Positions 1 through 64,000 of a DNA stretch of 64,000 nt are shown piece after piece. The notes beneath the pieces are model-generated. The model saw only the letters and a list, made by a program, of their open reading frames with translations, ran no database searches and was not told the origin of the DNA. The translations under genes were made by a program, and so were the position numbers. The stretch comes from Cystobacter fuscus. Lineage in GTDB: Bacteria; Myxococcota; Myxococcia; Myxococcales; Myxococcaceae. The stretch spans positions 7,192,001-7,256,000 of the forward strand of contig NZ_CP022098.1 in NCBI RefSeq assembly GCF_002305875.1, read 5' to 3'. Every line of letters starts with the position of its first letter. The first letter of the stretch is position 1.

Positions 1-169
1 CGTCCGCCATCCCATCCAACAGCGCCTGCTTGTTGGCGAAGTGCCAGTAGAGCGACGGCGCCTGGATCTCCAGACGCTGCGCCAGCTTGCGCATCGTCAC
101 CCCTTCGATTCCCGCCTCGTCCAACAACGCCAACGCCTCCCGCACCACCCGCTCCCTCTGAATGCGCAT
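1..169 (-). CDS. TetR-family transcriptional regulator, N-terminal part (runs off the window)
   Basis: This partial gene starts at 169 and continues beyond base 1. The visible 56 residues begin MRIQRERVV and form the TetR helix-turn-helix: a first helix with ALLDEAG, then VTMRKLAQRL and the recognition segment APSLYWHFANK. The motif SLYWHF.NK is typical of TetR DNA-binding domains; the ligand-binding domain is off-window. A ribosome binding site GGGAGGAG lies just before the ATG. The gene is divergent from the FAD monooxygenase at 243 and they share a 73-base gap holding two operator-like palindromes. By family knowledge it probably represses itself and the monooxygenase, with a substrate-like compound as inducer; that is inference. 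Confidence 0.9.
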   Translation of the reverse strand, partial: MRIQRERVVREALALLDEAGIEGVTMRKLAQRLEIQAPSLYWHFANKQALLDGMAD

Positions 170-188
170 GACTCCTCCCGGCTCCCGC

Positions 189-229
189 TTGACAGCCTAA
201 CAGTGTTAGTCCACAACTAACGGTGTTAG
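189..229. promoter_or_regulatory. Divergent promoter region with two tandem TetR-type operators
   Basis: CTAACAGTGTTAG (197-209) and CTAACGGTGTTAG (217-229) are two 13-bp near-palindromes with centres exactly 20 bp apart, about two helical turns. A consensus -35 box TTGACA lies at 189-194 facing the monooxygenase; the matching -10 would fall between or within the palindromes and is not convincing by eye. This arrangement fits two TetR dimers on one face of the DNA, blocking transcription in both directions. Confidence 0.75.
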
Positions 230-242
230 ATTGGAGGCGGAG

Positions 243-1703
243 ATGACACGAGAGCAGGTGGAAGTGGCCGTCGTGGGCGGAGGTCCGGTGGGGTTGATGC
301 TGGCGAGCGAGCTGGCCCTGGCGGGAGTGAAGGTGGCGGTGTTCGAGCGGAGGAAGGAGCGGGTCGCGCAGTCTCGCGCCCTGTCCGTGCACCCGCGCAC
401 CCTGGAGATCCTGGCGCTCCGGGGGTTGGAGCAGCGCTTCCTGGCGCGCGGCAGGCTCCTGCCGACGGGGCACTACGCCGCGCTGGACACGCGCCTGGAC
501 TTCTCGGTGCTGGACACGACGTTCCCCTATTCGCTGTTCATCCCCCAGACGCTCACCGAGGCGCTCCTGGAGGAGCGCGCGCGGGAGGTGGGCGTGGCGC
601 TGCATCGCGGCCACCGCGTCGGTGGGCTGCGGCAGGACGCCGAGGGCGTGGAGCTCGAGGGGGAGCGGGAGGACGGGGCCTTCCAGGTGAGGGCCCGGTA
701 CGTGGTGGGCGCGGATGGCGCGCGCAGCGTGGTGCGCACGCTGGCGGGCATCTCCTTCCCGGGCACCGACGTGACGAGCACCCAGATGCTGGGGGATGTC
801 ATCCTCGCGGAGCCGCCCTCCCAGCCGGTGTTGTCGCGCACGCACCCGAGCGGCGGCGCGATGCTCGTCCCCCTGGGCGACGGAGTCCATCACCGCATCG
901 TGGTGATCTCCGCCAGAAGGCAGCACGTCCCGCTGTCCGAGCCCGTCACCCTGGAGGAGCTGGCGGGAGCGGTCCGCGAGGTGTTGGGCACGGATTTCGG
1001 AATGCACTCGCCAGCGTGGCTGTCGCGCTTCGGCAACGAGACGCGCCATGCCAGCCGCTACCGCGAGGGCCGCGTGTTCCTGGTGGGTGACGCCGCCCAC
1101 ATCCACCTGCCAGCGGGTGGACAGGGCCTCAACGTGGGGCTCCAGGACGCGATGAACCTGGGCTGGAAGCTGGCCGGCGTGCTGCGGGGCCTCGCGCCCC
1201 CCTCGCTCCTCGACAGCTACCACCACGAGCGCCACCCCGTGGGCGCGCGGCTCATCCAGAACACGCTGAGCCAGACGGCGCTCATGACCCAATTCAACCC
1301 GGCGGGCATGGCCCTGCGCGACACCTTCTGCGCGCTGCTCACCCAGCCCCGCGTCAACCGCGTGCTCGCCGAGCAGATCTCCGCCTTCGACGTGGCCTAC
1401 CCCACACCTCCACTCCCCGCCCCGGAGGGACTGAAGGTGGAGCCCGCCGTCTCCGGCACGCGCCTGGCGGACCAGCCCCTGCGCCTCGAGGGAGGTGCCT
1501 CGCGCTCGCTCTACTCCCTGCTGCACGAGGGCAAGTGGCTGCTGCTGCGCCGGCCCGCCTCCGCGCGCGTCGAGCTACCCCCTTCCTGGAGCGGCTGGAC
1601 GACCTGGCTCACCGCCGAGCCGTCGCGCGAGGTGCCAGGCCTGGGCGCCTGGAGCTCGCTCCTGGTGCGTCCCGACGGGCACCTGGGTTACGTCTCGCAT
1701 TGA
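243..1703 (+). CDS. FAD-dependent aromatic monooxygenase (PheA/TfdB type)
   Basis: Predicted NAD(P)H-dependent flavoprotein hydroxylase of 486 aa. The N-terminal Rossmann motif VVGGGPVGLMLASELALAG binds FAD; the DG motif VVGADGARSVVR lies near residue 160 and the GD motif FLVGDAAHIHLPAGGQGLN near 280. These three motifs in this order define class A flavoprotein aromatic hydroxylases. The last ~100 residues resemble the thioredoxin-like C-terminal domain of the phenol hydroxylase/rifampicin monooxygenase group. The ATG at 243 is chosen over a TTG at 231 because GGAGG at 233-237 sits five bases before it. It is divergent from a TetR gene and probably under its control. Substrate unknown; antibiotic or aromatic detoxification is the usual role of such pairs. 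Confidence 0.9.
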   Translation: MTREQVEVAVVGGGPVGLMLASELALAGVKVAVFERRKERVAQSRALSVHPRTLEILALRGLEQRFLARGRLLPTGHYAALDTRLDFSVLDTTFPYSLFIPQTLTEALLEERAREVGVALHRGHRVGGLRQDAEGVELEGEREDGAFQVRARYVVGADGARSVVRTLAGISFPGTDVTSTQMLGDVILAEPPSQPVLSRTHPSGGAMLVPLGDGVHHRIVVISARRQHVPLSEPVTLEELAGAVREVLGTDFGMHSPAWLSRFGNETRHASRYREGRVFLVGDAAHIHLPAGGQGLNVGLQDAMNLGWKLAGVLRGLAPPSLLDSYHHERHPVGARLIQNTLSQTALMTQFNPAGMALRDTFCALLTQPRVNRVLAEQISAFDVAYPTPPLPAPEGLKVEPAVSGTRLADQPLRLEGGASRSLYSLLHEGKWLLLRRPASARVELPPSWSGWTTWLTAEPSREVPGLGAWSSLLVRPDGHLGYVSH

Positions 1704-1967
1704 GGCGGCCCCACCGCCCCGTCTCTCCTTGCGCTCGTCGAGCCTCCCGCCAGACGGGCAATCCCTGACATCTCGTAGAGCTCCGCCCGCTCCCGTGTCT
1801 GCCTTCTCCACCGGGGACACCGGCTTCCTCACGCCTTGTCTCTCCATGGAGGAGGAACAGACGGGCCTCGGTTTCCAATCGCGCGAGAATATGCCATTGT
1901 GGCCGGAATCTCGCGGGAGCACCCGGCGCGGGGCAGCGTATCGATTGAGAATCGGAGGAGAGGATTG

Positions 1968-3623
1968 ATGGGTACGACGGCGTCCGGAAGCGCTGGGTCC
2001 GAGAATCCAGAGGGAGCCGCCCGAAGGGTCTCCTCGGAAGCAGCCCTCCAGGTGCTGCTGTCCAGGGGCCGGCCGGGTACGGATCCCACGCTGCTGCACG
2101 GGCTCGTCCGACACGTCGCCGAGGTCTTTGGCGTCACCAGTGCCGTGCTCGTGCGGCAGAGCCCCGGCGAGGAGCTGCTCCACCCGCTCGCGCTCTGGAG
2201 CCGGGGCCAGTACCACGAGGAGCCCGCCGTCACGCCCCAGGGCAGCGTGCTGGACGAGGTCTTGCGCCAGGACGTCTTTCATTGCCCCGAGGACGCGCAC
2301 GCGCGGTTTCCCGAGGATGGATGGCCGCGGCGCCTGGGTCCGCAGGGCGTGCTGGGCATGAGTGTGAGGAATTCACGGGAGGAAGTGCTCGGGGCCCTGG
2401 TCCTGATGCATGACGAGCCCCTGAAGGTGGCCGCCACGGACCTCGCCTGGCTGAGGGCCTTCACCCTGCTGGCGAGCACGTCCCTGGAGCATCTCCAGAC
2501 ACGGGCCGAGCTGGACGAGGCCCGTGACTTCCTGCACAAGACGCTCAACGCCATCCAGAAGCCTGTCTTCGTGAAGGACCGGGAGCACCGGTTCGTCCTC
2601 ACGAACGAGGCGTTCTGCCGCTTCGTCGGCACCACCGAGGAGAAGCTGCTCGGCAGATCCGACCATGACTTCGTGCCCCACCACGAGGCGGACCTCTTCT
2701 GGCAACAGGATGAACGGGTCTTCACCTCCGGCCAGTCCAACGAGAACGAGGAGACCTACACGGACGGCGCGCGGGGCATCCGCACCCTCATCACCCTGAA
2801 GGCGAGCTTCACCAGTGCCAGGGGCCAGCCCTTCCTCGTCGGCGTCATCCGCGACGTGAGCGAGCACAAGCGCATGGAGGCCCATCTGCGGATGGCGGAC
2901 CGGATGGTGACCGTGGGCACCCTGGCCGCGAGCGTCGCGCACGAAATCAACAACCCACTGTCCTATGTCAACGCGAGCCTCAACTTCCTGCGCGAGCAGC
3001 TCGCCCAGGAGGACACCACGCGGCTGTCCCTGGAGGAGCTGCGCGAGGCGGTGTCCGACGCGCTCGAGGGCATGGGGCGCGTGCGCACCATCGTGCAGGA
3101 CCTGAAGACCTTCGCGCGCGCGGATGACGAGCGGGCCGAGCCCATGGACATCCATCAGGTCATCGGCAGCGCGCTGCGCATGGTGCGCCACCAGTTGCAG
3201 GAGCACGCGCGCTGGGAGCTCGAGCTGGAGCCGGTGCCCCAGGTATTGGGCAATCCGGCCCGCCTGGGCCAGGTGCTGGTGAACCTGCTGGTCAACGCGC
3301 TCCAGGCCTTCGTCCAGAGCAATCCAAAGCGCAATCGGATCCGCATCGCGTCGCGGGTGAGCGACACGGGCCAGGTGATGGTGGAGGTGGAGGACAATGG
3401 GCGGGGCATGGGGCCCGAGGTGCTCGCGCGCCTCTTCACCCCCTTCTTCACCACCAAGCCCACGGGCGAGGGCTCGGGACTGGGACTCAACATCTCCCAG
3501 TCCATCATCCAGGCCATGGGGGGACGCATCGAGGTGAGCAGTACGCCCGGCCAGGGCAGCACCTTCCGGCTGCTGCTGCCCCGCCTCTCCCATCAGGAGC
3601 CGGACCTTCCCTCCGGCGCCTAA
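1968..3623 (+). CDS. GAF-PAS sensor histidine kinase
   Basis: 551-aa cytosolic sensor kinase with no membrane segment. A GAF-like domain occupies about residues 20-180, then a PAS domain about 190-300 (PVFVKDREHRFVLTNEAFC and a GVIRDVSEHKRMEAHL tail). The dimerization box is LAASVAHEINNPLSYV with the phospho-acceptor His near residue 325. The ATPase domain follows: N box VLVNLLVNALQAF, G1 VEDNGRGMG, and G2 GEGSGLGLNIS. The HEINNP form is common in myxobacterial NtrB-like kinases. No receiver domain and no adjacent response regulator are seen, so it is an orphan kinase here. The ATG at 1968 is preferred because GGAGGAGAGG precedes it; a longer frame reaches back to 1836 without a ribosome binding site. 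Its stop overlaps the convergent ggt stop by two bases. Confidence 0.93.
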   Translation: MGTTASGSAGSENPEGAARRVSSEAALQVLLSRGRPGTDPTLLHGLVRHVAEVFGVTSAVLVRQSPGEELLHPLALWSRGQYHEEPAVTPQGSVLDEVLRQDVFHCPEDAHARFPEDGWPRRLGPQGVLGMSVRNSREEVLGALVLMHDEPLKVAATDLAWLRAFTLLASTSLEHLQTRAELDEARDFLHKTLNAIQKPVFVKDREHRFVLTNEAFCRFVGTTEEKLLGRSDHDFVPHHEADLFWQQDERVFTSGQSNENEETYTDGARGIRTLITLKASFTSARGQPFLVGVIRDVSEHKRMEAHLRMADRMVTVGTLAASVAHEINNPLSYVNASLNFLREQLAQEDTTRLSLEELREAVSDALEGMGRVRTIVQDLKTFARADDERAEPMDIHQVIGSALRMVRHQLQEHARWELELEPVPQVLGNPARLGQVLVNLLVNALQAFVQSNPKRNRIRIASRVSDTGQVMVEVEDNGRGMGPEVLARLFTPFFTTKPTGEGSGLGLNISQSIIQAMGGRIEVSSTPGQGSTFRLLLPRLSHQEPDLPSGA

Positions 3624-5482
3624 TAGGCCAGGGCCACGCCATCCTTGCGCATCTCCGTGGCCGCACCGTAACGGCCCGGCCGGCGCTCGATGCACTGGTA
3701 GCCGCCAAAGCCCCCATCCGGCTCGCCCAGCTTCCACCCGAGCCCCACCAGCGCCTTCTTCGTCGCCTCGGGCACACCCGTCTCCAGCCGCAACAGGCCC
3801 GGCGTCTGTTGCGCCTCGCCCGTGGGTTCGGACGAGCCCTCGTGGTGCCAGCGGGGACTGTCCCCGGCCGCCTGCAAGTCCAGGCCGTAGTCCACCCTGT
3901 TGATGATGATCTGCGCCTGTCCCTGGGGCTGCATGTCTCCGCCCATGACGCCGAACGCCAGCCACGGCTCGCCCCCGCGCACCGCGAAGCCCGGGATGAT
4001 CGTCTGGAAGGGCCGCTTGCCGGGCGCATACAGGTTCGGGTGCCCGTCGGTCAGCGAGAACAGCTCGCCCCGATCCTGGAACATGAAGCCCAACGTGGGA
4101 TGGCCCGCCCCCGTTCCGTCCGGCACCAGTCCCGAGCCCATGCCCCGGAAGTTGGACTGGATGAGTGACACCATCATCCCGTTCTTGTCCGCGGTGCAGA
4201 GGTAGGTGGTGTCGCCCCGGCTCGGCGCGTCCATCGGCATCACGCGCTCCATCACCCGATCGGCGCGAATGAGCTTCGCACGCTCGGCCGCGTAGGCGGG
4301 GCTGTTGAGCTGCTCCAGCGGCGCGCGGAAGAAGGTGGGGTCGGCGAAGTAGCGCGCCCGGTCCTCGAACGCCAGCCGCTTGGCCTCCACCTGATGGTGG
4401 ATGGATTGAGCGCTCTGGAAGCCCATGCCGCGCAGATCGAAGTGGCGCAGGATGCCGAGCATCTGCAGGGTGCTCAGCCCCTGGCTGTTGGGCGCCAGTC
4501 CATAGACATCCACGCCGCGATAGTCGGTGGACAGCGGCTCGGTCCACTCCGAATGGTGGGCAGACAGGTCCGCGCGGGTCATCCAGCCACCGATGCGGCG
4601 GAAGTAGCGCTCGATGGCCTGCGCGATCGGACCCGCATAGAACGCGTCCCGCCCGCCCCGCGCGATGAGCTGGTAGGTGCGCGCCAGATCCGGATTGCGC
4701 CAGACGTCCCCCTCGGCCGCCGCGGCACCCGGACCGTAGACGCGCTCGGCGTTGGCCGTCTCCTCCACTCCCGAGCCCGGCTTCAGGAAGCGCGCGAGGT
4801 TACGGCCGAGGTAGTAGCCAATCGTCTGCACCTGGGGGACGCCCGCCTGCGCGTGGGCGATGGCCGCCTGGAACAGCTCCGCCCACTTCAACCGGCCATG
4901 GCGCTGGTGCAGGGACCACCAGGCATCCACCGCGCCGGGAACGCTGACCGACGTCATGCCCACCCGGGGCACGTACCCATTCACCGCGCGCCGGCGCACC
5001 TCGTCCAGGGACAGCCCCCGGGGCGAGCGGCCCGAGCCATTCAGTCCCACCACCTTGCGCGTCTTGGGCTCCCACAGCATGGCGAAGCAGTCCCCGCCAA
5101 TTCCGCAGCTCACCGGCTCCACGAAGCCCAACACCGCGTTGGCGGCGATGGCCGCGTCCACCGCCGAGCCCCCCGCGCGCAGGATGTCGATGGCGGCCAG
5201 GGTGGCCAGGGGATGCGCCGTGGCGGCCGCGCCATTCACCCCCCAGGCGGCCGAGCGGCTGGCGTAGCTCGCCCCGGCGATGCGATCCCCGGAACGCACA
5301 TCGGGCCGCTTCAGGTTCGGGTTCACGGCTCCGACGTCGGCCCGGGAGGGAGCCGGCGCGGGAGCATCATCGGTGGTGCGCGTGGGCGCGGAGGGCGGCG
5401 TGGGCCTGGGCTGCTCCGTCGTCGCCTGGGCAACGGCCGAGAGACCCACGGGAAGAGCGGCGAGGAAGGTACGGCGGCGCAT
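3620..5482 (-). CDS. ggt: Gamma-glutamyltransferase precursor (Tat/Sec exported)
   Basis: 620-aa enzyme of glutathione and gamma-glutamyl peptide breakdown, made as a proenzyme that cleaves itself. The N terminus MRRRTFLAALPVGLSAVAQA is a twin-arginine-like signal peptide followed by a Pro/Thr-rich linker to residue ~60, so it acts outside the inner membrane. GGT hallmarks: AAANAVLGFVEP-like helix, GGDCFAM, the substrate-binding NGSGRSP stretch, and DTTYLCTADKNG near residue 423, where the first or second Thr is the autoprocessing nucleophile that starts the small subunit. The QSNFRGMGSGLVPDGTG stretch matches the oxyanion-loop region. Start 5482 is chosen because it begins the signal peptide and follows GATGGGAGT; longer in-frame starts exist. 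It is convergent with the kinase at 1968 and follows the decarboxylase on the same strand after 138 bases. Confidence 0.92.
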   Translation of the reverse strand: MRRRTFLAALPVGLSAVAQATTEQPRPTPPSAPTRTTDDAPAPAPSRADVGAVNPNLKRPDVRSGDRIAGASYASRSAAWGVNGAAATAHPLATLAAIDILRAGGSAVDAAIAANAVLGFVEPVSCGIGGDCFAMLWEPKTRKVVGLNGSGRSPRGLSLDEVRRRAVNGYVPRVGMTSVSVPGAVDAWWSLHQRHGRLKWAELFQAAIAHAQAGVPQVQTIGYYLGRNLARFLKPGSGVEETANAERVYGPGAAAAEGDVWRNPDLARTYQLIARGGRDAFYAGPIAQAIERYFRRIGGWMTRADLSAHHSEWTEPLSTDYRGVDVYGLAPNSQGLSTLQMLGILRHFDLRGMGFQSAQSIHHQVEAKRLAFEDRARYFADPTFFRAPLEQLNSPAYAAERAKLIRADRVMERVMPMDAPSRGDTTYLCTADKNGMMVSLIQSNFRGMGSGLVPDGTGAGHPTLGFMFQDRGELFSLTDGHPNLYAPGKRPFQTIIPGFAVRGGEPWLAFGVMGGDMQPQGQAQIIINRVDYGLDLQAAGDSPRWHHEGSSEPTGEAQQTPGLLRLETGVPEATKKALVGLGWKLGEPDGGFGGYQCIERRPGRYGAATEMRKDGVALAY

Positions 5483-5620
5483 GACGACTCCCATCAAGAA
5501 GACCACCACTATAGGGGCAGGCAGACGGACAGCGCCCCGTCCGCACCCCGGCATCGCTTGGGTGCAATTGAAGACCCCGCTCCCCGAGGATGAGCACCTT
5601 TCGGTGGCCGAGGCCCCGCG

Positions 5621-7030
5621 TCAGCGGACAGGCGCCGCTCGGGCCGCCACCTCCCGCATGGAAGACCAGGCGATCTCGATGTCCCGCTCCGTGGTCCTCC
5701 AGTTGGAGAGGGCGGCACGCATCCCCGGCACCCCGTTCAGCGCGGTCGGCGAGAGGAAGACCCGCCCATCGTCGCGGAGCCGATCCAGGAAGCCCCGGAC
5801 GTCCTCCTGGGTGACGCCCCCCTCCTGGCGCAGGGTGAAGCAGACGATGTTGAGCCGCACGGGGGCCAGCAGCTCGAAGGCGGTGGAGTCCTCGATGCGC
5901 TCTCCCAACATGCGCGCGAGTCGGCAGTCGCGCTCGATGATGTCCCGATACCCCGAGCGGCCATAGGCCATCAGGGTCAACCACGCGGGCAGCGCCCGGA
6001 AACGGCGCGAGTTCTCCGGCCCCTGGTCCGCGAACGGCGCGGGCCCCTGCCGCACGTCGAGGTAGGGCGCGTTGTTGCGGAAGATCTCCAGCAACAGCTC
6101 CGGGTGGCGGGTGAACTGCAAGGCGGAGTCATACGGGACGTTCAGCCACTTGTGCGCGTCCACCGTCACCGAGTCCGCCAACTCCATGCCGCGCGTCAGA
6201 TGGGCGAGCTCGGGCGAGCACGCCACGAGACCTCCGAAGGCGCCATCGACATGCAACCAGAACGGATGGCGCTCCTTGAGCCGACCAATCGCCTCCAGGT
6301 CGTCGTAGTCGCCGGTGTTCACCGTCCCGGCGCTGGCCACGACGATGCAAGGCTTGCCGCCCAGGGAGTCGAGCTGGGCACGGAGCGCCTCGACATCCAT
6401 GGCCTCCCGCCCCGGCCAGGCGCGCACCCGGACCAGGGAGCCGCGTCCCATGCCGAGCATGGACAGCGCCTTGAGGGTGCTGGAATGAGGCGTGGCGCTC
6501 AGGATGGGAATGGGCCCCAGCGCATACAGGCCCTTCTCGGCCACGTCCACGTCGAGTCGATGGGCCACCCATTGCCTCGCGCAGGCCAGGCCCACGAAGT
6601 TCGACATGGTCGCCCCCGACACGAAACCGCCGGAGAAGGTGTCGGGCAGGGCCAGGAGCTGGCGCAGCAGCGCGAGCGTCTCCTGCTCCACCTGGGGCGC
6701 GGCGGAGCTTCCCGGGTGGGAGGAGTTCAGATCGAACGCGCTCGCCATCCAGTCCCCCGCCAGGGCCGCGGGCGTGGTCCCGCCCTGGACGAAACCAAAA
6801 TAGCGGGGCCCCGTGCTCCCTCCCAGCTCCTGCCCATACCGGTCCATGAAGAGACGCAGGGAAGGCTCCGCGCCCAGCCCCTGCTCGGGCAATGGCAGGG
6901 CTTCCCGAGGCGTGGCCTTCACCGCGGGAGGCAGATCGTCGAGCCGGTTCAGGAACGAGGACGCCTCTGTCTTCGCCCGCTCCAACAACGCCTCCAGCCC
7001 CCGCAGGTCCGCCATCAGGTTCTTGTCCAT
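5621..7030 (-). CDS. Pyridoxal-phosphate-dependent group II decarboxylase (aromatic amino acid decarboxylase-like)
   Basis: 469-aa PLP enzyme. Seen: GFVSGATMSNFVGLACAR (phosphate-cup region), TPHSSTLKALSMLGMG, the HVDGAFGG strand whose Asp contacts the pyridine nitrogen, and DAHKWLNVPYDS near residue 294 with the Schiff-base Lys. These match the glutamate/aromatic-L-amino-acid/tyrosine decarboxylase fold-type I family, and length is normal. Family members decarboxylate Tyr, Trp, Dopa, Asp or related amino acids; substrate cannot be read from the sequence. It lies upstream of ggt on the same strand with a 138-base gap, so co-transcription is possible but not shown. The ATG at 7030 gives a full-length N terminus. 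Confidence 0.9.
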   Translation of the reverse strand: MDKNLMADLRGLEALLERAKTEASSFLNRLDDLPPAVKATPREALPLPEQGLGAEPSLRLFMDRYGQELGGSTGPRYFGFVQGGTTPAALAGDWMASAFDLNSSHPGSSAAPQVEQETLALLRQLLALPDTFSGGFVSGATMSNFVGLACARQWVAHRLDVDVAEKGLYALGPIPILSATPHSSTLKALSMLGMGRGSLVRVRAWPGREAMDVEALRAQLDSLGGKPCIVVASAGTVNTGDYDDLEAIGRLKERHPFWLHVDGAFGGLVACSPELAHLTRGMELADSVTVDAHKWLNVPYDSALQFTRHPELLLEIFRNNAPYLDVRQGPAPFADQGPENSRRFRALPAWLTLMAYGRSGYRDIIERDCRLARMLGERIEDSTAFELLAPVRLNIVCFTLRQEGGVTQEDVRGFLDRLRDDGRVFLSPTALNGVPGMRAALSNWRTTERDIEIAWSSMREVAARAAPVR

Positions 7031-7135
7031 GGCGGGCTTCTATAACGTCCACTCACGAGGCGGCACGAGCCCATAAGGCGCTGCCCCCCCCCGCTATCGG
7101 CCCGGAGGACAAACCGTCTAGTGTTGTCCGGGCCC

Positions 7136-10100
7136 ATGCTCTGCCTGACCTGCGCCGAACCCCGCATCGAGGCACCCGAGTCCACCTGCCCGGTGTGTGG
7201 CGCCCCGCTCCAACCCCTCACCTCGGACAGCCTGGAGTCGCTCGTCCAGGAGCGGCTCCAGCGGAAGATCTCCGCCCTGCGCGCCACGCGGCTGATCGAT
7301 GAGCCCACCGCCACCCGGCTCTCCGATGCCCTGGTGGGCGCCACCGCCGTGAGCATCGCGGTGCCCCTCGCCGAGACGCCACCAACACTGGAACAGAAGG
7401 CCGACGCGCTCGCCGACAAGCTCGCGGCGCTCGAGGACTGGCGCCCCACCTGGGGCCGCTCGTTCTTCCAGTCGCTGGAGGACAGGGCCCGCGAGGAGCG
7501 CGAGGCCCGGCAACGGGCGCTCCGGCGTCCCGGTGAGGAGGACGGTCTCGACCTCGCCTCGGACTCGGGGCAGGCGCTCTTCCACCGCGTGGACGCGGGC
7601 GCGCTGGGCGGCCTGGAGGCCATGGCCGCGCTCGATGGTGACACGGCGGACACGAGCGACTCGGCGCCCAGGCTGCACGAGTATGTCTGGTGGTTCCTCG
7701 GCGCGGTGCTGGTGCTCGGCGGCTCGCTGATGGGCGTGCGCGAGGCGTGGCGGGCGCTCGGGGGCGTGCCCCGGCAACTGCTCGTCACGGGTGCCCTCTT
7801 CGCCTACCACGCGGCCTTCATCGGGCTCGGCGTGTTCCTCTCCCGGCGCTCGGCCTCGGTGGGACGGGTGCTCGCGAGCATCGGCATCGCTCTGCTGCCG
7901 GTCGTCTACGTCGCGCTGTCCTCCCTCGTGGCGCTGGAGCCCCTGTTGGGAGGTGCCGTGACCGCCGGGCTCACCGGGCTGTGCCTCGTCACCCTGCGCC
8001 CCACGGCGCGGCTGCTGTACGGAGCGTCCCCGGTGTCGCTCGGGGGGGCGCTGATTCCCTCGCTCCTGGCCGGACTGCCGTTGAGGGCATTGGACGAGGA
8101 TCCCGGGGCCCGTACCCTCTGCGCCTTCGTGGGCGTGGCGGCGCTGGCGGCCACGGCGTGGCGCGTCCGGAAGGAAGCCGCGAGCCGGGCCACGCTGGCG
8201 ATCCTCTCCACCGGCCTCTACGGCACCGCCGCCCTGGCGCTCTTCACGGTGGCGAGCGCGCCGGAGGGCTTCACCGCCCTCTCCCCGGGCAATCCGCTCC
8301 TGAGTGGCATGACACTCTGGGGCATGGCGCTCGCCGCGGTGGTCGCGGGTGTGTCGAGCCAGCCGCTGGCACACGAGACCCATCCGCGAGCGGCCCCCGT
8401 GGTGGAGACGATCGCGCACGCGGTGGTGGCCTGCGGGGCGCTCGCCAGTGCCTCCGTGGCCCTCGGCCTGTCCCCCGGAGCGGCACCCGACGTGGACTTC
8501 GCCTCGGCCCTCACCCCGCTGGTGGCGGCGCTGGCCTTCTTCGTCCTCGAGCCCCTACGCCCCGCGCTCGTGCATCCCGGGGTGCTGTCCCTGGCGCTGT
8601 CCAGCGTCCTGCTGGCTCGGTTGGGCACCCCCGAAGAGCCTCGCGCGTGGATGGTGGGACTCGCCATCGCGGGCGCGGGTCTGCTGGCCGTGGCGCGCGT
8701 GAGTGGACAGGGCCGCCTGCGCTCCCGGTTGCTGGGTTGGGGCGTGGTGCTCTCGGCGGCGTCGCTGGCCCTGACCTCGTTCGATGTCCTGGGCGAGGGC
8801 TCGGACAATCCACGGCCCGCGCTCATCGCGGGCGCGTTGGTGGCCCTCTCCGCGCACCTCACGGGAGGCCATCGCTGGCGGGGCCTGCACTACCTGGGAG
8901 GACTCGGGGCGCTCGTGGGTGGACTGGCGGCCCTCGATGCGCTCGCGATGCCTGGCCCCGCTTCGGCCCTGGGGCTGCTCGGCGCGATGGCCGCGCTCTA
9001 CGCCGGAGCCGGTCTGCTCCAGGACGCGTGGATGCGCCGCGCGGGCAAACCGGACGAACTCCTGCCCCTGGATGACCTCTCGCTCGTGGTGGCCGCGCTG
9101 GGTGCCCTGCACGCCACGCTGTTGCTCGATGTGGACGTGGAGAAGCTGGCTGCCCTCCCAGAGGTTGTCATGGGTTGCGCGCCGGCCCTCTTCCTCTCGG
9201 GGCTCCTGCTGCTGCGGGCGAGACGGGATCGCAGCCGGCTCGTCAGTGCCCTGGCAGCCTGGGCGCTCGCCACCGCACTCTGGTTGCCCCTCGTCCGCTT
9301 CGTCCCGGCGGGGTCGCTCCTCGACGTCCGCGCCCTGCATTTCGCGGGAGTGGCGCTGGGGTTCTCCGTCATCGCGTCGCTGCGTCATGGGAAGGCCGGT
9401 TCCCCGGACCCACGCCCCAAGGGCCGGCGGCTGATCGGATGGTTCCGCCTGCCCTTCCCCGAATCCGGCCGGGCGCTCTACACCGATGGCTTCGCCTCCG
9501 TGGCCCTCGTGGGGAACATGTTCTCCCTGCTGCTGCTCGCGACGTGGATGACGTTTCCCACGGAGCAGGGGCGCCCCCATGTCGTGCTCGCGGGCGCGCT
9601 GCTCGTGGCGGGCACGGCACTGGCCTTCCTGTCGCGAGGCTTCGTCACGTGGCGCCTGCGTGGCTCGGTGGGAACGCTCGCCGCCGTGGGGCTCTTCATC
9701 GCGCTCACCGCCGTACTCAACCGCCTGGGGCGCCCGCTGCCTCCCGATGTGGTCGCCCTGCGGCTGACGTGCATCGGTGGGGGGCTCTGGTTGCTGGCGC
9801 TCGCCACGCGGCGCTTCGGCCCGGCCCTGGGACTCCTCCTGGAGAACGAGCGCCAGGGCCCCCTGTACCAGTACGTCCCCTTCGCGGGAGTGGCCGTGCT
9901 GGGAATGCTGCTCGCGGGGGATCCCTTCCTCGTGGGAGGGCCCGTCCTGTCCCGCGCGCTGACGGTGGTGCCGCCCCTGTTCCCCCTGGGGGCCGCGCTG
10001 CTGGCCCTGCTGCTCGCCACGGCCTTCGAGGCGCGGCCGCTCGTGAAGGCGGCCCTGCTGCTGGGACTGCCGGGCGCCGCGCTGTGGGCCGTGCAGGGGA

Positions 10101-12112
10101 CCCCCCTGGGACATGCGCTCGTGGCGCTGGATCCCCCGGGAGGCCGGTGGGTTCGCGCCGACACGCTGGAGCTCGCCCGGAACCTGTCGTGGCTCGTCCA
10201 GGGAGCATGGCTGAAGTCCGGAGAGACCGTCGCCTCGGTGTGGTACCGCGCCTTCGGGGGAATCGCCGCGGCGGGGTTCGTCTATGCCGGCGTGGGCCAG
10301 GTGCTCACCCGGGTGGAGGCGCGGCATCGCTTCCTTCCCAGTCTCGCGAACCTCTTCCAGCGCTGGGCGGGCACCGCCGCGGGGCTCGTCTTCCTGGCGG
10401 CGTTCCTCCAACCCGGGCTGGAGGCGGCCGTGCTCACGCTCGGAGCTGGACTGCTGCTGTTGAGCGCGAGCCGGGCGCGGACCCTGGGTCGTCTGGTGTG
10501 CGGAGGGGGACTGCTGTTGCTCGTCCACGCCCTGGCGCACCGCGATCCCCGATTCGCCGTCTGGCCGGGTCCGGTGCTCGCGCTCGTGGGGCTGCTGGTG
10601 GTGCTCCTGAGTCCCCACGTGGCCCGGTGGAGGAAGCATGATCCGGAGCGCTCCCGGGTTCAGGCGCAGCTCGGGGCGCTGTTCTACGGCGTCCACGCGC
10701 TGCTGTACGCCCTGGTCACCGGCGGAAGTCCGAAGCCGGAGGTGGCCATGCCCTGGGTGCTGCTCGAGGCCCTCATGCGGAGTTGGGACGCGTCCTGGCT
10801 CCAGAGCGTGGCCCTGCCCGCGACCACGGCGCTGCTCGCCACCACGCTCTTCATCGGCGCGGCGCAGTGGAAGGGAGCCCTGGCCGGCCTGGGCGCGGCG
10901 TGGGGCACGATGATGGCGGGCCTCGCGGCGGTGACGGGACTCTCGGTGGCGCTCGTGGCGTTCGTCGCCGGGCTCGGGAACCGCAACGAGTACACGGACC
11001 TGCTCACCCGGCACGGCCCCGCGCTCACGCTCGGCGTGGCGGGGGTCGCGGCGCTCGCGCACACCGCGGGCCGCTGGCTGCGCGCCACCCGGGAGGATCT
11101 CACCGGAGGGCTCGCCTGGGGCCGGGATGCGTGGCTGGTGCTGACCGGGGCCCTGCTCGCGCTGATGGCGGCCCAGGGAAGTCCGCCGGACGAGCACGCC
11201 CTACCGTTGGCGTTGGCCGCCCTTGGACTCGCGGTGGCGGTGGCGCTGCACTGCGCCTGGCGCGAGCAGACGGGCCGGCACGTGTACTTCGTGCAGGTGG
11301 CGGCGGTCGGGGTGTACGCGCTCGTGCGGCTCTTGTACGCGCGGGATCTGCGCCCCGAGCACGATGCGCTCTTCGCCCTGGTGCTCGGCTTCGTGCTGGT
11401 GGGGGTGACGGTGCTGGCGAGGCGGGCGGGCATTCCCCCGGTGGCGCGAGCGACGCGCCGGTTCGCGGCGCTGCTGCCCCTGGGAATGGCCCTGGTGCTC
11501 CCCAACGAGGCCACCGGCGAGGCGGCGCTGCTGGCGGGCGGCTCGGGCTTCTTGTACGCGGCGCTGGGCGCGGTGGAGCGCAGCCGCCTGTTCGGCTCGC
11601 TCGCGGCGGCGGCCTGCAACGCGGCGCTGCTCGTGGGCGCGCTCTCCATGGACCTGGAGGGCGTGGAGGTCTACCTGGCACCGCTCGGCCTGCTGCTGTT
11701 GATGCTGGGCCAGCTCTTCACGAGCAGCCTCCCCCAGGCGGCGAGGAACGCCGTGCGCGTGGTGGGCGGCCTGCTGCTGTACGTGCCCGCGGCGGCGAAG
11801 CTGACGCTGCGGCTCGGGCTCGCCGAGGATGGTACGTACGCCGTCCTCTTCGGCGCGGTGTGTCTGCTCGGGGTGATGGTGGGCATGGCCCTGCGCATCC
11901 GCGCCTACCTGGCGCTGGGCACGCTGTTCCTCACGCTCGACGTGGCGGCCACGCTCGTGCACGCCGGACTGAGGGACCACCGTGTCGGCTTCGGGGTGAT
12001 GACGCTCACGGGACTCGTCATCGTGGGCGGCCGGGTGCTCGCCACCCTGCACCGCCAGCGGGTGGACCTGCTGTGGCGGCGCGCGAGCGTGACCCTCAGG
12101 GGGTGGGACTGA
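7136..12112 (+). CDS. Giant polytopic membrane protein with N-terminal zinc ribbon
   Basis: About 1,658 aa, one of the largest genes here. The N terminus carries a C-x2-C-x11-C-x2-C zinc ribbon (CLTC...CPVC). A charged, helical cytosolic region follows to about residue 170. The rest is an almost unbroken series of Leu/Ala/Val/Gly-rich membrane helices, roughly forty or more by eye, with short Arg-rich loops. The layout resembles DUF2157/DUF2339-type large membrane proteins; function unknown. The ATG at 7136 is chosen because the Cys motif starts right after it. A GTG at 7121 is also in frame, with GGAGG at 7104-7108 upstream. TCTAGT at 7117-7122 could be a -10 box for a near-leaderless message. 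A run of nine C lies at 7084-7092. Monocistronic. Confidence 0.8.
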   Translation: MLCLTCAEPRIEAPESTCPVCGAPLQPLTSDSLESLVQERLQRKISALRATRLIDEPTATRLSDALVGATAVSIAVPLAETPPTLEQKADALADKLAALEDWRPTWGRSFFQSLEDRAREEREARQRALRRPGEEDGLDLASDSGQALFHRVDAGALGGLEAMAALDGDTADTSDSAPRLHEYVWWFLGAVLVLGGSLMGVREAWRALGGVPRQLLVTGALFAYHAAFIGLGVFLSRRSASVGRVLASIGIALLPVVYVALSSLVALEPLLGGAVTAGLTGLCLVTLRPTARLLYGASPVSLGGALIPSLLAGLPLRALDEDPGARTLCAFVGVAALAATAWRVRKEAASRATLAILSTGLYGTAALALFTVASAPEGFTALSPGNPLLSGMTLWGMALAAVVAGVSSQPLAHETHPRAAPVVETIAHAVVACGALASASVALGLSPGAAPDVDFASALTPLVAALAFFVLEPLRPALVHPGVLSLALSSVLLARLGTPEEPRAWMVGLAIAGAGLLAVARVSGQGRLRSRLLGWGVVLSAASLALTSFDVLGEGSDNPRPALIAGALVALSAHLTGGHRWRGLHYLGGLGALVGGLAALDALAMPGPASALGLLGAMAALYAGAGLLQDAWMRRAGKPDELLPLDDLSLVVAALGALHATLLLDVDVEKLAALPEVVMGCAPALFLSGLLLLRARRDRSRLVSALAAWALATALWLPLVRFVPAGSLLDVRALHFAGVALGFSVIASLRHGKAGSPDPRPKGRRLIGWFRLPFPESGRALYTDGFASVALVGNMFSLLLLATWMTFPTEQGRPHVVLAGALLVAGTALAFLSRGFVTWRLRGSVGTLAAVGLFIALTAVLNRLGRPLPPDVVALRLTCIGGGLWLLALATRRFGPALGLLLENERQGPLYQYVPFAGVAVLGMLLAGDPFLVGGPVLSRALTVVPPLFPLGAALLALLLATAFEARPLVKAALLLGLPGAALWAVQGTPLGHALVALDPPGGRWVRADTLELARNLSWLVQGAWLKSGETVASVWYRAFGGIAAAGFVYAGVGQVLTRVEARHRFLPSLANLFQRWAGTAAGLVFLAAFLQPGLEAAVLTLGAGLLLLSASRARTLGRLVCGGGLLLLVHALAHRDPRFAVWPGPVLALVGLLVVLLSPHVARWRKHDPERSRVQAQLGALFYGVHALLYALVTGGSPKPEVAMPWVLLEALMRSWDASWLQSVALPATTALLATTLFIGAAQWKGALAGLGAAWGTMMAGLAAVTGLSVALVAFVAGLGNRNEYTDLLTRHGPALTLGVAGVAALAHTAGRWLRATREDLTGGLAWGRDAWLVLTGALLALMAAQGSPPDEHALPLALAALGLAVAVALHCAWREQTGRHVYFVQVAAVGVYALVRLLYARDLRPEHDALFALVLGFVLVGVTVLARRAGIPPVARATRRFAALLPLGMALVLPNEATGEAALLAGGSGFLYAALGAVERSRLFGSLAAAACNAALLVGALSMDLEGVEVYLAPLGLLLLMLGQLFTSSLPQAARNAVRVVGGLLLYVPAAAKLTLRLGLAEDGTYAVLFGAVCLLGVMVGMALRIRAYLALGTLFLTLDVAATLVHAGLRDHRVGFGVMTLTGLVIVGGRVLATLHRQRVDLLWRRASVTLRGWD

Positions 12113-12190
12113 CGATGACGGGACACCTGCACTACCTGGTCTCCACCTCCAAAGCCGGGTGAGCACAAGTCGCCGGCAACCCCGCGAACG

Positions 12191-12493
12191 TCATTCGGAC
12201 CACTTCAGCAATCGAAGCTCCTCGCGATTGCGTCTCCTCAGTTCGGCGATTTGCTCTTCCGTGGGCGGGCCATCGATCAAAAATATTCCACGTTTGGCGA
12301 GCGTAAGCTCGGTTTCGAGGACCGCACGAAGCTGCGCGTATAGAATTGGGTCATCAGGAAACCTCTCCCGAGCTTCACGCTCGAGAGCTGGGTCCAGGAC
12401 GAGCGCCTCAAACTTCTCGGCATCATGCCCCGCCTCGACGCGGATTGATTCTCTCTTATCGTAAAACCAGTTAGCGGCGCCGTCGGAATTCAT
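12191..12493 (-). CDS. Small cytosolic hypothetical protein, coupled to the exported protein upstream
   Basis: 100-aa acidic, mostly helical protein without signal or membrane segment. Its ATG overlaps the stop of the upstream gene in an ATGA arrangement, so translation is coupled. Codon use is less G/C-rich than in neighbouring genes. No family was recognised. A small soluble protein directly behind an exported protein with a low-G+C C terminus is the usual layout of a toxin-immunity pair, so an immunity role is a possible reading, but no known immunity motif is visible. Confidence 0.6.
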   Translation of the reverse strand: MNSDGAANWFYDKRESIRVEAGHDAEKFEALVLDPALEREARERFPDDPILYAQLRAVLETELTLAKRGIFLIDGPPTEEQIAELRRRNREELRLLKWSE

Positions 12494-13182
12494 TTATACC
12501 TCCGAGACTGCCGCTCGAATGTGGCGACAATTTCGCTAAACATAACCTCGATCGGAGGGAGACTCGAAGTATTCTTGCACAAACGCATCTGCCAATAGAA
12601 CACAGCGTCTATTTCTCCCTTATGTTCAGCGAGAAAGTTTCGACCGTCGATCCGCGGTGTATTGAGCGCCTGAGTCTCAAATGCCGTCGATTCGCTACTT
12701 ACACAGTGGAGAACAAGCCGCGCGGTGAGACAGTCGCGCGGCGTCTGTGGCAGATTTCGGCGTGTTTCCTCATGCCCTGATGACCGTGAGGCGCGAAGCA
12801 AGCGCTGACGGCAACCTTTTGCCTCGGGTGCTCCCGGGCTCGGCGTTGCGACAAGCAACTCATCAACAGTGCGAGGTGGAAGCTCTGGGGACCGTCTCGA
12901 AGCAGCCTGCGGCTCGTCAGCCGCCCACAGGCCCGGCTCACGAGTAACAGGGAGGATGCGTTTGTTGGGCGAGCGAGCCGCGGGTGGTACCTGGTCGCCT
13001 GGTTGACCGATTACAGGAGCGCCCGCTCCTTCAGGCGTCAGACGTGGCACAGAAAACGGCGTAGGGACGCGCGGCGGTGCCTGAGAGGGAACTGGCGCCT
13101 GAGCTGGCGCTGTGGCCGAAGCCAGGACGAGCAGACAAGCACCTGCGCGCCATGTCCAAGGCCACATACTCGAAGGTCTCAT
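12490..13182 (-). CDS. Exported hypothetical protein with Pro-rich linker and unrecognised C-terminal domain
   Basis: 230 aa. The N terminus has a Sec signal peptide (WRAGACLLVLASATAPAQA) followed by about 90 residues of Pro/Ala-rich linker. The last ~100 residues form a compact, Cys-containing domain (HCVSSES, NFLAEHKGEIDAVFYWQM, RLCKNTSSLPP) whose DNA is clearly richer in A+T than the linker. Two in-frame starts, 13182 and 13167, are possible; neither has a strong ribosome binding site. Function not recognised. The modular G+C pattern and the overlapping downstream gene suggest a secreted effector, which is inference only. Confidence 0.6.
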   Translation of the reverse strand: MRPSSMWPWTWRAGACLLVLASATAPAQAPVPSQAPPRVPTPFSVPRLTPEGAGAPVIGQPGDQVPPAARSPNKRILPVTREPGLWAADEPQAASRRSPELPPRTVDELLVATPSPGAPEAKGCRQRLLRASRSSGHEETRRNLPQTPRDCLTARLVLHCVSSESTAFETQALNTPRIDGRNFLAEHKGEIDAVFYWQMRLCKNTSSLPPIEVMFSEIVATFERQSRRYK

Positions 13183-13243
13183 CGGAGGAATATTACTCTC
13201 GGTGCCGAACTCCAGCGAGCGAGTTCACCCCGATAGGTTCATC

Positions 13244-14131
13244 TCACCCCTGCCTGTCAGCCCCCTCATCCGGCAGGAGCGCCGACAGGTTCTTCTGGAT
13301 GGTGTCGCAGATGCGCTCCAGGGGCAGATCGTTGTCGTCGTTGCCGAAGGGATCCTCGATCTCCACGCCAATCTCCTCGATGCCGAAGAAGAGATAGGCG
13401 ACGACGAACGTGGCCGGCACCGTGGCCCACCCGAACGCGTCCACCAGCGCCAGGGGCAGCGAGAAGCAATACAAGACGAGCGCCCGGCGCAGGTGCAGCA
13501 TGTACGCGAAGGGCATGGGCGTCTTGTGGATGCGCTCGCAGCCGCCCAGGTAGTCGATGAGCAACTGGACGTTCTGATCGAGTTGCAACTGGGCGTATTC
13601 GGCGTAGTAGCCGCGGCGCCGGCCCTCGTCGAGCAGCTCACTCATCCGCCTCGCCACGGCGAGCGGCACATGCTGGGCGCCACGCACCTGCGCCACCTGC
13701 TCGGGCGGCAGCTCGGCCGCCCGGGGCCCGAGATCGACCGGACTCCCCCGGAGCGCCGCGGCGGACGCGTACGGGAAGGTCGTGGTCCAGCGCACCAACG
13801 CGCCATAGAGAGCGGCGTCGCCACGCAGGAAGACGCCGGCGGCGCGCGCCAGGTTGCGCGTCTCGTTGACGATGCCGCCCCACAGCTTCCGCCCCTCCCA
13901 GAAGCGGTCGTAGGAGGAGTTGGTGCGGAAGACGAGCAGGAGGCTCAACGAGATGCCCGCCAGCGTGTGCACGGTGGCCGGGATGTCCATGGACCGAACA
14001 TGGAGATGGACGGCCACCACTCCCACGGACCACAGGACACAGGCCATCACCCGGTAGACGATCTCCTTGATCATCGAGCCCCGGAGGTAATGGAAGTACG
14101 TCCACCAGCGATGCGGGTCGTAGTCGATCAT
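13244..14131 (-). CDS. Bestrophin-family anion channel protein
   Basis: 295-aa inner-membrane protein of the bestrophin/UPF0187 family. Seen: an N-terminal amphipathic start, membrane helices around residues 20-60 and 205-245, the signature FRTNSSYDRFWEGRKLWGG near residue 70, and the C-terminal IEDPFGNDDNDLPLE motif, both diagnostic. Bacterial homologues form pentameric channels; chloride or cation flux is family knowledge, and ion selectivity here is unknown. It is monocistronic and tail-to-head with the exported pair at 12191-13182. The start at 14131 agrees with the family N terminus; no strong ribosome binding site is visible. Confidence 0.9.
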   Translation of the reverse strand: MIDYDPHRWWTYFHYLRGSMIKEIVYRVMACVLWSVGVVAVHLHVRSMDIPATVHTLAGISLSLLLVFRTNSSYDRFWEGRKLWGGIVNETRNLARAAGVFLRGDAALYGALVRWTTTFPYASAAALRGSPVDLGPRAAELPPEQVAQVRGAQHVPLAVARRMSELLDEGRRRGYYAEYAQLQLDQNVQLLIDYLGGCERIHKTPMPFAYMLHLRRALVLYCFSLPLALVDAFGWATVPATFVVAYLFFGIEEIGVEIEDPFGNDDNDLPLERICDTIQKNLSALLPDEGADRQG

Positions 14132-14175
14132 GCGCGGGGATGCCTATGCCGTGTCCGCTCGCGCCAAGGCAAGTC

Positions 14176-14479
14176 TCAAGGTGACAGCCGCAGCCACAGT
14201 GTGTCCGAGTCCTCCACGGGGGTATACGTCGTGCCGGCAAACGTCATCGGCCCATCGAAGGGGCCCCCGACGAGCGTCTCGCCCGAGGGCTGGACACCCA
14301 GCAGGGAGGGATCCATCCACGAGTTCAGGCTCCGGGACCAGCGGTGCTCGCCGGTGGGACCATAGCTGGGCCGCCTCGGGCAAGGCGCCGTCTCCACACC
14401 CGCCCAGCATCCCCAGGCCCCACACGGCGCCCACCGCCAACGACCATCTGCTCACACGCACCCGCGCCTCCCGGCTCAT
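14176..14479 (-). pseudogene. Frameshifted lipoprotein remnant
   Basis: The first part (start 14479) reads MSREARVRVSRWSLAV followed by a lipobox-like LGMLGGCGDG, a normal lipoprotein signal. About 30 codons on, that frame loses its sense, while another frame takes over (GPTGEHRWSRSLNSWMD, then SGETLVGGPFDGPMTF) and ends at a proper stop at 14176 after DTLWLRLSP. The second part resembles one blade of SBBP-type beta-propeller repeats found in long myxobacterial lipoproteins. The total is far shorter than such proteins, so a frameshift and probably an internal deletion are likely. A sequencing indel cannot be excluded. Confidence 0.55.
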
Positions 14480-14596
14480 CGTCTGTCCGGCGGCCGATGC
14501 ACTTGAAGTGCCGTGTGAACCCCTCCCCTCGCACTGGGAGCGAACAGGGCGAGGGGAAACACCCTGCCCTGTCGTGAGACATTTCCTACCCACGAA

Positions 14597-14623
14597 GGGC
14601 TCGCGGAGGGAACACGCGAGCCC
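14597..14623 (-). terminator. Candidate terminator hairpin after the dienelactone hydrolase gene
   Basis: Perfect 9-bp inverted repeat GGGCTCGCG (14597-14605) and CGCGAGCCC (14615-14623) with a 9-base loop, beginning 10 bases past the stop of the minus-strand gene. There is no T-tract on the far side, so intrinsic termination would be weak. Confidence 0.5.
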
Positions 14624-14632
14624 CCGCGCGGG

Positions 14633-15415
14633 CTACTTCCCGCCGAAGGCCTCGGCGAAGAAGTTGTTCATCGCGAGGTAGGCGCGCCTGGCCACCTTGG
14701 CGTCGTACTGGAACTGACCCGGGGCGTTGGCGTCCAGGTCGGTGAAGCTGTGCACCGCGCCGCCGTAGGACACCAGCTCCCAGTCGGCCTTGGCCTTGCG
14801 CATCTCCTCCTCGAAGCCCTTCACCTCGGCGGGGGGAACGAAGGGATCCTCGGCCCCGTGCAGTGCGAGCACCTTGGCGGTGATGGTGCCCTCGGCGGCG
14901 GGAAGAGGCGCGTCCAGACCGCCATGGAAGGACACCACACCGGCGACGGGAGCGCCGCTGCGCGCCAGCTCCAGCACCGTGGTGCCGCCCAGGCAGAAGC
15001 CGATGGCGCCCAGCTTCTTCGCGTCGAGCTTCACCGCCTTGCCCTCGGTGCGCAGCACGTCCAGGGCCTTGTTCACACGCGCGCGCATGAGGTTGCGGTC
15101 GCCCTTCACCGCGCCGGCGGCCTTGGCCGCCTCGTCGGTGTTCTTGGGACGCACGCCCTGGCCGTACAGGTCGGTGACGAAGATGATGTACTGCTTACCG
15201 GCCACCTGGACCGCCTGCTTCACGTTGGGCTCGTTGATGCCCAACCAGTTGGGAACCAGCACCAGCCCCGGACGGGGGGTCTTCACGGAGTCGTCGTAGA
15301 CGAGCACGCCCTCGAACTTCGTTCCCTCCAGCTCATACACCACCGGCTTCTGCACGGGCTTGGCCGTCGCCGTCAGCGCCAGCAGGCCGACCATTACACC
15401 CAGCACTCGCTTCAT
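14633..15415 (-). CDS. Exported dienelactone hydrolase-family alpha/beta hydrolase
   Basis: 260 aa with a signal peptide MKRVLGVMVGLLALTATA, hence periplasmic or secreted. The catalytic triad of dienelactone hydrolases is visible: nucleophile Cys in GFCLGGTT (about residue 140), Asp in HGAEDPFVP (about 189) and His in GGAVHSFTD (about 220). NWLGINEPNVKQA matches the family N-terminal strand. Family members hydrolyse lactones or act as broad esterases; the natural substrate is unknown. The ATG at 15415 follows GAGGAG eight bases upstream; the frame stays open further but that would bury the signal. A terminator-like hairpin lies downstream. Confidence 0.9.
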   Translation of the reverse strand: MKRVLGVMVGLLALTATAKPVQKPVVYELEGTKFEGVLVYDDSVKTPRPGLVLVPNWLGINEPNVKQAVQVAGKQYIIFVTDLYGQGVRPKNTDEAAKAAGAVKGDRNLMRARVNKALDVLRTEGKAVKLDAKKLGAIGFCLGGTTVLELARSGAPVAGVVSFHGGLDAPLPAAEGTITAKVLALHGAEDPFVPPAEVKGFEEEMRKAKADWELVSYGGAVHSFTDLDANAPGQFQYDAKVARRAYLAMNNFFAEAFGGK

Positions 15416-15501
15416 GTCGTCGTCTCCTCGGGTGGGGAAAACGCGCGATTGAGTGTTCCGGGCCCACGCGGTTTGCAAGCGGATTCGTCACACCGGCCTC
15501 T

Positions 15502-16839
15502 TCATGTCCGAAGGTCGGCGAGCCAGCGCAGGGCGCGCAATCCGGGCATGAAGCCGTACTCACCGCCCCGGGTGACGACGAACCGCGGCAGGCCCTGGAG
15601 GCGCCTCGGAATCGGCCGGCGCGGAATGGAGAAGGAGCCAGCACCGTCGCTGGCCCCGACAATGGGATCCCTGGTGGTCCCCAGTCCGAGGAAATCACCG
15701 CTGTTGATCCACTCCGACTGGACGAACTCGAACTGCCGGCCCAGATGAGCCCCGATGAAGGCGAACATCAGTCCCCGGTCGGCGCCATCGTCCTCGATGA
15801 CACCTTCCGGGAGCGCCGGGCCGTAGGCGGTTCCGCGGCGGATCATCCGGTGCAAGCGGACGACGCCCGCCACGGAAGCGTCTCGCGGATTCGCCCGCCG
15901 GATATGACATCCGGGAGGAGTCATGTATCCCGTCGGGTCCTCCTGCCGGTAGAGGAAGTCATTGTTGCGTCGAGGGTCGGCACCCAGCTCGGGGGCGTCA
16001 TGGAACGGACAGAGCGCCAGGGGGGCGCCGCTGCGCCAGCGCCCCATCAGCCTGGCCGCGAGGAGCTCCTCATCCTCGGGGCTGGAGGAGTTCGCTCGCA
16101 GGTATCGACGGAACGCCGCCACGCGCTGATGCAGCTTGCGGAAGGCGACGTACGTCCCGTTGCGCCCCAGGATCTCGGGCTGGGGCATCGGCGGGAGGCC
16201 ACCCATCTCGTCGGGGTAGCCGAGGACGAACTCACCGGCCTTCAACGGACTCTCCCGGGAGTTGGTCCCGGGGATGCCGCTCCCCTCGATGGCGGGGTGG
16301 CTGATGCCATCCCGGAACCCGAAGGGCTCCCGCTCGGTGGGCAGTGCATGGCAGTCCTGGCGCCAGATCGCCTCGACTCCATCCAACGCCTCGAACGTCT
16401 CGCGCGCGCGCGCGAGCGCCGCTTCCAACCGCCGCGTGTCCGGCGCGAGGGCCACGAGCACGACGTGGACGTCTGGCGTCCCGAGTGGCTTCTCCCAGTT
16501 CTCGGGACTGCTCTCGCCCGTGTCTCCCAGCGCCTTGGCGCGCGCGGCCATCCCCTGCTTGAACTCCCATGAGAAGCTGTCGAGCGAAGCCTGTGGGACA
16601 CCCAGGGCCTTCAATCCGTGGAACGTGAGCGCGACGCTCAGCCAGGTATCCGCCGCCGGGTCACGCGGGTTGCCCGCCGAGACCACCGCGGTGCTCAGCC
16701 GATCCATCAGCTTGCGCCCCGCCCCGCAGTCGTCGATCCGGAGCAGGATGTAGGTCGCCGCATACGGAGAGGGCCGAGGGCGGAGGGTTCCGCTCTGGAT
16801 GTCATCCAGCTCGAGAGGTGTGTCCGCGACGTCGCTCAT
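15502..16839 (-). CDS. DyP-type heme peroxidase
   Basis: 445-aa dye-decolorizing peroxidase-like enzyme. The diagnostic GFRDGISHP (GxxDG) motif lies near residue 173 and supplies the distal catalytic Asp. The C-terminal half has the expected FVQSEWINSGDFLGLG stretch and a proximal-side region with GTAYGPALPEG. No Tat or Sec signal, so it is cytosolic or encapsulated. It is the third gene of a tight minus-strand operon (gap of 14 bases to the gene upstream), with AGGAGG just before the ATG at 16839. Family members oxidise dyes, phenols or heme-like substrates with peroxide; the partner genes suggest a dedicated pathway but no substrate can be named. Confidence 0.9.
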   Translation of the reverse strand: MSDVADTPLELDDIQSGTLRPRPSPYAATYILLRIDDCGAGRKLMDRLSTAVVSAGNPRDPAADTWLSVALTFHGLKALGVPQASLDSFSWEFKQGMAARAKALGDTGESSPENWEKPLGTPDVHVVLVALAPDTRRLEAALARARETFEALDGVEAIWRQDCHALPTEREPFGFRDGISHPAIEGSGIPGTNSRESPLKAGEFVLGYPDEMGGLPPMPQPEILGRNGTYVAFRKLHQRVAAFRRYLRANSSSPEDEELLAARLMGRWRSGAPLALCPFHDAPELGADPRRNNDFLYRQEDPTGYMTPPGCHIRRANPRDASVAGVVRLHRMIRRGTAYGPALPEGVIEDDGADRGLMFAFIGAHLGRQFEFVQSEWINSGDFLGLGTTRDPIVGASDGAGSFSIPRRPIPRRLQGLPRFVVTRGGEYGFMPGLRALRWLADLRT

Positions 16840-16853
16840 GGACCCTCCTGGCT

Positions 16854-17867
16854 TCATTTCGCCGTGGCGATGTTCTTCCAGAAGCGCTCCAGGCTCTCGT
16901 CGTGGCCGAACAAGGTGCTGAAGACCGTGGAGTCGGCCACCAGCACATCCCCGCCCCGGTTGCCGCTCGGCGGCATCCAGACGAGCGCATTGAACTCCTG
17001 GTTGCCGGCCAGCGTGAACGGATGCGGCCTGGACATGTCGATGGGCTGCCTGGCCAGGACATGGATGGCTTCCGTCGCTCCGTCCGTCACCGCGTAGTGC
17101 GGCAGATGCTGGTGGAAGTTGAAGTTCGTGACGCCCTCGAGCCAGCCGCGCGTATCCAACTCCCGCATGACCGTCAGCGGAGCAATCCGGCGGCTCCCGT
17201 CCATCACCGCGGGACGGAGACCGTGCCGATTCTCGACGGGGATTCCAAGCCCCCGCATCAGCGAGCGCGTGTACCGCCCGAACCGCTGCTGGCGGGGCAC
17301 CAGCGCATCACCATGGTGGGCGTACTCCATCGCGCGCTCCGCCATCTCCGGCGAGGCCCCCACGTCATGATGGGGACCGATGATGAGGCAGGTGCCCTCT
17401 CGCTCGAGGAAGTTCCGGACGGCCCCGATCTCCTCCGGGGAGGCCTCCTGCTCGGTGACCATGTGGTCCAACCCGAAGACCAGCAACGTGTCGGCGTCGG
17501 CGAGGACCCGCTCGTCGAGCGGGAGCCTGAAGCCGGCCTGATCGACGCGCTGGAACACGGGGACCCCGTGCCCGGTGGTCTCCTGGATGACCTGTTGGAA
17601 TCGCACCCAGGCCCAGAAGAACAGCTCCAGCGAGCCCGCGATCCCCTGCTGGAACATCAACGGGTCCGCGAACCTCGGTGACTCATACTCGGGCCAGAGC
17701 ACCCGACGGACCTCGGTCATGGTCGAGTAGCGGTTGTCCATCTCGGTCACATCCCGGTTGGATTCACCCGGATAGCTCCAGGAGATGTAGACGCTGACGC
17801 GGCGCCGACCCTTGACGTACTTCCGCGGCACATGCTCCTGGTTGTACGTCCGCGCGGGTTCGCTCAT
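16854..17867 (-). CDS. Hypothetical protein of the DyP operon (possible amidotransferase-like fold)
   Basis: 337 aa, soluble, middle gene of the DyP operon. No family recognised with confidence. The central region (LADADTLLVFGLDHMVTEQE, then GAVRNFLEREGTCLIIGPHH) has the strand-helix-strand rhythm of class I glutamine amidotransferase-like/ThuA-like folds, but no Cys nucleophile elbow is visible. The segment HHDVGASPEMAERAMEYAHH is His-rich and could bind metal or heme. The ATG at 17867 has GGGAGG eight bases upstream; the alternative at 17873 would leave only two bases of spacing. Gaps to neighbours are 30 and 14 bases. Confidence 0.7.
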   Translation of the reverse strand: MSEPARTYNQEHVPRKYVKGRRRVSVYISWSYPGESNRDVTEMDNRYSTMTEVRRVLWPEYESPRFADPLMFQQGIAGSLELFFWAWVRFQQVIQETTGHGVPVFQRVDQAGFRLPLDERVLADADTLLVFGLDHMVTEQEASPEEIGAVRNFLEREGTCLIIGPHHDVGASPEMAERAMEYAHHGDALVPRQQRFGRYTRSLMRGLGIPVENRHGLRPAVMDGSRRIAPLTVMRELDTRGWLEGVTNFNFHQHLPHYAVTDGATEAIHVLARQPIDMSRPHPFTLAGNQEFNALVWMPPSGNRGGDVLVADSTVFSTLFGHDESLERFWKNIATAK

Positions 17868-17897
17868 GGCCATGTCCTCCCTGCGGGTCCATCCGCC

Positions 17898-18425
17898 TCA
17901 TTGCATCTGTTCGATCATCTCGGAGAAGGCGGCCTTGAGCTTCAGGGCCTTCTTGATTTCGTCGGAGGTGACATACGGATACTCGCCGTACTCCATGAAG
18001 CTCGGGCACTGGTGCTCCCGGACGAACTTGATGAACGCCTCGGGGTTCGTCTTCCAGTCCATCGGGAAGCCCTCGAGGTTCTCGAAGACCGTGTCGACGC
18101 CGGCCTTCTTGAAGAGCACGATCGCGTCATCGGTGTACTTGTCGAAGTCGGTATCGAAGATGCCCTGGTACATGAACCGCGTGTCGTCGTCGAAGAGCAC
18201 CCAGCGCAGGTAGTGGAGTTTGAGTGGCGCGAGCAGCTCGGGGTCGACCTCCAGCGCCTTCGCCAGCTTGTGCCCATAGCCGCGGATGGCCTCCGCCCTC
18301 CCCGGTTTGACTTTGGCGATGAGGGTGAAGCCGTAACACGCCGGGGTCCTCGGCCAGATCGGGCCGTATTTCCCGACCTCCCACGCGTCATCGTGTTTTG
18401 GAATCAAGACCGCCGCTGGTTTCAT
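17898..18425 (-). CDS. Dimeric alpha/beta-barrel-like protein, first gene of the DyP operon
   Basis: 175 aa, soluble. YGFTLIAKVKPGRAEAIRG, then LHYLRWVLFDDDTRFMYQG and IFDTDFDKYTDDAI, have the beta-alpha-beta pattern of ferredoxin-like dimeric alpha/beta barrels. That fold is related to DyP and chlorite dismutase, and such domains are sometimes fused to DyP peroxidases. The role is unknown; a partner or heme/substrate carrier of the downstream peroxidase is inference. The start at 18425 (MKPAAVLIPKHDD) is preferred; the frame is open upstream to 18533 without family-like sequence. Confidence 0.7.
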   Translation of the reverse strand: MKPAAVLIPKHDDAWEVGKYGPIWPRTPACYGFTLIAKVKPGRAEAIRGYGHKLAKALEVDPELLAPLKLHYLRWVLFDDDTRFMYQGIFDTDFDKYTDDAIVLFKKAGVDTVFENLEGFPMDWKTNPEAFIKFVREHQCPSFMEYGEYPYVTSDEIKKALKLKAAFSEMIEQMQ

Positions 18426-18618
18426 ACCCGAGAACGTGTTGTTCTGGTCCGAGCGCGTCAAGGCATGGCGGCCTCGAGGAAGGCAGGCATCGGTCGGCGG
18501 CGTGCTCAACGCTCGGCGGAGGTGCGAGGGCAACCATGCGAGCGCATGAGGGAGCCGACGGAGCGTGAGCCCCGCCGGCTGCCAGCGTCTCTCGTCATCT
18601 CCCCGGGTGCGGTTGGGC

Positions 18619-19185
18619 TCAGACCCCCCGCACCGCGGCCACCAGCGAGGTGATGCCGAAGAGGAAGAAGAGCGTGGCGGCCGTCCAGCGCACCCACTTC
18701 ATCTGCACCTTGGCCGCCAGCTTGTCGCCGAGGAACACCGCCGGAACATTGGCGGCCATCATCCCCAGCGTGGTGCCCGCCGTCACCAGCGTCAGCGACT
18801 GGTAGCGCGCCGCCATCACCACCGTGGCCAGCTGCGTCTTGTCCCCCATCTCCGCCAGGAAGAAGAGCACCACGGTCGTCAGGAAGGGGCCGAAGCGCGC
18901 CTTGCTCTCCTCGTCCTCGATCGTGTCGGGCTTGAGCGTCCACAGACCGAAGGCGATGAAGAGCACCGCCAGGATGCCCGCCATCACCCGCGGCGGGACA
19001 TATGAGGACACGAGATCTCCCACCGCCGCCGCCAGGGCGTGGTTGGCCAGTGTGGACACGAAGATTCCGGCAATCACCACCCACGGCTTGCGGAAGCGTG
19101 ACGCCAACGAGAAGGCCAGCAGTTGGGTCTTGTCCCCCATCTCACTGGCGGCCACGAGGATGAACGAACCGATAATCGCTTCCAT
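18619..19185 (-). CDS. TMEM165/GDT1-family manganese (Mn2+/Ca2+) exporter
   Basis: 188-aa inner-membrane protein with six predicted helices in two inverted halves. Each half carries the family motif EMGDKTQ (SEMGDKTQLLAF near residue 14; AEMGDKTQLATV near 115), whose acidic residues form the cation site of the UPF0016/GDT1 family. Bacterial members export Mn2+. The leader carries a yybP-ykoY Mn2+ riboswitch aptamer, which agrees with that function. The ATG at 19185 follows AAGGAG (19196-19201); the frame runs further upstream through the leader but that stretch is riboswitch, not protein. Confidence 0.93.
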   Translation of the reverse strand: MEAIIGSFILVAASEMGDKTQLLAFSLASRFRKPWVVIAGIFVSTLANHALAAAVGDLVSSYVPPRVMAGILAVLFIAFGLWTLKPDTIEDEESKARFGPFLTTVVLFFLAEMGDKTQLATVVMAARYQSLTLVTAGTTLGMMAANVPAVFLGDKLAAKVQMKWVRWTAATLFFLFGITSLVAAVRGV

Positions 19186-19214
19186 CGCCACGACACTCCT
19201 TCTTGCACCACTCG

Positions 19215-19262
19215 GGCCGAGGATGTCGTTGGGAGCGCTCGCGCGCACGACGGACCTCGGCC
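19215..19262 (-). promoter_or_regulatory. Leader hairpin between riboswitch and exporter start (candidate expression platform)
   Basis: An 8-bp perfect inverted repeat (GGCCGAGG at 19215-19222 with CCTCGGCC at 19255-19262) encloses a second pair (GTCGT 19225-19229 with ACGAC 19247-19251) and the self-complementary GAGCGCTC at 19233-19240. It lies between the aptamer and the AAGGAG ribosome binding site at 19196-19201, without a T-tract. This favours control of translation or Rho access over intrinsic termination. Confidence 0.6.
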
Positions 19263-19271
19263 AGGTTGAAC

Positions 19272-19392
19272 CCTGTCCGAAGGTCTCGTTCGCCTCGCGC
19301 GCTGACGAGGTGGGGGCCCGGGCCCTCACGGGCCAGTGTGTCGAGCTCCCCGGCGCCGTTCACTCCCGGCGCGAACTACTCCCCTTACTGGA
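19272..19392 (-). promoter_or_regulatory. yybP-ykoY (Mn2+) riboswitch aptamer
   Basis: Read on the minus strand, the leader contains AAGGGGAGTAG (19386-19376), the invariant 5' strand and L1 of the yybP-ykoY class. Near the 3' end it contains GAACGAGACCTT (19291-19280), the conserved L3/P1 strand. GTTCGC after the L1 motif pairs with GCGAAC before GAGACC (P2), and AAGG pairs with CCTT (P1). CGACACACTGGCC in the central arm matches the conserved ACAUAC-like L3 element. It precedes a GDT1-type Mn exporter, a classic target of this riboswitch, so Mn2+ binding should turn expression on. Confidence 0.9.
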
Positions 19393-19452
19393 ATCGGCAG
19401 GTAGCAGGCGGCTCGCGCGGGCGTCAAGTGCACATCCGGGGAAGTGGTTTTT

Positions 19453-19508
19453 TTGACGGCTCCCCTGCCTGCCCCCCTAATGCCGCCCACAGGCCGGTAG
19501 TGGCCTGT
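19453..19508 (+). promoter_or_regulatory. Promoter and operator-like dyad of the ribbon-helix-helix gene
   Basis: TTGACG (19453-19458), a 17-base spacer and CCTAAT (19476-19481) form a sigma-70-like promoter. A perfect 7-bp dyad, ACAGGCC (19489-19495) and GGCCTGT (19502-19508), begins at the expected start of transcription, a good position for autorepression by the DNA-binding protein encoded next. GAGGAGG follows as ribosome binding site. Confidence 0.55.
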
Positions 19509-19532
19509 AGCAGTAACGAGGAGGTAGTTCCG

Positions 19533-19772
19533 ATGCAGGATGCCAGCGCCAGCCCGATGAGCCCCGAGGCCACCCCGGCTTCGGCCGATTCGAACGGTTC
19601 CGACGCCTCGGAGTCCGTGGTTTCCACCCACGTGCTCGTCCCCATCGAACAGGTCCACAAGCTGCGTGAACTCGCCCGCCGCACCCGTATCCACCAGAGC
19701 GAGTACCTGCGCGAGGCCGTGGAGGATCTGCTCGCCAAGTACGAGCGCCCCAAGGAAGGAGGCACTCCGTGA
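19533..19772 (+). CDS. Ribbon-helix-helix (CopG/Arc-like) protein
   Basis: 79 aa. An acidic, Ser/Ala-rich disordered tail of about 30 residues is followed by a ribbon-helix-helix fold: strand STHVLVPIEQ, helix VHKLRELARRT, helix QSEYLREAVEDLLAKYE. It is probably a dimeric DNA-binding regulator. The ATG at 19533 follows GAGGAGG. Its TGA overlaps the GTG of a 53-aa gene (GTGA), so the two are translationally coupled. The dyad just upstream is a candidate self-operator. This two-gene size and overlap recall toxin-antitoxin or regulator-cofactor pairs, but the partner has no toxin motif. Confidence 0.85.
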   Translation: MQDASASPMSPEATPASADSNGSDASESVVSTHVLVPIEQVHKLRELARRTRIHQSEYLREAVEDLLAKYERPKEGGTP

Positions 19773-19930
19773 GGGCGCCCACGCAGCAATCGCCCCGTCA
19801 CCGGGCCATGGCCCTCGAGAAGATGCCGATCTCCGCGGAGGTGGAGCGGCTCTTCGGCGCACGGCCTTCCTCGGACCGCCCCGGCTCCCTGCGCGAGGCC
19901 ATCGTCCGCTGGCTCAACGAGGAGCTCTGA
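19769..19930 (+). CDS. Small 53-aa protein coupled to the ribbon-helix-helix gene
   Basis: GTG start overlapping the upstream TGA, with AAGGAAGGAGG eight to nine bases before it and a clean stop at 19928-19930. The product begins MRAPTQQSPRHRAMALEKM and ends LREAIVRWLNEEL. The helix ending SLREAIVRWLNEEL resembles the last helix of ribbon-helix-helix proteins, so it may heterodimerise with the upstream protein. Strong ribosome binding site, coupling and G/C third positions support a real gene. Confidence 0.75.
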   Translation: MRAPTQQSPRHRAMALEKMPISAEVERLFGARPSSDRPGSLREAIVRWLNEEL

Positions 19931-19950
19931 CCGGCCCTCGCTCCCCCAGG

Positions 19951-19976
19951 GTCGAGCACCCCCCCCCCCGCTCGAC
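19951..19976 (+). promoter_or_regulatory. Hairpin with an 11-C loop between two genes
   Basis: GTCGAGC (19951-19957) and GCTCGAC (19970-19976) pair perfectly around a loop of A plus eleven C. It lies between the small coupled gene and the ABC ATPase. It could end the upstream message, and the C-run is a potential slippage site. No T-tract follows. Confidence 0.5.
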
Positions 19977-20008
19977 AAGCACCCACGACCGGGAAAGACT
20001 CACGGGCC

Positions 20009-20917
20009 GTGTCGGCCATCGAAGTCACCGGGTTGAGGAAGAGGTACCGGCGCCTGTTGCGTCCGCCGGTGGATGCCTTGCGAGGGGTGGATCTGAGCGT
20101 GCCGGAGGGCAGTGCCTTCGGGCTCATTGGCCCCAACGGCGCGGGGAAGACGACCTTCATCAAGAGCCTGCTGGGCATCATCCAACCCACGGATGGAACC
20201 GTGCGCGTGCTGGGAGGCTCGCCCGGGGACGCCCACATCCGCGCGCGCATCGGCTACCTGCCCGAGCGCCTGCACCTGCCCAACTCCTGGAGCGCCCTCG
20301 GCTTCCTGGACATGATGGCCCGCTTCAAGGACCTCGTGCCCGACGCCCGCGCGCACCAGCAACTGCTCGAGCGCGTGGGACTGGCCGCGGCCGCGCGCCA
20401 GCGCATTGGTGAATTCTCCAAGGGCATGCGCCAGCGCCTGGGGCTCGCCTCCGCCCTGCTGGGTCCCCCCGATCTGCTCATCCTCGACGAGCCCACGGAT
20501 GGAATCGATCCCATGGGGCGGGTGGAGGTGCGGCGCATCCTCCAGGAGGAGGTGCGGCGCGGGGCCACGCTCTTCCTCAACTCGCACCTGCTGGCGGAGA
20601 CCGAGCGGGTGTGTGATCGCGTGGCCATCCTCTCGGGGGGCCAGGTGGTGCGGCAGGGCCGGCTGGAGGAGCTGCTGCGCGGCGGGGTGCGCTGGACGGT
20701 GCGCTTCGCCCCGGGCGTGGACGCGGGCGCGCTGGCCGCCGCGGGCTTCCAGCCGGGGGACACCGAGGGCCTCTACCACCTGGAGGCACCGGGGCTGCCG
20801 GAGCTCAACGCGGCGCTGGATCGGGCCCGGGCCTCGGGCGCGCTGATGATGGAGCTGCGGCGCGAGGGCCAGGATCTGGAGCAGGTGTTGTTGTCCACCG
20901 TGGGAGTCGCGGCATGA
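20009..20917 (+). CDS. ABC transporter ATP-binding protein
   Basis: 302-aa ATPase of an ABC-2-type exporter (CcmA/NatA/DrrA style). Walker A is GPNGAGKTTF near residue 45, the Q-loop region is GYLPERLHLP, the signature is FSKGMRQRLGL, Walker B is LLILDEPTDGID and the H-loop is LNSHLL. The C-terminal ~70 residues are the DrrA-type accessory domain. GTG start at 20009. Its stop overlaps an ATG (ATGA at 20914) that should begin the permease, but the permease is destroyed a few codons later. The ATPase therefore has no visible membrane partner in the window. Confidence 0.93.
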   Translation: MSAIEVTGLRKRYRRLLRPPVDALRGVDLSVPEGSAFGLIGPNGAGKTTFIKSLLGIIQPTDGTVRVLGGSPGDAHIRARIGYLPERLHLPNSWSALGFLDMMARFKDLVPDARAHQQLLERVGLAAAARQRIGEFSKGMRQRLGLASALLGPPDLLILDEPTDGIDPMGRVEVRRILQEEVRRGATLFLNSHLLAETERVCDRVAILSGGQVVRQGRLEELLRGGVRWTVRFAPGVDAGALAAAGFQPGDTEGLYHLEAPGLPELNAALDRARASGALMMELRREGQDLEQVLLSTVGVAA

Positions 20918-20960
20918 GGCACGTGCTGAGAGTGGCGCTGTACGTCCTGCGCAGCGCAGG
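20914..20960 (+). pseudogene. ABC-2 permease stub (about 14 codons)
   Basis: The ATG overlaps the ATPase stop in the coupled form expected for the cognate permease and reads MRHVLRVALYVLRS, a normal permease start. After that, the frame turns into Pro/Arg-rich noise (GSPAPPMCPRPRATR), while a different frame becomes coding. The membrane domain is missing, so nearly the whole permease has been deleted. The exact junction is somewhere in 20950-20965. Confidence 0.65.
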
Positions 20961-20978
20961 CTCGCCCGCACCACCTAT

Positions 20979-21914
20979 GTGCCCCCGGCCGCGCGCGACG
21001 CGGGCACCGAGCCCCCCAAGCCGGTGGATCCCTTCCTCGAGGCCATGCCCCGCGGCGAGAACCACACCGCCGTCGTCATCGAGGCCAATGCGGTGCGGCA
21101 CTCGCCCCTGGGGGAGATGATGCTGGAGTGTCTGCTGATGCAGCCACAAGCGCGCGAGAAGTTGGAGGCGTTCCGCCAGCACACGGGCGTGGATCCGCTC
21201 GAGGGTGTGGATCGGGTGGCCGTCATGGATGATGGGCTCGCCATCTCCGGACAGTTCGGCCAGGCGCGCATGGAATCGCTGCTGCCAGGGGAGTGGCGGG
21301 CCTCGGCGCATGGCGAGCAGGGCCGCGTCTACGTGCCGGCGAAGCCTCCCACCCCGGGCCGGGACGACCTGGCGGCGGTGGGCACCTGGGGGGACTCGAT
21401 GCTGGTGATCGGCCGGACGCCGGAGGAGGTGCACGGCATCCTGGATCGCATCGAGGGCCGGGGCTCCTCGGAGCCACCGGTGGTCGGCGGCCAGTACGCC
21501 TATGGGGATGTGTATGGCGTGGTGTCCGTGGAGCGGCTGGCGGACAGCCTGCCTCCGGAGCAGCGTGCGCTGGGTGAGCGGCTGAAGCAACTGGCGCCCC
21601 GCGCACGGCTGAACCTGGACGTGAGCTCGGACTTCGCCTTGTCGGTGAGCCTCAGGGGGCCGGACGCGGAGCGCACGGCGGACATGGCGAAGGCCATCGG
21701 CGCGGCCATGGCCCTGGCTCGCTTCGAGGCCCTGAGCCAGGACCAGACGGAGCTCGCCCGCGTCCTGGAGTACGCGAAAACGATCGCGATGGACGACCAC
21801 CTCGGCGTCCAGCTCGCGGTGCCCCTGGAGGTCCTCCGCCAGGAACTCTCCTGGTGCCGGGGCGGCAGCGCCTCCGGGAGCACGGACGCGGGCACTCCGG
21901 CTCCCTCGCGATGA
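20979..21914 (+). pseudogene. Hypothetical protein lacking its N terminus, fused behind the permease stub
   Basis: About 311 codons of clearly coding sequence (G/C third positions, VAVMDDGLAISGQFGQARM, YAYGDVYGVVSVERLAD, LNLDVSSDFALSVSLRG). The only start in frame near the junction is a GTG at 20979 without ribosome binding site, and the frame remains open upstream into the permease stub (RRLARTTYVPPAARDAG). A normal protein of this kind would begin with a signal or membrane anchor, absent here. Most likely a deletion joined the start of the permease to the interior of this gene. Function not recognised. It could still be translated by reinitiation, so the pseudogene label is a judgement. Confidence 0.6.
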
Positions 21915-21950
21915 CCTCCGACGCCAGAGTCTTGCCCCGCAGTGGGCCCC

Positions 21951-24536
21951 TCACGGGGTGATGAGCCGGATGGCGTGGTTGAAGGAGTCGCTCACGTAGA
22001 TTCGCCCCTGGGGATCCACGGCGAGGCCCGTGGGCGCGACGATGTCCGCCACGTCCCCCGAGCCCAGGTTCGTCCCCAGCCTCCCCGAACCCGCGATCGT
22101 GGAGACCTGCGTGTCCGCGGCGGTCGCCCCGGGGAGGATCTTCCGGATGCGGAAGTTGGCCGTATCGGCGAGCACCACCTCGCCCTGAGGACCCACGGCC
22201 AGGCCGAGCTGGGCACGGAAGCTGGAGACACTGCCCACGCCATCCAGGAAGCCGATCGGCGCGCCGGACCCCAGGCCAGCGAGGGTGACGACCGAGCGGG
22301 TGGGCCCCGCCTGGATGCGGCGCAGGTGCTGACTGCCCGCATCCAGCACGTACAGTTCCCCGGCCTTTCCGAGCGCGAGGGCGGAGGGGTAGGCGAAACG
22401 GGCGTCCGAGCCGCGCGCCGCGTCGCTGGTGCCGCTGGCTCCGCTCCCGGCGAGGGTGACGACCTCCTTCGTGGTGGCGCTGTACATGCGGATGCGGTGG
22501 TTGTCCTGGTCCGCCACGTAGACGTTGCCCGCCTCATCCACGGCGAGCGCCATCGGCCGGCCGAAGTTCGCCCGCCGGGCCGGGCCATCGCGCATGCCCG
22601 CCTGGAACCCCACTCCCGCCACGGTACTCACCTGCCACGCCCCCGTGGGATCGCGGTCGAGACGGCGGATGACGTAGTTGCCCGAGTCCGCCACGTAGAC
22701 CTCCCCCGCGGGCCCCACCGCCACCGCCGTGGGCATGCGAAACATGGCCTGGCTGCCCTCGCCGTCGCGGTAGCCGGACGCTCCATTGCCCGCGATCGTG
22801 AGCACTCTCCGGTCCGTCCCCTCCTGGATGAGGCGGATGCGGTTGTCGCCGGTGTCCGCCACCACCACGTGGCCCTCCCGTGTCACCGCCAGCCCGCTGG
22901 GAGTCTGGAACGTGGCCTCGGCCGCCAGGCCATCGCCGCTCCCCGCCTCCCCTGCCCGCCCCGCGAAGGGCTCGACGGAGCGCGCCCAGGCGCCCATGGG
23001 CGCCGGCACCGTCGGCCTGAGCCCCGCCGCCACGGAGAGCTTCCGCGGCGGATGCCGGTGCGCCAGAGCCCGCTCCAGCACGTTGAGCGTCATGCGCTCC
23101 ACTCGGGAGTCCTTCAGCGCCGGTTGACTGTCGGACAGGCCGAGCGCCCACCAGATCGTCCCCGCCGAGAACACCAGCCGCCCCGAGGGAAGTGTCCGGT
23201 CCACCGCGGTGGCGTAGGAGGGCAGGCCCTCGGCGCTCACCACCGGGCTCTTCAGGCTGACGCTCGCGCCCGGTGGGTAGTCCGGCCAGCCCGTGAAGGC
23301 CTTGTCGTACTCGAAACCGACGAGTCCGGGCAGCAGTTCTCCCCGCTGGAGCCCCGTCCCCTCGAACAGCCAATGCGAGGCGTCGCTCACCGCGAGTGGG
23401 TACCCGAAGAGCAGCCACCCCTCGTACATCGCGCCGTAGAGGTTGTTCTCCGCGCGCGCGTCGGGAGGATCCCGGAAGCGCACCGTCGAGTTCGGGATGG
23501 GATCCTTCTGGGGCTCGTCCTTGTAGCAGACGATGGTGCGCAACATGTTCCCCCGTGCATCGGGCAGGACCCGGATGCGCCAGTAGGAGCCATTGCCACC
23601 GAAGTAGACCAGGCTCATCTGGCCATTGGCCAGCGCCGCGTCCACCTGCTCCCGCTCCTGCACGGGCCAGTACTCGTCCTGGCCCCCGTGAACGAAGGCG
23701 CCCATGCCCTTGAGCAGCTCGGGGAAGCGGATGAAGTCGAACTGCGTCCCGTAGGTGACGTCATAGCCATGGCGCTCGAGGAACCGGACGAGCTGCTGAT
23801 CCAGGTAGAACGTCTTCCCGGCCCCTTCCAGGGCCTGATAGGGGCGATTGAAGGACACCTCCCACGCGCGGCCCCTGGGCATCGTCCGGGAGCCGTCGAA
23901 GTAGAGGCTCTCTCCGCCCCAGGTGTTGTAGGCCTGATAGGTGGTGAAGTTGGGCGTGAAGAAGATCTCCGCCGCGCGCCGGTCGCGCACCACGAAGGGC
24001 GCCAGGCGCATGAACTTGTCCGCGCGCCAGATCTTCACCACGTAGAGGCCCGACAACCAGGACGCATCGACGGGGACGGTGAAGGCGTTCTGCCAGTCAC
24101 ACTCGACGCGCGAGGTGACCGGATCCCGAGGACACGGGGGCTGCTGGTGGACCTGCCAGGGCCCCCCGCTCCACACCTTCCGGGCCCCGGCGCCTGCGTA
24201 GTAGCCGATCCGGAAGACCTCGGCGGTGATGGTGGCCAGCTCCTGGTTGCTGGAAACCTTCACCCCCAGGGTGTCCCCCGCCTCCAGCGACTCGCTGGAG
24301 GTGTAGACGTCGAGTTCCCCATTCGCCGAGCTCCTGCCGCTCGTCCAGCTCGAATCACCCGGGCGCTCGTTCTCCAGCTGGATGGGATTGGGTGGCCTCC
24401 CCGCACCATCGCTCCCTCCATCCGCTCCATTCACCTCCGGGCGTCGTGCCGGATTCGAGTCGCGGCATCCTCCGAGGAAGAACAGCACCAGCAGGATCCC
24501 CGCGCCGCGCCTCCAGTACCGCGACTCGCGCTTCAT
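21951..24536 (-). CDS. Lipoprotein with N,N-dimethylformamidase beta-like domain and NHL beta-propeller
   Basis: 861 aa. The signal MKRESRYWRRGAGILLVLFF with lipobox LGGC (Cys near residue 25) marks a lipoprotein. Residues ~60-510 match the large-subunit-like domain of N,N-dimethylformamidase (IGYYAGAGARKVWSGG, FFTPNFTTYQAYNTWGG, GHGYD-type and HGGQDEYW motifs). Residues ~545-861 are five or six NHL repeats (TPSGLAVTREGHVVVADTGD, NRIRLIQEG, and similar), forming a propeller. The dimethylformamidase-like domain is often found in secreted proteins of unknown function, so catalysis is not assured. Start 24536 follows GGGAGAG; the frame is open to 24602. It is divergent from the polysaccharide lyase at 24742. 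Confidence 0.85.
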   Translation of the reverse strand: MKRESRYWRRGAGILLVLFFLGGCRDSNPARRPEVNGADGGSDGAGRPPNPIQLENERPGDSSWTSGRSSANGELDVYTSSESLEAGDTLGVKVSSNQELATITAEVFRIGYYAGAGARKVWSGGPWQVHQQPPCPRDPVTSRVECDWQNAFTVPVDASWLSGLYVVKIWRADKFMRLAPFVVRDRRAAEIFFTPNFTTYQAYNTWGGESLYFDGSRTMPRGRAWEVSFNRPYQALEGAGKTFYLDQQLVRFLERHGYDVTYGTQFDFIRFPELLKGMGAFVHGGQDEYWPVQEREQVDAALANGQMSLVYFGGNGSYWRIRVLPDARGNMLRTIVCYKDEPQKDPIPNSTVRFRDPPDARAENNLYGAMYEGWLLFGYPLAVSDASHWLFEGTGLQRGELLPGLVGFEYDKAFTGWPDYPPGASVSLKSPVVSAEGLPSYATAVDRTLPSGRLVFSAGTIWWALGLSDSQPALKDSRVERMTLNVLERALAHRHPPRKLSVAAGLRPTVPAPMGAWARSVEPFAGRAGEAGSGDGLAAEATFQTPSGLAVTREGHVVVADTGDNRIRLIQEGTDRRVLTIAGNGASGYRDGEGSQAMFRMPTAVAVGPAGEVYVADSGNYVIRRLDRDPTGAWQVSTVAGVGFQAGMRDGPARRANFGRPMALAVDEAGNVYVADQDNHRIRMYSATTKEVVTLAGSGASGTSDAARGSDARFAYPSALALGKAGELYVLDAGSQHLRRIQAGPTRSVVTLAGLGSGAPIGFLDGVGSVSSFRAQLGLAVGPQGEVVLADTANFRIRKILPGATAADTQVSTIAGSGRLGTNLGSGDVADIVAPTGLAVDPQGRIYVSDSFNHAIRLITP

Positions 24537-24741
24537 TCGCTCTCCCGTTGTCCCAGCAAGAAGGGGACCGGGTGAGGTAAAGCGCGCCACCTCTCGGAAC
24601 AACCCGCCCTGGGAGGCCTATCTCCCGCCGGTACCGGGCAGATGGCCTTTCAGGCGTTCGCCTTCATGTCCCATCCGATTCTGGGAAGTGTCCGCGGCCG
24701 GGAGGTGTCCTGAAGAGTCCACCCCCACTGAAAGGATCTGA

Positions 24742-25671
24742 ATGAAGCGGATTGGCATGGTTGCCCTGCTGCTGACCCTCCCCCTGGTGGCACTGGCGTC
24801 ACCTGTGTGGAAGGGAGACTTCGAATCCGGAGACCTCTCCCAGTGGACCGGCAAGCAAGAAGTCGCCTCGGATCGACTCCAGGTCGTTTCCTCCCCCGAT
24901 CGCCAGAGCCAGTACGCCCTCAAGGTGACGGTGCGCAAGGGGGATGATCCCATCAACGCGAGCGGCAACCGCAATGAGCTCTTCCACTATGGGAACGAGA
25001 CCGAGGGCTCGGAGTACTACTACAAGTGGAGCACCATGTTCGCGCCGGACTTCCCGAGCGCGAACACCTGGCAACTCTTCACCCAGTGGCACCAAGACGG
25101 TACCAGCGGCTCGCCGCCGCTGGAGTTCTATGCCTGGGGCGAGAACATCTACCTGCGCCTGGAGGGCCGGGACGATCGGGTCGTCTGGAGCGCCCCGCTG
25201 GTGCGTGACCAGTGGCTCGACTTCGTCCTGCACGTGAAGTGGTCGTCCGACCCGGAGGTCGGCTTCGTCGAGCTGTATTACAATGGCGAACTCGCCCTTC
25301 CCCAGGAGTTCACGCCCACCCTGTTCGGTGGCATGCAGAACTATCTCAAACAGGGCTTGTACCGGGACGAGAGCATCGATTCGGTGGGCGTCGTCTTCCA
25401 CTCCGGCATGGAGCAGGCGACGTCGCTGGAAGACGTGTTCCCCACGGTGGCGGGCGCTCCGGGGCCTTCCTCCACGAGCCCACAGACGCCGGGCATGGGC
25501 TCGCAGGCTCCCTCGTCGATGAACCCGGGTGCGGAGATGCCCGGGGACCTCGTCGATCCGGCCGTGGGATGCTCCGCGTCGGGTGGCTCCGTGGGCGGCC
25601 TGGGGCTGTTCGCCGCGCTCGCCCTGTGGGGCGGCCGGATCTTCAAGCGCCGCGCCCGCGGGGGCTCTTGA
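24742..25671 (+). CDS. Secreted polysaccharide lyase-like protein with MYXO-CTERM-like tail
   Basis: 309 aa. A signal peptide (MKRIGMVALLLTLPLVALAS) is followed by a jelly-roll domain to residue ~235 (WKGDFESGDLSQWTG, RNELFHYGNETEGSEYYYKW, TWQLFTQWHQDG, then DSVGVVFHSG), as in heparin-lyase-I/PL20-type lyases. A Ser/Pro linker leads to CSASGGSVGGLGLFAALALW and a final RRARGG, the Cys-Gly, hydrophobic helix and Arg cluster of the MYXO-CTERM surface-anchoring signal. It probably cleaves an acidic polysaccharide at the cell surface; the substrate is unknown. Divergent from the NHL lipoprotein. Confidence 0.85.
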   Translation: MKRIGMVALLLTLPLVALASPVWKGDFESGDLSQWTGKQEVASDRLQVVSSPDRQSQYALKVTVRKGDDPINASGNRNELFHYGNETEGSEYYYKWSTMFAPDFPSANTWQLFTQWHQDGTSGSPPLEFYAWGENIYLRLEGRDDRVVWSAPLVRDQWLDFVLHVKWSSDPEVGFVELYYNGELALPQEFTPTLFGGMQNYLKQGLYRDESIDSVGVVFHSGMEQATSLEDVFPTVAGAPGPSSTSPQTPGMGSQAPSSMNPGAEMPGDLVDPAVGCSASGGSVGGLGLFAALALWGGRIFKRRARGGS

Positions 25672-25733
25672 ATCAGGAGGTTGGAGTGGGCCCCTGATTG
25701 ATGTGATCCCCGGGAGACATCCACAATGCGTCC

Positions 25734-27062
25734 ATGCCGACTCCCCACTCCGTCCCCATGGCCAGGCCCCTGACCGTTCTCGTCCTGGCCGGCTGTCTCG
25801 CCAGTGCGCCCCTCGCCTGTACGGGCCCACAGGGTCCCGAAGGGCCCGTGGGCGGCGATGGCTCGCTCACCCCCCGGCGGCTGCTGGATGACAAGATTGG
25901 ACGCTGGCTGCCGGACAACCGCGAGCGGCTCAACGCGCTGATTCGGGACGTGGGGATCGCCAGCCCGGCGTTCGACCCCAGGAACCGCCCCGTGGCCGTG
26001 TTCGACTGGGACAACACCCTGGTGAAGAACGATCTCGGGGACGCCACCTTCTTCTGGATGCTCCGGCACGACAAGGTGCTCCAACCCACGGGGAGGGACT
26101 GGAGCACCACCAGCCGCCACCTGACGGTGGAGGCCCGGACGGCCCTCTCCACCGCGTGTGACCCGGCTGGCGAGCCGGGACAGCCCCTGCGCACGAGCGA
26201 ACACGCCGCATGCGCCGACGAGCTCGTCAGCATCTACACCGGCGGCAAGACGCGAGCGGCCCAGGCGGCCTGGGACAAGCAGCTCACCCTCACCCTCAAT
26301 ACCGCCTACGCCTGGGTGGCCCAGCTCCAGGCGGGCTACACCCCCGAGGAGGTTCGCGGCTTCGCCCGGTCCGCCTACGCGGAGAACGCCTTCAATCCCG
26401 TCGGCACCACGCAGACGGTGGGGAGCGTCACGGGGCTCGCCTACCACGTGCGGGTGTACGAGGAGATGGTGGACCTCGTGGAGACGATGCAGGACAACGG
26501 CTTCGACGTCTGGGTGCTCACCGCCTCGCCCCAGTTCGTCATCGACGCCGTGTCCGAGCAGCTCATCGGCGTCAAACCCAACCGGGTGGTGGGCATCCGC
26601 TCGGTGACGGACGCCCAGGGCCGGTTGACGGCGCACCTGCAGGGCTGCGGACCCGTGGCCGATGGCGAGGACACCCTCATCACCTACGACCAGGGCAAGC
26701 GCTGCTGGATCAACAAGGCCATCTACCACCTGCCCGCGGAGCAGCAGCTCGCGCGTCAGCCGGACGAGCGCCAGCGCCAGGTCTTCGCGGCGGGGGACTC
26801 GGACACGGACCTGGCCTTCATGCAGGACGCGACGCGGCTCAAGCTCGCCCTCAACCGCAACAAGGTCCAGCTCATGTGCAACGCCTACGCGAACGTCCGG
26901 GGCACGTGGCTCGTGCAGCCCATGTTCGTGCGGCCCGCCGCCCAGGCCGCCACCCCGTACCCCTGCACCACCGCGGTGGACGCGGCCGGTCAGCCCCTCG
27001 TGGACGAAGATGGGCAGCGCTTCACCCAGGACTTCGAGGACCGCGTCCACCAACTGCCTTGA
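25734..27062 (+). CDS. Exported HAD-superfamily phosphatase (PchP/SerB-like)
   Basis: 442 aa. The N terminus (MARPLTVLVLAGCLASAPLAC) looks like a lipoprotein signal with Cys near residue 29. HAD motif I is AVFDWDNTLVKND (both Asp present) near residue 88, motif II is VWVLTASPQF, and motif IV is FAAGDSDTDLAFM. A large helical cap of ~150 residues between motifs I and II is like phosphorylcholine/phosphoserine phosphatases. Predicted to hydrolyse small phosphomonoesters in the cell envelope; substrate not determined. Start 25734 chosen; an inner ATG at 25758 would also keep the signal. GGGAGAC at 25712 is rather distant. Confidence 0.87.
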   Translation: MPTPHSVPMARPLTVLVLAGCLASAPLACTGPQGPEGPVGGDGSLTPRRLLDDKIGRWLPDNRERLNALIRDVGIASPAFDPRNRPVAVFDWDNTLVKNDLGDATFFWMLRHDKVLQPTGRDWSTTSRHLTVEARTALSTACDPAGEPGQPLRTSEHAACADELVSIYTGGKTRAAQAAWDKQLTLTLNTAYAWVAQLQAGYTPEEVRGFARSAYAENAFNPVGTTQTVGSVTGLAYHVRVYEEMVDLVETMQDNGFDVWVLTASPQFVIDAVSEQLIGVKPNRVVGIRSVTDAQGRLTAHLQGCGPVADGEDTLITYDQGKRCWINKAIYHLPAEQQLARQPDERQRQVFAAGDSDTDLAFMQDATRLKLALNRNKVQLMCNAYANVRGTWLVQPMFVRPAAQAATPYPCTTAVDAAGQPLVDEDGQRFTQDFEDRVHQLP

Positions 27063-27178
27063 GGCCTCGGCGGAACCGGGTCCTTCTGCTCGCGCGAAGG
27101 CTGCAATCCTCCCCAGGTCACGGGTGCGGTAGAAAACCCCCACACCCGTACGCCGAGTCTCTCCCCAAGGAGTCTCTC

Positions 27179-28150
27179 ATGTCCCATGCGCGTCTCGCTT
27201 CCGCCACGCTCGTCCTGTTGTTGTGCCAGACCGTCCCCGCGCTCGCGGCCGCGCCGCCGAAGGCGGAGAAGCAACGCATCACCGCGGCCTCGGGAGTGAA
27301 GATGCGCGCCACGCCGGGCGCTGGCGGGCAGGAGGTGGCCCGGCTCTTCATCGGCACGGAGGTGCGCGAACTCGAGCGCTCCGAGAAGCAGGAGACCGTG
27401 GGGGGCAAGACGGACCATTGGTACCGCGTCGCCGCGCCCGAGGGCCAGGAGGGCTGGGTCTTCGGAGCCTTCGTGCCACCCTTCGAGCCGGAGCAGCGCG
27501 TGCGGACCTATCTGGAGCTCGCCAGTCAACGCATGGCGGACGAGAAGACGCCCTTCGTGGATCGGACGGACCTGGCCAACTTCCTGAAGCGCGCGGCGGA
27601 GCAGGAGACCGACAAGGCGAGCGCGGCGCGGTTGGAGCTGGCTCGCTGGCGCGCGATGCGCTGGGTCCTGGACACCATCCTCCCCTCGGAGGTGCCAGCG
27701 AAGGTGTACGAGCCCTGGGTGAAGCGCCAGGGCGAGGCGCTCATCTACAACGAGCTGGGGAGCGATTGGCTCGTGAGCAGCAGTGTCCTGTGGTCGCTCG
27801 AGGAGAAGTACCGGGGCCTGCCCGAGGCCGAGGGGTTCGCCTGGGAGGCGGCGACAACGCCCTCCCCTGGCGAGTGCGAGGGGTATGCGCCGTGCTACCT
27901 GGAAAGGAGCAAGAGCTCGGAGGGTGAGTATCTCCGGCGCTACCCCACCGGGGCGCACGTGGACGAGGCCCTGAAGGCGGTGGAGCAGGTGCTGGGAACG
28001 GACGGCATCGCCGAGCTCGAAAAGGACGATCGCGCCGATGTGCACCGGGAGCTGAACGCGCTGGAGGCGGCGCTCGGCAAGGTGAAGCCCGAGCAGAAGA
28101 AGACCGTCATGGAGAAGCTCAAGGCCCTGCGAAAGGCCGTGGGCCGCTGA
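27179..28150 (+). CDS. Exported SH3-domain protein
   Basis: 323 aa. A signal peptide (MSHARLASATLVLLLCQTVPALAAA) is followed by a bacterial SH3b domain about residues 33-100 (ITAASGVKMRATPGAGGQEVARL, LFIGTEVRELERS, HWYRVAAPEGQEGWVFGAFV). The remaining ~200 residues are charged helices with a Cys pair (PGECEGYAPCYLERS) and no recognised fold. SH3b domains usually bind peptidoglycan or peptides, so an envelope role is likely. AAGGAG lies seven bases before the ATG at 27179. It is upstream of the toxin gene on the same strand, 200 bases apart. Confidence 0.85.
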   Translation: MSHARLASATLVLLLCQTVPALAAAPPKAEKQRITAASGVKMRATPGAGGQEVARLFIGTEVRELERSEKQETVGGKTDHWYRVAAPEGQEGWVFGAFVPPFEPEQRVRTYLELASQRMADEKTPFVDRTDLANFLKRAAEQETDKASAARLELARWRAMRWVLDTILPSEVPAKVYEPWVKRQGEALIYNELGSDWLVSSSVLWSLEEKYRGLPEAEGFAWEAATTPSPGECEGYAPCYLERSKSSEGEYLRRYPTGAHVDEALKAVEQVLGTDGIAELEKDDRADVHRELNALEAALGKVKPEQKKTVMEKLKALRKAVGR

Positions 28151-28237
28151 CGGCGGAACGACAGGAATCCCTTTCCGTGGCAAGGGGTGTCATCCACGGC
28201 CGCGGAGCCGTGCGATTGCCGCGAGCCTCTAGCCAAG

Positions 28238-28273
28238 CCGGTCTCGATCTTCGGGAACACGCGTTGCCCCTGG
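28238..28273 (-). repeat. 36-bp near-identical copy of a piece of the LLM oxidoreductase gene
   Basis: These 36 bases match 32126-32161, inside the LLM flavin oxidoreductase gene, at 35 of 36 positions and in the same orientation. On the minus strand both encode QGQRVFP(K/R)IETG. Here the segment lies in a gap between the SH3 gene and the toxin gene, with no other LLM sequence around it. It is a relic of a second LLM gene or a small duplicated fragment. Confidence 0.8.
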
Positions 28274-28350
28274 GTTGACTCGGCCGCACAGCCTCCCTGT
28301 AATCCCGCGTGGGGCTCCTCGCGAGCGGAGCCCATGCCTGGAGGCGCTGG

Positions 28351-29472
28351 GTGCCAAGAGGGATAGCTCTGCTGACATGCCTGTTGCTTGTGGGGTGTAG
28401 CAGCGCCCCCCGGAGCGTTCTCCCTGCCACTGGACAGATAAGGTACTGCGTCTACATCCCGAGCGGCGGCTTTGAGCAGGCAGAACGAGGTGGAGCATCT
28501 GCCGCCGTGCCTGCGCCGGGAGCGAATTCGCCGACGGCTCCACTTCCCCCTTCCCCACCACCGCTGCGAGGGATTGCTGGCGGAGGCGCAGGAGATGGGG
28601 CACCCCGCGGCATGCTCCGCCTGGTGCCGCAAGGCGGCACGACCGCGGCAGGAGCAGGCTCTGGCGCTGGTGCAGGAGAAGCCCTGGTGACGGGCGGCGC
28701 GGTCGTCGCGGCCGCGGGCAGTGTTCTACTGCTTTGCTTCACCGTCAAAGCGGTTGTGGACGGTGAGCAGACCCCCATCGACATCGCGGACAAGTTCTAC
28801 GGCACACACTTCGGAGATGTTTCTGGATGGGTTCGGGGCCGGTATCCCCCAAAAGGCTCTACGAATTCGCGCACCATCGAGATAGAAATCCTCATTGACC
28901 AGGAGCCTGACGGCACGGTGTCGGTGACGACGAGTGCTCCCACGGCCCAACCTGAGTCGGTGTCCTCTCCCCGCGCTCCTCCCAGTGGGTGGCCAACTCC
29001 GAAATCCGACAATGAAGGTAAAAAGAAACGCGGCCGTCTCTATGTAACCTATAGAAAGCTCAACAGAAAAACAAACCTTTACTACGCTGGCCGGACCAGT
29101 ATGGTCGTTGATCTCGGCCTGCCTCTCAGACTCCAGGCAGAATGGGCTATTCGACTCCGAGACATGAATCATCATGTTGATGAGAACGAAGACCCGAAGG
29201 ACGCTTCATTTGCTCAAGCACAACTTGATGTATTCGACCTTGGGGCTGCCATCGACTACAATCAGAGGCATGATGACCCAGCATACTGGCGGATTCGTGG
29301 AAGAGAGCAGCAACTGATAGACTTCAATGGAGGCGCTCAGTCCGACACGGGCAAGTCCCATCGAACCGAGAACATCGTGCGCGCCGTGGCAAAAGACAAC
29401 CCGCGGGGGAGACGGTTTCACGATGCAGCCACGATTCGCTGGGGCGAACTTCACCGTTACACAGGATACTAG
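28351..29472 (+). CDS. Lipoprotein toxin with C-terminal GIY-YIG-like nuclease domain (SitA-like architecture)
   Basis: 373 aa. The start is MPRGIALLTCLLLVGCSS, a lipoprotein signal with Cys near residue 16. A Gly/Ala/Pro-rich region follows, with a hydrophobic segment (VTGGAVVAAAGSVLLLCFTV) around residue 115. The C-terminal ~145 residues look like a GIY-YIG-fold nuclease toxin: LYVTYRKL (first Tyr), YYAGRTS (second Tyr), an Arg-rich helix WAIRLRDMNHH, Glu in RGREQQLID, Asn in RTENIVRA. DNA of this domain is much less G+C-rich than the N terminus, as in polymorphic toxins. The GTG at 28351 is chosen because GGAGG ends six bases before it; a GTG at 28309 is in frame but has none. An Imm26-like gene follows after three bases. 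Delivery by outer-membrane exchange is inferred from the SitA family. Confidence 0.72.
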   Translation: MPRGIALLTCLLLVGCSSAPRSVLPATGQIRYCVYIPSGGFEQAERGGASAAVPAPGANSPTAPLPPSPPPLRGIAGGGAGDGAPRGMLRLVPQGGTTAAGAGSGAGAGEALVTGGAVVAAAGSVLLLCFTVKAVVDGEQTPIDIADKFYGTHFGDVSGWVRGRYPPKGSTNSRTIEIEILIDQEPDGTVSVTTSAPTAQPESVSSPRAPPSGWPTPKSDNEGKKKRGRLYVTYRKLNRKTNLYYAGRTSMVVDLGLPLRLQAEWAIRLRDMNHHVDENEDPKDASFAQAQLDVFDLGAAIDYNQRHDDPAYWRIRGREQQLIDFNGGAQSDTGKSHRTENIVRAVAKDNPRGRRFHDAATIRWGELHRYTGY

Positions 29473-29475
29473 GAC

Positions 29476-29931
29476 ATGCGGCCAACGCATAAACCAGGTT
29501 CATTTTTGAGAATTCCCCTCCCAGACGGCTCCTTCGGCTATGGAAGGGTGCTCGAATTGCATTTCGATGCTTTCTACAATTACAGGACTACTGAGCCAGA
29601 CGCGAACCTGGATAAGATCGCATCCAATTCCATCCTTTTCAGGATTATTGTAAAGCATCCATACCCGAAGTCATGGGAGCTTGTTGGATGGAGAGAGATT
29701 GAGGAACGCCTGAGGCAACCCGTTGTCCAATTCAACATGGAGGTGGGTCCACTCCGGCGCTGTTGGATTTTCGATAGCATTGGCAATGAGAGAGAGGCGT
29801 CCCCTCAAGAATGTATTGGGCTCGAGCCAGCGGCTGTTTGGGAATCTCACGGTGTCGAAGAACGTCTGCTCGATGCCTTCATGGGGCGGCCCAACGACAG
29901 TTTGGTGCGCATGTGGAAGGAGTTGGAGTAG
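29476..29931 (+). CDS. Imm26-like immunity protein
   Basis: 151 aa, cytosolic, beginning three bases after the toxin stop. The N terminus KPGSFLRIPLPDGSFGYGRVL matches the Imm26 immunity family pattern (a G-x-F-x-IPL-DG-x-x-GYGRVL strand pair). The gene is markedly A+T-richer than its surroundings, like the toxin domain, showing that the two moved together. By analogy it binds and neutralises the nuclease domain encoded at 29030-29472. Confidence 0.75.
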   Translation: MRPTHKPGSFLRIPLPDGSFGYGRVLELHFDAFYNYRTTEPDANLDKIASNSILFRIIVKHPYPKSWELVGWREIEERLRQPVVQFNMEVGPLRRCWIFDSIGNEREASPQECIGLEPAAVWESHGVEERLLDAFMGRPNDSLVRMWKELE

Positions 29932-29962
29932 CAGAGCACGACGAGTCCCCCGTCGGGCACCA

Positions 29963-30862
29963 CTACCCTCGTGGGAGCGGGCCGGGGCCCGGGTCCACGG
30001 ACGCCATCGAAGGTGTGCTCACCTGTGCGCTCAGCTCGGCCAGATCCCTGTCCCGCCGATGGTAGCCCCGCTGCAGGAGGAGCTTCCGGGCGGCACCCAG
30101 CTCCGAACGTGCCTGAGCGAGCTTCCCCATCGCCAGGAACAAGCGGCACCTCTCGAGACACACATCCACCTGGAACAACCGCGTTCCCGCCCCGGTGGAG
30201 ATGAAGAGCGCCTCATCGAGGTCTCTCCACGCCAGCTCGAACGAGCCCCGCAGCCGATGGACCGCGGCCCGGCTGGTCAAGGCGGGGGTTATCAGCATCG
30301 GCGTCCCCTGCTTGCGCATCAGCAAGAAGCCTTCGCTCAGGAACTCCAGCGCCAGGCCGAGAGCCTCCGGAGCCTCCGCGCTCCGCCGCAGGTGGGCGTT
30401 GCCCAGGCACAACTGGAGCATTCCCATGAGCTGCCAAGAGCCTGACGACCGTGCCCAGTCCACATAGGAACCGAGCCAGCGGAACACCTCCTGGGAGCGA
30501 CCCTGATCCAGCAGCAGATCGCAATACGCGAGGTCGACGAAGAGAAACTTCAGCCAGTCCTCACCCCGTGGCAAGGAGGTGGCGTGTAGGAAGAACGCCT
30601 CGGCCTCCGCCGATCGGCCACACTGAATGAGTGCACAGGCGAGGCTGGCGAGCTGGCGACTGTGTTGCCAGGCAACCCCCGTCTTTCGCGACAATCCGAC
30701 GGCGCGCTCGCCGTACTGGACGGCCCGTTCCGGCTCGCCGAGGAAGACGTACACCATGCACAGAGCGCCGAAGACATAGGCGGCCTGGTGGGGATGATCG
30801 TGCAGCCGCGGGTTGTCCAGCGCACCCAAGAGGGGCTCGACTGCCTCGGGCAGGGACGTCCT
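29963..30862 (-). pseudogene. C-terminal TPR part of a TIR-TPR protein, out of frame with the TIR part
   Basis: About 300 codons of tetratricopeptide-like helices (SLPEAVEPLLGALDNPRLHD, AAYVFGALCMVYVFLGEPER, AVQYGERAVGLSRKTG and on). They end in a proper stop at 29963. Coding sense begins near 30862, where the TIR frame loses sense; the two frames differ by one. Proteins of this type normally have an NTPase domain (NB-ARC/STAND) between TIR and TPR, which is absent. The part has no start of its own. Confidence 0.65.
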
Positions 30863-31310
30863 GGACCGACCTGCTCGTGAGCAGGCGAAGCTCCCTGGCC
30901 AGGGAGGCGAGTTCCGCATCGATGGCATGCCTGCTCTGCTCCGACAGGGCTCGAGCCCTCCTGGGGCGAAGCTGCAACCGCTGAAGCCACTCGGCGGCCT
31001 CCCAGTCACAGGGCGAGAGCAGCAGGGGAATGAGGTGAAGCCCGCTGTCCGCCCGGCGCTGGAGGAGCCGGGGCACTTCTTCCTCGAGGATGAACCTCGA
31101 ACTCAGGAAGTGGGCCGAGATCAGCAGCACCGCCGCGCCAGCCTCGCTGATCGCCTGCTCGAGGTCCGCCCGCCAGTCCGCACCTGTCTCGATGTGGGAG
31201 TCGTCCCAAGCCACCAGGCACTCGTGGAGAACGGTCAGATGGGTCGAGACACGCTCCTTCCACGCCTCATCCTCGTGGCTGTAGCTGATGAAGACGGTGG
31301 GCCTGTCCAT
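30561..31310 (-). CDS. TIR-domain protein, truncated by frameshift
   Basis: The ATG at 31310 opens MDRPTVFISYSHEDEAWKER, the first strand and box 1 of a TIR domain. It continues with LVAWDDSHIETGADWRADLE, AISEAGAAVLLISAHFLSS and IPLLLSPCDWEAAEW, a complete TIR fold of ~145 residues. From about residue 150 (LLTSRSVQDVPARG) the frame is no longer meaningful and runs on to a stop at 30561, antisense-free junk of ~100 residues. TIR domains in bacteria cleave NAD+ or signal in antiphage STAND systems. The sensor TPRs are present in another frame but the NTPase core is gone, so the system is probably dead here. Confidence 0.7.
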   Translation of the reverse strand: MDRPTVFISYSHEDEAWKERVSTHLTVLHECLVAWDDSHIETGADWRADLEQAISEAGAAVLLISAHFLSSRFILEEEVPRLLQRRADSGLHLIPLLLSPCDWEAAEWLQRLQLRPRRARALSEQSRHAIDAELASLARELRLLTSRSVQDVPARGSRAPLGCAGQPAAARSSPPGRLCLRRSVHGVRLPRRAGTGRPVRRARRRIVAKDGGCLATQSPARQPRLCTHSVWPIGGGRGVLPTRHLLATG

Positions 31311-31614
31311 GGGGATGTTCCGTGTCACCGCGCGGGCTCGGGGAGTGCTGCGAAGGCCCTCCCTGGATGGTGTGGGCATCTTCGATCTGTGAGTAAACCG
31401 GAAGGAAGGAGGCCACACGGGGCGAGGTGGCGAGAGCCGGGCCTGCCTTCTTCCCGAGTACTGACAGGGCGGAGCGGGCGGTGCGGATTTCAGGAGGAGC
31501 ACTGGAATAGGAACTCGTGCGCCTTTCAGGGACTCGAGAATTCCATGCTCGAGGACCGCGTCTTCCTTCTGCCCTGATCGCACGGCCGTGCGACGGGAGA
31601 GGCCCGCGAGGCTC
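31311..31614. other. Gene-free stretch between TIR gene and LLM oxidoreductase
   Basis: About 300 bases with open frames but no coding pattern, no clear promoter and no repeat that could be recognised. It should hold the promoter of the TIR gene. Confidence 0.5.
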
Positions 31615-32646
31615 TCAGCCGAGCATGTCTCGCACGAGGGGAACGACCTCGCGGCCATACAGCTCGATGCAGCGCATGAGCTTGTCGTGCGGCAGCGGGC
31701 CCGCGCTGTACTTCAAATCAAAGCGGGACAGGCCGAGGGCCCTGGCCGTCGCGGCGATCTTGCGAGCGACGGTCTCGGGTGAGCCGAGGTAGAGCGAGCC
31801 CTGCTCGACCTCCCGCTCGAACTCCGCCGCGCTCATCGGGGGCCAGCCGCGCTCGGCGCCGATCCGATCGCGCATCCGCTTGTAGTGCGGCCAGAACTCC
31901 TCGCGCGCCGCCGCGTCCGTCTTGGCCACATAGCCGGGTGAATGGACGCCGATCGGCTGGACGGGGCGCTCGAGCTGCGCGAAGGCGCGTTGATAGAGCT
32001 CGGCATAGGGCCTGAAGCGCACGGGGTCGCCGCCGATGATGGCCAGCATCATGGGCAGGTCATATTGGGCCGCGCGCACCACCGACTCCGGACTTCCACC
32101 CACGCCGATCCAGGTCTTGAGCGAACCGGTCTCGATCCTCGGGAACACGCGTTGCCCCTGGAGGGCGGCGCGCGTCGTCCCCCGCCACGTCACGGCCTCC
32201 TCGCGGAGCAGCGCCGCGAAGAGGTCGAGCTTCTCCTCGAACAGCGTCTCGTACTGGCGCAGCTCGTAGCCGAAGAGCGGAAAGGACTCGGTGAAGGAGC
32301 CGCGCCCGAGGATCACCTCCGCGCGTCCCCTGGCCAGGGCGTCGAGCGTGGAGAAGCGCTGGAACACGCGCACGGGATCGTCCGAGCTCAGCACCGTCAC
32401 GGCCGAGCCGAGATGGATGCGGGTCGTGCGCGTGGCGATCCCCGCGAGCACGACCTCGGGCGCGGAGACGGCGAAGTCGGCCCGGTGGTGCTCGCCCACG
32501 CCGAAGAAGTCGAGGCCGAGCTCGTCGGCGAGGACGGCCTGCTCCACGACGTCGCGGATGACCTGCGCCTGCGAGAGCGGCTCGCCACCGGGGCCGAGGG
32601 TGACATCCCCGAAGGTGTCCAATCCAAGTTCCAGAGATCTTGCCAT
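31615..32646 (-). CDS. LLM-class flavin-dependent oxidoreductase
   Basis: 343-aa luciferase-like monooxygenase. Seen: LGLDFFGVGEHHRADFAVSA near residue 45, AGIATRTTRIHLGSAVTVLS, then PVRVFQRFSTLDALARGRAE and GRGSFTESFPLFGY. These are the beta-barrel strands and FMN/F420-binding loops of the LLM superfamily (alkanal monooxygenase-like group). C-terminal LYLGSPETVARKI is also typical. Substrate unknown. It lies seven bases downstream of the flippase-like gene on the same strand and is probably co-transcribed. Part of its sequence (32126-32161) recurs at 28238-28273. Confidence 0.9.
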   Translation of the reverse strand: MARSLELGLDTFGDVTLGPGGEPLSQAQVIRDVVEQAVLADELGLDFFGVGEHHRADFAVSAPEVVLAGIATRTTRIHLGSAVTVLSSDDPVRVFQRFSTLDALARGRAEVILGRGSFTESFPLFGYELRQYETLFEEKLDLFAALLREEAVTWRGTTRAALQGQRVFPRIETGSLKTWIGVGGSPESVVRAAQYDLPMMLAIIGGDPVRFRPYAELYQRAFAQLERPVQPIGVHSPGYVAKTDAAAREEFWPHYKRMRDRIGAERGWPPMSAAEFEREVEQGSLYLGSPETVARKIAATARALGLSRFDLKYSAGPLPHDKLMRCIELYGREVVPLVRDMLG

Positions 32647-32652
32647 GCGAAG

Positions 32653-33687
32653 TCAGGCCGAGGGCAGCGAGGAGGCCTGTTGCTCCTTGTTCAGCTTGCC
32701 GGCGAGGTCCTTGAAGGACTGGTGGCCCGCGTTCATCAGCAGGAGTCCGAAGCCCACCTGCTGCAGCGTCTGGCACAGCCACAGCACGTTCGCGTACGCC
32801 AGCCCGCTGCTGTTGACCACCGAGGCGGGGAGGAACAGCGACAGGCCCACCTTGATGGCGGCATGGAAGGTGCCGAGCATGCCGGGCGCGGCGGGAATCA
32901 TCACGCCCACCACCAGCACGCAGTTGAGCACGTAGGCCTGGAACAGCGTCAGGCTCAAGGCGCCGAACGCGCGCGACAGCACGGCCATGCCCGCGCCGTT
33001 GAGTCCCCAGTAGAGGAGCGTGTAGAGGAAGAAGCCCACCATCTGGCGAGGCCCGGGCAACTGCCGCATGGCGCCCACGAACGTGTCCACCACGTCCGCC
33101 ACCTTGTCCGCGAGGCCCGGAACCACCCGGCCCACCGTCGAGCGCACCAGCCGCACCGCGCGCTCCTGGTGCCACAGCGAGAACAGCAGGAAGACGAGCA
33201 GACCCCCGAACCCCGCGAACATCAGGTTGGCACCCAGCTTCACGTAGCGCATCCCGGGCACGGTCGTCGGCACGAAGAAGAGCAGCAGGCGCATCATCAC
33301 GGCCACGAACATGCCGTCCGTGATGCGCTCGAGCACCACCGAGGTCATCGCCGCGCTGCGCCGGATGGAGCTGCGCTGGGCGATGAGCAGGGGCCGGGCG
33401 AACTCACCCAGCCGGAAGGGCAGCACCAGCAGCATCATGAAGCCGATACCCGACGCCTCGTTCAGCTTGCCAAAGGGCACCCGCTCCATCCCCGACAACA
33501 GGCAGCCCCAGCGCAGGGTGCGCGCCAGGTGGATGAGCGTCAGGATGCCGAAGTACGGCACCACCCATGCGTAGTTGGCCGACTTCAGGACGGACAGCTG
33601 TGACTCCCAGTCCGCATCCTGGAACGCCCACCAGAAGAAGAGCAGGGTCACGATCAGACTGGCGACGAGTTTCACGGCACGTTTCAC
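32653..33687 (-). CDS. Flippase-like membrane protein (UPF0104/lysylphosphatidylglycerol synthase TM family)
   Basis: 344 aa with eight or so membrane helices. Family marks: ANYAWVVPYFGILTLIHLART followed by LRWGCLLSGM, then LVLPFRLGEFARPLLIAQR with the conserved R-x-GE-x-x-RP segment, SAAMTSVVLERITDGMF, and late PAAPGMLGTFHAAIKVGLSL. Members flip or synthesise lipids or lipid-linked sugars; the lipid here is unknown. GTG start at 33687. The LLM gene follows after seven bases. Confidence 0.87.
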   Translation of the reverse strand: MKRAVKLVASLIVTLLFFWWAFQDADWESQLSVLKSANYAWVVPYFGILTLIHLARTLRWGCLLSGMERVPFGKLNEASGIGFMMLLVLPFRLGEFARPLLIAQRSSIRRSAAMTSVVLERITDGMFVAVMMRLLLFFVPTTVPGMRYVKLGANLMFAGFGGLLVFLLFSLWHQERAVRLVRSTVGRVVPGLADKVADVVDTFVGAMRQLPGPRQMVGFFLYTLLYWGLNGAGMAVLSRAFGALSLTLFQAYVLNCVLVVGVMIPAAPGMLGTFHAAIKVGLSLFLPASVVNSSGLAYANVLWLCQTLQQVGFGLLLMNAGHQSFKDLAGKLNKEQQASSLPSA

Positions 33688-33808
33688 GCCCGCCCGTATA
33701 CCGCCCCCCTCGCCTGGACTCCAGGGGTTCCCTGTCTATTCCCCTGCCAGGAGACCAGGGCCCCGGCCGCGGGGCACCCCGACGGTCCTGCCGGCAACGG
33801 GTCTCGCC

Positions 33809-34018
33809 TCAAGCGTCTCCAGGGGTCCGATCCGGGTGCTGATCCGTCGGCAGCTCGTCTTCCTGCTCGTCCACCTGACGATCCGGTACCCGGTACTCCT
33901 CGCCGAGCCAGCGCCCCAGGTCCACCATGCGGCAGCGCTTGGAGCAGAACGGAAACGCCGGGTTCTCGGCACGCGGAGCGACCGGCTTCCGACAGATGGA
34001 ACACTCTCGAACATTCAT
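33809..34018 (-). CDS. yacG: YacG-like zinc-binding DNA gyrase inhibitor
   Basis: 69 aa. MNVRECSICRKP and PFCSKRCRMVDLGRWLGEEY give the four zinc-binding cysteines (CxxC, CxxxC) and the MVDLGRW segment of the YacG family, followed by an acidic tail. YacG binds GyrB and inhibits gyrase in E. coli. It is divergent from mgtE, with about 60 bases between the starts. No Shine-Dalgarno sequence is visible before the ATG. Confidence 0.88.
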   Translation of the reverse strand: MNVRECSICRKPVAPRAENPAFPFCSKRCRMVDLGRWLGEEYRVPDRQVDEQEDELPTDQHPDRTPGDA

Positions 34019-34040
34019 GGCCACGGCGTACTCATAAGCC

Positions 34041-34070
34041 TTGATGTCGCCCACGGCCAGCGCGTTTAGA
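34041..34070 (+). promoter_or_regulatory. Promoter of the MgtE gene
   Basis: TTGATG (34041-34046), an 18-base spacer and TTTAGA (34065-34070) form a sigma-70-like promoter. Transcription would start around 34077, three bases before the GTG at 34080, suggesting a leaderless message. Confidence 0.5.
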
Positions 34071-34079
34071 GTCCCGCGC

Positions 34080-35066
34080 GTGGACGCTCCCGGAGAAGCG
34101 CACTTCCTCCTGCAAGGTGACCGGCTCTCCCGCGACTTCGTCTCGGTGGGGGTCGAGGACACCGTCGCCCAGGCGCTGGAGAAGATGCGCGCGGCGCCCG
34201 GCAGCAACGAGATCTTCTACTGCTACGCGTGCGATCCCGCGGGCCGCCTGGTGGGCGTGGTGCCCATCCGCAAGCTCATCCGCGCGGCACCCGACGAGCG
34301 CATCGCCTCGCTCATGTTCACCCGCGTGGTGAAGCTGCCGGTGGATGCGCCGGACTCGCTCGTGGAGGACTTCTTCGTCACCTACCGCTTCCTGGCCTTT
34401 CCGGTGGTGGACGCCGAGGGCCGCATCGTCGGCGTGGTGGAGGTGGGCAACTTCGTCGACACCTTCTCCGACACCCTCTTCGACGAGGTGGAGGGCCGCG
34501 TGCGCGACGAGGTGTTCCGCTTCGTCGGTCTGCCGGAGAACGAGATGAAGCAGACGCGCCCGGTGAGCATGGCCCTGCGGCGCTTTCCCTGGCTGCTCGT
34601 CAACATCGGCGGCGGCTTCCTCGCGGCCACCGTGTCGCGGCTCTTCGAGCAGACGGTGGAGCGGCTCGTCGTGGTGGCCGCCTTCATCCCCATGGTGCTC
34701 GTGCTCTCCGAGAGCCTGGGCGTGCAGACCACGGCCGTGTCCGCGGCGATGATCGCCAACCAGCGCGTGGACGTGCCCCAGATGCGCCGCGAGGTGCTCG
34801 GCACGAGCCTCGCCGGGATGATGGCCGCCGGGGTGGTGGCCCTGCTGGGCAGCCTCTACTCCCCCCACCTCGCCTTCCCCTTCGTGCTCTTCATCGCCAT
34901 CACCCTCTCCACCTCGCTCGCCGCGGGGTTGGGCGCCCTCCTGCCCTTCGCCTTCCACCGCTTCCGGGTGGATCCGCACCTGGCCTCGGCGCCGCTGGTG
35001 CTCGCCATCTCCGACAACGTCACCCTGCTCACCTACTTCACCCTCGTCACGCGCCTGCTCGGCTAG
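34080..35066 (+). CDS. mgtE: MgtE-family magnesium transporter
   Basis: About 328 aa. Two CBS domains fill residues ~10-140 (LSRDFVSVGVEDTVAQALEKM, then FLAFPVVDAEGRIVGVVEV). Five membrane helices follow from ~residue 165 (RFPWLLVNIGGGFLAATVS, IPMVLVLSESLGVQTT, SLAAGLGALLPFAFHR). GVQTTAVSAAMIA matches the ion-path motif of MgtE. The N-terminal superhelical domain of full-length MgtE is missing, as in some shorter family members. The start is ambiguous: ATG at 34044 is in frame, but a promoter covers it, so GTG at 34080 (leaderless) is preferred. It imports Mg2+, gated by Mg2+ at the CBS domains in known homologues. Confidence 0.87.
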   Translation: MDAPGEAHFLLQGDRLSRDFVSVGVEDTVAQALEKMRAAPGSNEIFYCYACDPAGRLVGVVPIRKLIRAAPDERIASLMFTRVVKLPVDAPDSLVEDFFVTYRFLAFPVVDAEGRIVGVVEVGNFVDTFSDTLFDEVEGRVRDEVFRFVGLPENEMKQTRPVSMALRRFPWLLVNIGGGFLAATVSRLFEQTVERLVVVAAFIPMVLVLSESLGVQTTAVSAAMIANQRVDVPQMRREVLGTSLAGMMAAGVVALLGSLYSPHLAFPFVLFIAITLSTSLAAGLGALLPFAFHRFRVDPHLASAPLVLAISDNVTLLTYFTLVTRLLG

Positions 35067-35091
35067 AGGCGCTCTTCCGGAGAACCCATCC

Positions 35092-36081
35092 ATGCAGGTC
35101 CTTCGCATCACCCGTCCTGGCGGCCCCGAGGTGCTCGAGTTCGAGGAACGCCCCGCGCCCATCCCCATCGGCTCGGAGCTGCTCGTGCGCGTGCGCGCCA
35201 CGGCGCTCAACCGCGCCGATCTGCTGCAGATGAGCGGCAGGTACGCCGCGCCGCCGGGCGTCCCCGCGGACGTGGCGGGCATCGAGTACGCGGGCGAGGT
35301 GTTGGCCGTGGGCCCGGCGGTGCGCCGCTTCCAGGTGGGCGACCGGGTGATGGGGCTGGTGGGCGGCGGGGCCTTCTCCGAGCAGCTCGTCACCCACGAG
35401 CGCGAGGCCATGCACGTGCCCACCCCGCTCGACTTCACCCAGGCCGCGGCGCTGCCCGAGGCGTACCTCACCGCCTTCGACGCGCTCGTGCTCCAGGGCG
35501 GCCTGCGCATGGGCGAGTCCGTGCTCATCCACGCCGTGGCCAGTGGCGTGGGCTCGGCGGCGGCGCAGCTCTGCCGCGCCATGGGGGCACGGGCGTTCGG
35601 CACGGGGCGCAACGCCCAGAAGCTCGCGCGCGCCACCGAGTGGGGCGTGGAGAAGACGGTGCTGTGTGACACCCAGCCCCCGCGCTTCGCGGACACCGTG
35701 AAGGAGGCCACGGGCGGACGCGGCGTGGACCTGGCGTTGGATCTGGTGGGTGGGGATTACCTGCCGGAGACGCTGCGCGCCATGGCCCTCCAGGGCCGGG
35801 TGCTGCTGGTGGGACTCGTGGCGGGCCGGCGGGCGGAAGTGGACCTGGAGGGGGTCCTCGCCCGCCGGCTGCACATCACGGGCACGGTGCTGCGCAGCCG
35901 CCCGCCCGAGGAGAAGATGGCGCTCGTCCAGGCCGCCGAGCGCAGCCTCCTGCCCCTGTTCCACTCGAAGGCGCTCACCCCCGTGGTGGATGCCATCTGC
36001 CCCATGAAGCAGGCGCGCGAGGCTTTCACGCGCATGGCGAACAACGAGACGGTGGGCAAGCTCGTGCTGCACTGGGAGTGA
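35092..36081 (+). CDS. Zinc-independent NAD(P)H:quinone oxidoreductase (PIG3/QOR family)
   Basis: 329-aa medium-chain dehydrogenase/reductase. N-terminal GroES-like domain with ALNRADLLQMSGRYAAPPG and GIEYAGEVLAVGP. The NADPH-binding Rossmann fold has AVASGVGSAAAQLCRAMGA. No catalytic zinc ligands, as expected for the quinone reductase branch. PIG3-type enzymes make one-electron reductions of quinones. It lies 25 bases after mgtE on the same strand, so co-transcription is likely though no functional link is known. Confidence 0.92.
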   Translation: MQVLRITRPGGPEVLEFEERPAPIPIGSELLVRVRATALNRADLLQMSGRYAAPPGVPADVAGIEYAGEVLAVGPAVRRFQVGDRVMGLVGGGAFSEQLVTHEREAMHVPTPLDFTQAAALPEAYLTAFDALVLQGGLRMGESVLIHAVASGVGSAAAQLCRAMGARAFGTGRNAQKLARATEWGVEKTVLCDTQPPRFADTVKEATGGRGVDLALDLVGGDYLPETLRAMALQGRVLLVGLVAGRRAEVDLEGVLARRLHITGTVLRSRPPEEKMALVQAAERSLLPLFHSKALTPVVDAICPMKQAREAFTRMANNETVGKLVLHWE

Positions 36082-36159
36082 ACAGGCGCGCCCGTCCACC
36101 TTTGACCCCTCCCGGGGCGTGACGTACCGTCCTCGACTCCCCCAGCGGAGAGCCACGCC

Positions 36160-37224
36160 ATGGTCTCAGCGAAACCGGCCCTCACGACCCCCACCGAGGG
36201 ACACGTGAACAGACCCCGCCGCCTCGTGGTCGAGGCGCTGGGCTGTGGACTGCTGGTGGTGGCACTGGAGGGGGCCCACCATGGCGCCGAGCACCTGGGC
36301 GTGAGCGCCACGGACGGGCGGCTCTTCATGTCGCTGGCGACGGGCGCGGTGCTCGCGTGCCTCACGCTGGTGCTGCGGCCCTTCTCGGGCGCCCACTTCA
36401 ACCCCGCCCTCACCTTCGCCGACGCGCTGGAGGATGGCACCCCCTGGAAGGACGTCCCCCTCTACGTGCTCGCCCAGTTCTCGGGAGGACTGGCGGGCCG
36501 GTTGATCGCCCACCTCATGTGCGGCGAGCCCCTGCTGCTCACCGCCCTCGTGCCCGCCGCCACCTCGGCGCACTTCCTCACGGAGCTCGTCTCCACCTTC
36601 GGGCTGCTCATCGTGGTGCGCGGGTGCGCGCGCAACCGCCCCTCGGCCACGCCCTTCGCGGTGGCCGCCTACGTGGCCACCACCGTGTGGTTCACCGACT
36701 CGCGTTCCCTGGCCAACCCCGCCCTCGTCCTCGCGCGCGCGGCGAGCAGCCAGACGAGCGCCGTGCACCCGCTCGACGTGGAGACCCTCGTCGTCTCGCA
36801 ACTGCTGGGCGCGGCGCTCGCGGTCTGCCTCTTCCGCTGGCTCCAGCGGCCCGCCCGCGCCTCGCCGCCGGGACCCTGGACGATCATCTGCCTGTCTCCC
36901 CAGGAGGGCGTCGCCGAGCTCGCGGCCTCCCTGCTCAACGGGCTCGCGGCGCCGGCGCGCGTCCAGGCCATCGCCTCTCCTTCCCACGAAGAGCTCCTGG
37001 AGGCCCAGGCCTCCGAGCGCCAGGCGGCGACGCTCGTGCTGCGGCTCGTTCCGGCGGGGGCCTCACCGGACGCGGCCCTGCTCGGAGAAGTCTGGCAACT
37101 GCCCCCGCTCGAGCTACGCGCGGTGCTGCGCGGACGGCTCCAGCGCTTCCTGCGCGAGCGCGGCTGGTTGCGCCTGTACGCCGTCGGAGACCCCTTCGCT
37201 CCGAGGCCCGGGGACACCCGCTGA
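36160..37224 (+). CDS. Aquaporin-family channel fused to a degenerate ArsC-like domain
   Basis: 354 aa. Residues ~25-230 are a six-helix MIP channel with both NPA boxes: [11 protein letters not shown] and [12 protein letters not shown]. The second box reads NPAL, not the usual NPAR, so the selectivity-filter arginine is missing. Residues ~245-350 look like a low-molecular-weight phosphatase/arsenate reductase fold ([20 protein letters not shown]), but the CX5R loop is broken: Cys is present, Arg is Gly. Aquaglyceroporin-ArsC fusions that export arsenite are known in actinobacteria; this one cannot be an active reductase. GGAGAG precedes the ATG. Its end overlaps the convergent dus gene by 111 bases. 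Confidence 0.8.
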
Positions 37225-38244
37225 CGGGGGCGTGGCGGGCGAGTCCAGGACGTGGGCCGGCACCTGCGCGAGCGCATCCCGCAGCACCTCCAGGCCCGCG
37301 CCGGGCCTGGTGCCGCGCTCGCTCAGCACCCGCCGCCAACCCCTCGCTCCGGGCAGCCCCGCGAACAACCCCAGGATGTGGCGCGTGACGCGTGACAGGT
37401 ACTCGCCCCGCGCGAGCAGCTCCTCCACATAGGGCTGGAGGGCCTCGACCACCTGGCGCCGCGTGGGCGCGGGAGCCGTCTCGCCGAAGATCGTCGAGTC
37501 CGCCAGGGCGAGGAGGTAGGGGTTCTGATACGCCTCGCGGCCGATCATCACCCCATCGGCCCACTCCAGGTGCGCCCGGGCCTCCTCCAGGGACTTCACG
37601 CCCCCGTTGAGGGAGATCGTCAGGTGGGGGAAGTCCGTCTTGAGCTGGCGCACCCACTCGTAGCGCAGCGGGGGAATCTCCCGGTTCTCCTTGGGGCTGA
37701 GCCCCTGGAGGAAGGCCTTGCGCGCGTGCACGATGAAGGTGTCGCACCCCGCCCCGCTCACCGTGCGCACGAATTGGGTCAGCAGCTCGTACGAGTCGAG
37801 ATCATCGATGCCCAGGCGGTGCTTGACGGTGACGGGCAGGCGGGTCGCGCCGCGCATGGCCTCGACGCAGCGGGCCACGAGGTCCGGCTTCGCCATGAGG
37901 CACGCGCCGAACATCCCGTTCTGCACGCGATCCGAGGGGCAGCCGACGTTGAGGTTCACCTCGTCATAGCCCCACTGCTCGGCGATGCGGACGCACTCGG
38001 CGAGCTGGGCCGGGTCGCTGCCGCCGAGCTGCAAGGCCAGCGGGTGCTCCTCCTGGGAGAAGTCCAGGTGCCGGGGCTTGTCGCCGAACAGGATGGCGCC
38101 CGTGGTGACCATCTCGGTGTACAGCCGCGTGCGCTTGGAGAGGAGGCGCAGGAAGTAGCGGTCATGCCGATCGGTCCAATCCATCATCGGCGCGACGGAG
38201 AGTCGGTGGCTCGGCACGGTGGACGCGGGCGGGCGGGCGGTCAT
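37114..38244 (-). CDS. dusA: tRNA-dihydrouridine(20/20a) synthase
   Basis: 376-aa flavoenzyme that reduces uridine 20/20a in the tRNA D-loop. [20 protein letters not shown] opens the TIM barrel. The catalytic Cys is in [21 protein letters not shown] near residue 100, and [16 protein letters not shown] and the FMN-binding [10 protein letters not shown] and [13 protein letters not shown] are DusA-typical. The C-terminal ~37 residues are Pro/Ala-rich and lie opposite the end of the aquaporin gene. Start 38244 chosen; 38256 is an alternative in-frame ATG. Divergent from the agmatinase gene. Confidence 0.92.
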
Positions 38245-38374
38245 CCCACCATCCATGCCGGGCTTCGGGCGTCCATGCAAGGCCGCACGGGGCCTGGCGG
38301 CTCCTTGGGCGGGCGAAGAGCCCCCCACGGGACCGTTGCGCTGGCCACGCAGGACCTTATCCTCCGCCGCCATC

Positions 38375-39412
38375 ATGCCCGCCGCCTTCGATCCCAGCGC
38401 CGCCGCTCCCCAGGACTCCGGCATCTTCGGCCTCCCCCACACTCCCGAGGAGGCCCACGTCGTCCTCATCCCCGTGCCCTTCGAGGCCACCACCAGCTAT
38501 GGCGGAGGCACCTCGGACGGTCCCTCGGCCGTGCTCCAGGCCAGTCGGCAGGTGGACCTCTTCGACGTGGAGACCGGCCGTCCCTACGAGCGGGGCATCG
38601 CCCTGCTGCCCGAGCCCGAGCAGTGGCGCGCCTGGAACACCCGCGCCAAGGAGCGCGCCGTGCCCATCATCGAGGCGGGAGGCATCGATGCTTCCCAGCC
38701 CGAGCTCATGGCCGCTTCCGCGGAGGTCAACGGCCTGTGCGAGCAGCTTCACGAGGCGGTGTACCAGACGGCGAAGGAGTGGCTCGGCAAGGGCAAGCGG
38801 GTGGGAGCCGTGGGCGGAGACCACTCCATCTCCTACGGCATCATCCGGGCGCACGCGGAGAAGTACCCCGGCCTGGGCGTGCTGCACCTGGATGCGCACG
38901 CGGACCTGCGCGACGCGTACGAGGGCTTCGCCTGGTCGCACGCCTCCATCATGCACAACGTGGCCGAGCGCATTCCCGGGGTGAAGAGCCTCGTGCAGGT
39001 GGCCATCCGTGACATGAGCGAGGACGAGCACCGCTACATCGAGTCCTCGGGTGGACGCGTGAAGGCCTTCTTCGACACGGAGCTCCAGCGCAAGCGCTTC
39101 GATGGCATTCCGTGGAACCGCCAGGTGGATGAGATCGTCCAGCAGCTCCCCCAGCTGGTGTACCTGTCCTTCGACATCGACGGCCTGGATCCCACGCTGT
39201 GCCCGCACACGGGGACGCCGGTGCCGGGCGGACTGTCCTTCCCCGAGGCCGTGGCGCTCATCTCCGGGGTGGTGCGCTCGGGCCGGACCATCGTCGGGTT
39301 CGATCTCACCGAGGTCGCCCCGGATCCCGAGGGCGGCGAGTGGGACGGCAACGTGGGCGCCCGGCTGCTCTACAAGATGATCGGCTGGATGCTGAAGTCC
39401 GAGCGGCCGTAG
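38375..39412 (+). CDS. speB: Agmatinase/arginase-family ureohydrolase
   Basis: 345 aa. The binuclear manganese site is complete: [22 protein letters not shown] and [13 protein letters not shown], which supply the His and Asp ligands. [18 protein letters not shown] matches agmatinase-like members. It hydrolyses agmatine (or a related guanidino compound) to putrescine and urea. The N-terminal segment of about 25 residues and an insertion after residue 65 make it longer than E. coli SpeB, so another guanidino substrate is possible. It is convergent with the GH92 gene (17 bases between stops). Confidence 0.88.
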
Positions 39413-39429
39413 CGGACCGCTCGACCTCC

Positions 39430-41748
39430 CTACGGGGCCCTGCTCATCGGCCTCGCCTGGGGTTTGGTCGCCCAGGAAGTATTGGGCTTCGCCTGCATGA
39501 CGAAGTGCAGGCTTCCTCCCGCCAGGAGTTCCTCGTGCCGGAGGAAGCCACGCTCCAGCGGGCGGCCGTTCAACGACACCTTGCCGACATAGGGATTGGC
39601 CTCCGACAAGCCCTCGGCCGTCACGGTGAAGCGCTTGCCATTGGGCAGGTTCAGCGCCGCGCGCTCCACGAAGGGACGGCCAATGACATACTCGTTCGAG
39701 CCGGGCGTGACGGGATAGAAGCCGAGCGCAGTGAAGACCAGCCAGGAGGACATCTGGCCCAGATCGTCATTGCCCGACAGCCCGTCCGGCGTGGGCTTGT
39801 ACTGGCTGTCGACGATCTGCTTGAGCCGGGCCTGGGTGCGCCACGGAGCCCCGGCGAAAGAATACATGTACGCGACATGGTGGCTGGGCTCGTTGCCATG
39901 GATGTACTGGCCAATCAGCCCGGCGATGTCCTCGGCGTGCGAGTAGTCCAGCTTCGAGATGTCGTACTCGAACATGGCGTCGAGCTTCTTGACGACCGCC
40001 GCGTCACCGCCCATGGCCTTGATCAAACCACCCAGGTCCTGCGGCACGAACCAGGAATACTGCCAGGCATTGCCCTCGGTGTAGTCGCTGCCATAGTTGA
40101 TGGCGGTGGGATCGAAGGGCGTGCGGAAGGCCCCGTCCGCCCGGCGGGCACGGATGAAGCCGCTCTTGGCATCGAAGGTGTTGCGCCAGTTGCCCGCGCG
40201 GGCCTCGAAGGTCCGGGCGATGTCCTCCTTGCCCAGGGCTCGGGCCAGGCGGGCGATGGTCCAGTCGTCATAGGCATACTCGACGGTCTTGGACGCGGCC
40301 TCCGGCTCCCTGTCGATGGGGACGAAGCCCAGGGACATGTAGTCCCCGAGCCCTCCATAGGGAGCGTAGGTCGCGCTCTTGACCATGGCGTCCAGCGCGG
40401 CGTTCGCGTCGAAGCCCCGGATGCCCTTGAGCCAGGCATCGGCGATCACCGGCACGGAGTGATAGCCAATCATCGTCCAGGTCTCGAGCCCGTGGAACTG
40501 CCAGACGGGCAGGATGCCGTAGGGGCTGTGCCGCTGGGAGGCGAGCAGCGAATTCACCATGTCGCTGTTGCGCTTCTCCGGCTGGACCAGGAGCAGCAGC
40601 GGGTGCTCGGCCCGGAAGGTGTCCCATAGGGAGAAGGTCGAGTGGAAGGTGAAACCCTCGGCCTTGTGCACCTGATCATCCGGGCCGCGATAGCGGCCAT
40701 CGGCGTCGGTGAACACGCTGGGGGCGATCAGGCTGTGATAGAGGGCGGTATAGACGCTGGTGCGCATGGGCGCGGGCGCGTCGAGCTCCACCGCCCCCAG
40801 CGCCTGCTCCCAGGCCGCGCGGGTGGCACCACGCAGGGCCTCGAAGTCGAAGCCGGCCTGTTCGCTGTCCAGATTGAGCAGGGCGTTGTCCTCGCTGACC
40901 GCCGAGATCGCGACCTTGACGATGAGCGGTCCATCCAGCTCGCCGAACTCGAAGACGCCCTCCAGCGCGCGGCCCTCGAGCTGCGCCCTGTCCGCGGGGC
41001 CTCGCCCCGGCTGGCGGAAGCCCTTGTAGACGATCGCCTCGTCGCGATCGTGCAGGGCATGGGAGATGAGCGGCTTGTTGAAGCGGATGGCGAAGAAGAG
41101 CTTGCGCCCGGGGGCCCAGCCGCGCGTTTCGCGATAGCCGGTCACCGTGCCATCGTTCGCCACACGCACGCGCGACCACAGCACCTTGCCCGGGTAGTTG
41201 TAGATGGACGAGCGCAGATCCAGCAGCACGCCCGCCGCCGCCTTGCCCTCGAAGGTGTAGCGGTGCATCCCGGTGCGCAGCCCCGCCGTCAGCTCGGCGC
41301 GCACGCGCGAGTCCGACAAGGTAACGGCGTAGTAGCCCGGCCGGGCGATCTCCCCGTCGTGGCTGAAGCGCGAGCGGTAGCCCGAACCCGGCTTGTCGGC
41401 CTCGCCTGGATCCAGCTTCACCGTGCCCGAGAACGGGGTGAGCAACACGTCACCCAGGTCCGAGTGGCCCGCGCCGGAGAAGTGGGTATGCGAGAAGCCC
41501 AAGATCGTCGGATCATCGTGGCGATACCCGGCGGCCCAGTCGTAGCTCTGCTTGAATGGACGCACGTCGGTGTCGGGGCTGAGCTGCACCATGCCGAAGG
41601 GCGCGACCGCGCCGGGAAAGGTGTGGCCCTTGCCGCCCGTTCCAATGAACGGATCGACCGCGTCATAGGCGGACGGGGCCGCCGCCCTCGCCGCACCGCT
41701 CATCGCCCCCAGCAGGGCACCCACCGCGCAGAACATCCCAAGCCGCAT
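39430..41748 (-). CDS. Secreted GH92-family alpha-mannosidase
   Basis: 772 aa with signal peptide (MRLGMFCAVGALLGAMSGAARA). GH92 hallmarks: VDPFIGTGGKGHTFPGAVAP at the start of the beta-sandwich, DPTILGFSHTHFSGAGH, FHSTFSLWDTFRAEHPLL, a helical barrel with YGGLGDYMSLGFVP, and the catalytic-base region SGNDDLGQMSSWLVF near residue 655. Family enzymes are Ca2+-dependent exo-alpha-mannosidases (1,2-, 1,3-, 1,4- or 1,6-), used on N-glycans or fungal mannan. That suits a predator. It is divergent from the lanthipeptide operon with 217 bases between starts. Confidence 0.92.
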   Translation of the reverse strand: MRLGMFCAVGALLGAMSGAARAAAPSAYDAVDPFIGTGGKGHTFPGAVAPFGMVQLSPDTDVRPFKQSYDWAAGYRHDDPTILGFSHTHFSGAGHSDLGDVLLTPFSGTVKLDPGEADKPGSGYRSRFSHDGEIARPGYYAVTLSDSRVRAELTAGLRTGMHRYTFEGKAAAGVLLDLRSSIYNYPGKVLWSRVRVANDGTVTGYRETRGWAPGRKLFFAIRFNKPLISHALHDRDEAIVYKGFRQPGRGPADRAQLEGRALEGVFEFGELDGPLIVKVAISAVSEDNALLNLDSEQAGFDFEALRGATRAAWEQALGAVELDAPAPMRTSVYTALYHSLIAPSVFTDADGRYRGPDDQVHKAEGFTFHSTFSLWDTFRAEHPLLLLVQPEKRNSDMVNSLLASQRHSPYGILPVWQFHGLETWTMIGYHSVPVIADAWLKGIRGFDANAALDAMVKSATYAPYGGLGDYMSLGFVPIDREPEAASKTVEYAYDDWTIARLARALGKEDIARTFEARAGNWRNTFDAKSGFIRARRADGAFRTPFDPTAINYGSDYTEGNAWQYSWFVPQDLGGLIKAMGGDAAVVKKLDAMFEYDISKLDYSHAEDIAGLIGQYIHGNEPSHHVAYMYSFAGAPWRTQARLKQIVDSQYKPTPDGLSGNDDLGQMSSWLVFTALGFYPVTPGSNEYVIGRPFVERAALNLPNGKRFTVTAEGLSEANPYVGKVSLNGRPLERGFLRHEELLAGGSLHFVMQAKPNTSWATKPQARPMSRAP

Positions 41749-41928
41749 TCCGGACTCCCCTCTTTCGAAGAACCTCGCCGCGGATGACTATCACGGCCGC
41801 CCCTCCTCCGGGACAAGGAGTGACCCGCGGTCCACCAAGGGGAGCCGCCAGACTGTTTCTCCATGGATGTGTTCTTCGGCCCAGGAGTCCCGGCGGTTGA
41901 ATCCGTATCTTCTCATCAGTACGTTCAG

Positions 41929-41956
41929 CAACTCGCCATGGTGGCGAGTTGAAAGG
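41929..41956 (+). promoter_or_regulatory. Perfect 10-bp inverted repeat just before the lanthipeptide ribosome binding site
   Basis: CAACTCGCCA (41929-41938) and TGGCGAGTTG (41942-41951) are perfectly complementary around a 3-base loop. AAAGG (41952-41956), the ribosome binding site of the precursor gene, begins at the next base. As DNA it is a possible operator for a homodimeric regulator. As RNA it is a stable hairpin right next to the ribosome site. The position suggests control of the operon. Confidence 0.7.
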
Positions 41957-41965
41957 CGGTTGGTC

Positions 41966-42121
41966 TTGAACAACGTCCTCGCATTGCAGAAGCTCCCCGC
42001 GGATACAGGTGGGGAAGCAGTTGGAGGCGACTCGGCGGATGGAGGGCAGGAGGCCACTGCCTCCAACCTCAGCTTGCTTGATTGTGAAGCAAGTTCGAGC
42101 TTGAGTCTCCTCTTGTGTTAG
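41966..42121 (+). CDS. SapB/RamS-like class III lanthipeptide precursor
   Basis: 51-aa precursor starting at TTG 41966, nine bases after AAAGG; no in-frame ATG lies nearer than 41867. It begins MNNVLALQKLP, where VLALQ matches the short hydrophobic LxLQ leader motif recognised by class III synthetases (RamS begins MNLFDLQ). A Gly/Ala/Asp-rich stretch follows. The core from about residue 31 holds two SxxSxxxC motifs: SNLSLLDC (Ser33, Ser36, Cys40) and SSLSLLLC (Ser44, Ser47, Cys51). This is the labionin/lanthionine motif, arranged as in SapB. The core is strongly amphiphilic. The LanKC gene follows 90 bases downstream. Mature ring type and leader cleavage site are not determinable here. Confidence 0.85.
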   Translation: MNNVLALQKLPADTGGEAVGGDSADGGQEATASNLSLLDCEASSSLSLLLC

Positions 42122-42168
42122 TGAGCAGGCGCCGGTCGAGGTGCCGTGCCATCTGTTGACAGGAAATC

Positions 42169-42198
42169 ACCTCCCGAGGGCAGCTTCCTTCGGGAGGT
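42169..42198 (+). promoter_or_regulatory. Hairpin between precursor and synthetase genes
   Basis: ACCTCCCGA (42169-42177) and TCGGGAGGT (42190-42198) form a perfect 9-bp stem with a 12-base loop and no T-tract. It is well placed to act as a partial terminator or RNA-stability element giving more precursor than enzyme. It lies in front of the preferred LanKC start at 42212. Confidence 0.65.
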
Positions 42199-42211
42199 CC
42201 GGGGAGGATGC

Positions 42212-44863
42212 ATGCGCGGCATCGAGCGGCGGGCACGGGAGAACATCCACCTCTTCACGCTTCTGCATCCGGAGCGCTATGAGAGCCTGGATGCCTATCA
42301 ATCGAAGAGCGCCGGGTTCCGGGAACTTCTGGTTCGCCTGCTGCCAGCATCCTGGACGATCGGAAGGAAGTCAGGGATCTGGTGCGAGGCCCAACCCCCC
42401 GAGCCCTCTTTCCCTGACACCGGCTTCAAGATCCATGTGTCCACGGCGCACGATCGCGCCCGGGAACTCCTGACGACGGTCGTTCCCCTGCTCGTCGCCG
42501 AGCGGGTGGCCTTCAAGGTGCTCGTCGACGAGTTCGTGCTCGACTTGAGCAATTCCCACATGTGGGCGCGGGGCGCGAGCGGGAAATTCATCACCCTCTA
42601 TCCCGCGGATGTCGGTCAGCTGAAGCGGCTCCTGGAGCAACTGCACGGCGTCACGAAGGATTTCGTGGGCCCCTATATCCTGTCGGACAAACGGTACAAA
42701 GGCAGCCACGTCCTCTTCTACCGTTACGGTGCGTTCCGGGGCCTGCGGCACCTCAACGCCTACGGAGAGCAGGTGCCCCACCTGCGGATGACCGATGGCC
42801 GCCTGCTTCCGGATCCACGCCCCCCCTTCTTCACCCTGCCCCCGGGCGTGATCGATCCCTTCCCGGATGACGACCAGGGGGCCACCGAGGAGCCCCTCCT
42901 CCATGGCCGCTACAAGGCGCTCTCGGCCATGAGTTCTTCCTCCAAGGGAGGAGTCTATCGGTGCCTCGATCTGACGTCCCGGGCGGAGGTGGTGCTCAAG
43001 GAGGCCCGGCCCCTGGTGAACCGGGGGCGCAAGAATCCCTGCGACGCCGTCGATTGTCTCGAGAACGAGTACCGGATCCTCAAGCGGCTGGAGGCAACGG
43101 GACTGGCTCCCCGCGCGCTCGACTTCTTCCAGGACTGGGAGCACAGCTTCCTCGTCATGGAGCTCGCGCGGGGCAGGAAGCTCAGTGCCCACATCGCCTC
43201 CGGACAACTGTCCCTCCTCGCGTCGCCCACGCCGGGTGTCGACGAGGTGCGGCGCTTCGGGGAGACCTTCCTCGCGGTGTCCAGGAAGCTCATCTCCGCG
43301 CTCCGCACCATCCACTCACAGGGCGTGGTCATCCAGGACATCTCCCCGAAGAACATCCTGTTCGACCTGGAGCGAGATCAGCTCACGTTCATCGACTTCG
43401 AGGCCGCGCTCGACCTCCAGAACCCGGAGCAGGGTCCCGTCATCCGGCTGTTCACACCCGGCTTCGGAGTGGAAAGGCCCGCGGGTTCTGTTCCCACCTT
43501 CCGGGATGATCACCAGGCCTTGAGCCGGGTGCTCGGTGATTTCCTCTACCCACCGACCCCCTTCTTCACGCTCGCCCCCCACCAACGCGAGCCCATGCTC
43601 ACGCACTTCGCCCAGGAGAAGGGCATCCCGGAAGCCTTCGTGCGGCTCATCTTCGGAATCGAGCAGGACTTCCAGCGGGCGGACGAGCTGCTGGCCGAGG
43701 CGGAGCGGAGCTTGGGGGACATCCACTCGGCGCGGCCAGTCACTCCCCGTCGAGATGACGACGCGTTGCGAGAGTCCCTCGAGGGGATCATCCGCTACAT
43801 CGTCGACCAGATCCACACGGGGGAGGACCCTCTGGAGCTGCCCACGGATTACCGCCGGTTCACCACCAATCGCTTGAGTGCCGCCTATGGCGCGTCCGGT
43901 ATCGCGCTCTTCCTCCAACGCGTGGGCAGGCCGCCTCCCGAGGTCTTTCTCGAAGCCCTGCTTCACGAGGCTTCCCAGATCGACAACCAACGCTACGCAC
44001 CCGGTCTCTACATCGGCAGTGCAGGAATCGCGTGGACGCTGCTGGAGCTGGGGTGGAGGAAAGAGGCCGAGGCGCTCCTGGATGTCGCGGCGCGCTCTCC
44101 CCTGCTCTTCGAGAACGCCGATCTCTTCTACGGAGGTGGCGGATTCGGGCTCACGAATCTGTTCTTCTTCGACCGGCTCGGGGATGAGAGGTATCTCCAG
44201 CGGGCGATCCAGGTCTTCGACACGCTGAAGCCAGGCATCCAGTCATCCGCACGAGGGTACTTCTTCGAGAACAACGGAGATGTCTACCATGGCCTGGCGC
44301 ATGGCGCCTCCGGGCTCGCCTGTTTCTGTCTGAAGCTCCATCAGGCGACCGGGCGACAGGAGCACCTCGATGCCGCGATCCGGCTCCTGGACTTCGACCT
44401 GTCGAGTGCCGAGCGGAGCAACGGCCATCCACGGTTCCGCCGCTCCCGGAGGGAGTCGGTGTTCTACCCGTACTGGCACATCGGGAGCGCGGGCATTGGC
44501 TGTGTCGCGCTGCGCTTCTACGACGTGCTCCGGGACGAGCGGTACGCCCGGGAGGCACGGAGCATCGCGTCATCGCTCGCGGGCAACTACTCCGTGTTTC
44601 CCACGAACTTCGCGGGCATGGCGGGCCTGGGGGGATTCTTCGTGGACCTCTATCGGTACACCGGCGAGGAGGTCTGGCGGACGGAGGCCCGGCGGTTCCT
44701 GGAGCGGGTGATGCTGTTCGCGCTCGATCGGCCGGCCGGCCTCGTCTTCCCTGGCGAGGATCTCCTCCGCGTCTCCACGGATTACGGCACGGGGTCCGCG
44801 GGAACCGGCTCGTTCATCCACCGGCTCCTCACGGGCGGCGGCATTCCATACCTGGACTTCTAA
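42212..44863 (+). CDS. lanKC: Class III lanthionine synthetase LanKC (RamC/LabKC-like)
   Basis: 883-aa trifunctional enzyme that dehydrates Ser in the precursor and forms (labi/lan)thionine rings. The N-terminal lyase domain is ~1-225. The kinase domain starts near 230: Lys in VVLKEARP (~260), catalytic loop VIQDISPKNILF (~372), metal-binding FIDFEAALD (~393; DFE instead of DFG, as in other LanKC). The cyclase domain is ~520-883, with AHGASGLACF and YWHIGSAGIGC where class I/II/IV enzymes have zinc ligands. The Cys-Cys-His triad is absent, which assigns class III. Start 42212 follows GGGGAGG and leaves the hairpin untranslated; a GTG at 42146 is also in frame. No export or protease gene is adjacent. 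Confidence 0.92.
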   Translation: MRGIERRARENIHLFTLLHPERYESLDAYQSKSAGFRELLVRLLPASWTIGRKSGIWCEAQPPEPSFPDTGFKIHVSTAHDRARELLTTVVPLLVAERVAFKVLVDEFVLDLSNSHMWARGASGKFITLYPADVGQLKRLLEQLHGVTKDFVGPYILSDKRYKGSHVLFYRYGAFRGLRHLNAYGEQVPHLRMTDGRLLPDPRPPFFTLPPGVIDPFPDDDQGATEEPLLHGRYKALSAMSSSSKGGVYRCLDLTSRAEVVLKEARPLVNRGRKNPCDAVDCLENEYRILKRLEATGLAPRALDFFQDWEHSFLVMELARGRKLSAHIASGQLSLLASPTPGVDEVRRFGETFLAVSRKLISALRTIHSQGVVIQDISPKNILFDLERDQLTFIDFEAALDLQNPEQGPVIRLFTPGFGVERPAGSVPTFRDDHQALSRVLGDFLYPPTPFFTLAPHQREPMLTHFAQEKGIPEAFVRLIFGIEQDFQRADELLAEAERSLGDIHSARPVTPRRDDDALRESLEGIIRYIVDQIHTGEDPLELPTDYRRFTTNRLSAAYGASGIALFLQRVGRPPPEVFLEALLHEASQIDNQRYAPGLYIGSAGIAWTLLELGWRKEAEALLDVAARSPLLFENADLFYGGGGFGLTNLFFFDRLGDERYLQRAIQVFDTLKPGIQSSARGYFFENNGDVYHGLAHGASGLACFCLKLHQATGRQEHLDAAIRLLDFDLSSAERSNGHPRFRRSRRESVFYPYWHIGSAGIGCVALRFYDVLRDERYAREARSIASSLAGNYSVFPTNFAGMAGLGGFFVDLYRYTGEEVWRTEARRFLERVMLFALDRPAGLVFPGEDLLRVSTDYGTGSAGTGSFIHRLLTGGGIPYLDF

Positions 44864-44953
44864 ATCCAGGGCGTCAGCTCTTCCGTGGGTGGGGTGAAAC
44901 AAGAGCACCTTCTCGTACATCCGCCTCCCATGGAAGGTGCCTGGGCCCGGGCG

Positions 44954-45151
44954 TCAGTGGTCGTGCTTGCGCGCGCCGCGGCCCTTGCCCTTGTGCCGAC
45001 ACTGGTCTCCATCCCAATACTCGCTGGGATGACACTCCGGCCGGGACTGAGAGCGGACTCCCTTCCTGGAGGAATGGGTGGTGTCGCGGACGTAGATGCA
45101 GCCTGGCAGCAGAAGCATGAGGGCGGGGATGAGGCAGAAGATGGGTTTCAT
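44954..45151 (-). CDS. Small basic lipoprotein
   Basis: 65 aa. MKPIFCLIPALMLLLPGC is a lipoprotein signal with Cys near residue 18. The mature part is short, basic and His/Lys-rich at the end (CHPSEYWDGDQCRHKGKGRG), with two more Cys. Function unknown. It is convergent with lanKC. The start has only a weak ribosome binding site. Confidence 0.65.
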   Translation of the reverse strand: MKPIFCLIPALMLLLPGCIYVRDTTHSSRKGVRSQSRPECHPSEYWDGDQCRHKGKGRGARKHDH

Positions 45152-45491
45152 GGGACCCGGCACCCTAACAGGGCCGCCGTGCCGCGATGAAGAGGATCTC
45201 CCCGGGTGCCCCGCGGTACGTGGACCGTGTCCGCTTCTTGAAGTCAGACATCTTCTTGCCGGAGAGCTGGCGGCCAGCCAGACACGGGGAGTGACAACCG
45301 TACTCGCTGTCCTCACACCTTCTCACCAGGGGTGACAGCCGTTCAAAGCCATAAGCCGAAAAGGCTGCCTGACCGCGTCATCCGTTGATCCGTCCTTTAC
45401 AGAACACCTCGCGAAAGCGCACCATCCTGGCCATCCTTTTCTTTCTTCGCTGTATTCGCGAACAGGGATTCGCACTCGGCGTGGAGGTGGA
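45152..45491. other. Gene-free stretch before the cytochrome/beta-propeller gene
   Basis: About 340 bases of lower G+C than the surroundings. No coding pattern, repeat or clear promoter was recognised apart from the GGAGGTGG ribosome binding site of the next gene at 45483. Confidence 0.5.
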
Positions 45492-48287
45492 ATGAAAGCC
45501 AGAGACATGGCGTTGCAGCGTGATGTGCGGAAAGCGGCCCTGACCGCGATGCTCCTCGTGGGGTGCCTGCTGAGCCACGAGGTGTCCGCGTCATCCTTTA
45601 CCCTCTTCGAAAGTGGTCAGGTCCGACCGCTCGCCCTCTCGCCCTGTGGCACCCGCCTCTTCGCCGTCAACACCCCGGACAACCGGCTCGAGGTCTTCCA
45701 GGTCCTGCCCACGGGCCTGCTCCACATCTCCTCGGTGCCCGTTGGACTGGAGCCCGTCGCGGTGGCGGCGCGCAGTGACAACGAGGTCTGGGTCGTCAAT
45801 CACTTGTCCGACAGCGTGAGCGTCGTGGACCTCTCCCCGAATGGGCATGGGGGCTCCGTGGTGCGCACCCTGCTCGTGGGCGACGAGCCTCGCGACATCG
45901 TCTTCGCCGGACCGGGCAGGAGCCGCGCCTTCATCACCGCCGCCCACCGCGGCCAGAACGTGCCTTTCAACCCCCAGTTCTCCACGCCGGGCATCGGCCG
46001 GGCGGACGTCTGGGTGTTCGATGCCCACAACCTGGGCACCTCGCTCGCGGGCAACCCACTGTCGATCGTCACTCTCTTCAGTGATACCCCGCGCGCGCTC
46101 GCCGCGACGCCCGATGGCTCGCGCGTCTACGCCGCCGCGTTCCACTCGGGCAACCGCACCAGCATCGTCCACGAGATCCTCGTGCCCAACGGCGGCGAGT
46201 CGGTGGGCGGCGTTCCCGGCCCCAACGTCAACTTCGAGGGAAAGCCGGCGCCGGAGACCGGCGTCCTCGTCAAGTTCAATGGCACGGATTGGCTCGACTC
46301 GCTGGGCCGCTCCTGGACCGACAAGGTGCGCTTCTCCCTGCCGGACAAGGACGTGTTCGTCATCGATGCCACCGCCAATCCCCCGGCGCAGCTCTCGGGC
46401 CCGTCCGGCTACTACTCCGGCGTGGGCACCATCCTGTTCAACATGGCCGTCAACCCGGTGAGCGGCAAGGTGTACGTGAGCAACACCGAGGCCCGTAATG
46501 ACTTGCGCTTCGAGGGGCCGGGCACCTTCGCCGGCAGCAGCCTGCGCGGCCACCTGCACGAGAGCCGCATCTCGGTGCTCGGCTCCTCGGGCGTCGCGCC
46601 CAGGCACCTCAACAAGCACATCAACTATGGCATCTGCTGCGCCGCCCTTCCCAACGCCGAGAACGACAAGAGCCTCGCCCAGCCGCTCGGCATGGTGGTG
46701 ACCACCGACGGCGCCACCCTGTACGTGGCCGCGTTCGGCTCCTCGAAGCTCGGCGTCTACTCCACCGCCGCGCTCGAAGCCGACACCTTCGTGCCCGACA
46801 CCGCCAACCAGATCCCCCTGAGCGGCGGCGGCCCCACCGGCATGGTGTTGGATGAAACCAATGGGCGCATGTACGTGCTGACGCGCTTCGACAACGCCAT
46901 CTCCGTCGTCAACACCGCCACGAAGCAGGAGGTCGCCCACCTCCCCCTGTTCAACCCCGAGCCGCCGAGCGTGGTGGCGGGCCGCCCCTACCTCTATGAC
47001 GCGCGCAAGAGCTCGAGCCATGGCGACTCGTCCTGCGCGAGCTGCCACATCTTCGGCGACTTCGACAGCCTGGACTGGAACCTGGGCAACCCGGATGCGG
47101 CCTACAAGCTCAACAAGAACCCCATCGCCACGACGCCGCCCGAGTTCGGCACCGATCCGACTTTTGGCCAGGATCCCAACTTCCACCCGGTGAAGGGTCC
47201 GCTGGCGACCCAGAGCCTGCGCGGCATGGCCAACCACGGTCCGATGCACTGGCGGGGGGACCGCTCCGGCGCGGATACGGCGACGAACGCCCAGCCAGAC
47301 AGCGGCGCGTTCAACGAAACCGAGGCGTTCAAGCAGTTCAACCCGGCCTTCATGGATCTGCTCGGACGCTCCGCCCAGCTCACCCCGGCGGAGATGCAGC
47401 GCTTCTCGGAGTTCATCCTCCAGGTCGTCTACCCGCCCAATCCCGTGCGCAACCTGGACAACTCGCTCACGTCGGCACAGCAGGCGGGCAGGGACTTCTT
47501 CTTCAACACCACGAGCTTCTTCCATGGCCCGTGCCAGTCGTGCCACCGGCTGGATCCCAACGCCAACCCCAGCGCGGGTCCCTTCAAGGGGTTCTTCGGT
47601 ACGGATGGCAGCTCGGCGTTCGTCGCGACGGCCATCTTCCCCAAGACTCCGCACCTGCGGAACCTGTACCAGAAGATCGGCATGTTCGGCGTGGCCTACC
47701 CCTTCGGCTTCCTCCCTCCGGACCCCTTCATGGGCGATCAGATCCGTGGCTTCGGCTTCAACAGCGACGGCTCGATCGACACGATGATGCGCTTCAACAG
47801 CGGATTCGACCACGATCCCATCTTCAACTCGGTCGGCATCCCGAACACGCCCGCGGGCCACCAGGCCAAGCTGGACATGGCGGAGTTCCTCCTCGCCTTC
47901 GACACCAACCTGGCGCCCATCGTCGGGCAGCAGGTGACGCTCACCCCCATCAACGCGCTCGTGGCCGGCCCCCGCGTCAACCTCCTGATGGCACGCGCGA
48001 ACGTCGGCGAGTGCGATCTGGTGGTCAAGGGCCGCGACGCCCAGAAGGAAGTGGGCTTCCTTTATATGGGCAACGGGCAGTTCAAGAGCGACCAGCAATC
48101 CGTGCCCCTCGTGGCCGACGCCGCCCTCCGCCTGCTGGTGACCACGAGCCTGGGGGCGCTGACCTACACCTGCACGCCGCCGGGCTCGGGCCAGCGCATC
48201 GGTATCGATCGCGACCTCGACGGGCACCTGGACGGAGATGAGCAGACCCACGGGACCGATCCCGCCAACCCCCTCAGCCATCCCTGA
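45492..48287 (+). CDS. Exported di-heme protein with YVTN beta-propeller and cytochrome c peroxidase-like domain
   Basis: 931 aa. A signal peptide (TAMLLVGCLLSHEVSASS) is followed by beta-propeller blades to residue ~500 (LALSPCGTRLFAVNTPDNRL, ALAATPDGSRVYAAAFHSGN, MVVTTDGATLYVAAFGSSKL). The C-terminal half has two heme c sites, CASCH (~515) and CQSCH (~680), with LRGMANHGPMHWRGDRSG between. This arrangement is seen in secreted MauG/cytochrome-c-peroxidase-like proteins. Probably periplasmic or surface electron transfer or oxidation of an unknown substrate. The end has an acidic D-x-D-x-D calcium-like loop (DRDLDGHLDGDEQ). GGAGGTGG precedes the ATG. Confidence 0.88.
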   Translation: MKARDMALQRDVRKAALTAMLLVGCLLSHEVSASSFTLFESGQVRPLALSPCGTRLFAVNTPDNRLEVFQVLPTGLLHISSVPVGLEPVAVAARSDNEVWVVNHLSDSVSVVDLSPNGHGGSVVRTLLVGDEPRDIVFAGPGRSRAFITAAHRGQNVPFNPQFSTPGIGRADVWVFDAHNLGTSLAGNPLSIVTLFSDTPRALAATPDGSRVYAAAFHSGNRTSIVHEILVPNGGESVGGVPGPNVNFEGKPAPETGVLVKFNGTDWLDSLGRSWTDKVRFSLPDKDVFVIDATANPPAQLSGPSGYYSGVGTILFNMAVNPVSGKVYVSNTEARNDLRFEGPGTFAGSSLRGHLHESRISVLGSSGVAPRHLNKHINYGICCAALPNAENDKSLAQPLGMVVTTDGATLYVAAFGSSKLGVYSTAALEADTFVPDTANQIPLSGGGPTGMVLDETNGRMYVLTRFDNAISVVNTATKQEVAHLPLFNPEPPSVVAGRPYLYDARKSSSHGDSSCASCHIFGDFDSLDWNLGNPDAAYKLNKNPIATTPPEFGTDPTFGQDPNFHPVKGPLATQSLRGMANHGPMHWRGDRSGADTATNAQPDSGAFNETEAFKQFNPAFMDLLGRSAQLTPAEMQRFSEFILQVVYPPNPVRNLDNSLTSAQQAGRDFFFNTTSFFHGPCQSCHRLDPNANPSAGPFKGFFGTDGSSAFVATAIFPKTPHLRNLYQKIGMFGVAYPFGFLPPDPFMGDQIRGFGFNSDGSIDTMMRFNSGFDHDPIFNSVGIPNTPAGHQAKLDMAEFLLAFDTNLAPIVGQQVTLTPINALVAGPRVNLLMARANVGECDLVVKGRDAQKEVGFLYMGNGQFKSDQQSVPLVADAALRLLVTTSLGALTYTCTPPGSGQRIGIDRDLDGHLDGDEQTHGTDPANPLSHP

Positions 48288-48336
48288 GCACCGGCGCGGA
48301 AAAAAAATCCGGGGTTGAATCCAAGGGGCTGGGCTC

Positions 48337-48375
48337 GGGAGTCTTCCCGTCGATAAAACCGACGAGAGGACTCCC
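48337..48375 (+). promoter_or_regulatory. Leader hairpin covering the ribosome binding site of the DUF6249-sigma operon
   Basis: GGGAGTC (48337-48343) pairs with GACTCCC (48369-48375), and inside it CGTCG (48348-48352) pairs with CGACG (48360-48364). The ribosome binding site GAGAGGA (48364-48370) is partly inside the 3' arm, seven bases before the ATG at 48378. Folding would hide it. Confidence 0.55.
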
Positions 48376-48377
48376 TC

Positions 48378-49106
48378 ATGAAATCCCAGTTGCTCACCCT
48401 GTGTCTCCTGGCCGCCCTCCCGGGAGGGGCCTGGGCCCAGTCCGAAGCTCAAGCTCCCGCGGTCCCCCCTCCCGCCGTGCCGATGCCCCCACAGCTCGCG
48501 GCTCAGCGTCAGCAGGCGGAGGAGCGCCGCAATGCCCTCGAGGCCCAGCGTCAGCAGGCGGAGGAGCACCGCAATGCCCTCGAGGCCCAGCGCCAGGAGC
48601 TGGAGGCGGACATCCAGCGGTTGGAGTCCGAGGCCCGGCAGATCGATCCCGAGGCACGTCTCGATTCCAATCAACTCTTCGCACTCCTCCAGGAGCGCGA
48701 GCGGCGGATGTCGAGCCAGGCCGATTCCGACGTGGCCCCCGCCATCATCTCCATCTCCCTCTTCAGCTGCCTGCTGACGGGTTTCCTCGCGTGGCTGGTG
48801 GCCAACAACCGCAAGAGCCATCTGCTCCACCAGACGGTGCGCATGATGGTGGAGAAGGGGGCGGAGATCCCCCAGGGGCTGCTCGCGCCTCCGCCCAAGA
48901 AGCCCTCGGATCTGCGGCGGGGCATCATCCTGTCCGCGACGGGAGTAGGGCTGACGATCTTCCTGGCCGCCCTTCCCCATTCGGATGGCGCGTGGGGCGT
49001 GGGGGTGACGCTTTTCTTCCTCGGCCTGGGACACCTGCTCGTCTGGCGCCTGCAGCAAGGCCGCGGCGCGCTCGCGTCGCACCTCTCGCCCGAGTCCCCG
49101 CTGTAG
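48378..49106 (+). CDS. DUF6249-like membrane protein with signal peptide and coiled coil
   Basis: 242 aa. Signal peptide (MKSQLLTLCLLAALPGGAWA), Pro-rich stretch, then a coiled coil ~residues 40-90 built on a 14-residue repeat (AQRQQAEE.RNALE). Two or three membrane helices follow (AIISISLFSCLLTGFLAWLV, GIILSATGVGLTIFLAAL, VGVTLFFLGLGHLLVW) with the NRKSHLLHQTVRMMVEKGAE loop of DUF6249 proteins. Such proteins are commonly encoded beside ECF sigma factors. The sigma gene follows 13 bases downstream. Confidence 0.75.
   Translation: MKSQLLTLCLLAALPGGAWAQSEAQAPAVPPPAVPMPPQLAAQRQQAEERRNALEAQRQQAEEHRNALEAQRQELEADIQRLESEARQIDPEARLDSNQLFALLQERERRMSSQADSDVAPAIISISLFSCLLTGFLAWLVANNRKSHLLHQTVRMMVEKGAEIPQGLLAPPPKKPSDLRRGIILSATGVGLTIFLAALPHSDGAWGVGVTLFFLGLGHLLVWRLQQGRGALASHLSPESPL
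48501..48584 (+). repeat. Two tandem copies of a 42-bp unit inside the DUF6249 gene
   Basis: The 42-base unit at 48501-48542 recurs at 48543-48584 with one or two changes and encodes AQRQQAEE(R/H)RNALE twice; a partial third copy follows. It extends the coiled coil in heptad-friendly steps of 14 residues. Confidence 0.8.
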
Positions 49107-49119
49107 CCGCCCGAGCGTC

Positions 49120-49671
49120 ATGTCCTCCCCTCCTGAAACCCCTTCGGACACCGAGCTCATCACGCGCGTGCTCGTGCGGGATGACCGGAGTGCCTTTGGC
49201 GAGCTGGTGGCGCGGCACCAATCCGCGGTGCGCGCCCTGCTGCGGCGGCTGACCGGGGGAGACGTGGCGCAGGCGGATGACCTGGCGCAGGAGACGTTCC
49301 TGCGGGCCTACCGGGGGCTGCGTGGCTACCGGGGCGGGGCGAAGTTCTCCTCCTGGCTCTACCGCATCGCCTGCAACACGTACTTCAGCCAGGATCGGAG
49401 CAGCCGGAACGAGCCCCTGGCGCTGCCCACGGTGGAGGAGGAACTACCCTCCGCGATCCACCTGCCGGACGTGCTCCTGGAGCGCTACGATCTGGAGCGG
49501 GCGCTCTCCACGCTCAAGCCACGAGAGCGGGCCGCGCTCGTGCTCACCTACGCCAACGAGCTGACCCACGAGGAGGCGGCGGTCGTCCTCGACTGTCCGT
49601 TGGGCACGCTCAAGACCCACGTCGCGCGCGCGAAGGAGAAGCTGCGCCGACGATTCGAGGAGACCCCATGA
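49120..49671 (+). CDS. ECF-type RNA polymerase sigma factor
   Basis: 183 aa. Region 2 has FGELVARHQSAVRALLRRLT and DLAQETFLRAYRGLRGYRGG, then the FSSWLYRIACNTYF helix. Region 4 has LERALSTLKPRERAALVLTY and the helix-turn-helix LTHEEAAVVLDCPLGTLKTH, ending VARAKEKLRRRF. It is the middle gene of a three-gene operon; its TGA overlaps the next ATG (ATGA). The small downstream gene is in the usual position of an anti-sigma factor. Confidence 0.93.
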   Translation: MSSPPETPSDTELITRVLVRDDRSAFGELVARHQSAVRALLRRLTGGDVAQADDLAQETFLRAYRGLRGYRGGAKFSSWLYRIACNTYFSQDRSSRNEPLALPTVEEELPSAIHLPDVLLERYDLERALSTLKPRERAALVLTYANELTHEEAAVVLDCPLGTLKTHVARAKEKLRRRFEETP

Positions 49672-49955
49672 ACGGCCATGATGACGAGGCCTGGATCCAA
49701 TCGATGCTCCAGCGGCGGCCGCCGTCCGAGCTGTCCGATGGCGGTTTCCAGCACCGGGTGCTCCAGCGCCTGCCCCCGCGCGAGCGGCCCGTGAGACGCA
49801 TGATCGCCCTGGGAGCCACCTGGGGAGTAACGGCCACGTTCTCCCTGCTGTCCTGGGACGCGGGGATGTTCTCCTCCTCGGGAATGGTGTCCCCCGCCGT
49901 CCCTTTCAGCCTCGGGACGGCCCTGCTCTGGTATGTCGTCGATGCCCTGAGGTGA
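49668..49955 (+). CDS. Small membrane protein, candidate anti-sigma factor
   Basis: 95 aa. A soluble N-terminal ~40 residues (DDEAWIQSMLQRRPPSELSD) is followed by two short membrane helices (MIALGATWGVTATFSLLSW and the final AVPFSLGTALLWYVVDAL). Translationally coupled to the sigma gene by ATGA. The length and topology suit a minimal membrane anti-sigma factor, but there is no zinc HxxxCxxC motif, so the role is inferred from position. Confidence 0.7.
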   Translation: MNGHDDEAWIQSMLQRRPPSELSDGGFQHRVLQRLPPRERPVRRMIALGATWGVTATFSLLSWDAGMFSSSGMVSPAVPFSLGTALLWYVVDALR

Positions 49956-49959
49956 GCGA

Positions 49960-50544
49960 CTAACGCAGGGAGCGCATGGGCTCGGCGCGAATCACCCGAG
50001 CCGTGGGCTCTCCCGCGTCCTCCACGTAGGCCACGCGGGCCTCGGTGCCCTCGCTCAAGGCCTCGGGAGGCAACGCCTTGTCTGCCTGCACGGTGCAGGT
50101 GGCGTCATCCGTGCGCAGCTTCACGGGTCCCTTGCCCGGCACGTCGACCACCACCAGCCCGTTGGAGCGGAAGTTGATGATGCCGGAGACCACCGTGACG
50201 TGCTCGGGGGAGTTCAGCGCGTTGGCGCACAGATGCCTCTCCTCCGCCGAGACGCCCGAGCCACCCGTGCCCTCGTCCAGGCCCTTGGGCTTCTCACGCT
50301 TGATCTTCAGCTCCCGGGCCACCTGCTCGTAGAGGTCGTGCTTCGCCCCCACGGGCTCCGCCACGGTGTCCTCCGTTGGGAATTGGCCCGTGTCCACGGT
50401 GGCCCCACCACCACCTCCGGCGCTCACCGCGACGGGGGCCGCCTCGTCCGCGCTCGTGGGTGCTGGTGAACGGGCCAACTGGCTCGCACACGCCATCGCG
50501 CTCGCGCTCAACACCATGCAGCCCACCCGCATCCAGTGCCTCAT
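49960..50544 (-). CDS. Lipoprotein with C-terminal nucleic-acid-binding-like (OB/DUF5666-type) strand domain
   Basis: 194 aa. The signal MRHWMRVGCMVLSASAMAC has Cys near residue 19. A Gly/Ala-rich linker is followed by a charged helix and a small beta domain (VTVVSGIINFRSNGLVVVDV, VKLRTDDATCTVQADK, EGTEARVAYVEDAGEPTARV). The beta part resembles small OB-like envelope domains, a weak resemblance only. GGGGAGGG precedes the ATG. Convergent with the sigma operon. Confidence 0.75.
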   Translation of the reverse strand: MRHWMRVGCMVLSASAMACASQLARSPAPTSADEAAPVAVSAGGGGGATVDTGQFPTEDTVAEPVGAKHDLYEQVARELKIKREKPKGLDEGTGGSGVSAEERHLCANALNSPEHVTVVSGIINFRSNGLVVVDVPGKGPVKLRTDDATCTVQADKALPPEALSEGTEARVAYVEDAGEPTARVIRAEPMRSLR

Positions 50545-50700
50545 CGGTCCCTCCCCGTGTGGATCGCGAAGACCTCTCGGAGCCGTCCTGATGAACTAGG
50601 CACTCCCCCATTGGAGGACCACTGAGCCCCACACCTTGGACCTTCACCCAGGGCACCGCCTGCTTGTTCGCCCGCCTGGAAGGACGACAGCCCAAATGGC

Positions 50701-51609
50701 TCATCCACGTCCACGCCGACTGGGCCCGTCCGCCCGGAGCGCATCGACGAGCAGCCGGGCCTGGACGGACAGGGCCTCGTGGTCGCGCACGCACAGGATG
50801 AGCCGGCGTGTGGCCCAGACGTCGCTCAACGCCACCCGGCGGATCGCCATCGAGCGCTGACAGCGCCGGGCCGCGGCCTCTGGAATCACGCCCACGCCCA
50901 CGCCTCGCTCCACCATGCGGCAGAGCGCATCGAAGCTGCGCAGGCGCACCCGGTAGCGCGGCCTCCGTCCAAGGCGCGCCGCATGCCACGCCAGGTGCTC
51001 CTGGAGCGCGCTGCCCTCGCCCAGACCCACGAAGGGCTCGTCGAGCACCTCGGCGAAGGTGACCGTCCGGCGCGCCGCGAGCGGGTGCCCTCGCGCCATC
51101 ACCACCACCAGCCGGTCCTCCTGGAACGCGAACGTCTCCAGCGCGCCGAGCTCCACCGTGTCCGCCACCAGCCCCACCTCGGCCCGCCCCTCGGCCACCG
51201 CCTGGACGATCTCGTGGCTGAGCCGCTCCTCCAGCTCCACATCCACCTCGGGATGCGCGGTGAGGAAGGCACTGAGCGCCTCGGGGAGGAACTCGGTGAG
51301 GGCCGCGGTGTTGGACAACAGGCGCACCTGGCCCCGCACCCCACCCGCGTAGCCGCCGAGCTCACCGCGCAGGTTCTCCACCTGCCGCAGCACGGCGCGG
51401 GCATGCTGGGCCAGCGCCCGGCCCGCAGGCGTGGGCCGCACCCCGCGCCGCTCGCGCTCCAACAGCGCCACACCCAGCTCGTCCTCCAGGCCACGGATGC
51501 GCGCGCTGGCCGAGGCGAGCGCGAGGTGGGCCCGCTCCGCCCCGTGGGTGATGCTGCCCGTCTCCACCACGAGGAGGAACAGCCGCAGGTCCATCAGGTC
51601 CAAGCCCAT
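50701..51609 (-). CDS. LysR-family transcriptional regulator
   Basis: 302 aa. N-terminal winged helix-turn-helix (MDLRLFLLVVETGSITHGAE, RAHLALASASARIRGLEDEL, GVALLERERRGVRPTPAGRA) and a periplasmic-binding-like effector domain (VRLLSNTAALTEFLPEALSA). GAGGAGG lies four bases before the ATG at 51609. It is divergent from a TauE/SafE permease, with a LysR-type box in the 109-base gap, so it very likely regulates that permease and itself. Confidence 0.92.
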   Translation of the reverse strand: MGLDLMDLRLFLLVVETGSITHGAERAHLALASASARIRGLEDELGVALLERERRGVRPTPAGRALAQHARAVLRQVENLRGELGGYAGGVRGQVRLLSNTAALTEFLPEALSAFLTAHPEVDVELEERLSHEIVQAVAEGRAEVGLVADTVELGALETFAFQEDRLVVVMARGHPLAARRTVTFAEVLDEPFVGLGEGSALQEHLAWHAARLGRRPRYRVRLRSFDALCRMVERGVGVGVIPEAAARRCQRSMAIRRVALSDVWATRRLILCVRDHEALSVQARLLVDALRADGPSRRGRG

Positions 51610-51643
51610 CACGCCTCCTCGCCAGGACAGGCGATTTCCTCCT

Positions 51644-51664
51644 GCCTTCGTGGCAAGCGAAGGC
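51644..51664. promoter_or_regulatory. LysR-type operator between LysR gene and TauE-like permease
   Basis: GCCTTCG (51644-51650) and CGAAGGC (51658-51664) form a perfect dyad with a 7-base centre; it contains the T-N11-A pattern that LysR proteins recognise. It lies midway between the divergent starts at 51609 and 51719. Confidence 0.65.
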
Positions 51665-51718
51665 TGCCCGCGTTTCTTCCACATTGTCCGGAGGCGGGGA
51701 CGTCCGCAAGCTCACGGC

Positions 51719-52474
51719 ATGAACCTGCTCTCCACGTTCCCCTGGCTCCTCGGCGCGGGCCTGCTCGCGGGGGCCATGAACGCCGTGGCGGGAGGTGGCA
51801 CGTTCGTCACCCTCCCCGCCCTCGTCCTGGCCGGTGTGCCTTCGGTCGTCGCGAATGCATCCAGCACCGTCGCCCTCTTCCCGGGAGGACTCGCCAGCAC
51901 CTGGGCCTATCGCGCCGACCTCTCGCCTCCGCGAGGCGTGTCGCTCCGCGCCCTGGTGGTGGTGAGTCTGGCCGGGGGCCTCGTGGGCTCGCTGCTGCTG
52001 GTGCTCACCCCTCGGGCCGCCTTCGATCGGCTCCTGCCCTGGCTGCTCCTCCTGGCCAGCGGCGTGTTCGCGCTCGGGGCCCGGCCGGGCCTCATGCCCA
52101 GCTCACGGGTCCGCTCCTCCCCCGCCGTGCTGCTCTCGCTCCAATTCCTGCTCGCCATCTATGGCGGCTACTTCGGAGGTGCGGTCGGCATCATGATGAT
52201 GGCGGTCTGGAGCCTGCTGGGCCGCTCGGACTTGAAGGTCCTCAACCCCCTCAAGGCGCTGTTGGTGACCGCCACGAACACCATCGCCGTGCTCTGCTTC
52301 GTCGTGCTGGGCGCGGTGTCCTGGCCCGAGACCCTCCTCGTGCTGGGCGCCGCGGTGGTGGGCGGCTACGCGGGTGCGCGGCTCGCCCGGCGGATGGACT
52401 CCCGGCACCTGCGGCTCGGCGTCACCGGGTTGTCCCTCCTGTTGACGATCGCGTACTTCGTCCGAGCCGGATGA
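51719..52474 (+). CDS. TauE/SafE-family membrane transporter
   Basis: 251 aa with about eight membrane helices in two repeats. MNAVAGGGTFVTLPALVLAG and the second-half YGGYFGGAVGIMMMAVWSLL carry the glycine-rich motifs of the sulfite/organosulfonate exporter family. Family substrates are sulfite, sulfonates or thiosulfate; not assignable here. Divergent from a LysR regulator. Confidence 0.9.
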   Translation: MNLLSTFPWLLGAGLLAGAMNAVAGGGTFVTLPALVLAGVPSVVANASSTVALFPGGLASTWAYRADLSPPRGVSLRALVVVSLAGGLVGSLLLVLTPRAAFDRLLPWLLLLASGVFALGARPGLMPSSRVRSSPAVLLSLQFLLAIYGGYFGGAVGIMMMAVWSLLGRSDLKVLNPLKALLVTATNTIAVLCFVVLGAVSWPETLLVLGAAVVGGYAGARLARRMDSRHLRLGVTGLSLLLTIAYFVRAG

Positions 52475-52498
52475 GCGGTGCCGCGCCAGGAAAGGCGC

Positions 52499-53761
52499 TC
52501 AGGCCGCCGAGCGCAGCGACCCCGGCCGCGCGACGAGCTTCTCCAGGGCCTCGGCGGCGAGCCGGGGCGAGTCGAGGGCCTGGAGTTGCTGGGCCACGGC
52601 CCGGACGCGCTGGTGCAGCGCGGTGTCCTGGAGCAGCGCGGCGAGGGCCTTCTGGATGGCCTCCTTCGTCGCCTGCTTCCTGGGCAGGTGGTAGGCGAGC
52701 CCCATCTCCGCCAGCCGCGCGCCGATGAGGGGCTGGTCCCCGAACAGCGGGGTGATGAGCATGGGGACGCCCTGGCGCAGGGCCCGGCCGGTGGTGCCCC
52801 ATCCTCCGTGCGTCACCAGCGCGGAGACGTGGGGGAGCACCTGATCATGGGGGACGAAGGACTCGAGCCGCACGTGCGCGCCCAGTCCCTCGGGGATGTC
52901 CGCGGCACCGGCCGCCGTCGCGAGCAGGGGGACCTTCAGTGGAGCCAGGGCCTCGAGCGTGCGCCGGAAGAGGCCTCCGTCCATGGGCAGGGTGGTGGTG
53001 CTCACCAGGACCGTACCGGGCGCGAGCGTGTCCACGGGGAACGGCGCCGCCTGGGGACGCGGCAGGCTGTAGGACATGGGGCCCACGCACAGTTGCCCGG
53101 GCCCCCGGGGCCCCGGGGGGTAGAAGCCCTCGTGCACGGTGACCAGGTGCAGGGTGTCGGACATGATGGTGTGGAAGAACTCGGACGGGCCCCCCTTCCT
53201 CGGAGGCAACCCCAGTTCCTCCCGGCAGCGGGCCAGGGGCAGGGCCAGTCCCATGAGCGAGTCGAGGAGCCCTCGGGGCAGGTACTTCATCATCGGGTTG
53301 GGCGGCAGCACCATCTTCCCGTCCGCGCCGAACAGCATCAGGGGATTGGGACCCACGCTCGCGAAGGGCCGCCCCGTGAGCTCCGCCGCGTACCGGGCCG
53401 CCGGGGACATGAACGACACCACGCCGTCCACCCGCTCGGTCCGGATGACGTCCTCCCACTCCCGCGCCATCCGCACGATCTCCCCCACCATGCCTGCCCG
53501 CCCCCGCACGACGTCGCGCACCACCTGATGGACGGGCCGCTGCTTCCGGCTCGCCCGAAGCTGCATCATGCGCTCGAACGGATCCCCGAACGTCCTGCCC
53601 TCGCGCGACTCTCCTCCCGCCGCCACCACGCCGTGCGTGAACTTCCGGGGGGCGTAGACCAACGCCCGGTGTCCCCGGCGGATCAACCCCTCCACGATGC
53701 TCAACATCGGCAGGGTGTGCCCCGCCTCGCCATACGCCAACACCAGGAACGTCGCGCTCAT
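52499..53761 (-). CDS. MGT-type (macrolide/UGT-like) glycosyltransferase
   Basis: 420-aa GT1/GT-B enzyme. The N-terminal acceptor domain starts FLVLAYGEAGHTLPMLSIVE. The C-terminal donor site has VLVSTTTLP, then FVPHDQVLPHVSALVTHGGW and GTTGRALRQGVPMLITPLFGDQ, the UGT/MGT signature. It transfers a sugar from a nucleotide donor to a small lipophilic acceptor such as a polyketide or carotenoid. The start at 53761 follows GGGAAGGG. It has its own promoter and a palindromic operator upstream. Convergent with the TauE-like gene. Confidence 0.9.
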   Translation of the reverse strand: MSATFLVLAYGEAGHTLPMLSIVEGLIRRGHRALVYAPRKFTHGVVAAGGESREGRTFGDPFERMMQLRASRKQRPVHQVVRDVVRGRAGMVGEIVRMAREWEDVIRTERVDGVVSFMSPAARYAAELTGRPFASVGPNPLMLFGADGKMVLPPNPMMKYLPRGLLDSLMGLALPLARCREELGLPPRKGGPSEFFHTIMSDTLHLVTVHEGFYPPGPRGPGQLCVGPMSYSLPRPQAAPFPVDTLAPGTVLVSTTTLPMDGGLFRRTLEALAPLKVPLLATAAGAADIPEGLGAHVRLESFVPHDQVLPHVSALVTHGGWGTTGRALRQGVPMLITPLFGDQPLIGARLAEMGLAYHLPRKQATKEAIQKALAALLQDTALHQRVRAVAQQLQALDSPRLAAEALEKLVARPGSLRSAA

Positions 53762-53790
53762 GGCCCTTCCCTCGTGCCTTCCGTGCTTCC

Positions 53791-53847
53791 CTGAATCCAG
53801 ATTCAGAGTTTGATGGCCAGTTATAATGTGCTCCGGAAAAAGTACAA
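53791..53847 (-). promoter_or_regulatory. Promoter and palindromic operator of the glycosyltransferase gene
   Basis: On the minus strand TTGTAC (53847-53842), a 16-base spacer and TATAAC (53825-53820) make a sigma-70-like promoter. Downstream of it CTGAATC (53791-53797) and GATTCAG (53800-53806) form a perfect 7-bp palindrome about 10-20 bases past the expected start of transcription, a good place for a repressor. Confidence 0.6.
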
Positions 53848-53875
53848 TCACCGGAAGTCCGGGGGGAACTCGTTG

Positions 53876-53913
53876 AAAAGCAAAACGCCGGAGCGCTTGG
53901 AGCGCCCCGGCGT
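53876..53913 (-). terminator. Intrinsic terminator of the M43 protease gene
   Basis: ACGCCGGAGCGCT (53885-53897) pairs with AGCGCCCCGGCGT (53901-53913) across a 3-base loop, with one mismatch. On the minus strand it is followed at once by TTTTGCTTTT. It begins 27 bases past the protease stop. Confidence 0.85.
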
Positions 53914-53939
53914 CGGTCCTTCGGAGACTCAGGCTCGAA

Positions 53940-54818
53940 TCACAGACCGCGGTACTGCTGCACCAGCGAGTCCATGCGATCGTTCTGACCGGTGGAGAAG
54001 GTGTTCATGCACGAGTCGTCGGTGTAGTCCATGAAGTTGGTGATGGGATCCACGCCTGCGGTGGTGCAGGTGTCGCGGCCCGTCGGACAACCGAAGGCGG
54101 CGGAGGACTCGGCCGCGGTGTCGCTCACGTAGTCACCCGAGCCGGTGCAGCCGCCCTGGAACGTGTGGTACAGGCCCAGCCAGTGGCCGACCTCGTGGGT
54201 GGCCGTGTCACCCTCGTTGTAGGGAGCCGCGGTGCCGCCGGGCAGCGAGCTGTAGAGGATGACCACGCCGTCCAGACTCGGCTGCGAGGCGTAGCTGGAG
54301 GGGAAGGTCGCCCAGCCCAGCAGGCCCTGGCCCATGTTGTTGGAGTAGATGTTCAGGTCGGCCGCGGTGCCCTGGCGCAGCGCCGCCTTCATCTTCTTCT
54401 CACAGGCGCCACCGCTGCACGTGTACCAGGAGGAGTTGGTGGTGCGGTCCGTGGCCTTCAGGGTGAACTTGAAAGGCGTATTCGCGTAGGCGGCGTTGAG
54501 CACGGAGATCTGGCTGGCGATGGCCGCGTCCGAGATGTTGCCCTGCGAGGTGCTGGTGCCGTTGTTGATGACGTGCCAGTAGACGTTGATGTTCACCGAG
54601 CCCGCGGCGCGCGCCTGGGCCCGCACACGGCCGGCCAGGGCCTGCTCCACGCTCTGCTTCTCCTCTGCGCTCAGCTCCTGCGTCGCGCAGCCACGCACCA
54701 CTTGCTGCGTCACCTCCTCCGCGGGCGCCTGCTCCACCTCGGTGCACCCACCGAGCGCCAGCATCGAACCCAGGACCACCGCGAACTTTCCACTCATCGA
54801 GACAACGCCACGGAACAT
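53940..54818 (-). CDS. Pappalysin-like (M43) zinc metalloprotease, lipoprotein
   Basis: 292 aa. The signal ends in a lipobox (MLALGGC, Cys near residue 25). A pro-region leads to the catalytic domain: VNINVYWHVINNGTSTSQGN, the zinc site DTATHEVGHWLGLYHTF (HExxHxxGxxH) near residue 215, and a Met-turn NFMDYTDDSCM near residue 270. These are the M43/pappalysin (cytophagalysin) marks. It probably digests prey proteins at the cell surface or after release. GAGGAG precedes the ATG at 54818; a strong promoter and terminator flank it, so it is monocistronic. Confidence 0.93.
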   Translation of the reverse strand: MFRGVVSMSGKFAVVLGSMLALGGCTEVEQAPAEEVTQQVVRGCATQELSAEEKQSVEQALAGRVRAQARAAGSVNINVYWHVINNGTSTSQGNISDAAIASQISVLNAAYANTPFKFTLKATDRTTNSSWYTCSGGACEKKMKAALRQGTAADLNIYSNNMGQGLLGWATFPSSYASQPSLDGVVILYSSLPGGTAAPYNEGDTATHEVGHWLGLYHTFQGGCTGSGDYVSDTAAESSAAFGCPTGRDTCTTAGVDPITNFMDYTDDSCMNTFSTGQNDRMDSLVQQYRGL

Positions 54819-54846
54819 TCCAGCTCCTCGGGAAAAGTTGGAAGTA

Positions 54847-54875
54847 CTTATATCTCAAGAAAAGAGAATCAACAA
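54847..54875 (-). promoter_or_regulatory. Promoter of the M43 protease gene
   Basis: On the minus strand TTGTTG (54875-54870), a 17-base spacer and TATAAG (54852-54847) lie in an A+T-rich patch about 29 bases before the ATG. Confidence 0.65.
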
Positions 54876-55222
54876 CCGAGAATCTGTTTTCATTGGAAAA
54901 ATCCTCCATCACGGAGAGAGGAGGAAGAAAAGCTGACAGTGAAAAACCAGGACACCAGGGTGTCGGGACTACCCCGGCATACAGGAGACGACCTGCCGCT
55001 GATTGGGATTGCTCACCTGAGCGCCTCCCAGGTTTCGGTGTCGTCGGGAATGCCCGGCCGTCCCTCTCGTGGAGGCAGTTTGATGATGGGATTGCCAGAG
55101 GAAGGGATCCTTCACGCCTCCCGTGGCCAGTGGCTTCGCCGGAGTCCTGAGGTAGTTCCCCTTGCTCGGAATCACATGCCGCACCCCACCCCGCGGGCCC
55201 CTGATTGCCCAAGGCGCGTCCC
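54876..55222. other. Gene-free stretch between M43 protease and membrane protein genes
   Basis: About 350 bases upstream of the protease promoter. Open frames exist but none shows coding bias or a recognisable product. No repeat was seen. Confidence 0.5.
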
Positions 55223-57124
55223 TCAAGGCGGAGTGAACGCGAGCGGCGCGCCGGTCACGAGCACCGCTCCCCTGAAACCACAGCGCTCGGCCTCACGCCC
55301 GGAGCGCACCCGCAGGGCCACCTGACGCAGGGGCTGTTCTCCCGAGGTCAGACGCAACCACCACGCCCCCGCCACCCCCTCCAGCCGCGCCTCGAGCGCA
55401 CCGGGCGCCTCCACCTCGATTCCCTCCGGCGGCGTCTCGGCACCCATCACCAGCAGCCCTCGCTGGAGGGGCGGGTCGAAGTGGACGGTGAGCGACGCAC
55501 CGGCCTCGCAAGGCTTGAAGCCCTGCGAGGGCTCGAGCCGCACGGGCCGGGTGTCGTCCCGCACACCTCGGTACCGCGCGATCCGGAAGGGCGCGCGCTC
55601 GAGCCAACGTGGCTCCGTGAGCTGGAAGGGCACGCCATGCTGGAAGAGCCATGGAGGAGGATCCGGGACGGTCTCGGGCTGGAGAGACTGGCTCAAGGAC
55701 ATCAGCACCTCATCCGCCTCCCGCACCCGCGACACCCAGAAGGGGGTGCGCAGGTACTCCCCCTCCAGCACGACCGTGGGCAGGCGGCGCGAGGGATCCA
55801 GGGCGCCCAGGACATAGCTGTCCCAATAGCCACCGAGCAGCACCGCGCCGTCGGCTCGGGCCACCAGCGTGTCCATCACCGCCTGGGCCGTCGCCAGGTA
55901 GGGATTCTCGAGACGCGGCTTCACGAGCAGGTGGCCACCCACCACCAGCCCTCCGGCGAACACCGCGCAGAGCACCCCCATCCGCGCGCGCAGGACGGGC
56001 ACCAGCCCCGCCAGGAAGAAGGCGCCCGCGGCCACCGCCAACACCCCCAGCACGAAGGTGGGCACGAGGTAGCGGATGCTGTAGCCGTTGTCTCGCACGT
56101 GCTGCACCACCAGGCACAGCAGCAGGTTGCCGAGCGCCGCTCCGGCGAGCGCCAGCGTGAGCGCCGCCAGCTCGACCGGAGCGGCGTGGGCCGCCAGCGT
56201 GCGCCGGCGCAGATGGTGCAGCAGGAAGCCCAGCGCGATCAGCCCCAGGAGCCATCCGAGGACGACGAGCGGCGCGATCCCCTCCGCGAAGAACGTCGCG
56301 AACAGCCCACGCACGTTCTCCTGGAGGTGAGCGAGATCCAGTCGCAGGTTCGTGCGGTAGGCATGCCCGAAGTGCTTCTTGGCGAAGCGGTGGAAGACGG
56401 AGCGCGCCCCCGACTCGAAGAGGATGCCCCCCGCCAAGGGCAGCAGGGACAGCCATGGGCGCCAGCGGGCGCGTCCCGGTGGGCTCAGCGCACTGGCACG
56501 GACCCCCAACACCACCAGCCACACCAGCAGCATCGGGCCCGAGGTGGGTGACGTCCAGCAAGCCAGCACCGACAGGAGCGTGGCCAGACCCGCCCATCCC
56601 CAGGTGACCCGGCCCGGAGCTGGCCGGGCGAGTGCCTCGACGAGGCGGGAAAAGGCCCACCACCCGAGCAGCAGCGCCGTGAGCTGCCATCCATAAGGCT
56701 GACCCACGTCGAAGAGGTACGCGTGGCAGATCGGTGCCAGGAGCACCAGGGCCGCGAAGCACGCCGCGAGGACCCAGCCCACCTGCCGGTGGAGGCCCCG
56801 CAGCGCGAAGCAGGCCCCACACGCCCAGGTGGCATGAAAGAGAAACAACCGGTGGGGCGTCCAGTCGAAGCCGGTGAGCGCGCGCCACGCCTGGGCGAGG
56901 AGCCAGGGCCAGGCGCCGAGGCGATCCTGACCGTAGTAGTACAGGTGGAAGGCGTCGAAGACGGGGTCATTCGACTGGAGCACCGGAATGGCCGCGTCCG
57001 AGGTCCATCCCACCAGGGCCTCACTGCCCGGATCGAAGTGGGTGAAGACCCGCGCCAGGACGCCGAGCCACACGAACAAGCCAAAGGCTTCCAGTCCATA
57101 CGTCCTGGACGAGGAATCTCTCAT
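55223..57124 (-). CDS. Polytopic membrane protein, glycosyltransferase-39/PMT-like topology
   Basis: 633 aa. About twelve membrane helices occupy residues ~10-430; a soluble beta-rich domain of ~200 residues follows at the C terminus. The first loop has an acidic patch (FTHFDPGSEALVGWTSDAAI) where ArnT/PMT-like GT-C enzymes have catalytic Asp, and VFDAFHLYYYGQDRLGAWPW follows. This suggests a lipid-linked sugar transferase or a large envelope protein; no signature is decisive. Start 57124 follows AAGAAGG. It ends with a small GEGG-free tail (APLAFTPP). Confidence 0.7.
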   Translation of the reverse strand: MRDSSSRTYGLEAFGLFVWLGVLARVFTHFDPGSEALVGWTSDAAIPVLQSNDPVFDAFHLYYYGQDRLGAWPWLLAQAWRALTGFDWTPHRLFLFHATWACGACFALRGLHRQVGWVLAACFAALVLLAPICHAYLFDVGQPYGWQLTALLLGWWAFSRLVEALARPAPGRVTWGWAGLATLLSVLACWTSPTSGPMLLVWLVVLGVRASALSPPGRARWRPWLSLLPLAGGILFESGARSVFHRFAKKHFGHAYRTNLRLDLAHLQENVRGLFATFFAEGIAPLVVLGWLLGLIALGFLLHHLRRRTLAAHAAPVELAALTLALAGAALGNLLLCLVVQHVRDNGYSIRYLVPTFVLGVLAVAAGAFFLAGLVPVLRARMGVLCAVFAGGLVVGGHLLVKPRLENPYLATAQAVMDTLVARADGAVLLGGYWDSYVLGALDPSRRLPTVVLEGEYLRTPFWVSRVREADEVLMSLSQSLQPETVPDPPPWLFQHGVPFQLTEPRWLERAPFRIARYRGVRDDTRPVRLEPSQGFKPCEAGASLTVHFDPPLQRGLLVMGAETPPEGIEVEAPGALEARLEGVAGAWWLRLTSGEQPLRQVALRVRSGREAERCGFRGAVLVTGAPLAFTPP

Positions 57125-57610
57125 GGAACCGGGACCTTCTTCATGGGCGCGCACCCTAACCTGATTCCACGTTCTCCAGACCTCGGAATCCTCCCTCTGG
57201 AGGCCATCTCCCTCAGCGCGTCCCGCCGGGGCTGGCCGACGCGGACGCCTCGTGGCCGATGCGCGAGTGTTTGCGGATGCCGCCCCGCGTCGAGCGAAGC
57301 CACGTGGCGGGCGAACAGCTCTCGCGGCCGGGCGAGGGCGTGGCTGGCCGCGGGCCGGGTCAATCCCGGCGAGCCGCGCGAGCCACGTGACGCTCGGTCA
57401 AGGGCGCGTCGAGCGTCAGCAGGAGGTTGAGCCCCACCCCGGTGAAGTGAGCATCGTGCATGACATGGGGGATGAGCATGGCGTGCTCGTCGGAGCCCTG
57501 CTCGCAATGTCTTCGCACGAACACGCCTCCCGCATGAACCCATGGTTTACAGGGTGAAGGATGTGCACCCTGGCTGGGGTACTTGACGTCAACGAAGTCA
57601 TCGCAGCCGA
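57125..57610. other. Mostly gene-free stretch before the hybrid kinase
   Basis: About 490 bases. The only coding-like signal is the short minus-strand frame at 57360-57524, listed separately. No promoter or repeat was recognised. Confidence 0.5.
57360..57524 (-). pseudogene. Short coding-like remnant, 54 codons
   Basis: Minus-strand frame from a GTG at 57524 to TGA at 57360. It reads VFVRRHCEQGSDEHAMLIPH and HDAHFTGVGLNLLLTLDAPL and looks like a piece of a folded protein (His-rich, good G/C third positions). There is no convincing start signal. It may be the tail of a deleted gene; no family recognised. Confidence 0.3.
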
Positions 57611-60600
57611 ATGAGCCAGAACGCCCCAGAGACCCAGGCGCCCACCACCGCCGCGGAAGTGTTCGCGGGCGGCGGGCAGATGGGCGCGCTCATGCGTGCC
57701 ATCGACTGGTCGCGCACCGAGCTTGGACCCGTGGAGAGGTGGCCCGCCGCCCTGCGCACCATGGTGGGCGTGGTGCTGGGCAGCCGCTTCCCCATGTTGG
57801 TGTGGTGGGGAGAGCATCTGGTCCAGCTCTACAATGACAGCTACCGGCCCATCCTGGGGGACAAGCACCCCGCGTCCATGGGCGCGCCGGCGATGGAGGT
57901 CTGGAGGGAGATCTGGTCCACGATCGGACCCATGGCCGAGGGTGTCCTCCGAGGCGCCCCGGCCACCTGGTCCGAGCACCTGCTGCTGCTCATCAACCGC
58001 AAGGGCTTCTTCGAGGAGGCCTACTTCACCTTCTCACACAGCCCCATTCCCGATGATGCCGGAGGGCGGGGGGGCGTGCTCGTCACCGTCCAGGAGACGA
58101 GCAGCCAGGTGCAGGGCGAGCGGCGGTTGTACACCCTGCAGCGGATGGCGGCGGACTCGTTCCAGGCCCGGAACGTGGAGCAGGCCGCACGGCTGGCGAT
58201 GGGCGCGCTCGACGGCAACCCGAATGACCTGCCCTTCGCGCTTCTGTACCTGTGCGACACCGCAGGCAGACACGCGTCGCGGGCGGCGGCCCGGGGACTC
58301 CGGGAGGAGGGCCTCTCCACGCTCCCGCCCGTGCTGGACCTGACCTCGCCCCGGGACGACTGGCCACTGCACGAGGTCCTCGCCACCCACCGGCCCGTCC
58401 AGGTGATGCCACTGCCCCAGCGCCTGCTCCCGGCGCTCGCGGGCGAGGGCCTCCCGGTGCCCACCCGCGCCCTCGTCCTGCCCGTGGAGGGAGAGACCGG
58501 CCAGTCCCCGGTGGGCTTTCTCGTGGTGGGCTTGAGCCCCCGGCTCGAATTCGACGACAGGTACCAGGGCTTCCTGCAGCTCGTGGCGAGCCATCTGTCC
58601 ACCGCCCTCGCCCACGCACGCGCCTACGAGGAGCAGAAGCAGCGCGCCGAAGCCCTCGCCGAGCTGGACCGGGCCAAGACGGCCTTCTTCAGCAACGTCA
58701 GCCATGAGTTCCGCACGCCCCTGACGCTGATGCTCGGCCCGCTCGAGGAGCTGCTGACCACGGGCCGGCTGCCGGACGAGGCGCGTCGGGCGCTCGAGCT
58801 CGTCCACCGCAATGGCCTGCGTCTGTTCAAGCTCGTCAACACGCTCCTGGACTTCAGCCGTCTCGAGGCGGGCCGCGTCCAGGCCAGCTACCAGCCCACG
58901 GACCTCGCCGTACTCACCGCGGGGCTCGCCAGTGCCTTCGACTCGGCCATGGAGAAGGCGGGACTGCACCTCCGGGTGGAGTGCGAGCCCCTGCCAGAGC
59001 CCATCTGGGTGGACCGGGAGATGTGGGAGAAGGTTGTCCTCAACCTCATCTCCAATGCGTTCAAGTTCACCTTCGAGGGGCAGATCGCCGTGCGCCTGCG
59101 ATGGTGCGGCGAGCACGTGGAGTTGTCCGTGAGCGACACCGGCACGGGCATCCTCTCCGAGGAGCAGTCACGCATCTTCGAGCGCTTCCACCAGGTGCGG
59201 GGCGCGCGGGGCCGCAGCCACGAGGGCAGTGGCATCGGCCTGTCCCTGGTGCGCGAGCTCGTCAAGCTGCACGGTGGCAGCGTGCGCGTGGACAGCACAC
59301 CGGGCCAGGGCAGCACCTTCACCGTGTGCCTTCCCACCGGCTCCGCCCACCTGCCGCGCGAGCGACTCGAGGCTCCACGCACACGGGGGTCGACCGGACT
59401 CGGCGCGGCGCCCTTCCTCGACGAGGCCTCGAGCTGGCTCGCCTCCCCTCCCCCGGCCCCCACGCACGCCCCCACCGCGCCGGAGGCGCCCCCCGGGCGA
59501 GGCCTGGCCCCGGGCGGTTACATCCTGCTCGCCGATGACAACGTGGACATGCGCGACTACGTGCGCCGCCTCCTGGAGACGCGCTTCACGGTCGAGGCGG
59601 TGGCGGATGGACGGGCGGCGCTCGAAGCGGTCCGGGTGCGACCGCCAGACCTCGTGCTCTCGGACGTGATGATGCCAGAGCTGGATGGCCTGGGCCTGCT
59701 GCGTGCGCTCCGGGCGGACCCCGGGACCGCGTCCATTCCCATCATCCTCCTGTCCGCGCGCGCCGGCGAAGAGGCCACCGTGGAAGGCATCCAGTCCGGA
59801 GCGGATGACTACCTCGTGAAGCCCTTCAGCGCCCGCGAGCTGCTGGCGCGCGTGGAAGGCGCCCTGCGCCTGGCGCGCGAGCGGGCCGAGCGCGAGCGGC
59901 TGGCCCTGGATCGCGCCGAGTTCGAGCAGTACCTCATCGGCATCGTCAGTCATGACCTGCGCAACCCCCTGGCCGCCATCACCCTGACGGCCACGACGCT
60001 GCTGCGCGGCACGGAGCTCGGGGAGCGGCAGCGCAAGTCGCTCGGGCGCATCTTCGCGTCGGCGGAGCGCGCCAACCGGATGATCCGGGATCTGCTCGAC
60101 TTCACCAGGGCCCGCCTGGGCGGAGGCCTGCCCATCCACCCCGCTCCCCTCGACTTCCATGCCCTCGGCCGACAGGTGGTGGACGAGCTGCAGGTCGCCC
60201 ACCCCGATCGCGTCATCCTGCTCGAGCAGTGCGGCGACGGTCAGGCCCACTGGGATGGGGACCGGATGGCCCAGGTGCTCACCAACCTCATCGGCAATGC
60301 CCTGCACTACAGTCTCCCCGGGACCCCCGTCCAGGTGAAGGCTCACGCAGAAGCGGAGACCATCGTGTTCGAGGTGCACAACGAAGGAGTCCCCATCCCG
60401 GAGGAGTTGCTGCCCCGGCTCTTCCAGCCCATGCAGCGCGGAGAGAAGACGGGGGACAACGCGAGCCGCAACGTGGGGCTGGGGCTGTACATCGTGGACC
60501 ACATCGTGCGGGCGCATGGCGGCACCATCGAGGTCCGCTCGCGAGAGGGAGAGGGAACCACCTTCCGGGTGTGCCTGCCCCGCACCACCCCGGTGTCTCT

Positions 60601-60625
60601 CGCCCAGGAAGGAGCGTCGCCGTGA
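57611..60625 (+). CDS. Hybrid sensor kinase with two kinase cores (PAS-GAF-HK-REC-HK)
   Basis: 1,004 aa, soluble. A PAS-like domain ([20 protein letters not shown], residues ~15-160) is followed by GAF (~180-345). Kinase core 1 has [12 protein letters not shown] (~His 365) with ATPase box [11 protein letters not shown] and [13 protein letters not shown] receiver domain at ~637-755 carries the phospho-acceptor Asp in [11 protein letters not shown] (~683) and the Lys in YLVKPF. Core 2 has [13 protein letters not shown] (~779), ATPase [12 protein letters not shown] and [11 protein letters not shown]. Two complete kinases on either side of one receiver make an internal phosphorelay plausible. The last stop overlaps the next gene's GTG. 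Confidence 0.93.
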
Positions 60626-62436
60626 GCGCCACGGACACGGTGTTCGCGGGTGGAGGCAAGATGGGTGTGCTCCTGCGCGCCCTGGACTGGAGCCGCACGC
60701 CACTGGGCCCCGTCGAGGGCTGGCCCGCGTCCCTGCGCACCTCGGTCAGCACGATGCTCGGCTCGCCCTATCCCATCGCGCTCTACTGGGGACCCGACTA
60801 CGTCCTGATTTACAACGACACCTTCCGCCCCATCCTCGGTGGCAAGCACCCCGCCTCCGTCGGCATGCCCGCGCAGCAGGCGCTCTCCGAGGCGTGGGAC
60901 CTCCTGGAACCCATGCTCGAGGACGTCCGGACCTCGCTGGTCGCGTCCTACAAGCAGGATCTGTGCATCTTCATGGAGCGCCAGGGCTTCGTGGAGGAGT
61001 GTTTCTTCACCTGGTCCTACATTCCGACCCGCGACGAGACAGGCCGCTTCGTGGGCGTCTTCACCATCGCGAGCGAGACGACGCGCCAGGTGCTCAGCGA
61101 CCGGCGCTTCAAGACGATCCGCGAGCTGTCCATCCGCACTGCGCTCGACAAGAACGTGGAGGGCGTCTTCCGCTCCGTGGAGCAGGTGCTCCGTCAGGCC
61201 GGCGCGGACGTCCCCTTCGCGCTGCTCTACTCGGTCGAGAAGGACAAGGCCCGGCTCGACGCCAGCACGGGCGTGGAGCGCGGCGGGCTGGCCGCTCCGG
61301 TGGAGCTCGCGCTCGATGAGGACACCCCCTGGCCCGTGGCCGAGGTCCTGCGCTCGGGCCGCGAGATGCTCGTCGAGGACCTGGGCGCTCGCCTGGGAGT
61401 GCTGCCCGGGGGCCCCTGGCCCGAGCCGACGACCCGCGCGCTGCTGCTCCCCGTGACCCTGGGCTCGAACGGAGAGGCCAACGCAGTGCTCGTGGCGGGG
61501 CTGAGCCCCCGGCTGCCCCTGGATGAGGGCTACCGCGACTTCCTGCAACTGCTCGCGCGTCAGGTGGCGGCGGACGCGGCCCGCGCCGGCGAGGAGGCCT
61601 CCGTCGAGGGGCTCGAGGCCGGAGCGGACGACTACCTGGTGAAGCCCTTCAGCGCGCGGGAGTTGCTGGCACGGGTGCAGTCCCACCTGGAGCTGGCGCG
61701 CATGCGCCGGGAAGCCGCGGCGCACGAGACCCGCGAGGTGGGCCTGCGAGAAGCCGTCCACGCGCGTGACGACTTCCTGTCGGTGGCGAGCCACGAGCTC
61801 AAGACGCCCCTGGCCGCCTTGCGCCTTCAACTCGAGACCCTGGAGCGGACACTGCCCGGTGAAGTGCGCACACTCGTGAGCGAGCGGCTCTTCGCGGTGC
61901 GCCGGCAGATCCAACGGCTCGCGAGCCTCATCGAGACGATGCTGGACGTGTCCCTGTTGGCCGCGGGCCGGTTGCGATTGAAGCTGGAGCCGGTGGACCT
62001 GGCCGTGCTCGTCGCGGACGGTGTCGCGCAGATGCGCGAGGAGCTGGCCCGACAGGAGTGCCCCCTCACGCTCGAGTCGGAGGCGAGCCTGCCCGGCCAA
62101 CTCGACGCCACGCGCCTGGGACAATTGCTGCGCAACCTCCTGTCGAACGCGGCCCGGTATGGCGCGGGCAAGTCGGTGCGGGTACGGCTGCGCCGGGAGG
62201 GAAGTCACGCCCTCCTGGAGGTGGTGGACCACGGCCCTGGCGTGAAGCCCGAGCACCAGGCGCGCATCTTCAACCGCTTCGAGCGCGCCGTCTCCTCGCG
62301 GCACTTCGGGGGCCTGGGCCTGGGGTTGTGGGTATCGCGCCAGGTGGTCGAGGCGCACGGGGGTTCCATCTCCGTGACGGACACGCCCGGAGGTGGAGCG
62401 ACCTTCACGGTGGAGCTGCCTCTTCATGAGGGGTGA
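60622..62436 (+). CDS. Sensor histidine kinase with internal deletion (PAS-GAF-half REC-HK)
   Basis: 604 aa, GTG start overlapping the upstream TGA (GTGA), with AGGAAGGAG before it. Residues 1-320 are the same PAS-like and GAF modules as the upstream kinase ([20 protein letters not shown]). At ~residue 321 the GAF tail VAADAARA runs directly into [20 protein letters not shown], the second half of a receiver domain. The phospho-acceptor Asp half and a whole preceding kinase core are missing. The rest is intact: [13 protein letters not shown] (His ~389), [22 protein letters not shown]. It is in frame and may be functional with the upstream kinase, but the half receiver cannot accept phosphate. 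Confidence 0.9.
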
Positions 62437-62480
62437 GCCGGGTCTTTACGGCATCGAACCCATGACCGAAGCTGACGCGA

Positions 62481-63911
62481 ATGGCGAAATACACGGTCAA
62501 GCTCACCCAGCCTCCAAGAGGTCATCAGGTTCCACCGCTGCTCGCTGACGTTGGCGACTGGATGGGTCAACAGACCCACGGAACGCTGGGCTGGTTCGAT
62601 GCGCTCGCGGCCGAGGTCATTCCGAAGGAGTGGAACCCCGAGCAGGCGGACCGGCTTCGCCGCGACGCCTTCGCGTTCCTGAGTCTTCCTGACGGCTCGC
62701 TGCTCGCGCTCGTGAACACCGGAGCCAACGCGCCGCACTCGGTCGCGCTGCTCGGCTCGGAGGGCGAGGCGCGGACGGTCGCGAACAGCCTCGAGGAGTT
62801 CCTGATCCTATGGTCCCGGGGCGAGACGGAGATCCACGAGCTCGACAACGAAGAGGTGGCGCCCGGGCGGAAGGCGCTGGCTTCGTGGCTGAAAGCGAAG
62901 AAGGTCAAGGTGCCCAAGACGAAGGCCTTCGATTTCGCGGCCTGGCTCGACGGCGACGCCGCGCTCCAGCCCGCGGCGGAGGCGCTGGCCATTGCCGAAC
63001 ACACGTTCGCGCCGACCCCGGTGATGAAGAAGCTCGGCCCGAAAACGCAGCGGCTGGCCTCACTCTTCGGACGGCGCGCGGATGCCCCCGAGGTCATCGC
63101 CTACGTGACCGGGGTGCTCGGCAAGAAGGTTCCACCGTCCACCAGCGAGAACAACGACTCGGTGAACGTCGCGGCGGCGAAGCACGGCGTCGAACTCGTC
63201 TTCTCTCATGACATCCTGAACGACGCCTATCTGCCGATCCCAAAGACATCCAAGACGTTCATCCCCTACGTCTCCTCCGCATGGGTGCGGGCGGGGATCG
63301 GCGAGAATGTCCTGGACGTACCGTGGAAGACGACCTCGGAGGCGGAGGTCACCCGGTTGCTCGGCCCGCCCACCGGCCGCCGGGCCGCCTTCGCGGACGA
63401 GGATGAGCTCACCGTCGCCTACTGGGCCTACCCGCTCGACACCGCGGCGCACGTGTGGCTCGAGCTCGCATTCGAGGACTCCCTCTCCGTCACCCTCGCC
63501 GTGAAGAGCGCGGGCGCGCTCGTGCGGTATCCAGACGTCACGACCGGGCTCTTCGTCGGTTATGCCGTGACACGAGGCTTGCTCGACACCTCGCGGTTCC
63601 CGGCGCACCGCGCGCTGCTCGCGGCGATCAAGACACGCGAGGCGAAGGGGTCGGAGTTCGTGAAGCAGGCGCTTGCGCGTGGCCTCTGGGACGACCACCT
63701 CCGCGATGTACCGGGGCTGCGCGAAATGGCGTGGCGCTGGTTCCACAACATGAACGGCCTCTGGATGACGGCCGACCTCAAGAAGACGTTCGGAAAGCGC
63801 GCGGGCCCGTTCGGTCACGACCAGCCGAAGCTCGATGACGACACGTGGGACGCCGTCGACAAGGCGGCGCCGCTCCTCGACGAGCGCTTCGCGGCGTGGA
63901 TTGCGAAATAG
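62481..63911 (+). CDS. Hypothetical protein, possible SUKH-like N terminus
   Basis: 476 aa, soluble, Lys/Glu-rich. Not recognised with confidence. Residues ~20-115 (LGWFDALAAEVIPKEWNPEQ, SLPDGSLLALVNTGANAPHS, VALLGSEGEARTVANSLEEF) have the pattern of a SMI1/KNR4 (SUKH) immunity domain. The rest is HxxxK-rich helices and a beta region (AYWAYPLDTAAHVWLELAFE). Base use is slightly less G+C-rich than in the kinases. It lies 44 bases behind the second kinase and lacks a clear ribosome binding site. Confidence 0.7.
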   Translation: MAKYTVKLTQPPRGHQVPPLLADVGDWMGQQTHGTLGWFDALAAEVIPKEWNPEQADRLRRDAFAFLSLPDGSLLALVNTGANAPHSVALLGSEGEARTVANSLEEFLILWSRGETEIHELDNEEVAPGRKALASWLKAKKVKVPKTKAFDFAAWLDGDAALQPAAEALAIAEHTFAPTPVMKKLGPKTQRLASLFGRRADAPEVIAYVTGVLGKKVPPSTSENNDSVNVAAAKHGVELVFSHDILNDAYLPIPKTSKTFIPYVSSAWVRAGIGENVLDVPWKTTSEAEVTRLLGPPTGRRAAFADEDELTVAYWAYPLDTAAHVWLELAFEDSLSVTLAVKSAGALVRYPDVTTGLFVGYAVTRGLLDTSRFPAHRALLAAIKTREAKGSEFVKQALARGLWDDHLRDVPGLREMAWRWFHNMNGLWMTADLKKTFGKRAGPFGHDQPKLDDDTWDAVDKAAPLLDERFAAWIAK

Positions 63912-63918
63912 AAGCGCC

Positions 63919-63987
63919 CCCAAGGAGCACCCGGGCCTGCCGGTGGTGCTGCTGGGCCACTCCATGGGTGGGCTCATCGCCTCGTGA
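63919..63987 (+). pseudogene. Fragment of an alpha/beta hydrolase (nucleophile elbow only)
   Basis: One frame reads PKEHPGLPVVLLGHSMGGLIAS and then a TGA. GHSMGG with a preceding hydrophobic strand is the nucleophile elbow of lysophospholipase-type hydrolases. No start precedes it and it is stopped right after the elbow, so it is a relic of about 23 codons. Confidence 0.65.
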
Positions 63988-64000
63988 TACGCGCAGCGTT

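Follow-up and report, generated by a model that had tools for sequence, protein, structure and literature searches.

The precursor gene and its synthetase

Within the window (the whole 64-kb stretch of Cystobacter fuscus DNA analysed here), a precursor peptide gene and a LanKC gene lie one behind the other on the same strand, and their features are collected in Table 1, where G091 and G092 are two further species of the same genus. The precursor, whose stop ends at 42121, reads LNNVLALQKLPADTGGEAVGGDSADGGQEATASNLSLLDCEASSSLSLLLC, with LNNVLALQ as its N-terminus. It is recognised by curated models: the Pfam profile PF19402 (RamS) gives 31.0 bits against a cut-off of 24.3 (E 3.5e-7), and among the NCBIfam models NF033212 (SapB_AmfS_lanti) gives 28.6 bits and NF038154 (lanthi_III_a) 27.3 bits, above their cut-offs of 25 and 22, while NF038159 (lanthi_III_b) stays with 29.8 bits narrowly below its cut-off of 30. 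A search of plasmid sequences returned no match to the precursor.

The first-pass annotation of this DNA had described a 51-aa frame with a TTG start, a VLALQ leader box and two SxxSxxxC motifs, and the coordinates, the frame, the start and the motif positions are all as it claimed. Its remark that such a gene is easy to miss in annotation agrees with a survey in which, according to the part of its text that is available, 55% of class III precursors were without annotation (PMC7268733). The two motifs stand in tandem as in the SapB/AmfS type. Thr31, Ser43 and Ser45 are in principle further dehydratable residues, and if they are dehydrated too, the ring pairing may differ from the predicted one.

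Table 1. Features of the precursor/LanKC pair; positions are those of the window.
Feature	Position	Strand	Evidence
Inverted repeat ACTCGCC-ATGGT-GGCGAGT, directly upstream of the ribosome-binding site	41931..41949	+	Arms identical in G091 and G092; folds
Likely Shine-Dalgarno (GAAAGG), lying 9 nt ahead of the TTG	41951..41956	+	Sequence; kept in G091 and G092
Precursor peptide gene, 51 aa, TTG start	41966..42121	+	PF19402, NF033212; ATG-started orthologues in G091 and G092
Leader recognition box VLALQ, residues 4-8	41975..41989	+	Short frames with such boxes beside 21/21 Myxococcota LanKC loci, whether full or split
Ring A motif Ser33-Ser36-Cys40 (SNLSLLDC)	42062..42085	+	SNISLVDC in G092; in G091 SNLSLIGEC, with one additional residue
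Ring B motif Ser44-Ser47-Cys51 (SSLSLLLC)	42095..42118	+	S[SGA]LSLL[LA]C in 6/8 members of the LanKC clade to which this enzyme belongs
Intergenic stem-loop of 12 bp, lacking a T run	42169..42198	+	MFE fold; comparison of three species
LanKC class III lanthionine synthetase, 883 aa	42212..44863	+	NF038151; RamC_N, Pkinase and LANC_like domains
Lyase domain, RamC_N match, residues 42-225	42335..42886	+	Pfam; motifs aligned with relatives
Kinase domain, residues 244-407	42941..43432	+	Pfam; alignment of relatives
Cyclase domain, residues 581-874	43952..44833	+	Alignment with two zinc-ligand controls

The synthetase passes the class III model NF038151 with 743.4 bits (NCBIfam cut-off 575), the class IV model gives 496.6 bits, below its cut-off of 650, and no other full-length match occurs in the 12.35-Mb genome. 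Its start is most likely ATG 42212 behind GGGGAGG (42201-42207), and the codon is ATG in both congeners too. The lyase motifs GFKIHVS, SGKF, GPYILSDKRYK and FYRYG align with those of relatives, and the kinase domain has the Lys of VVLKE, the Asp and Asn of QDISPKN and the Asp of DFE. At the zinc-ligand positions of the cyclase domain the alignment gives His (YWHIG), Phe and Ala (NFAG), whereas Cys, Cys and His are kept in both controls, namely a LanM encoded in this genome (L004) and a S. clavuligerus enzyme without annotation (L083); the earlier description of a LanKC without zinc ligands is thus confirmed. Matches in the PDB include 8sao, 8sap and 8sam, titled class III LanKC, with 193 bits for 8sao, which we take to be ThurKC of Bacillus thuringiensis. 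With a LanKC model match and an adjacent Ser/Cys precursor bearing an LxLQ box, the assignment of the locus to the class III lanthipeptide systems is well supported at the level of sequence, its product being a predicted one.

Signals around the pair and conservation in the genus

The TTG start is supported by the conserved GAAAGG element, by an ATG at the same codon in both G091 and G092, and by the in-frame stops that lie upstream in these two species. Because of the same stops the overlapping 84-aa frame from ATG 41867 is not conserved, and a precursor of that length is ruled out. The 76-nt stretch around the inverted repeat has a fold z of -2.70; the arms of the repeat are invariant across the three species and thus give no covariation support, and it may be a 5'-UTR hairpin or an operator. 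It has one mismatch-free copy in the 12.35-Mb genome. A regulon sharing this repeat was considered and rejected, with two further copies at two mismatches each, whereas the reversed control pattern gave six.

The 97-nt intergenic stretch has a z of -2.06 in MFE folding, 7 of 200 shuffles being equally stable. In its stem-loop the inner 10 pairs are kept in all three species, one of them by way of a compensatory T-A/C-G change, the next pair is broken in G091, and the outermost pair is broken in both G091 and G092. With three sequences and such a z-score the support is modest, and the element may serve in attenuation or in mRNA stability. No terminator-like site was found by scan between the two genes, and a consensus scan found neither a sigma-70 promoter nor an intrinsic terminator.

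In three species of the genus (this genome, G091 and G092) the pair is flanked by the same two genes, for GH92 and for a beta-propeller protein, and none of the three has lost any of the six ring residues, while Ser45 is replaced by Gly in both congeners, Ser43 by Gly in G092, and ring A of G091 is extended to SxxSxxxxC. This bears out the earlier expectation that the SxxSxxxC peptide would be conserved beside orthologous LanKC genes. Relative to this genome, the precursors of the two congeners are 74 and 74.5% identical and their LanKC proteins 92 and 90%, compared with 97% for GH92 and 94% for the beta-propeller protein. By the NG86 method dN/dS among the three species is below 1 both for the whole precursor (0.36-0.61, from 50-51 codons, with sub-regions too short for trust) and for LanKC (0.26-0.32); the value of 2.08 for the leader alone between G091 and G092 comes from about 4 changes. 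The dS from this genome is 0.37-0.38 for the precursor, about twice that of LanKC (0.15-0.18). The genus is represented by four genomes, and in the remaining one, G093, there are two cores, one with a single motif and one unrelated.

An empty-site test for recent insertion found no clean empty site at GH92/propeller, since in the other genera listed the relatives of these two genes are separated from each other. In-frame stops in propeller paralogues proved to be simply the gene end in the two examined.

Distribution and core motifs among Myxococcota

A LanKC protein search at E<=1e-30 found matches in 19 of 195 Myxococcota genomes, all of one family; in two of the 19 the match is partial. Full or split LanKC enzymes make up 21 loci in 17 of the 195 genomes at this threshold, and left out of these counts are G063 (L022) and G105 (L023), which have the lyase-kinase part only at 27-29% identity and show no precursor in their 4-kb loci. 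A class III precursor candidate (a leader box and a short Cys-bearing tail) stands beside 21 of the 21 loci, although the search was not blind, its pattern having been shaped on the first matches. The distance of the leader box from the LanKC match is 182-385 bp where the box precedes it and about 105-283 bp where the box follows, and a second precursor match within 6 kb was found at none of the 21 loci. Split LanKC enzymes and hybrid leaders occur among the myxobacterial relatives. A scan of named genomes confirmed one locus, in Paenibacillus.

When the precursors of 10 relatives were compared with the NCBIfam models, three (L035, L036 and L037, two of them from the congeners) scored above a class III cut-off, six stayed below, and L048 matched no class III model. 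The RamS profile, searched in six frames, passes its cut-off in 3 of 195 Myxococcota genomes, which are this genome and the two congeners at the orthologous place, and in none of 14 control genomes; 78 of the 195 genomes show a match of some kind at E<=1, all but three under the cut-off.

Two strict SxxSxxxC motifs are present in 2 of the 21 precursors (this one and that of G092), and at least one in 11. If the ring of G091 with its additional residue is counted, the SapB-type double core is found only in the three-species group among the 21 loci. Five split-LanKC loci (in G074, G080, G087, G089 and one of G088) have two shorter SxxSxxC motifs, so that having two motifs in the core does not by itself set the trio apart. 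In the eight-locus LanKC clade, the five members outside the trio (G093a, G094, two loci of G096, and G097), with LanKC 50-53% identical to this one, each carry one strict SxxSxxxC. These relatives have the leader box type and the hydrophobic SxxSxxxC ring in common with the present locus, but differ from it in having one strict motif instead of two, and G094 and one of the G096 loci add an overlapping relaxed motif and, unlike the present locus, have the precursor downstream of LanKC. The simplest reading would be a gain of the second ring in the ancestor of the trio, with loss elsewhere as the alternative.

Relation to SapB and possible functions

A linked ABC transporter pair (ramAB type) and a RamR-type regulator are features of SapB/AmfS loci. 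In a scan of 13 of the window frames neighbouring the pair, no ABC domain, no protease and no RamR-type regulator was found, and the sole ABC signature with a Walker A in the window is at 20630, about 21 kb from the pair. The precursor resembles RamS in scoring above the PF19402 and NF033212 cut-offs, in its tandem Leu-rich SxxSxxxC rings, and in a core GRAVY of 0.95 compared with 0.91 for a Streptomyces SapB/AmfS-family core. However, two ABC genes stand at the SapB/AmfS locus of Streptomyces sp. YIM 121038 and none was found beside this pair, a long acidic linker here precedes the core, and LanKC groups with myxobacterial enzymes. In a LanKC tree of 25 rows (midpoint root, long branches flagged, RamC not among the rows), the trio falls inside an eight-row myxobacterial group with support 100/100, while L082, the enzyme beside an annotated Streptomyces SapB/AmfS peptide, belongs to a separate three-row Streptomyces group (100/100), and L083, the Streptomyces enzyme with zinc ligands, sits on a long branch next to the myxobacterial enzymes with hybrid leaders. 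The split loci L045, L053 and L054 (3 of seven) were omitted from this tree, and Amyco_L080, an annotated LanKC, did not align and is therefore outside it.

The first-pass annotation had spoken of a SapB-like class III system. The class, the SxxSxxxC core and the zinc-free cyclase type stand, but kinship with SapB is not supported: the double core was seen only in the trio while its nearest five LanKC relatives have one strict motif, LanKC is apart from the SapB/AmfS-type Streptomyces enzyme, and the scanned frames hold no transporter pair or RamR-like regulator. The likeness to Streptomyces SapB looks convergent. A published SapB-precursor search, in the portion of the paper at hand, matched organisms that form aerial hyphae, Nocardiopsis and Micromonospora among them (PMC9011353).

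It is very probable, in our judgement, that the pair forms a minimal two-gene class III lanthipeptide locus working in the following manner. The 51-aa precursor would be translated from its TTG start, and the VLALQ leader helix would dock on LanKC, which would phosphorylate Ser33, Ser36, Ser44 and Ser47 and then eliminate the phosphate. Two thioether rings, lanthionine or labionin, would be closed on Cys40 and Cys51 without zinc, the leader would be removed by a protease encoded outside the locus, and an unlinked exporter would release a Leu-rich, acidic two-ring peptide of roughly 19-22 residues, while the intergenic stem-loop may hold the precursor in excess over the enzyme. ThurKC of Bacillus thuringiensis, as far as the accessible text of PMC10604976 goes, is likewise a lyase-kinase-cyclase without zinc whose leader protease is outside the cluster, with the same order of steps as proposed here and an LELQL leader contact, but it is a Firmicute enzyme with a different core. 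A linked protease is usually missing from actinobacterial class III clusters, as stated in the available part of PMC7268733.

The product of this two-gene locus may act extracellularly through its hydrophobic rings, and its use to the cell can be read in several ways. One possible reading, to be held tentatively, is an antibacterial or antifungal weapon for predation or competition: the pair diverges faster than its GH92 and propeller neighbours, which we infer to be frequent in offence genes, but neither an immunity gene nor an exporter was recognised in the 13 scanned frames, and noursin, another LanKC product, had no antimicrobial activity on a limited set according to the part of PMC10206099 available. 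Somewhat doubtful is a role in recognition inside the genus, as a kin-specific signal or as a peptide of the cell surface. The ring residues are constant, whereas positions between the rings and in the linker differ from species to species, and a durhapeptin variant was active on only 4 of 17 related strains in the available text of PMC13380574; however, no receptor or regulator was identified beside the pair, the ECF sigma factor (49120) and the LysR gene (50701) lying beyond the propeller gene.

A SapB-like surfactant or morphogen, where the two-ring hydrophobic peptide would help fruiting bodies or swarms to rise from the surface by lowering surface tension or coating the cells, we regard as unlikely. 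The tandem Leu-rich rings and the GRAVY close to that of the Streptomyces core are consistent with it, as is the requirement of hydrophobic residues for durhapeptin activity in the same available text (PMC13380574), but hydrophobicity is unspecific, the very different split-LanKC core L052 reaching 1.05, and the scanned frames are without the SapB-type transporter and regulator genes. Moreover, 178 of the 195 Myxococcota genomes, counted irrespective of fruiting ability, gave no full LanKC at E<=1e-30, a patchy distribution that argues against a general fruiting role while leaving a species-level one possible, and G093 within the same genus has just its single-motif core and its unrelated core. 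A SapB-like morphogen would accordingly be an analogy from core layout and hydrophobicity alone, and as such a fair experiment. Still more doubtful is an independently evolved SapB analogue of a Gram-negative fruiting bacterium, in which the single hydrophobic SxxSxxxC ring of related genera would have been doubled in one genus into a surface-active morphogen with two rings, using shared and not dedicated export machinery. That the small ORF is a chance frame with the LanKC substrate elsewhere, as its TTG start and the overlapping 84-aa ATG frame might suggest, is hardly credible and largely refuted by the curated precursor models it passes, by the start region and ring residues conserved in the congeners, and by a genome with no other match to the precursor at E below 2 and a next-best RamS match of 15.6 bits, under the cut-off, hence no credible second precursor.

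Class III lanthipeptides of myxobacteria are already in print, and the locus would add a further one. Melittapeptins have reportedly been the subject of a paper, going by its title, and a 2023 study is said, again by title, to concern a myxobacterial lanthipeptide with anti-inflammatory activity. No published description of this locus was found among the matches listed from the literature on myxobacterial lanthipeptides, LanKC and SapB (titles and abstract starts). Boletupeptin of Melittangium boletus (Rukthanapitak et al. 2024), as cited in the available part of PMC12328550, is likewise a class III lanthipeptide from a myxobacterium.

Altogether the pair offers a class III locus that is conserved, simple and easy to express, from outside Actinobacteria and Firmicutes, the source of most characterised ones, and its two-ring core beside single-ring relatives makes a natural series on the effect of a second ring. 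Should the peptide prove to act at surfaces during development, morphogenesis of the SapB type would have two separate origins, in unrelated bacteria that both build structures reaching into the air.

LanKC encoded in two frames

In relatives of the main locus, the single LanKC, the class III synthetase with lyase, kinase and cyclase domains, is replaced at seven loci (L043, L045, L046, L051, L052, L053 and L054) by two separate frames, a lyase-kinase and a cyclase, with the break at about residue 473-519. These loci are distributed over six genomes of the Myxococcota set (G074, G122, G087, G080, G088 with two of them, and G089), and G122 also bears a fused relative (L044) that is found within the same group of the LanKC tree. 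At L045 and L053, a scripted look near the first stop revealed no start for the cyclase frame. As described in PMC10604976, ThurKC cut artificially in two is still functional in trans.

Further enzymes and gene order

Elsewhere in the C. fuscus genome (G000), a class II LanM-like enzyme (L004) has its zinc-ligand positions intact, and on a Streptomyces sp. NBC_01351 plasmid (L079) a YcaO gene and an annotated LanKC both belong to a daptide-type RiPP cluster. Besides, at L037, L038, L048 and L050 the candidate precursor is located 3' of LanKC, not 5'.

Leaders with a double-glycine stretch

At four loci the class III box, the LxLQ-type recognition motif of the leader, is preceded by a double-glycine type stretch ending in VVGG, and we regard these leaders as hybrid.

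Positions of the hybrid leaders and of the LanM-like enzyme
Feature	Locus	Position
Hybrid leader	L041	7279-7455
Hybrid leader	L048	4637-4849
Hybrid leader	L049	near 5299
Hybrid leader	L050	near 11071
LanM-like enzyme	L004	G000:C1:1488344-1492123

In L041, the precursor's neighbours are, as read from their domains, an ABC transporter of the C39-peptidase type together with two HlyD genes; in L048-L050 they are genes of the same blastp clusters. Since such transporter and HlyD genes adjoin VVGG leaders, the core would still carry its class III leader after cleavage at GG.
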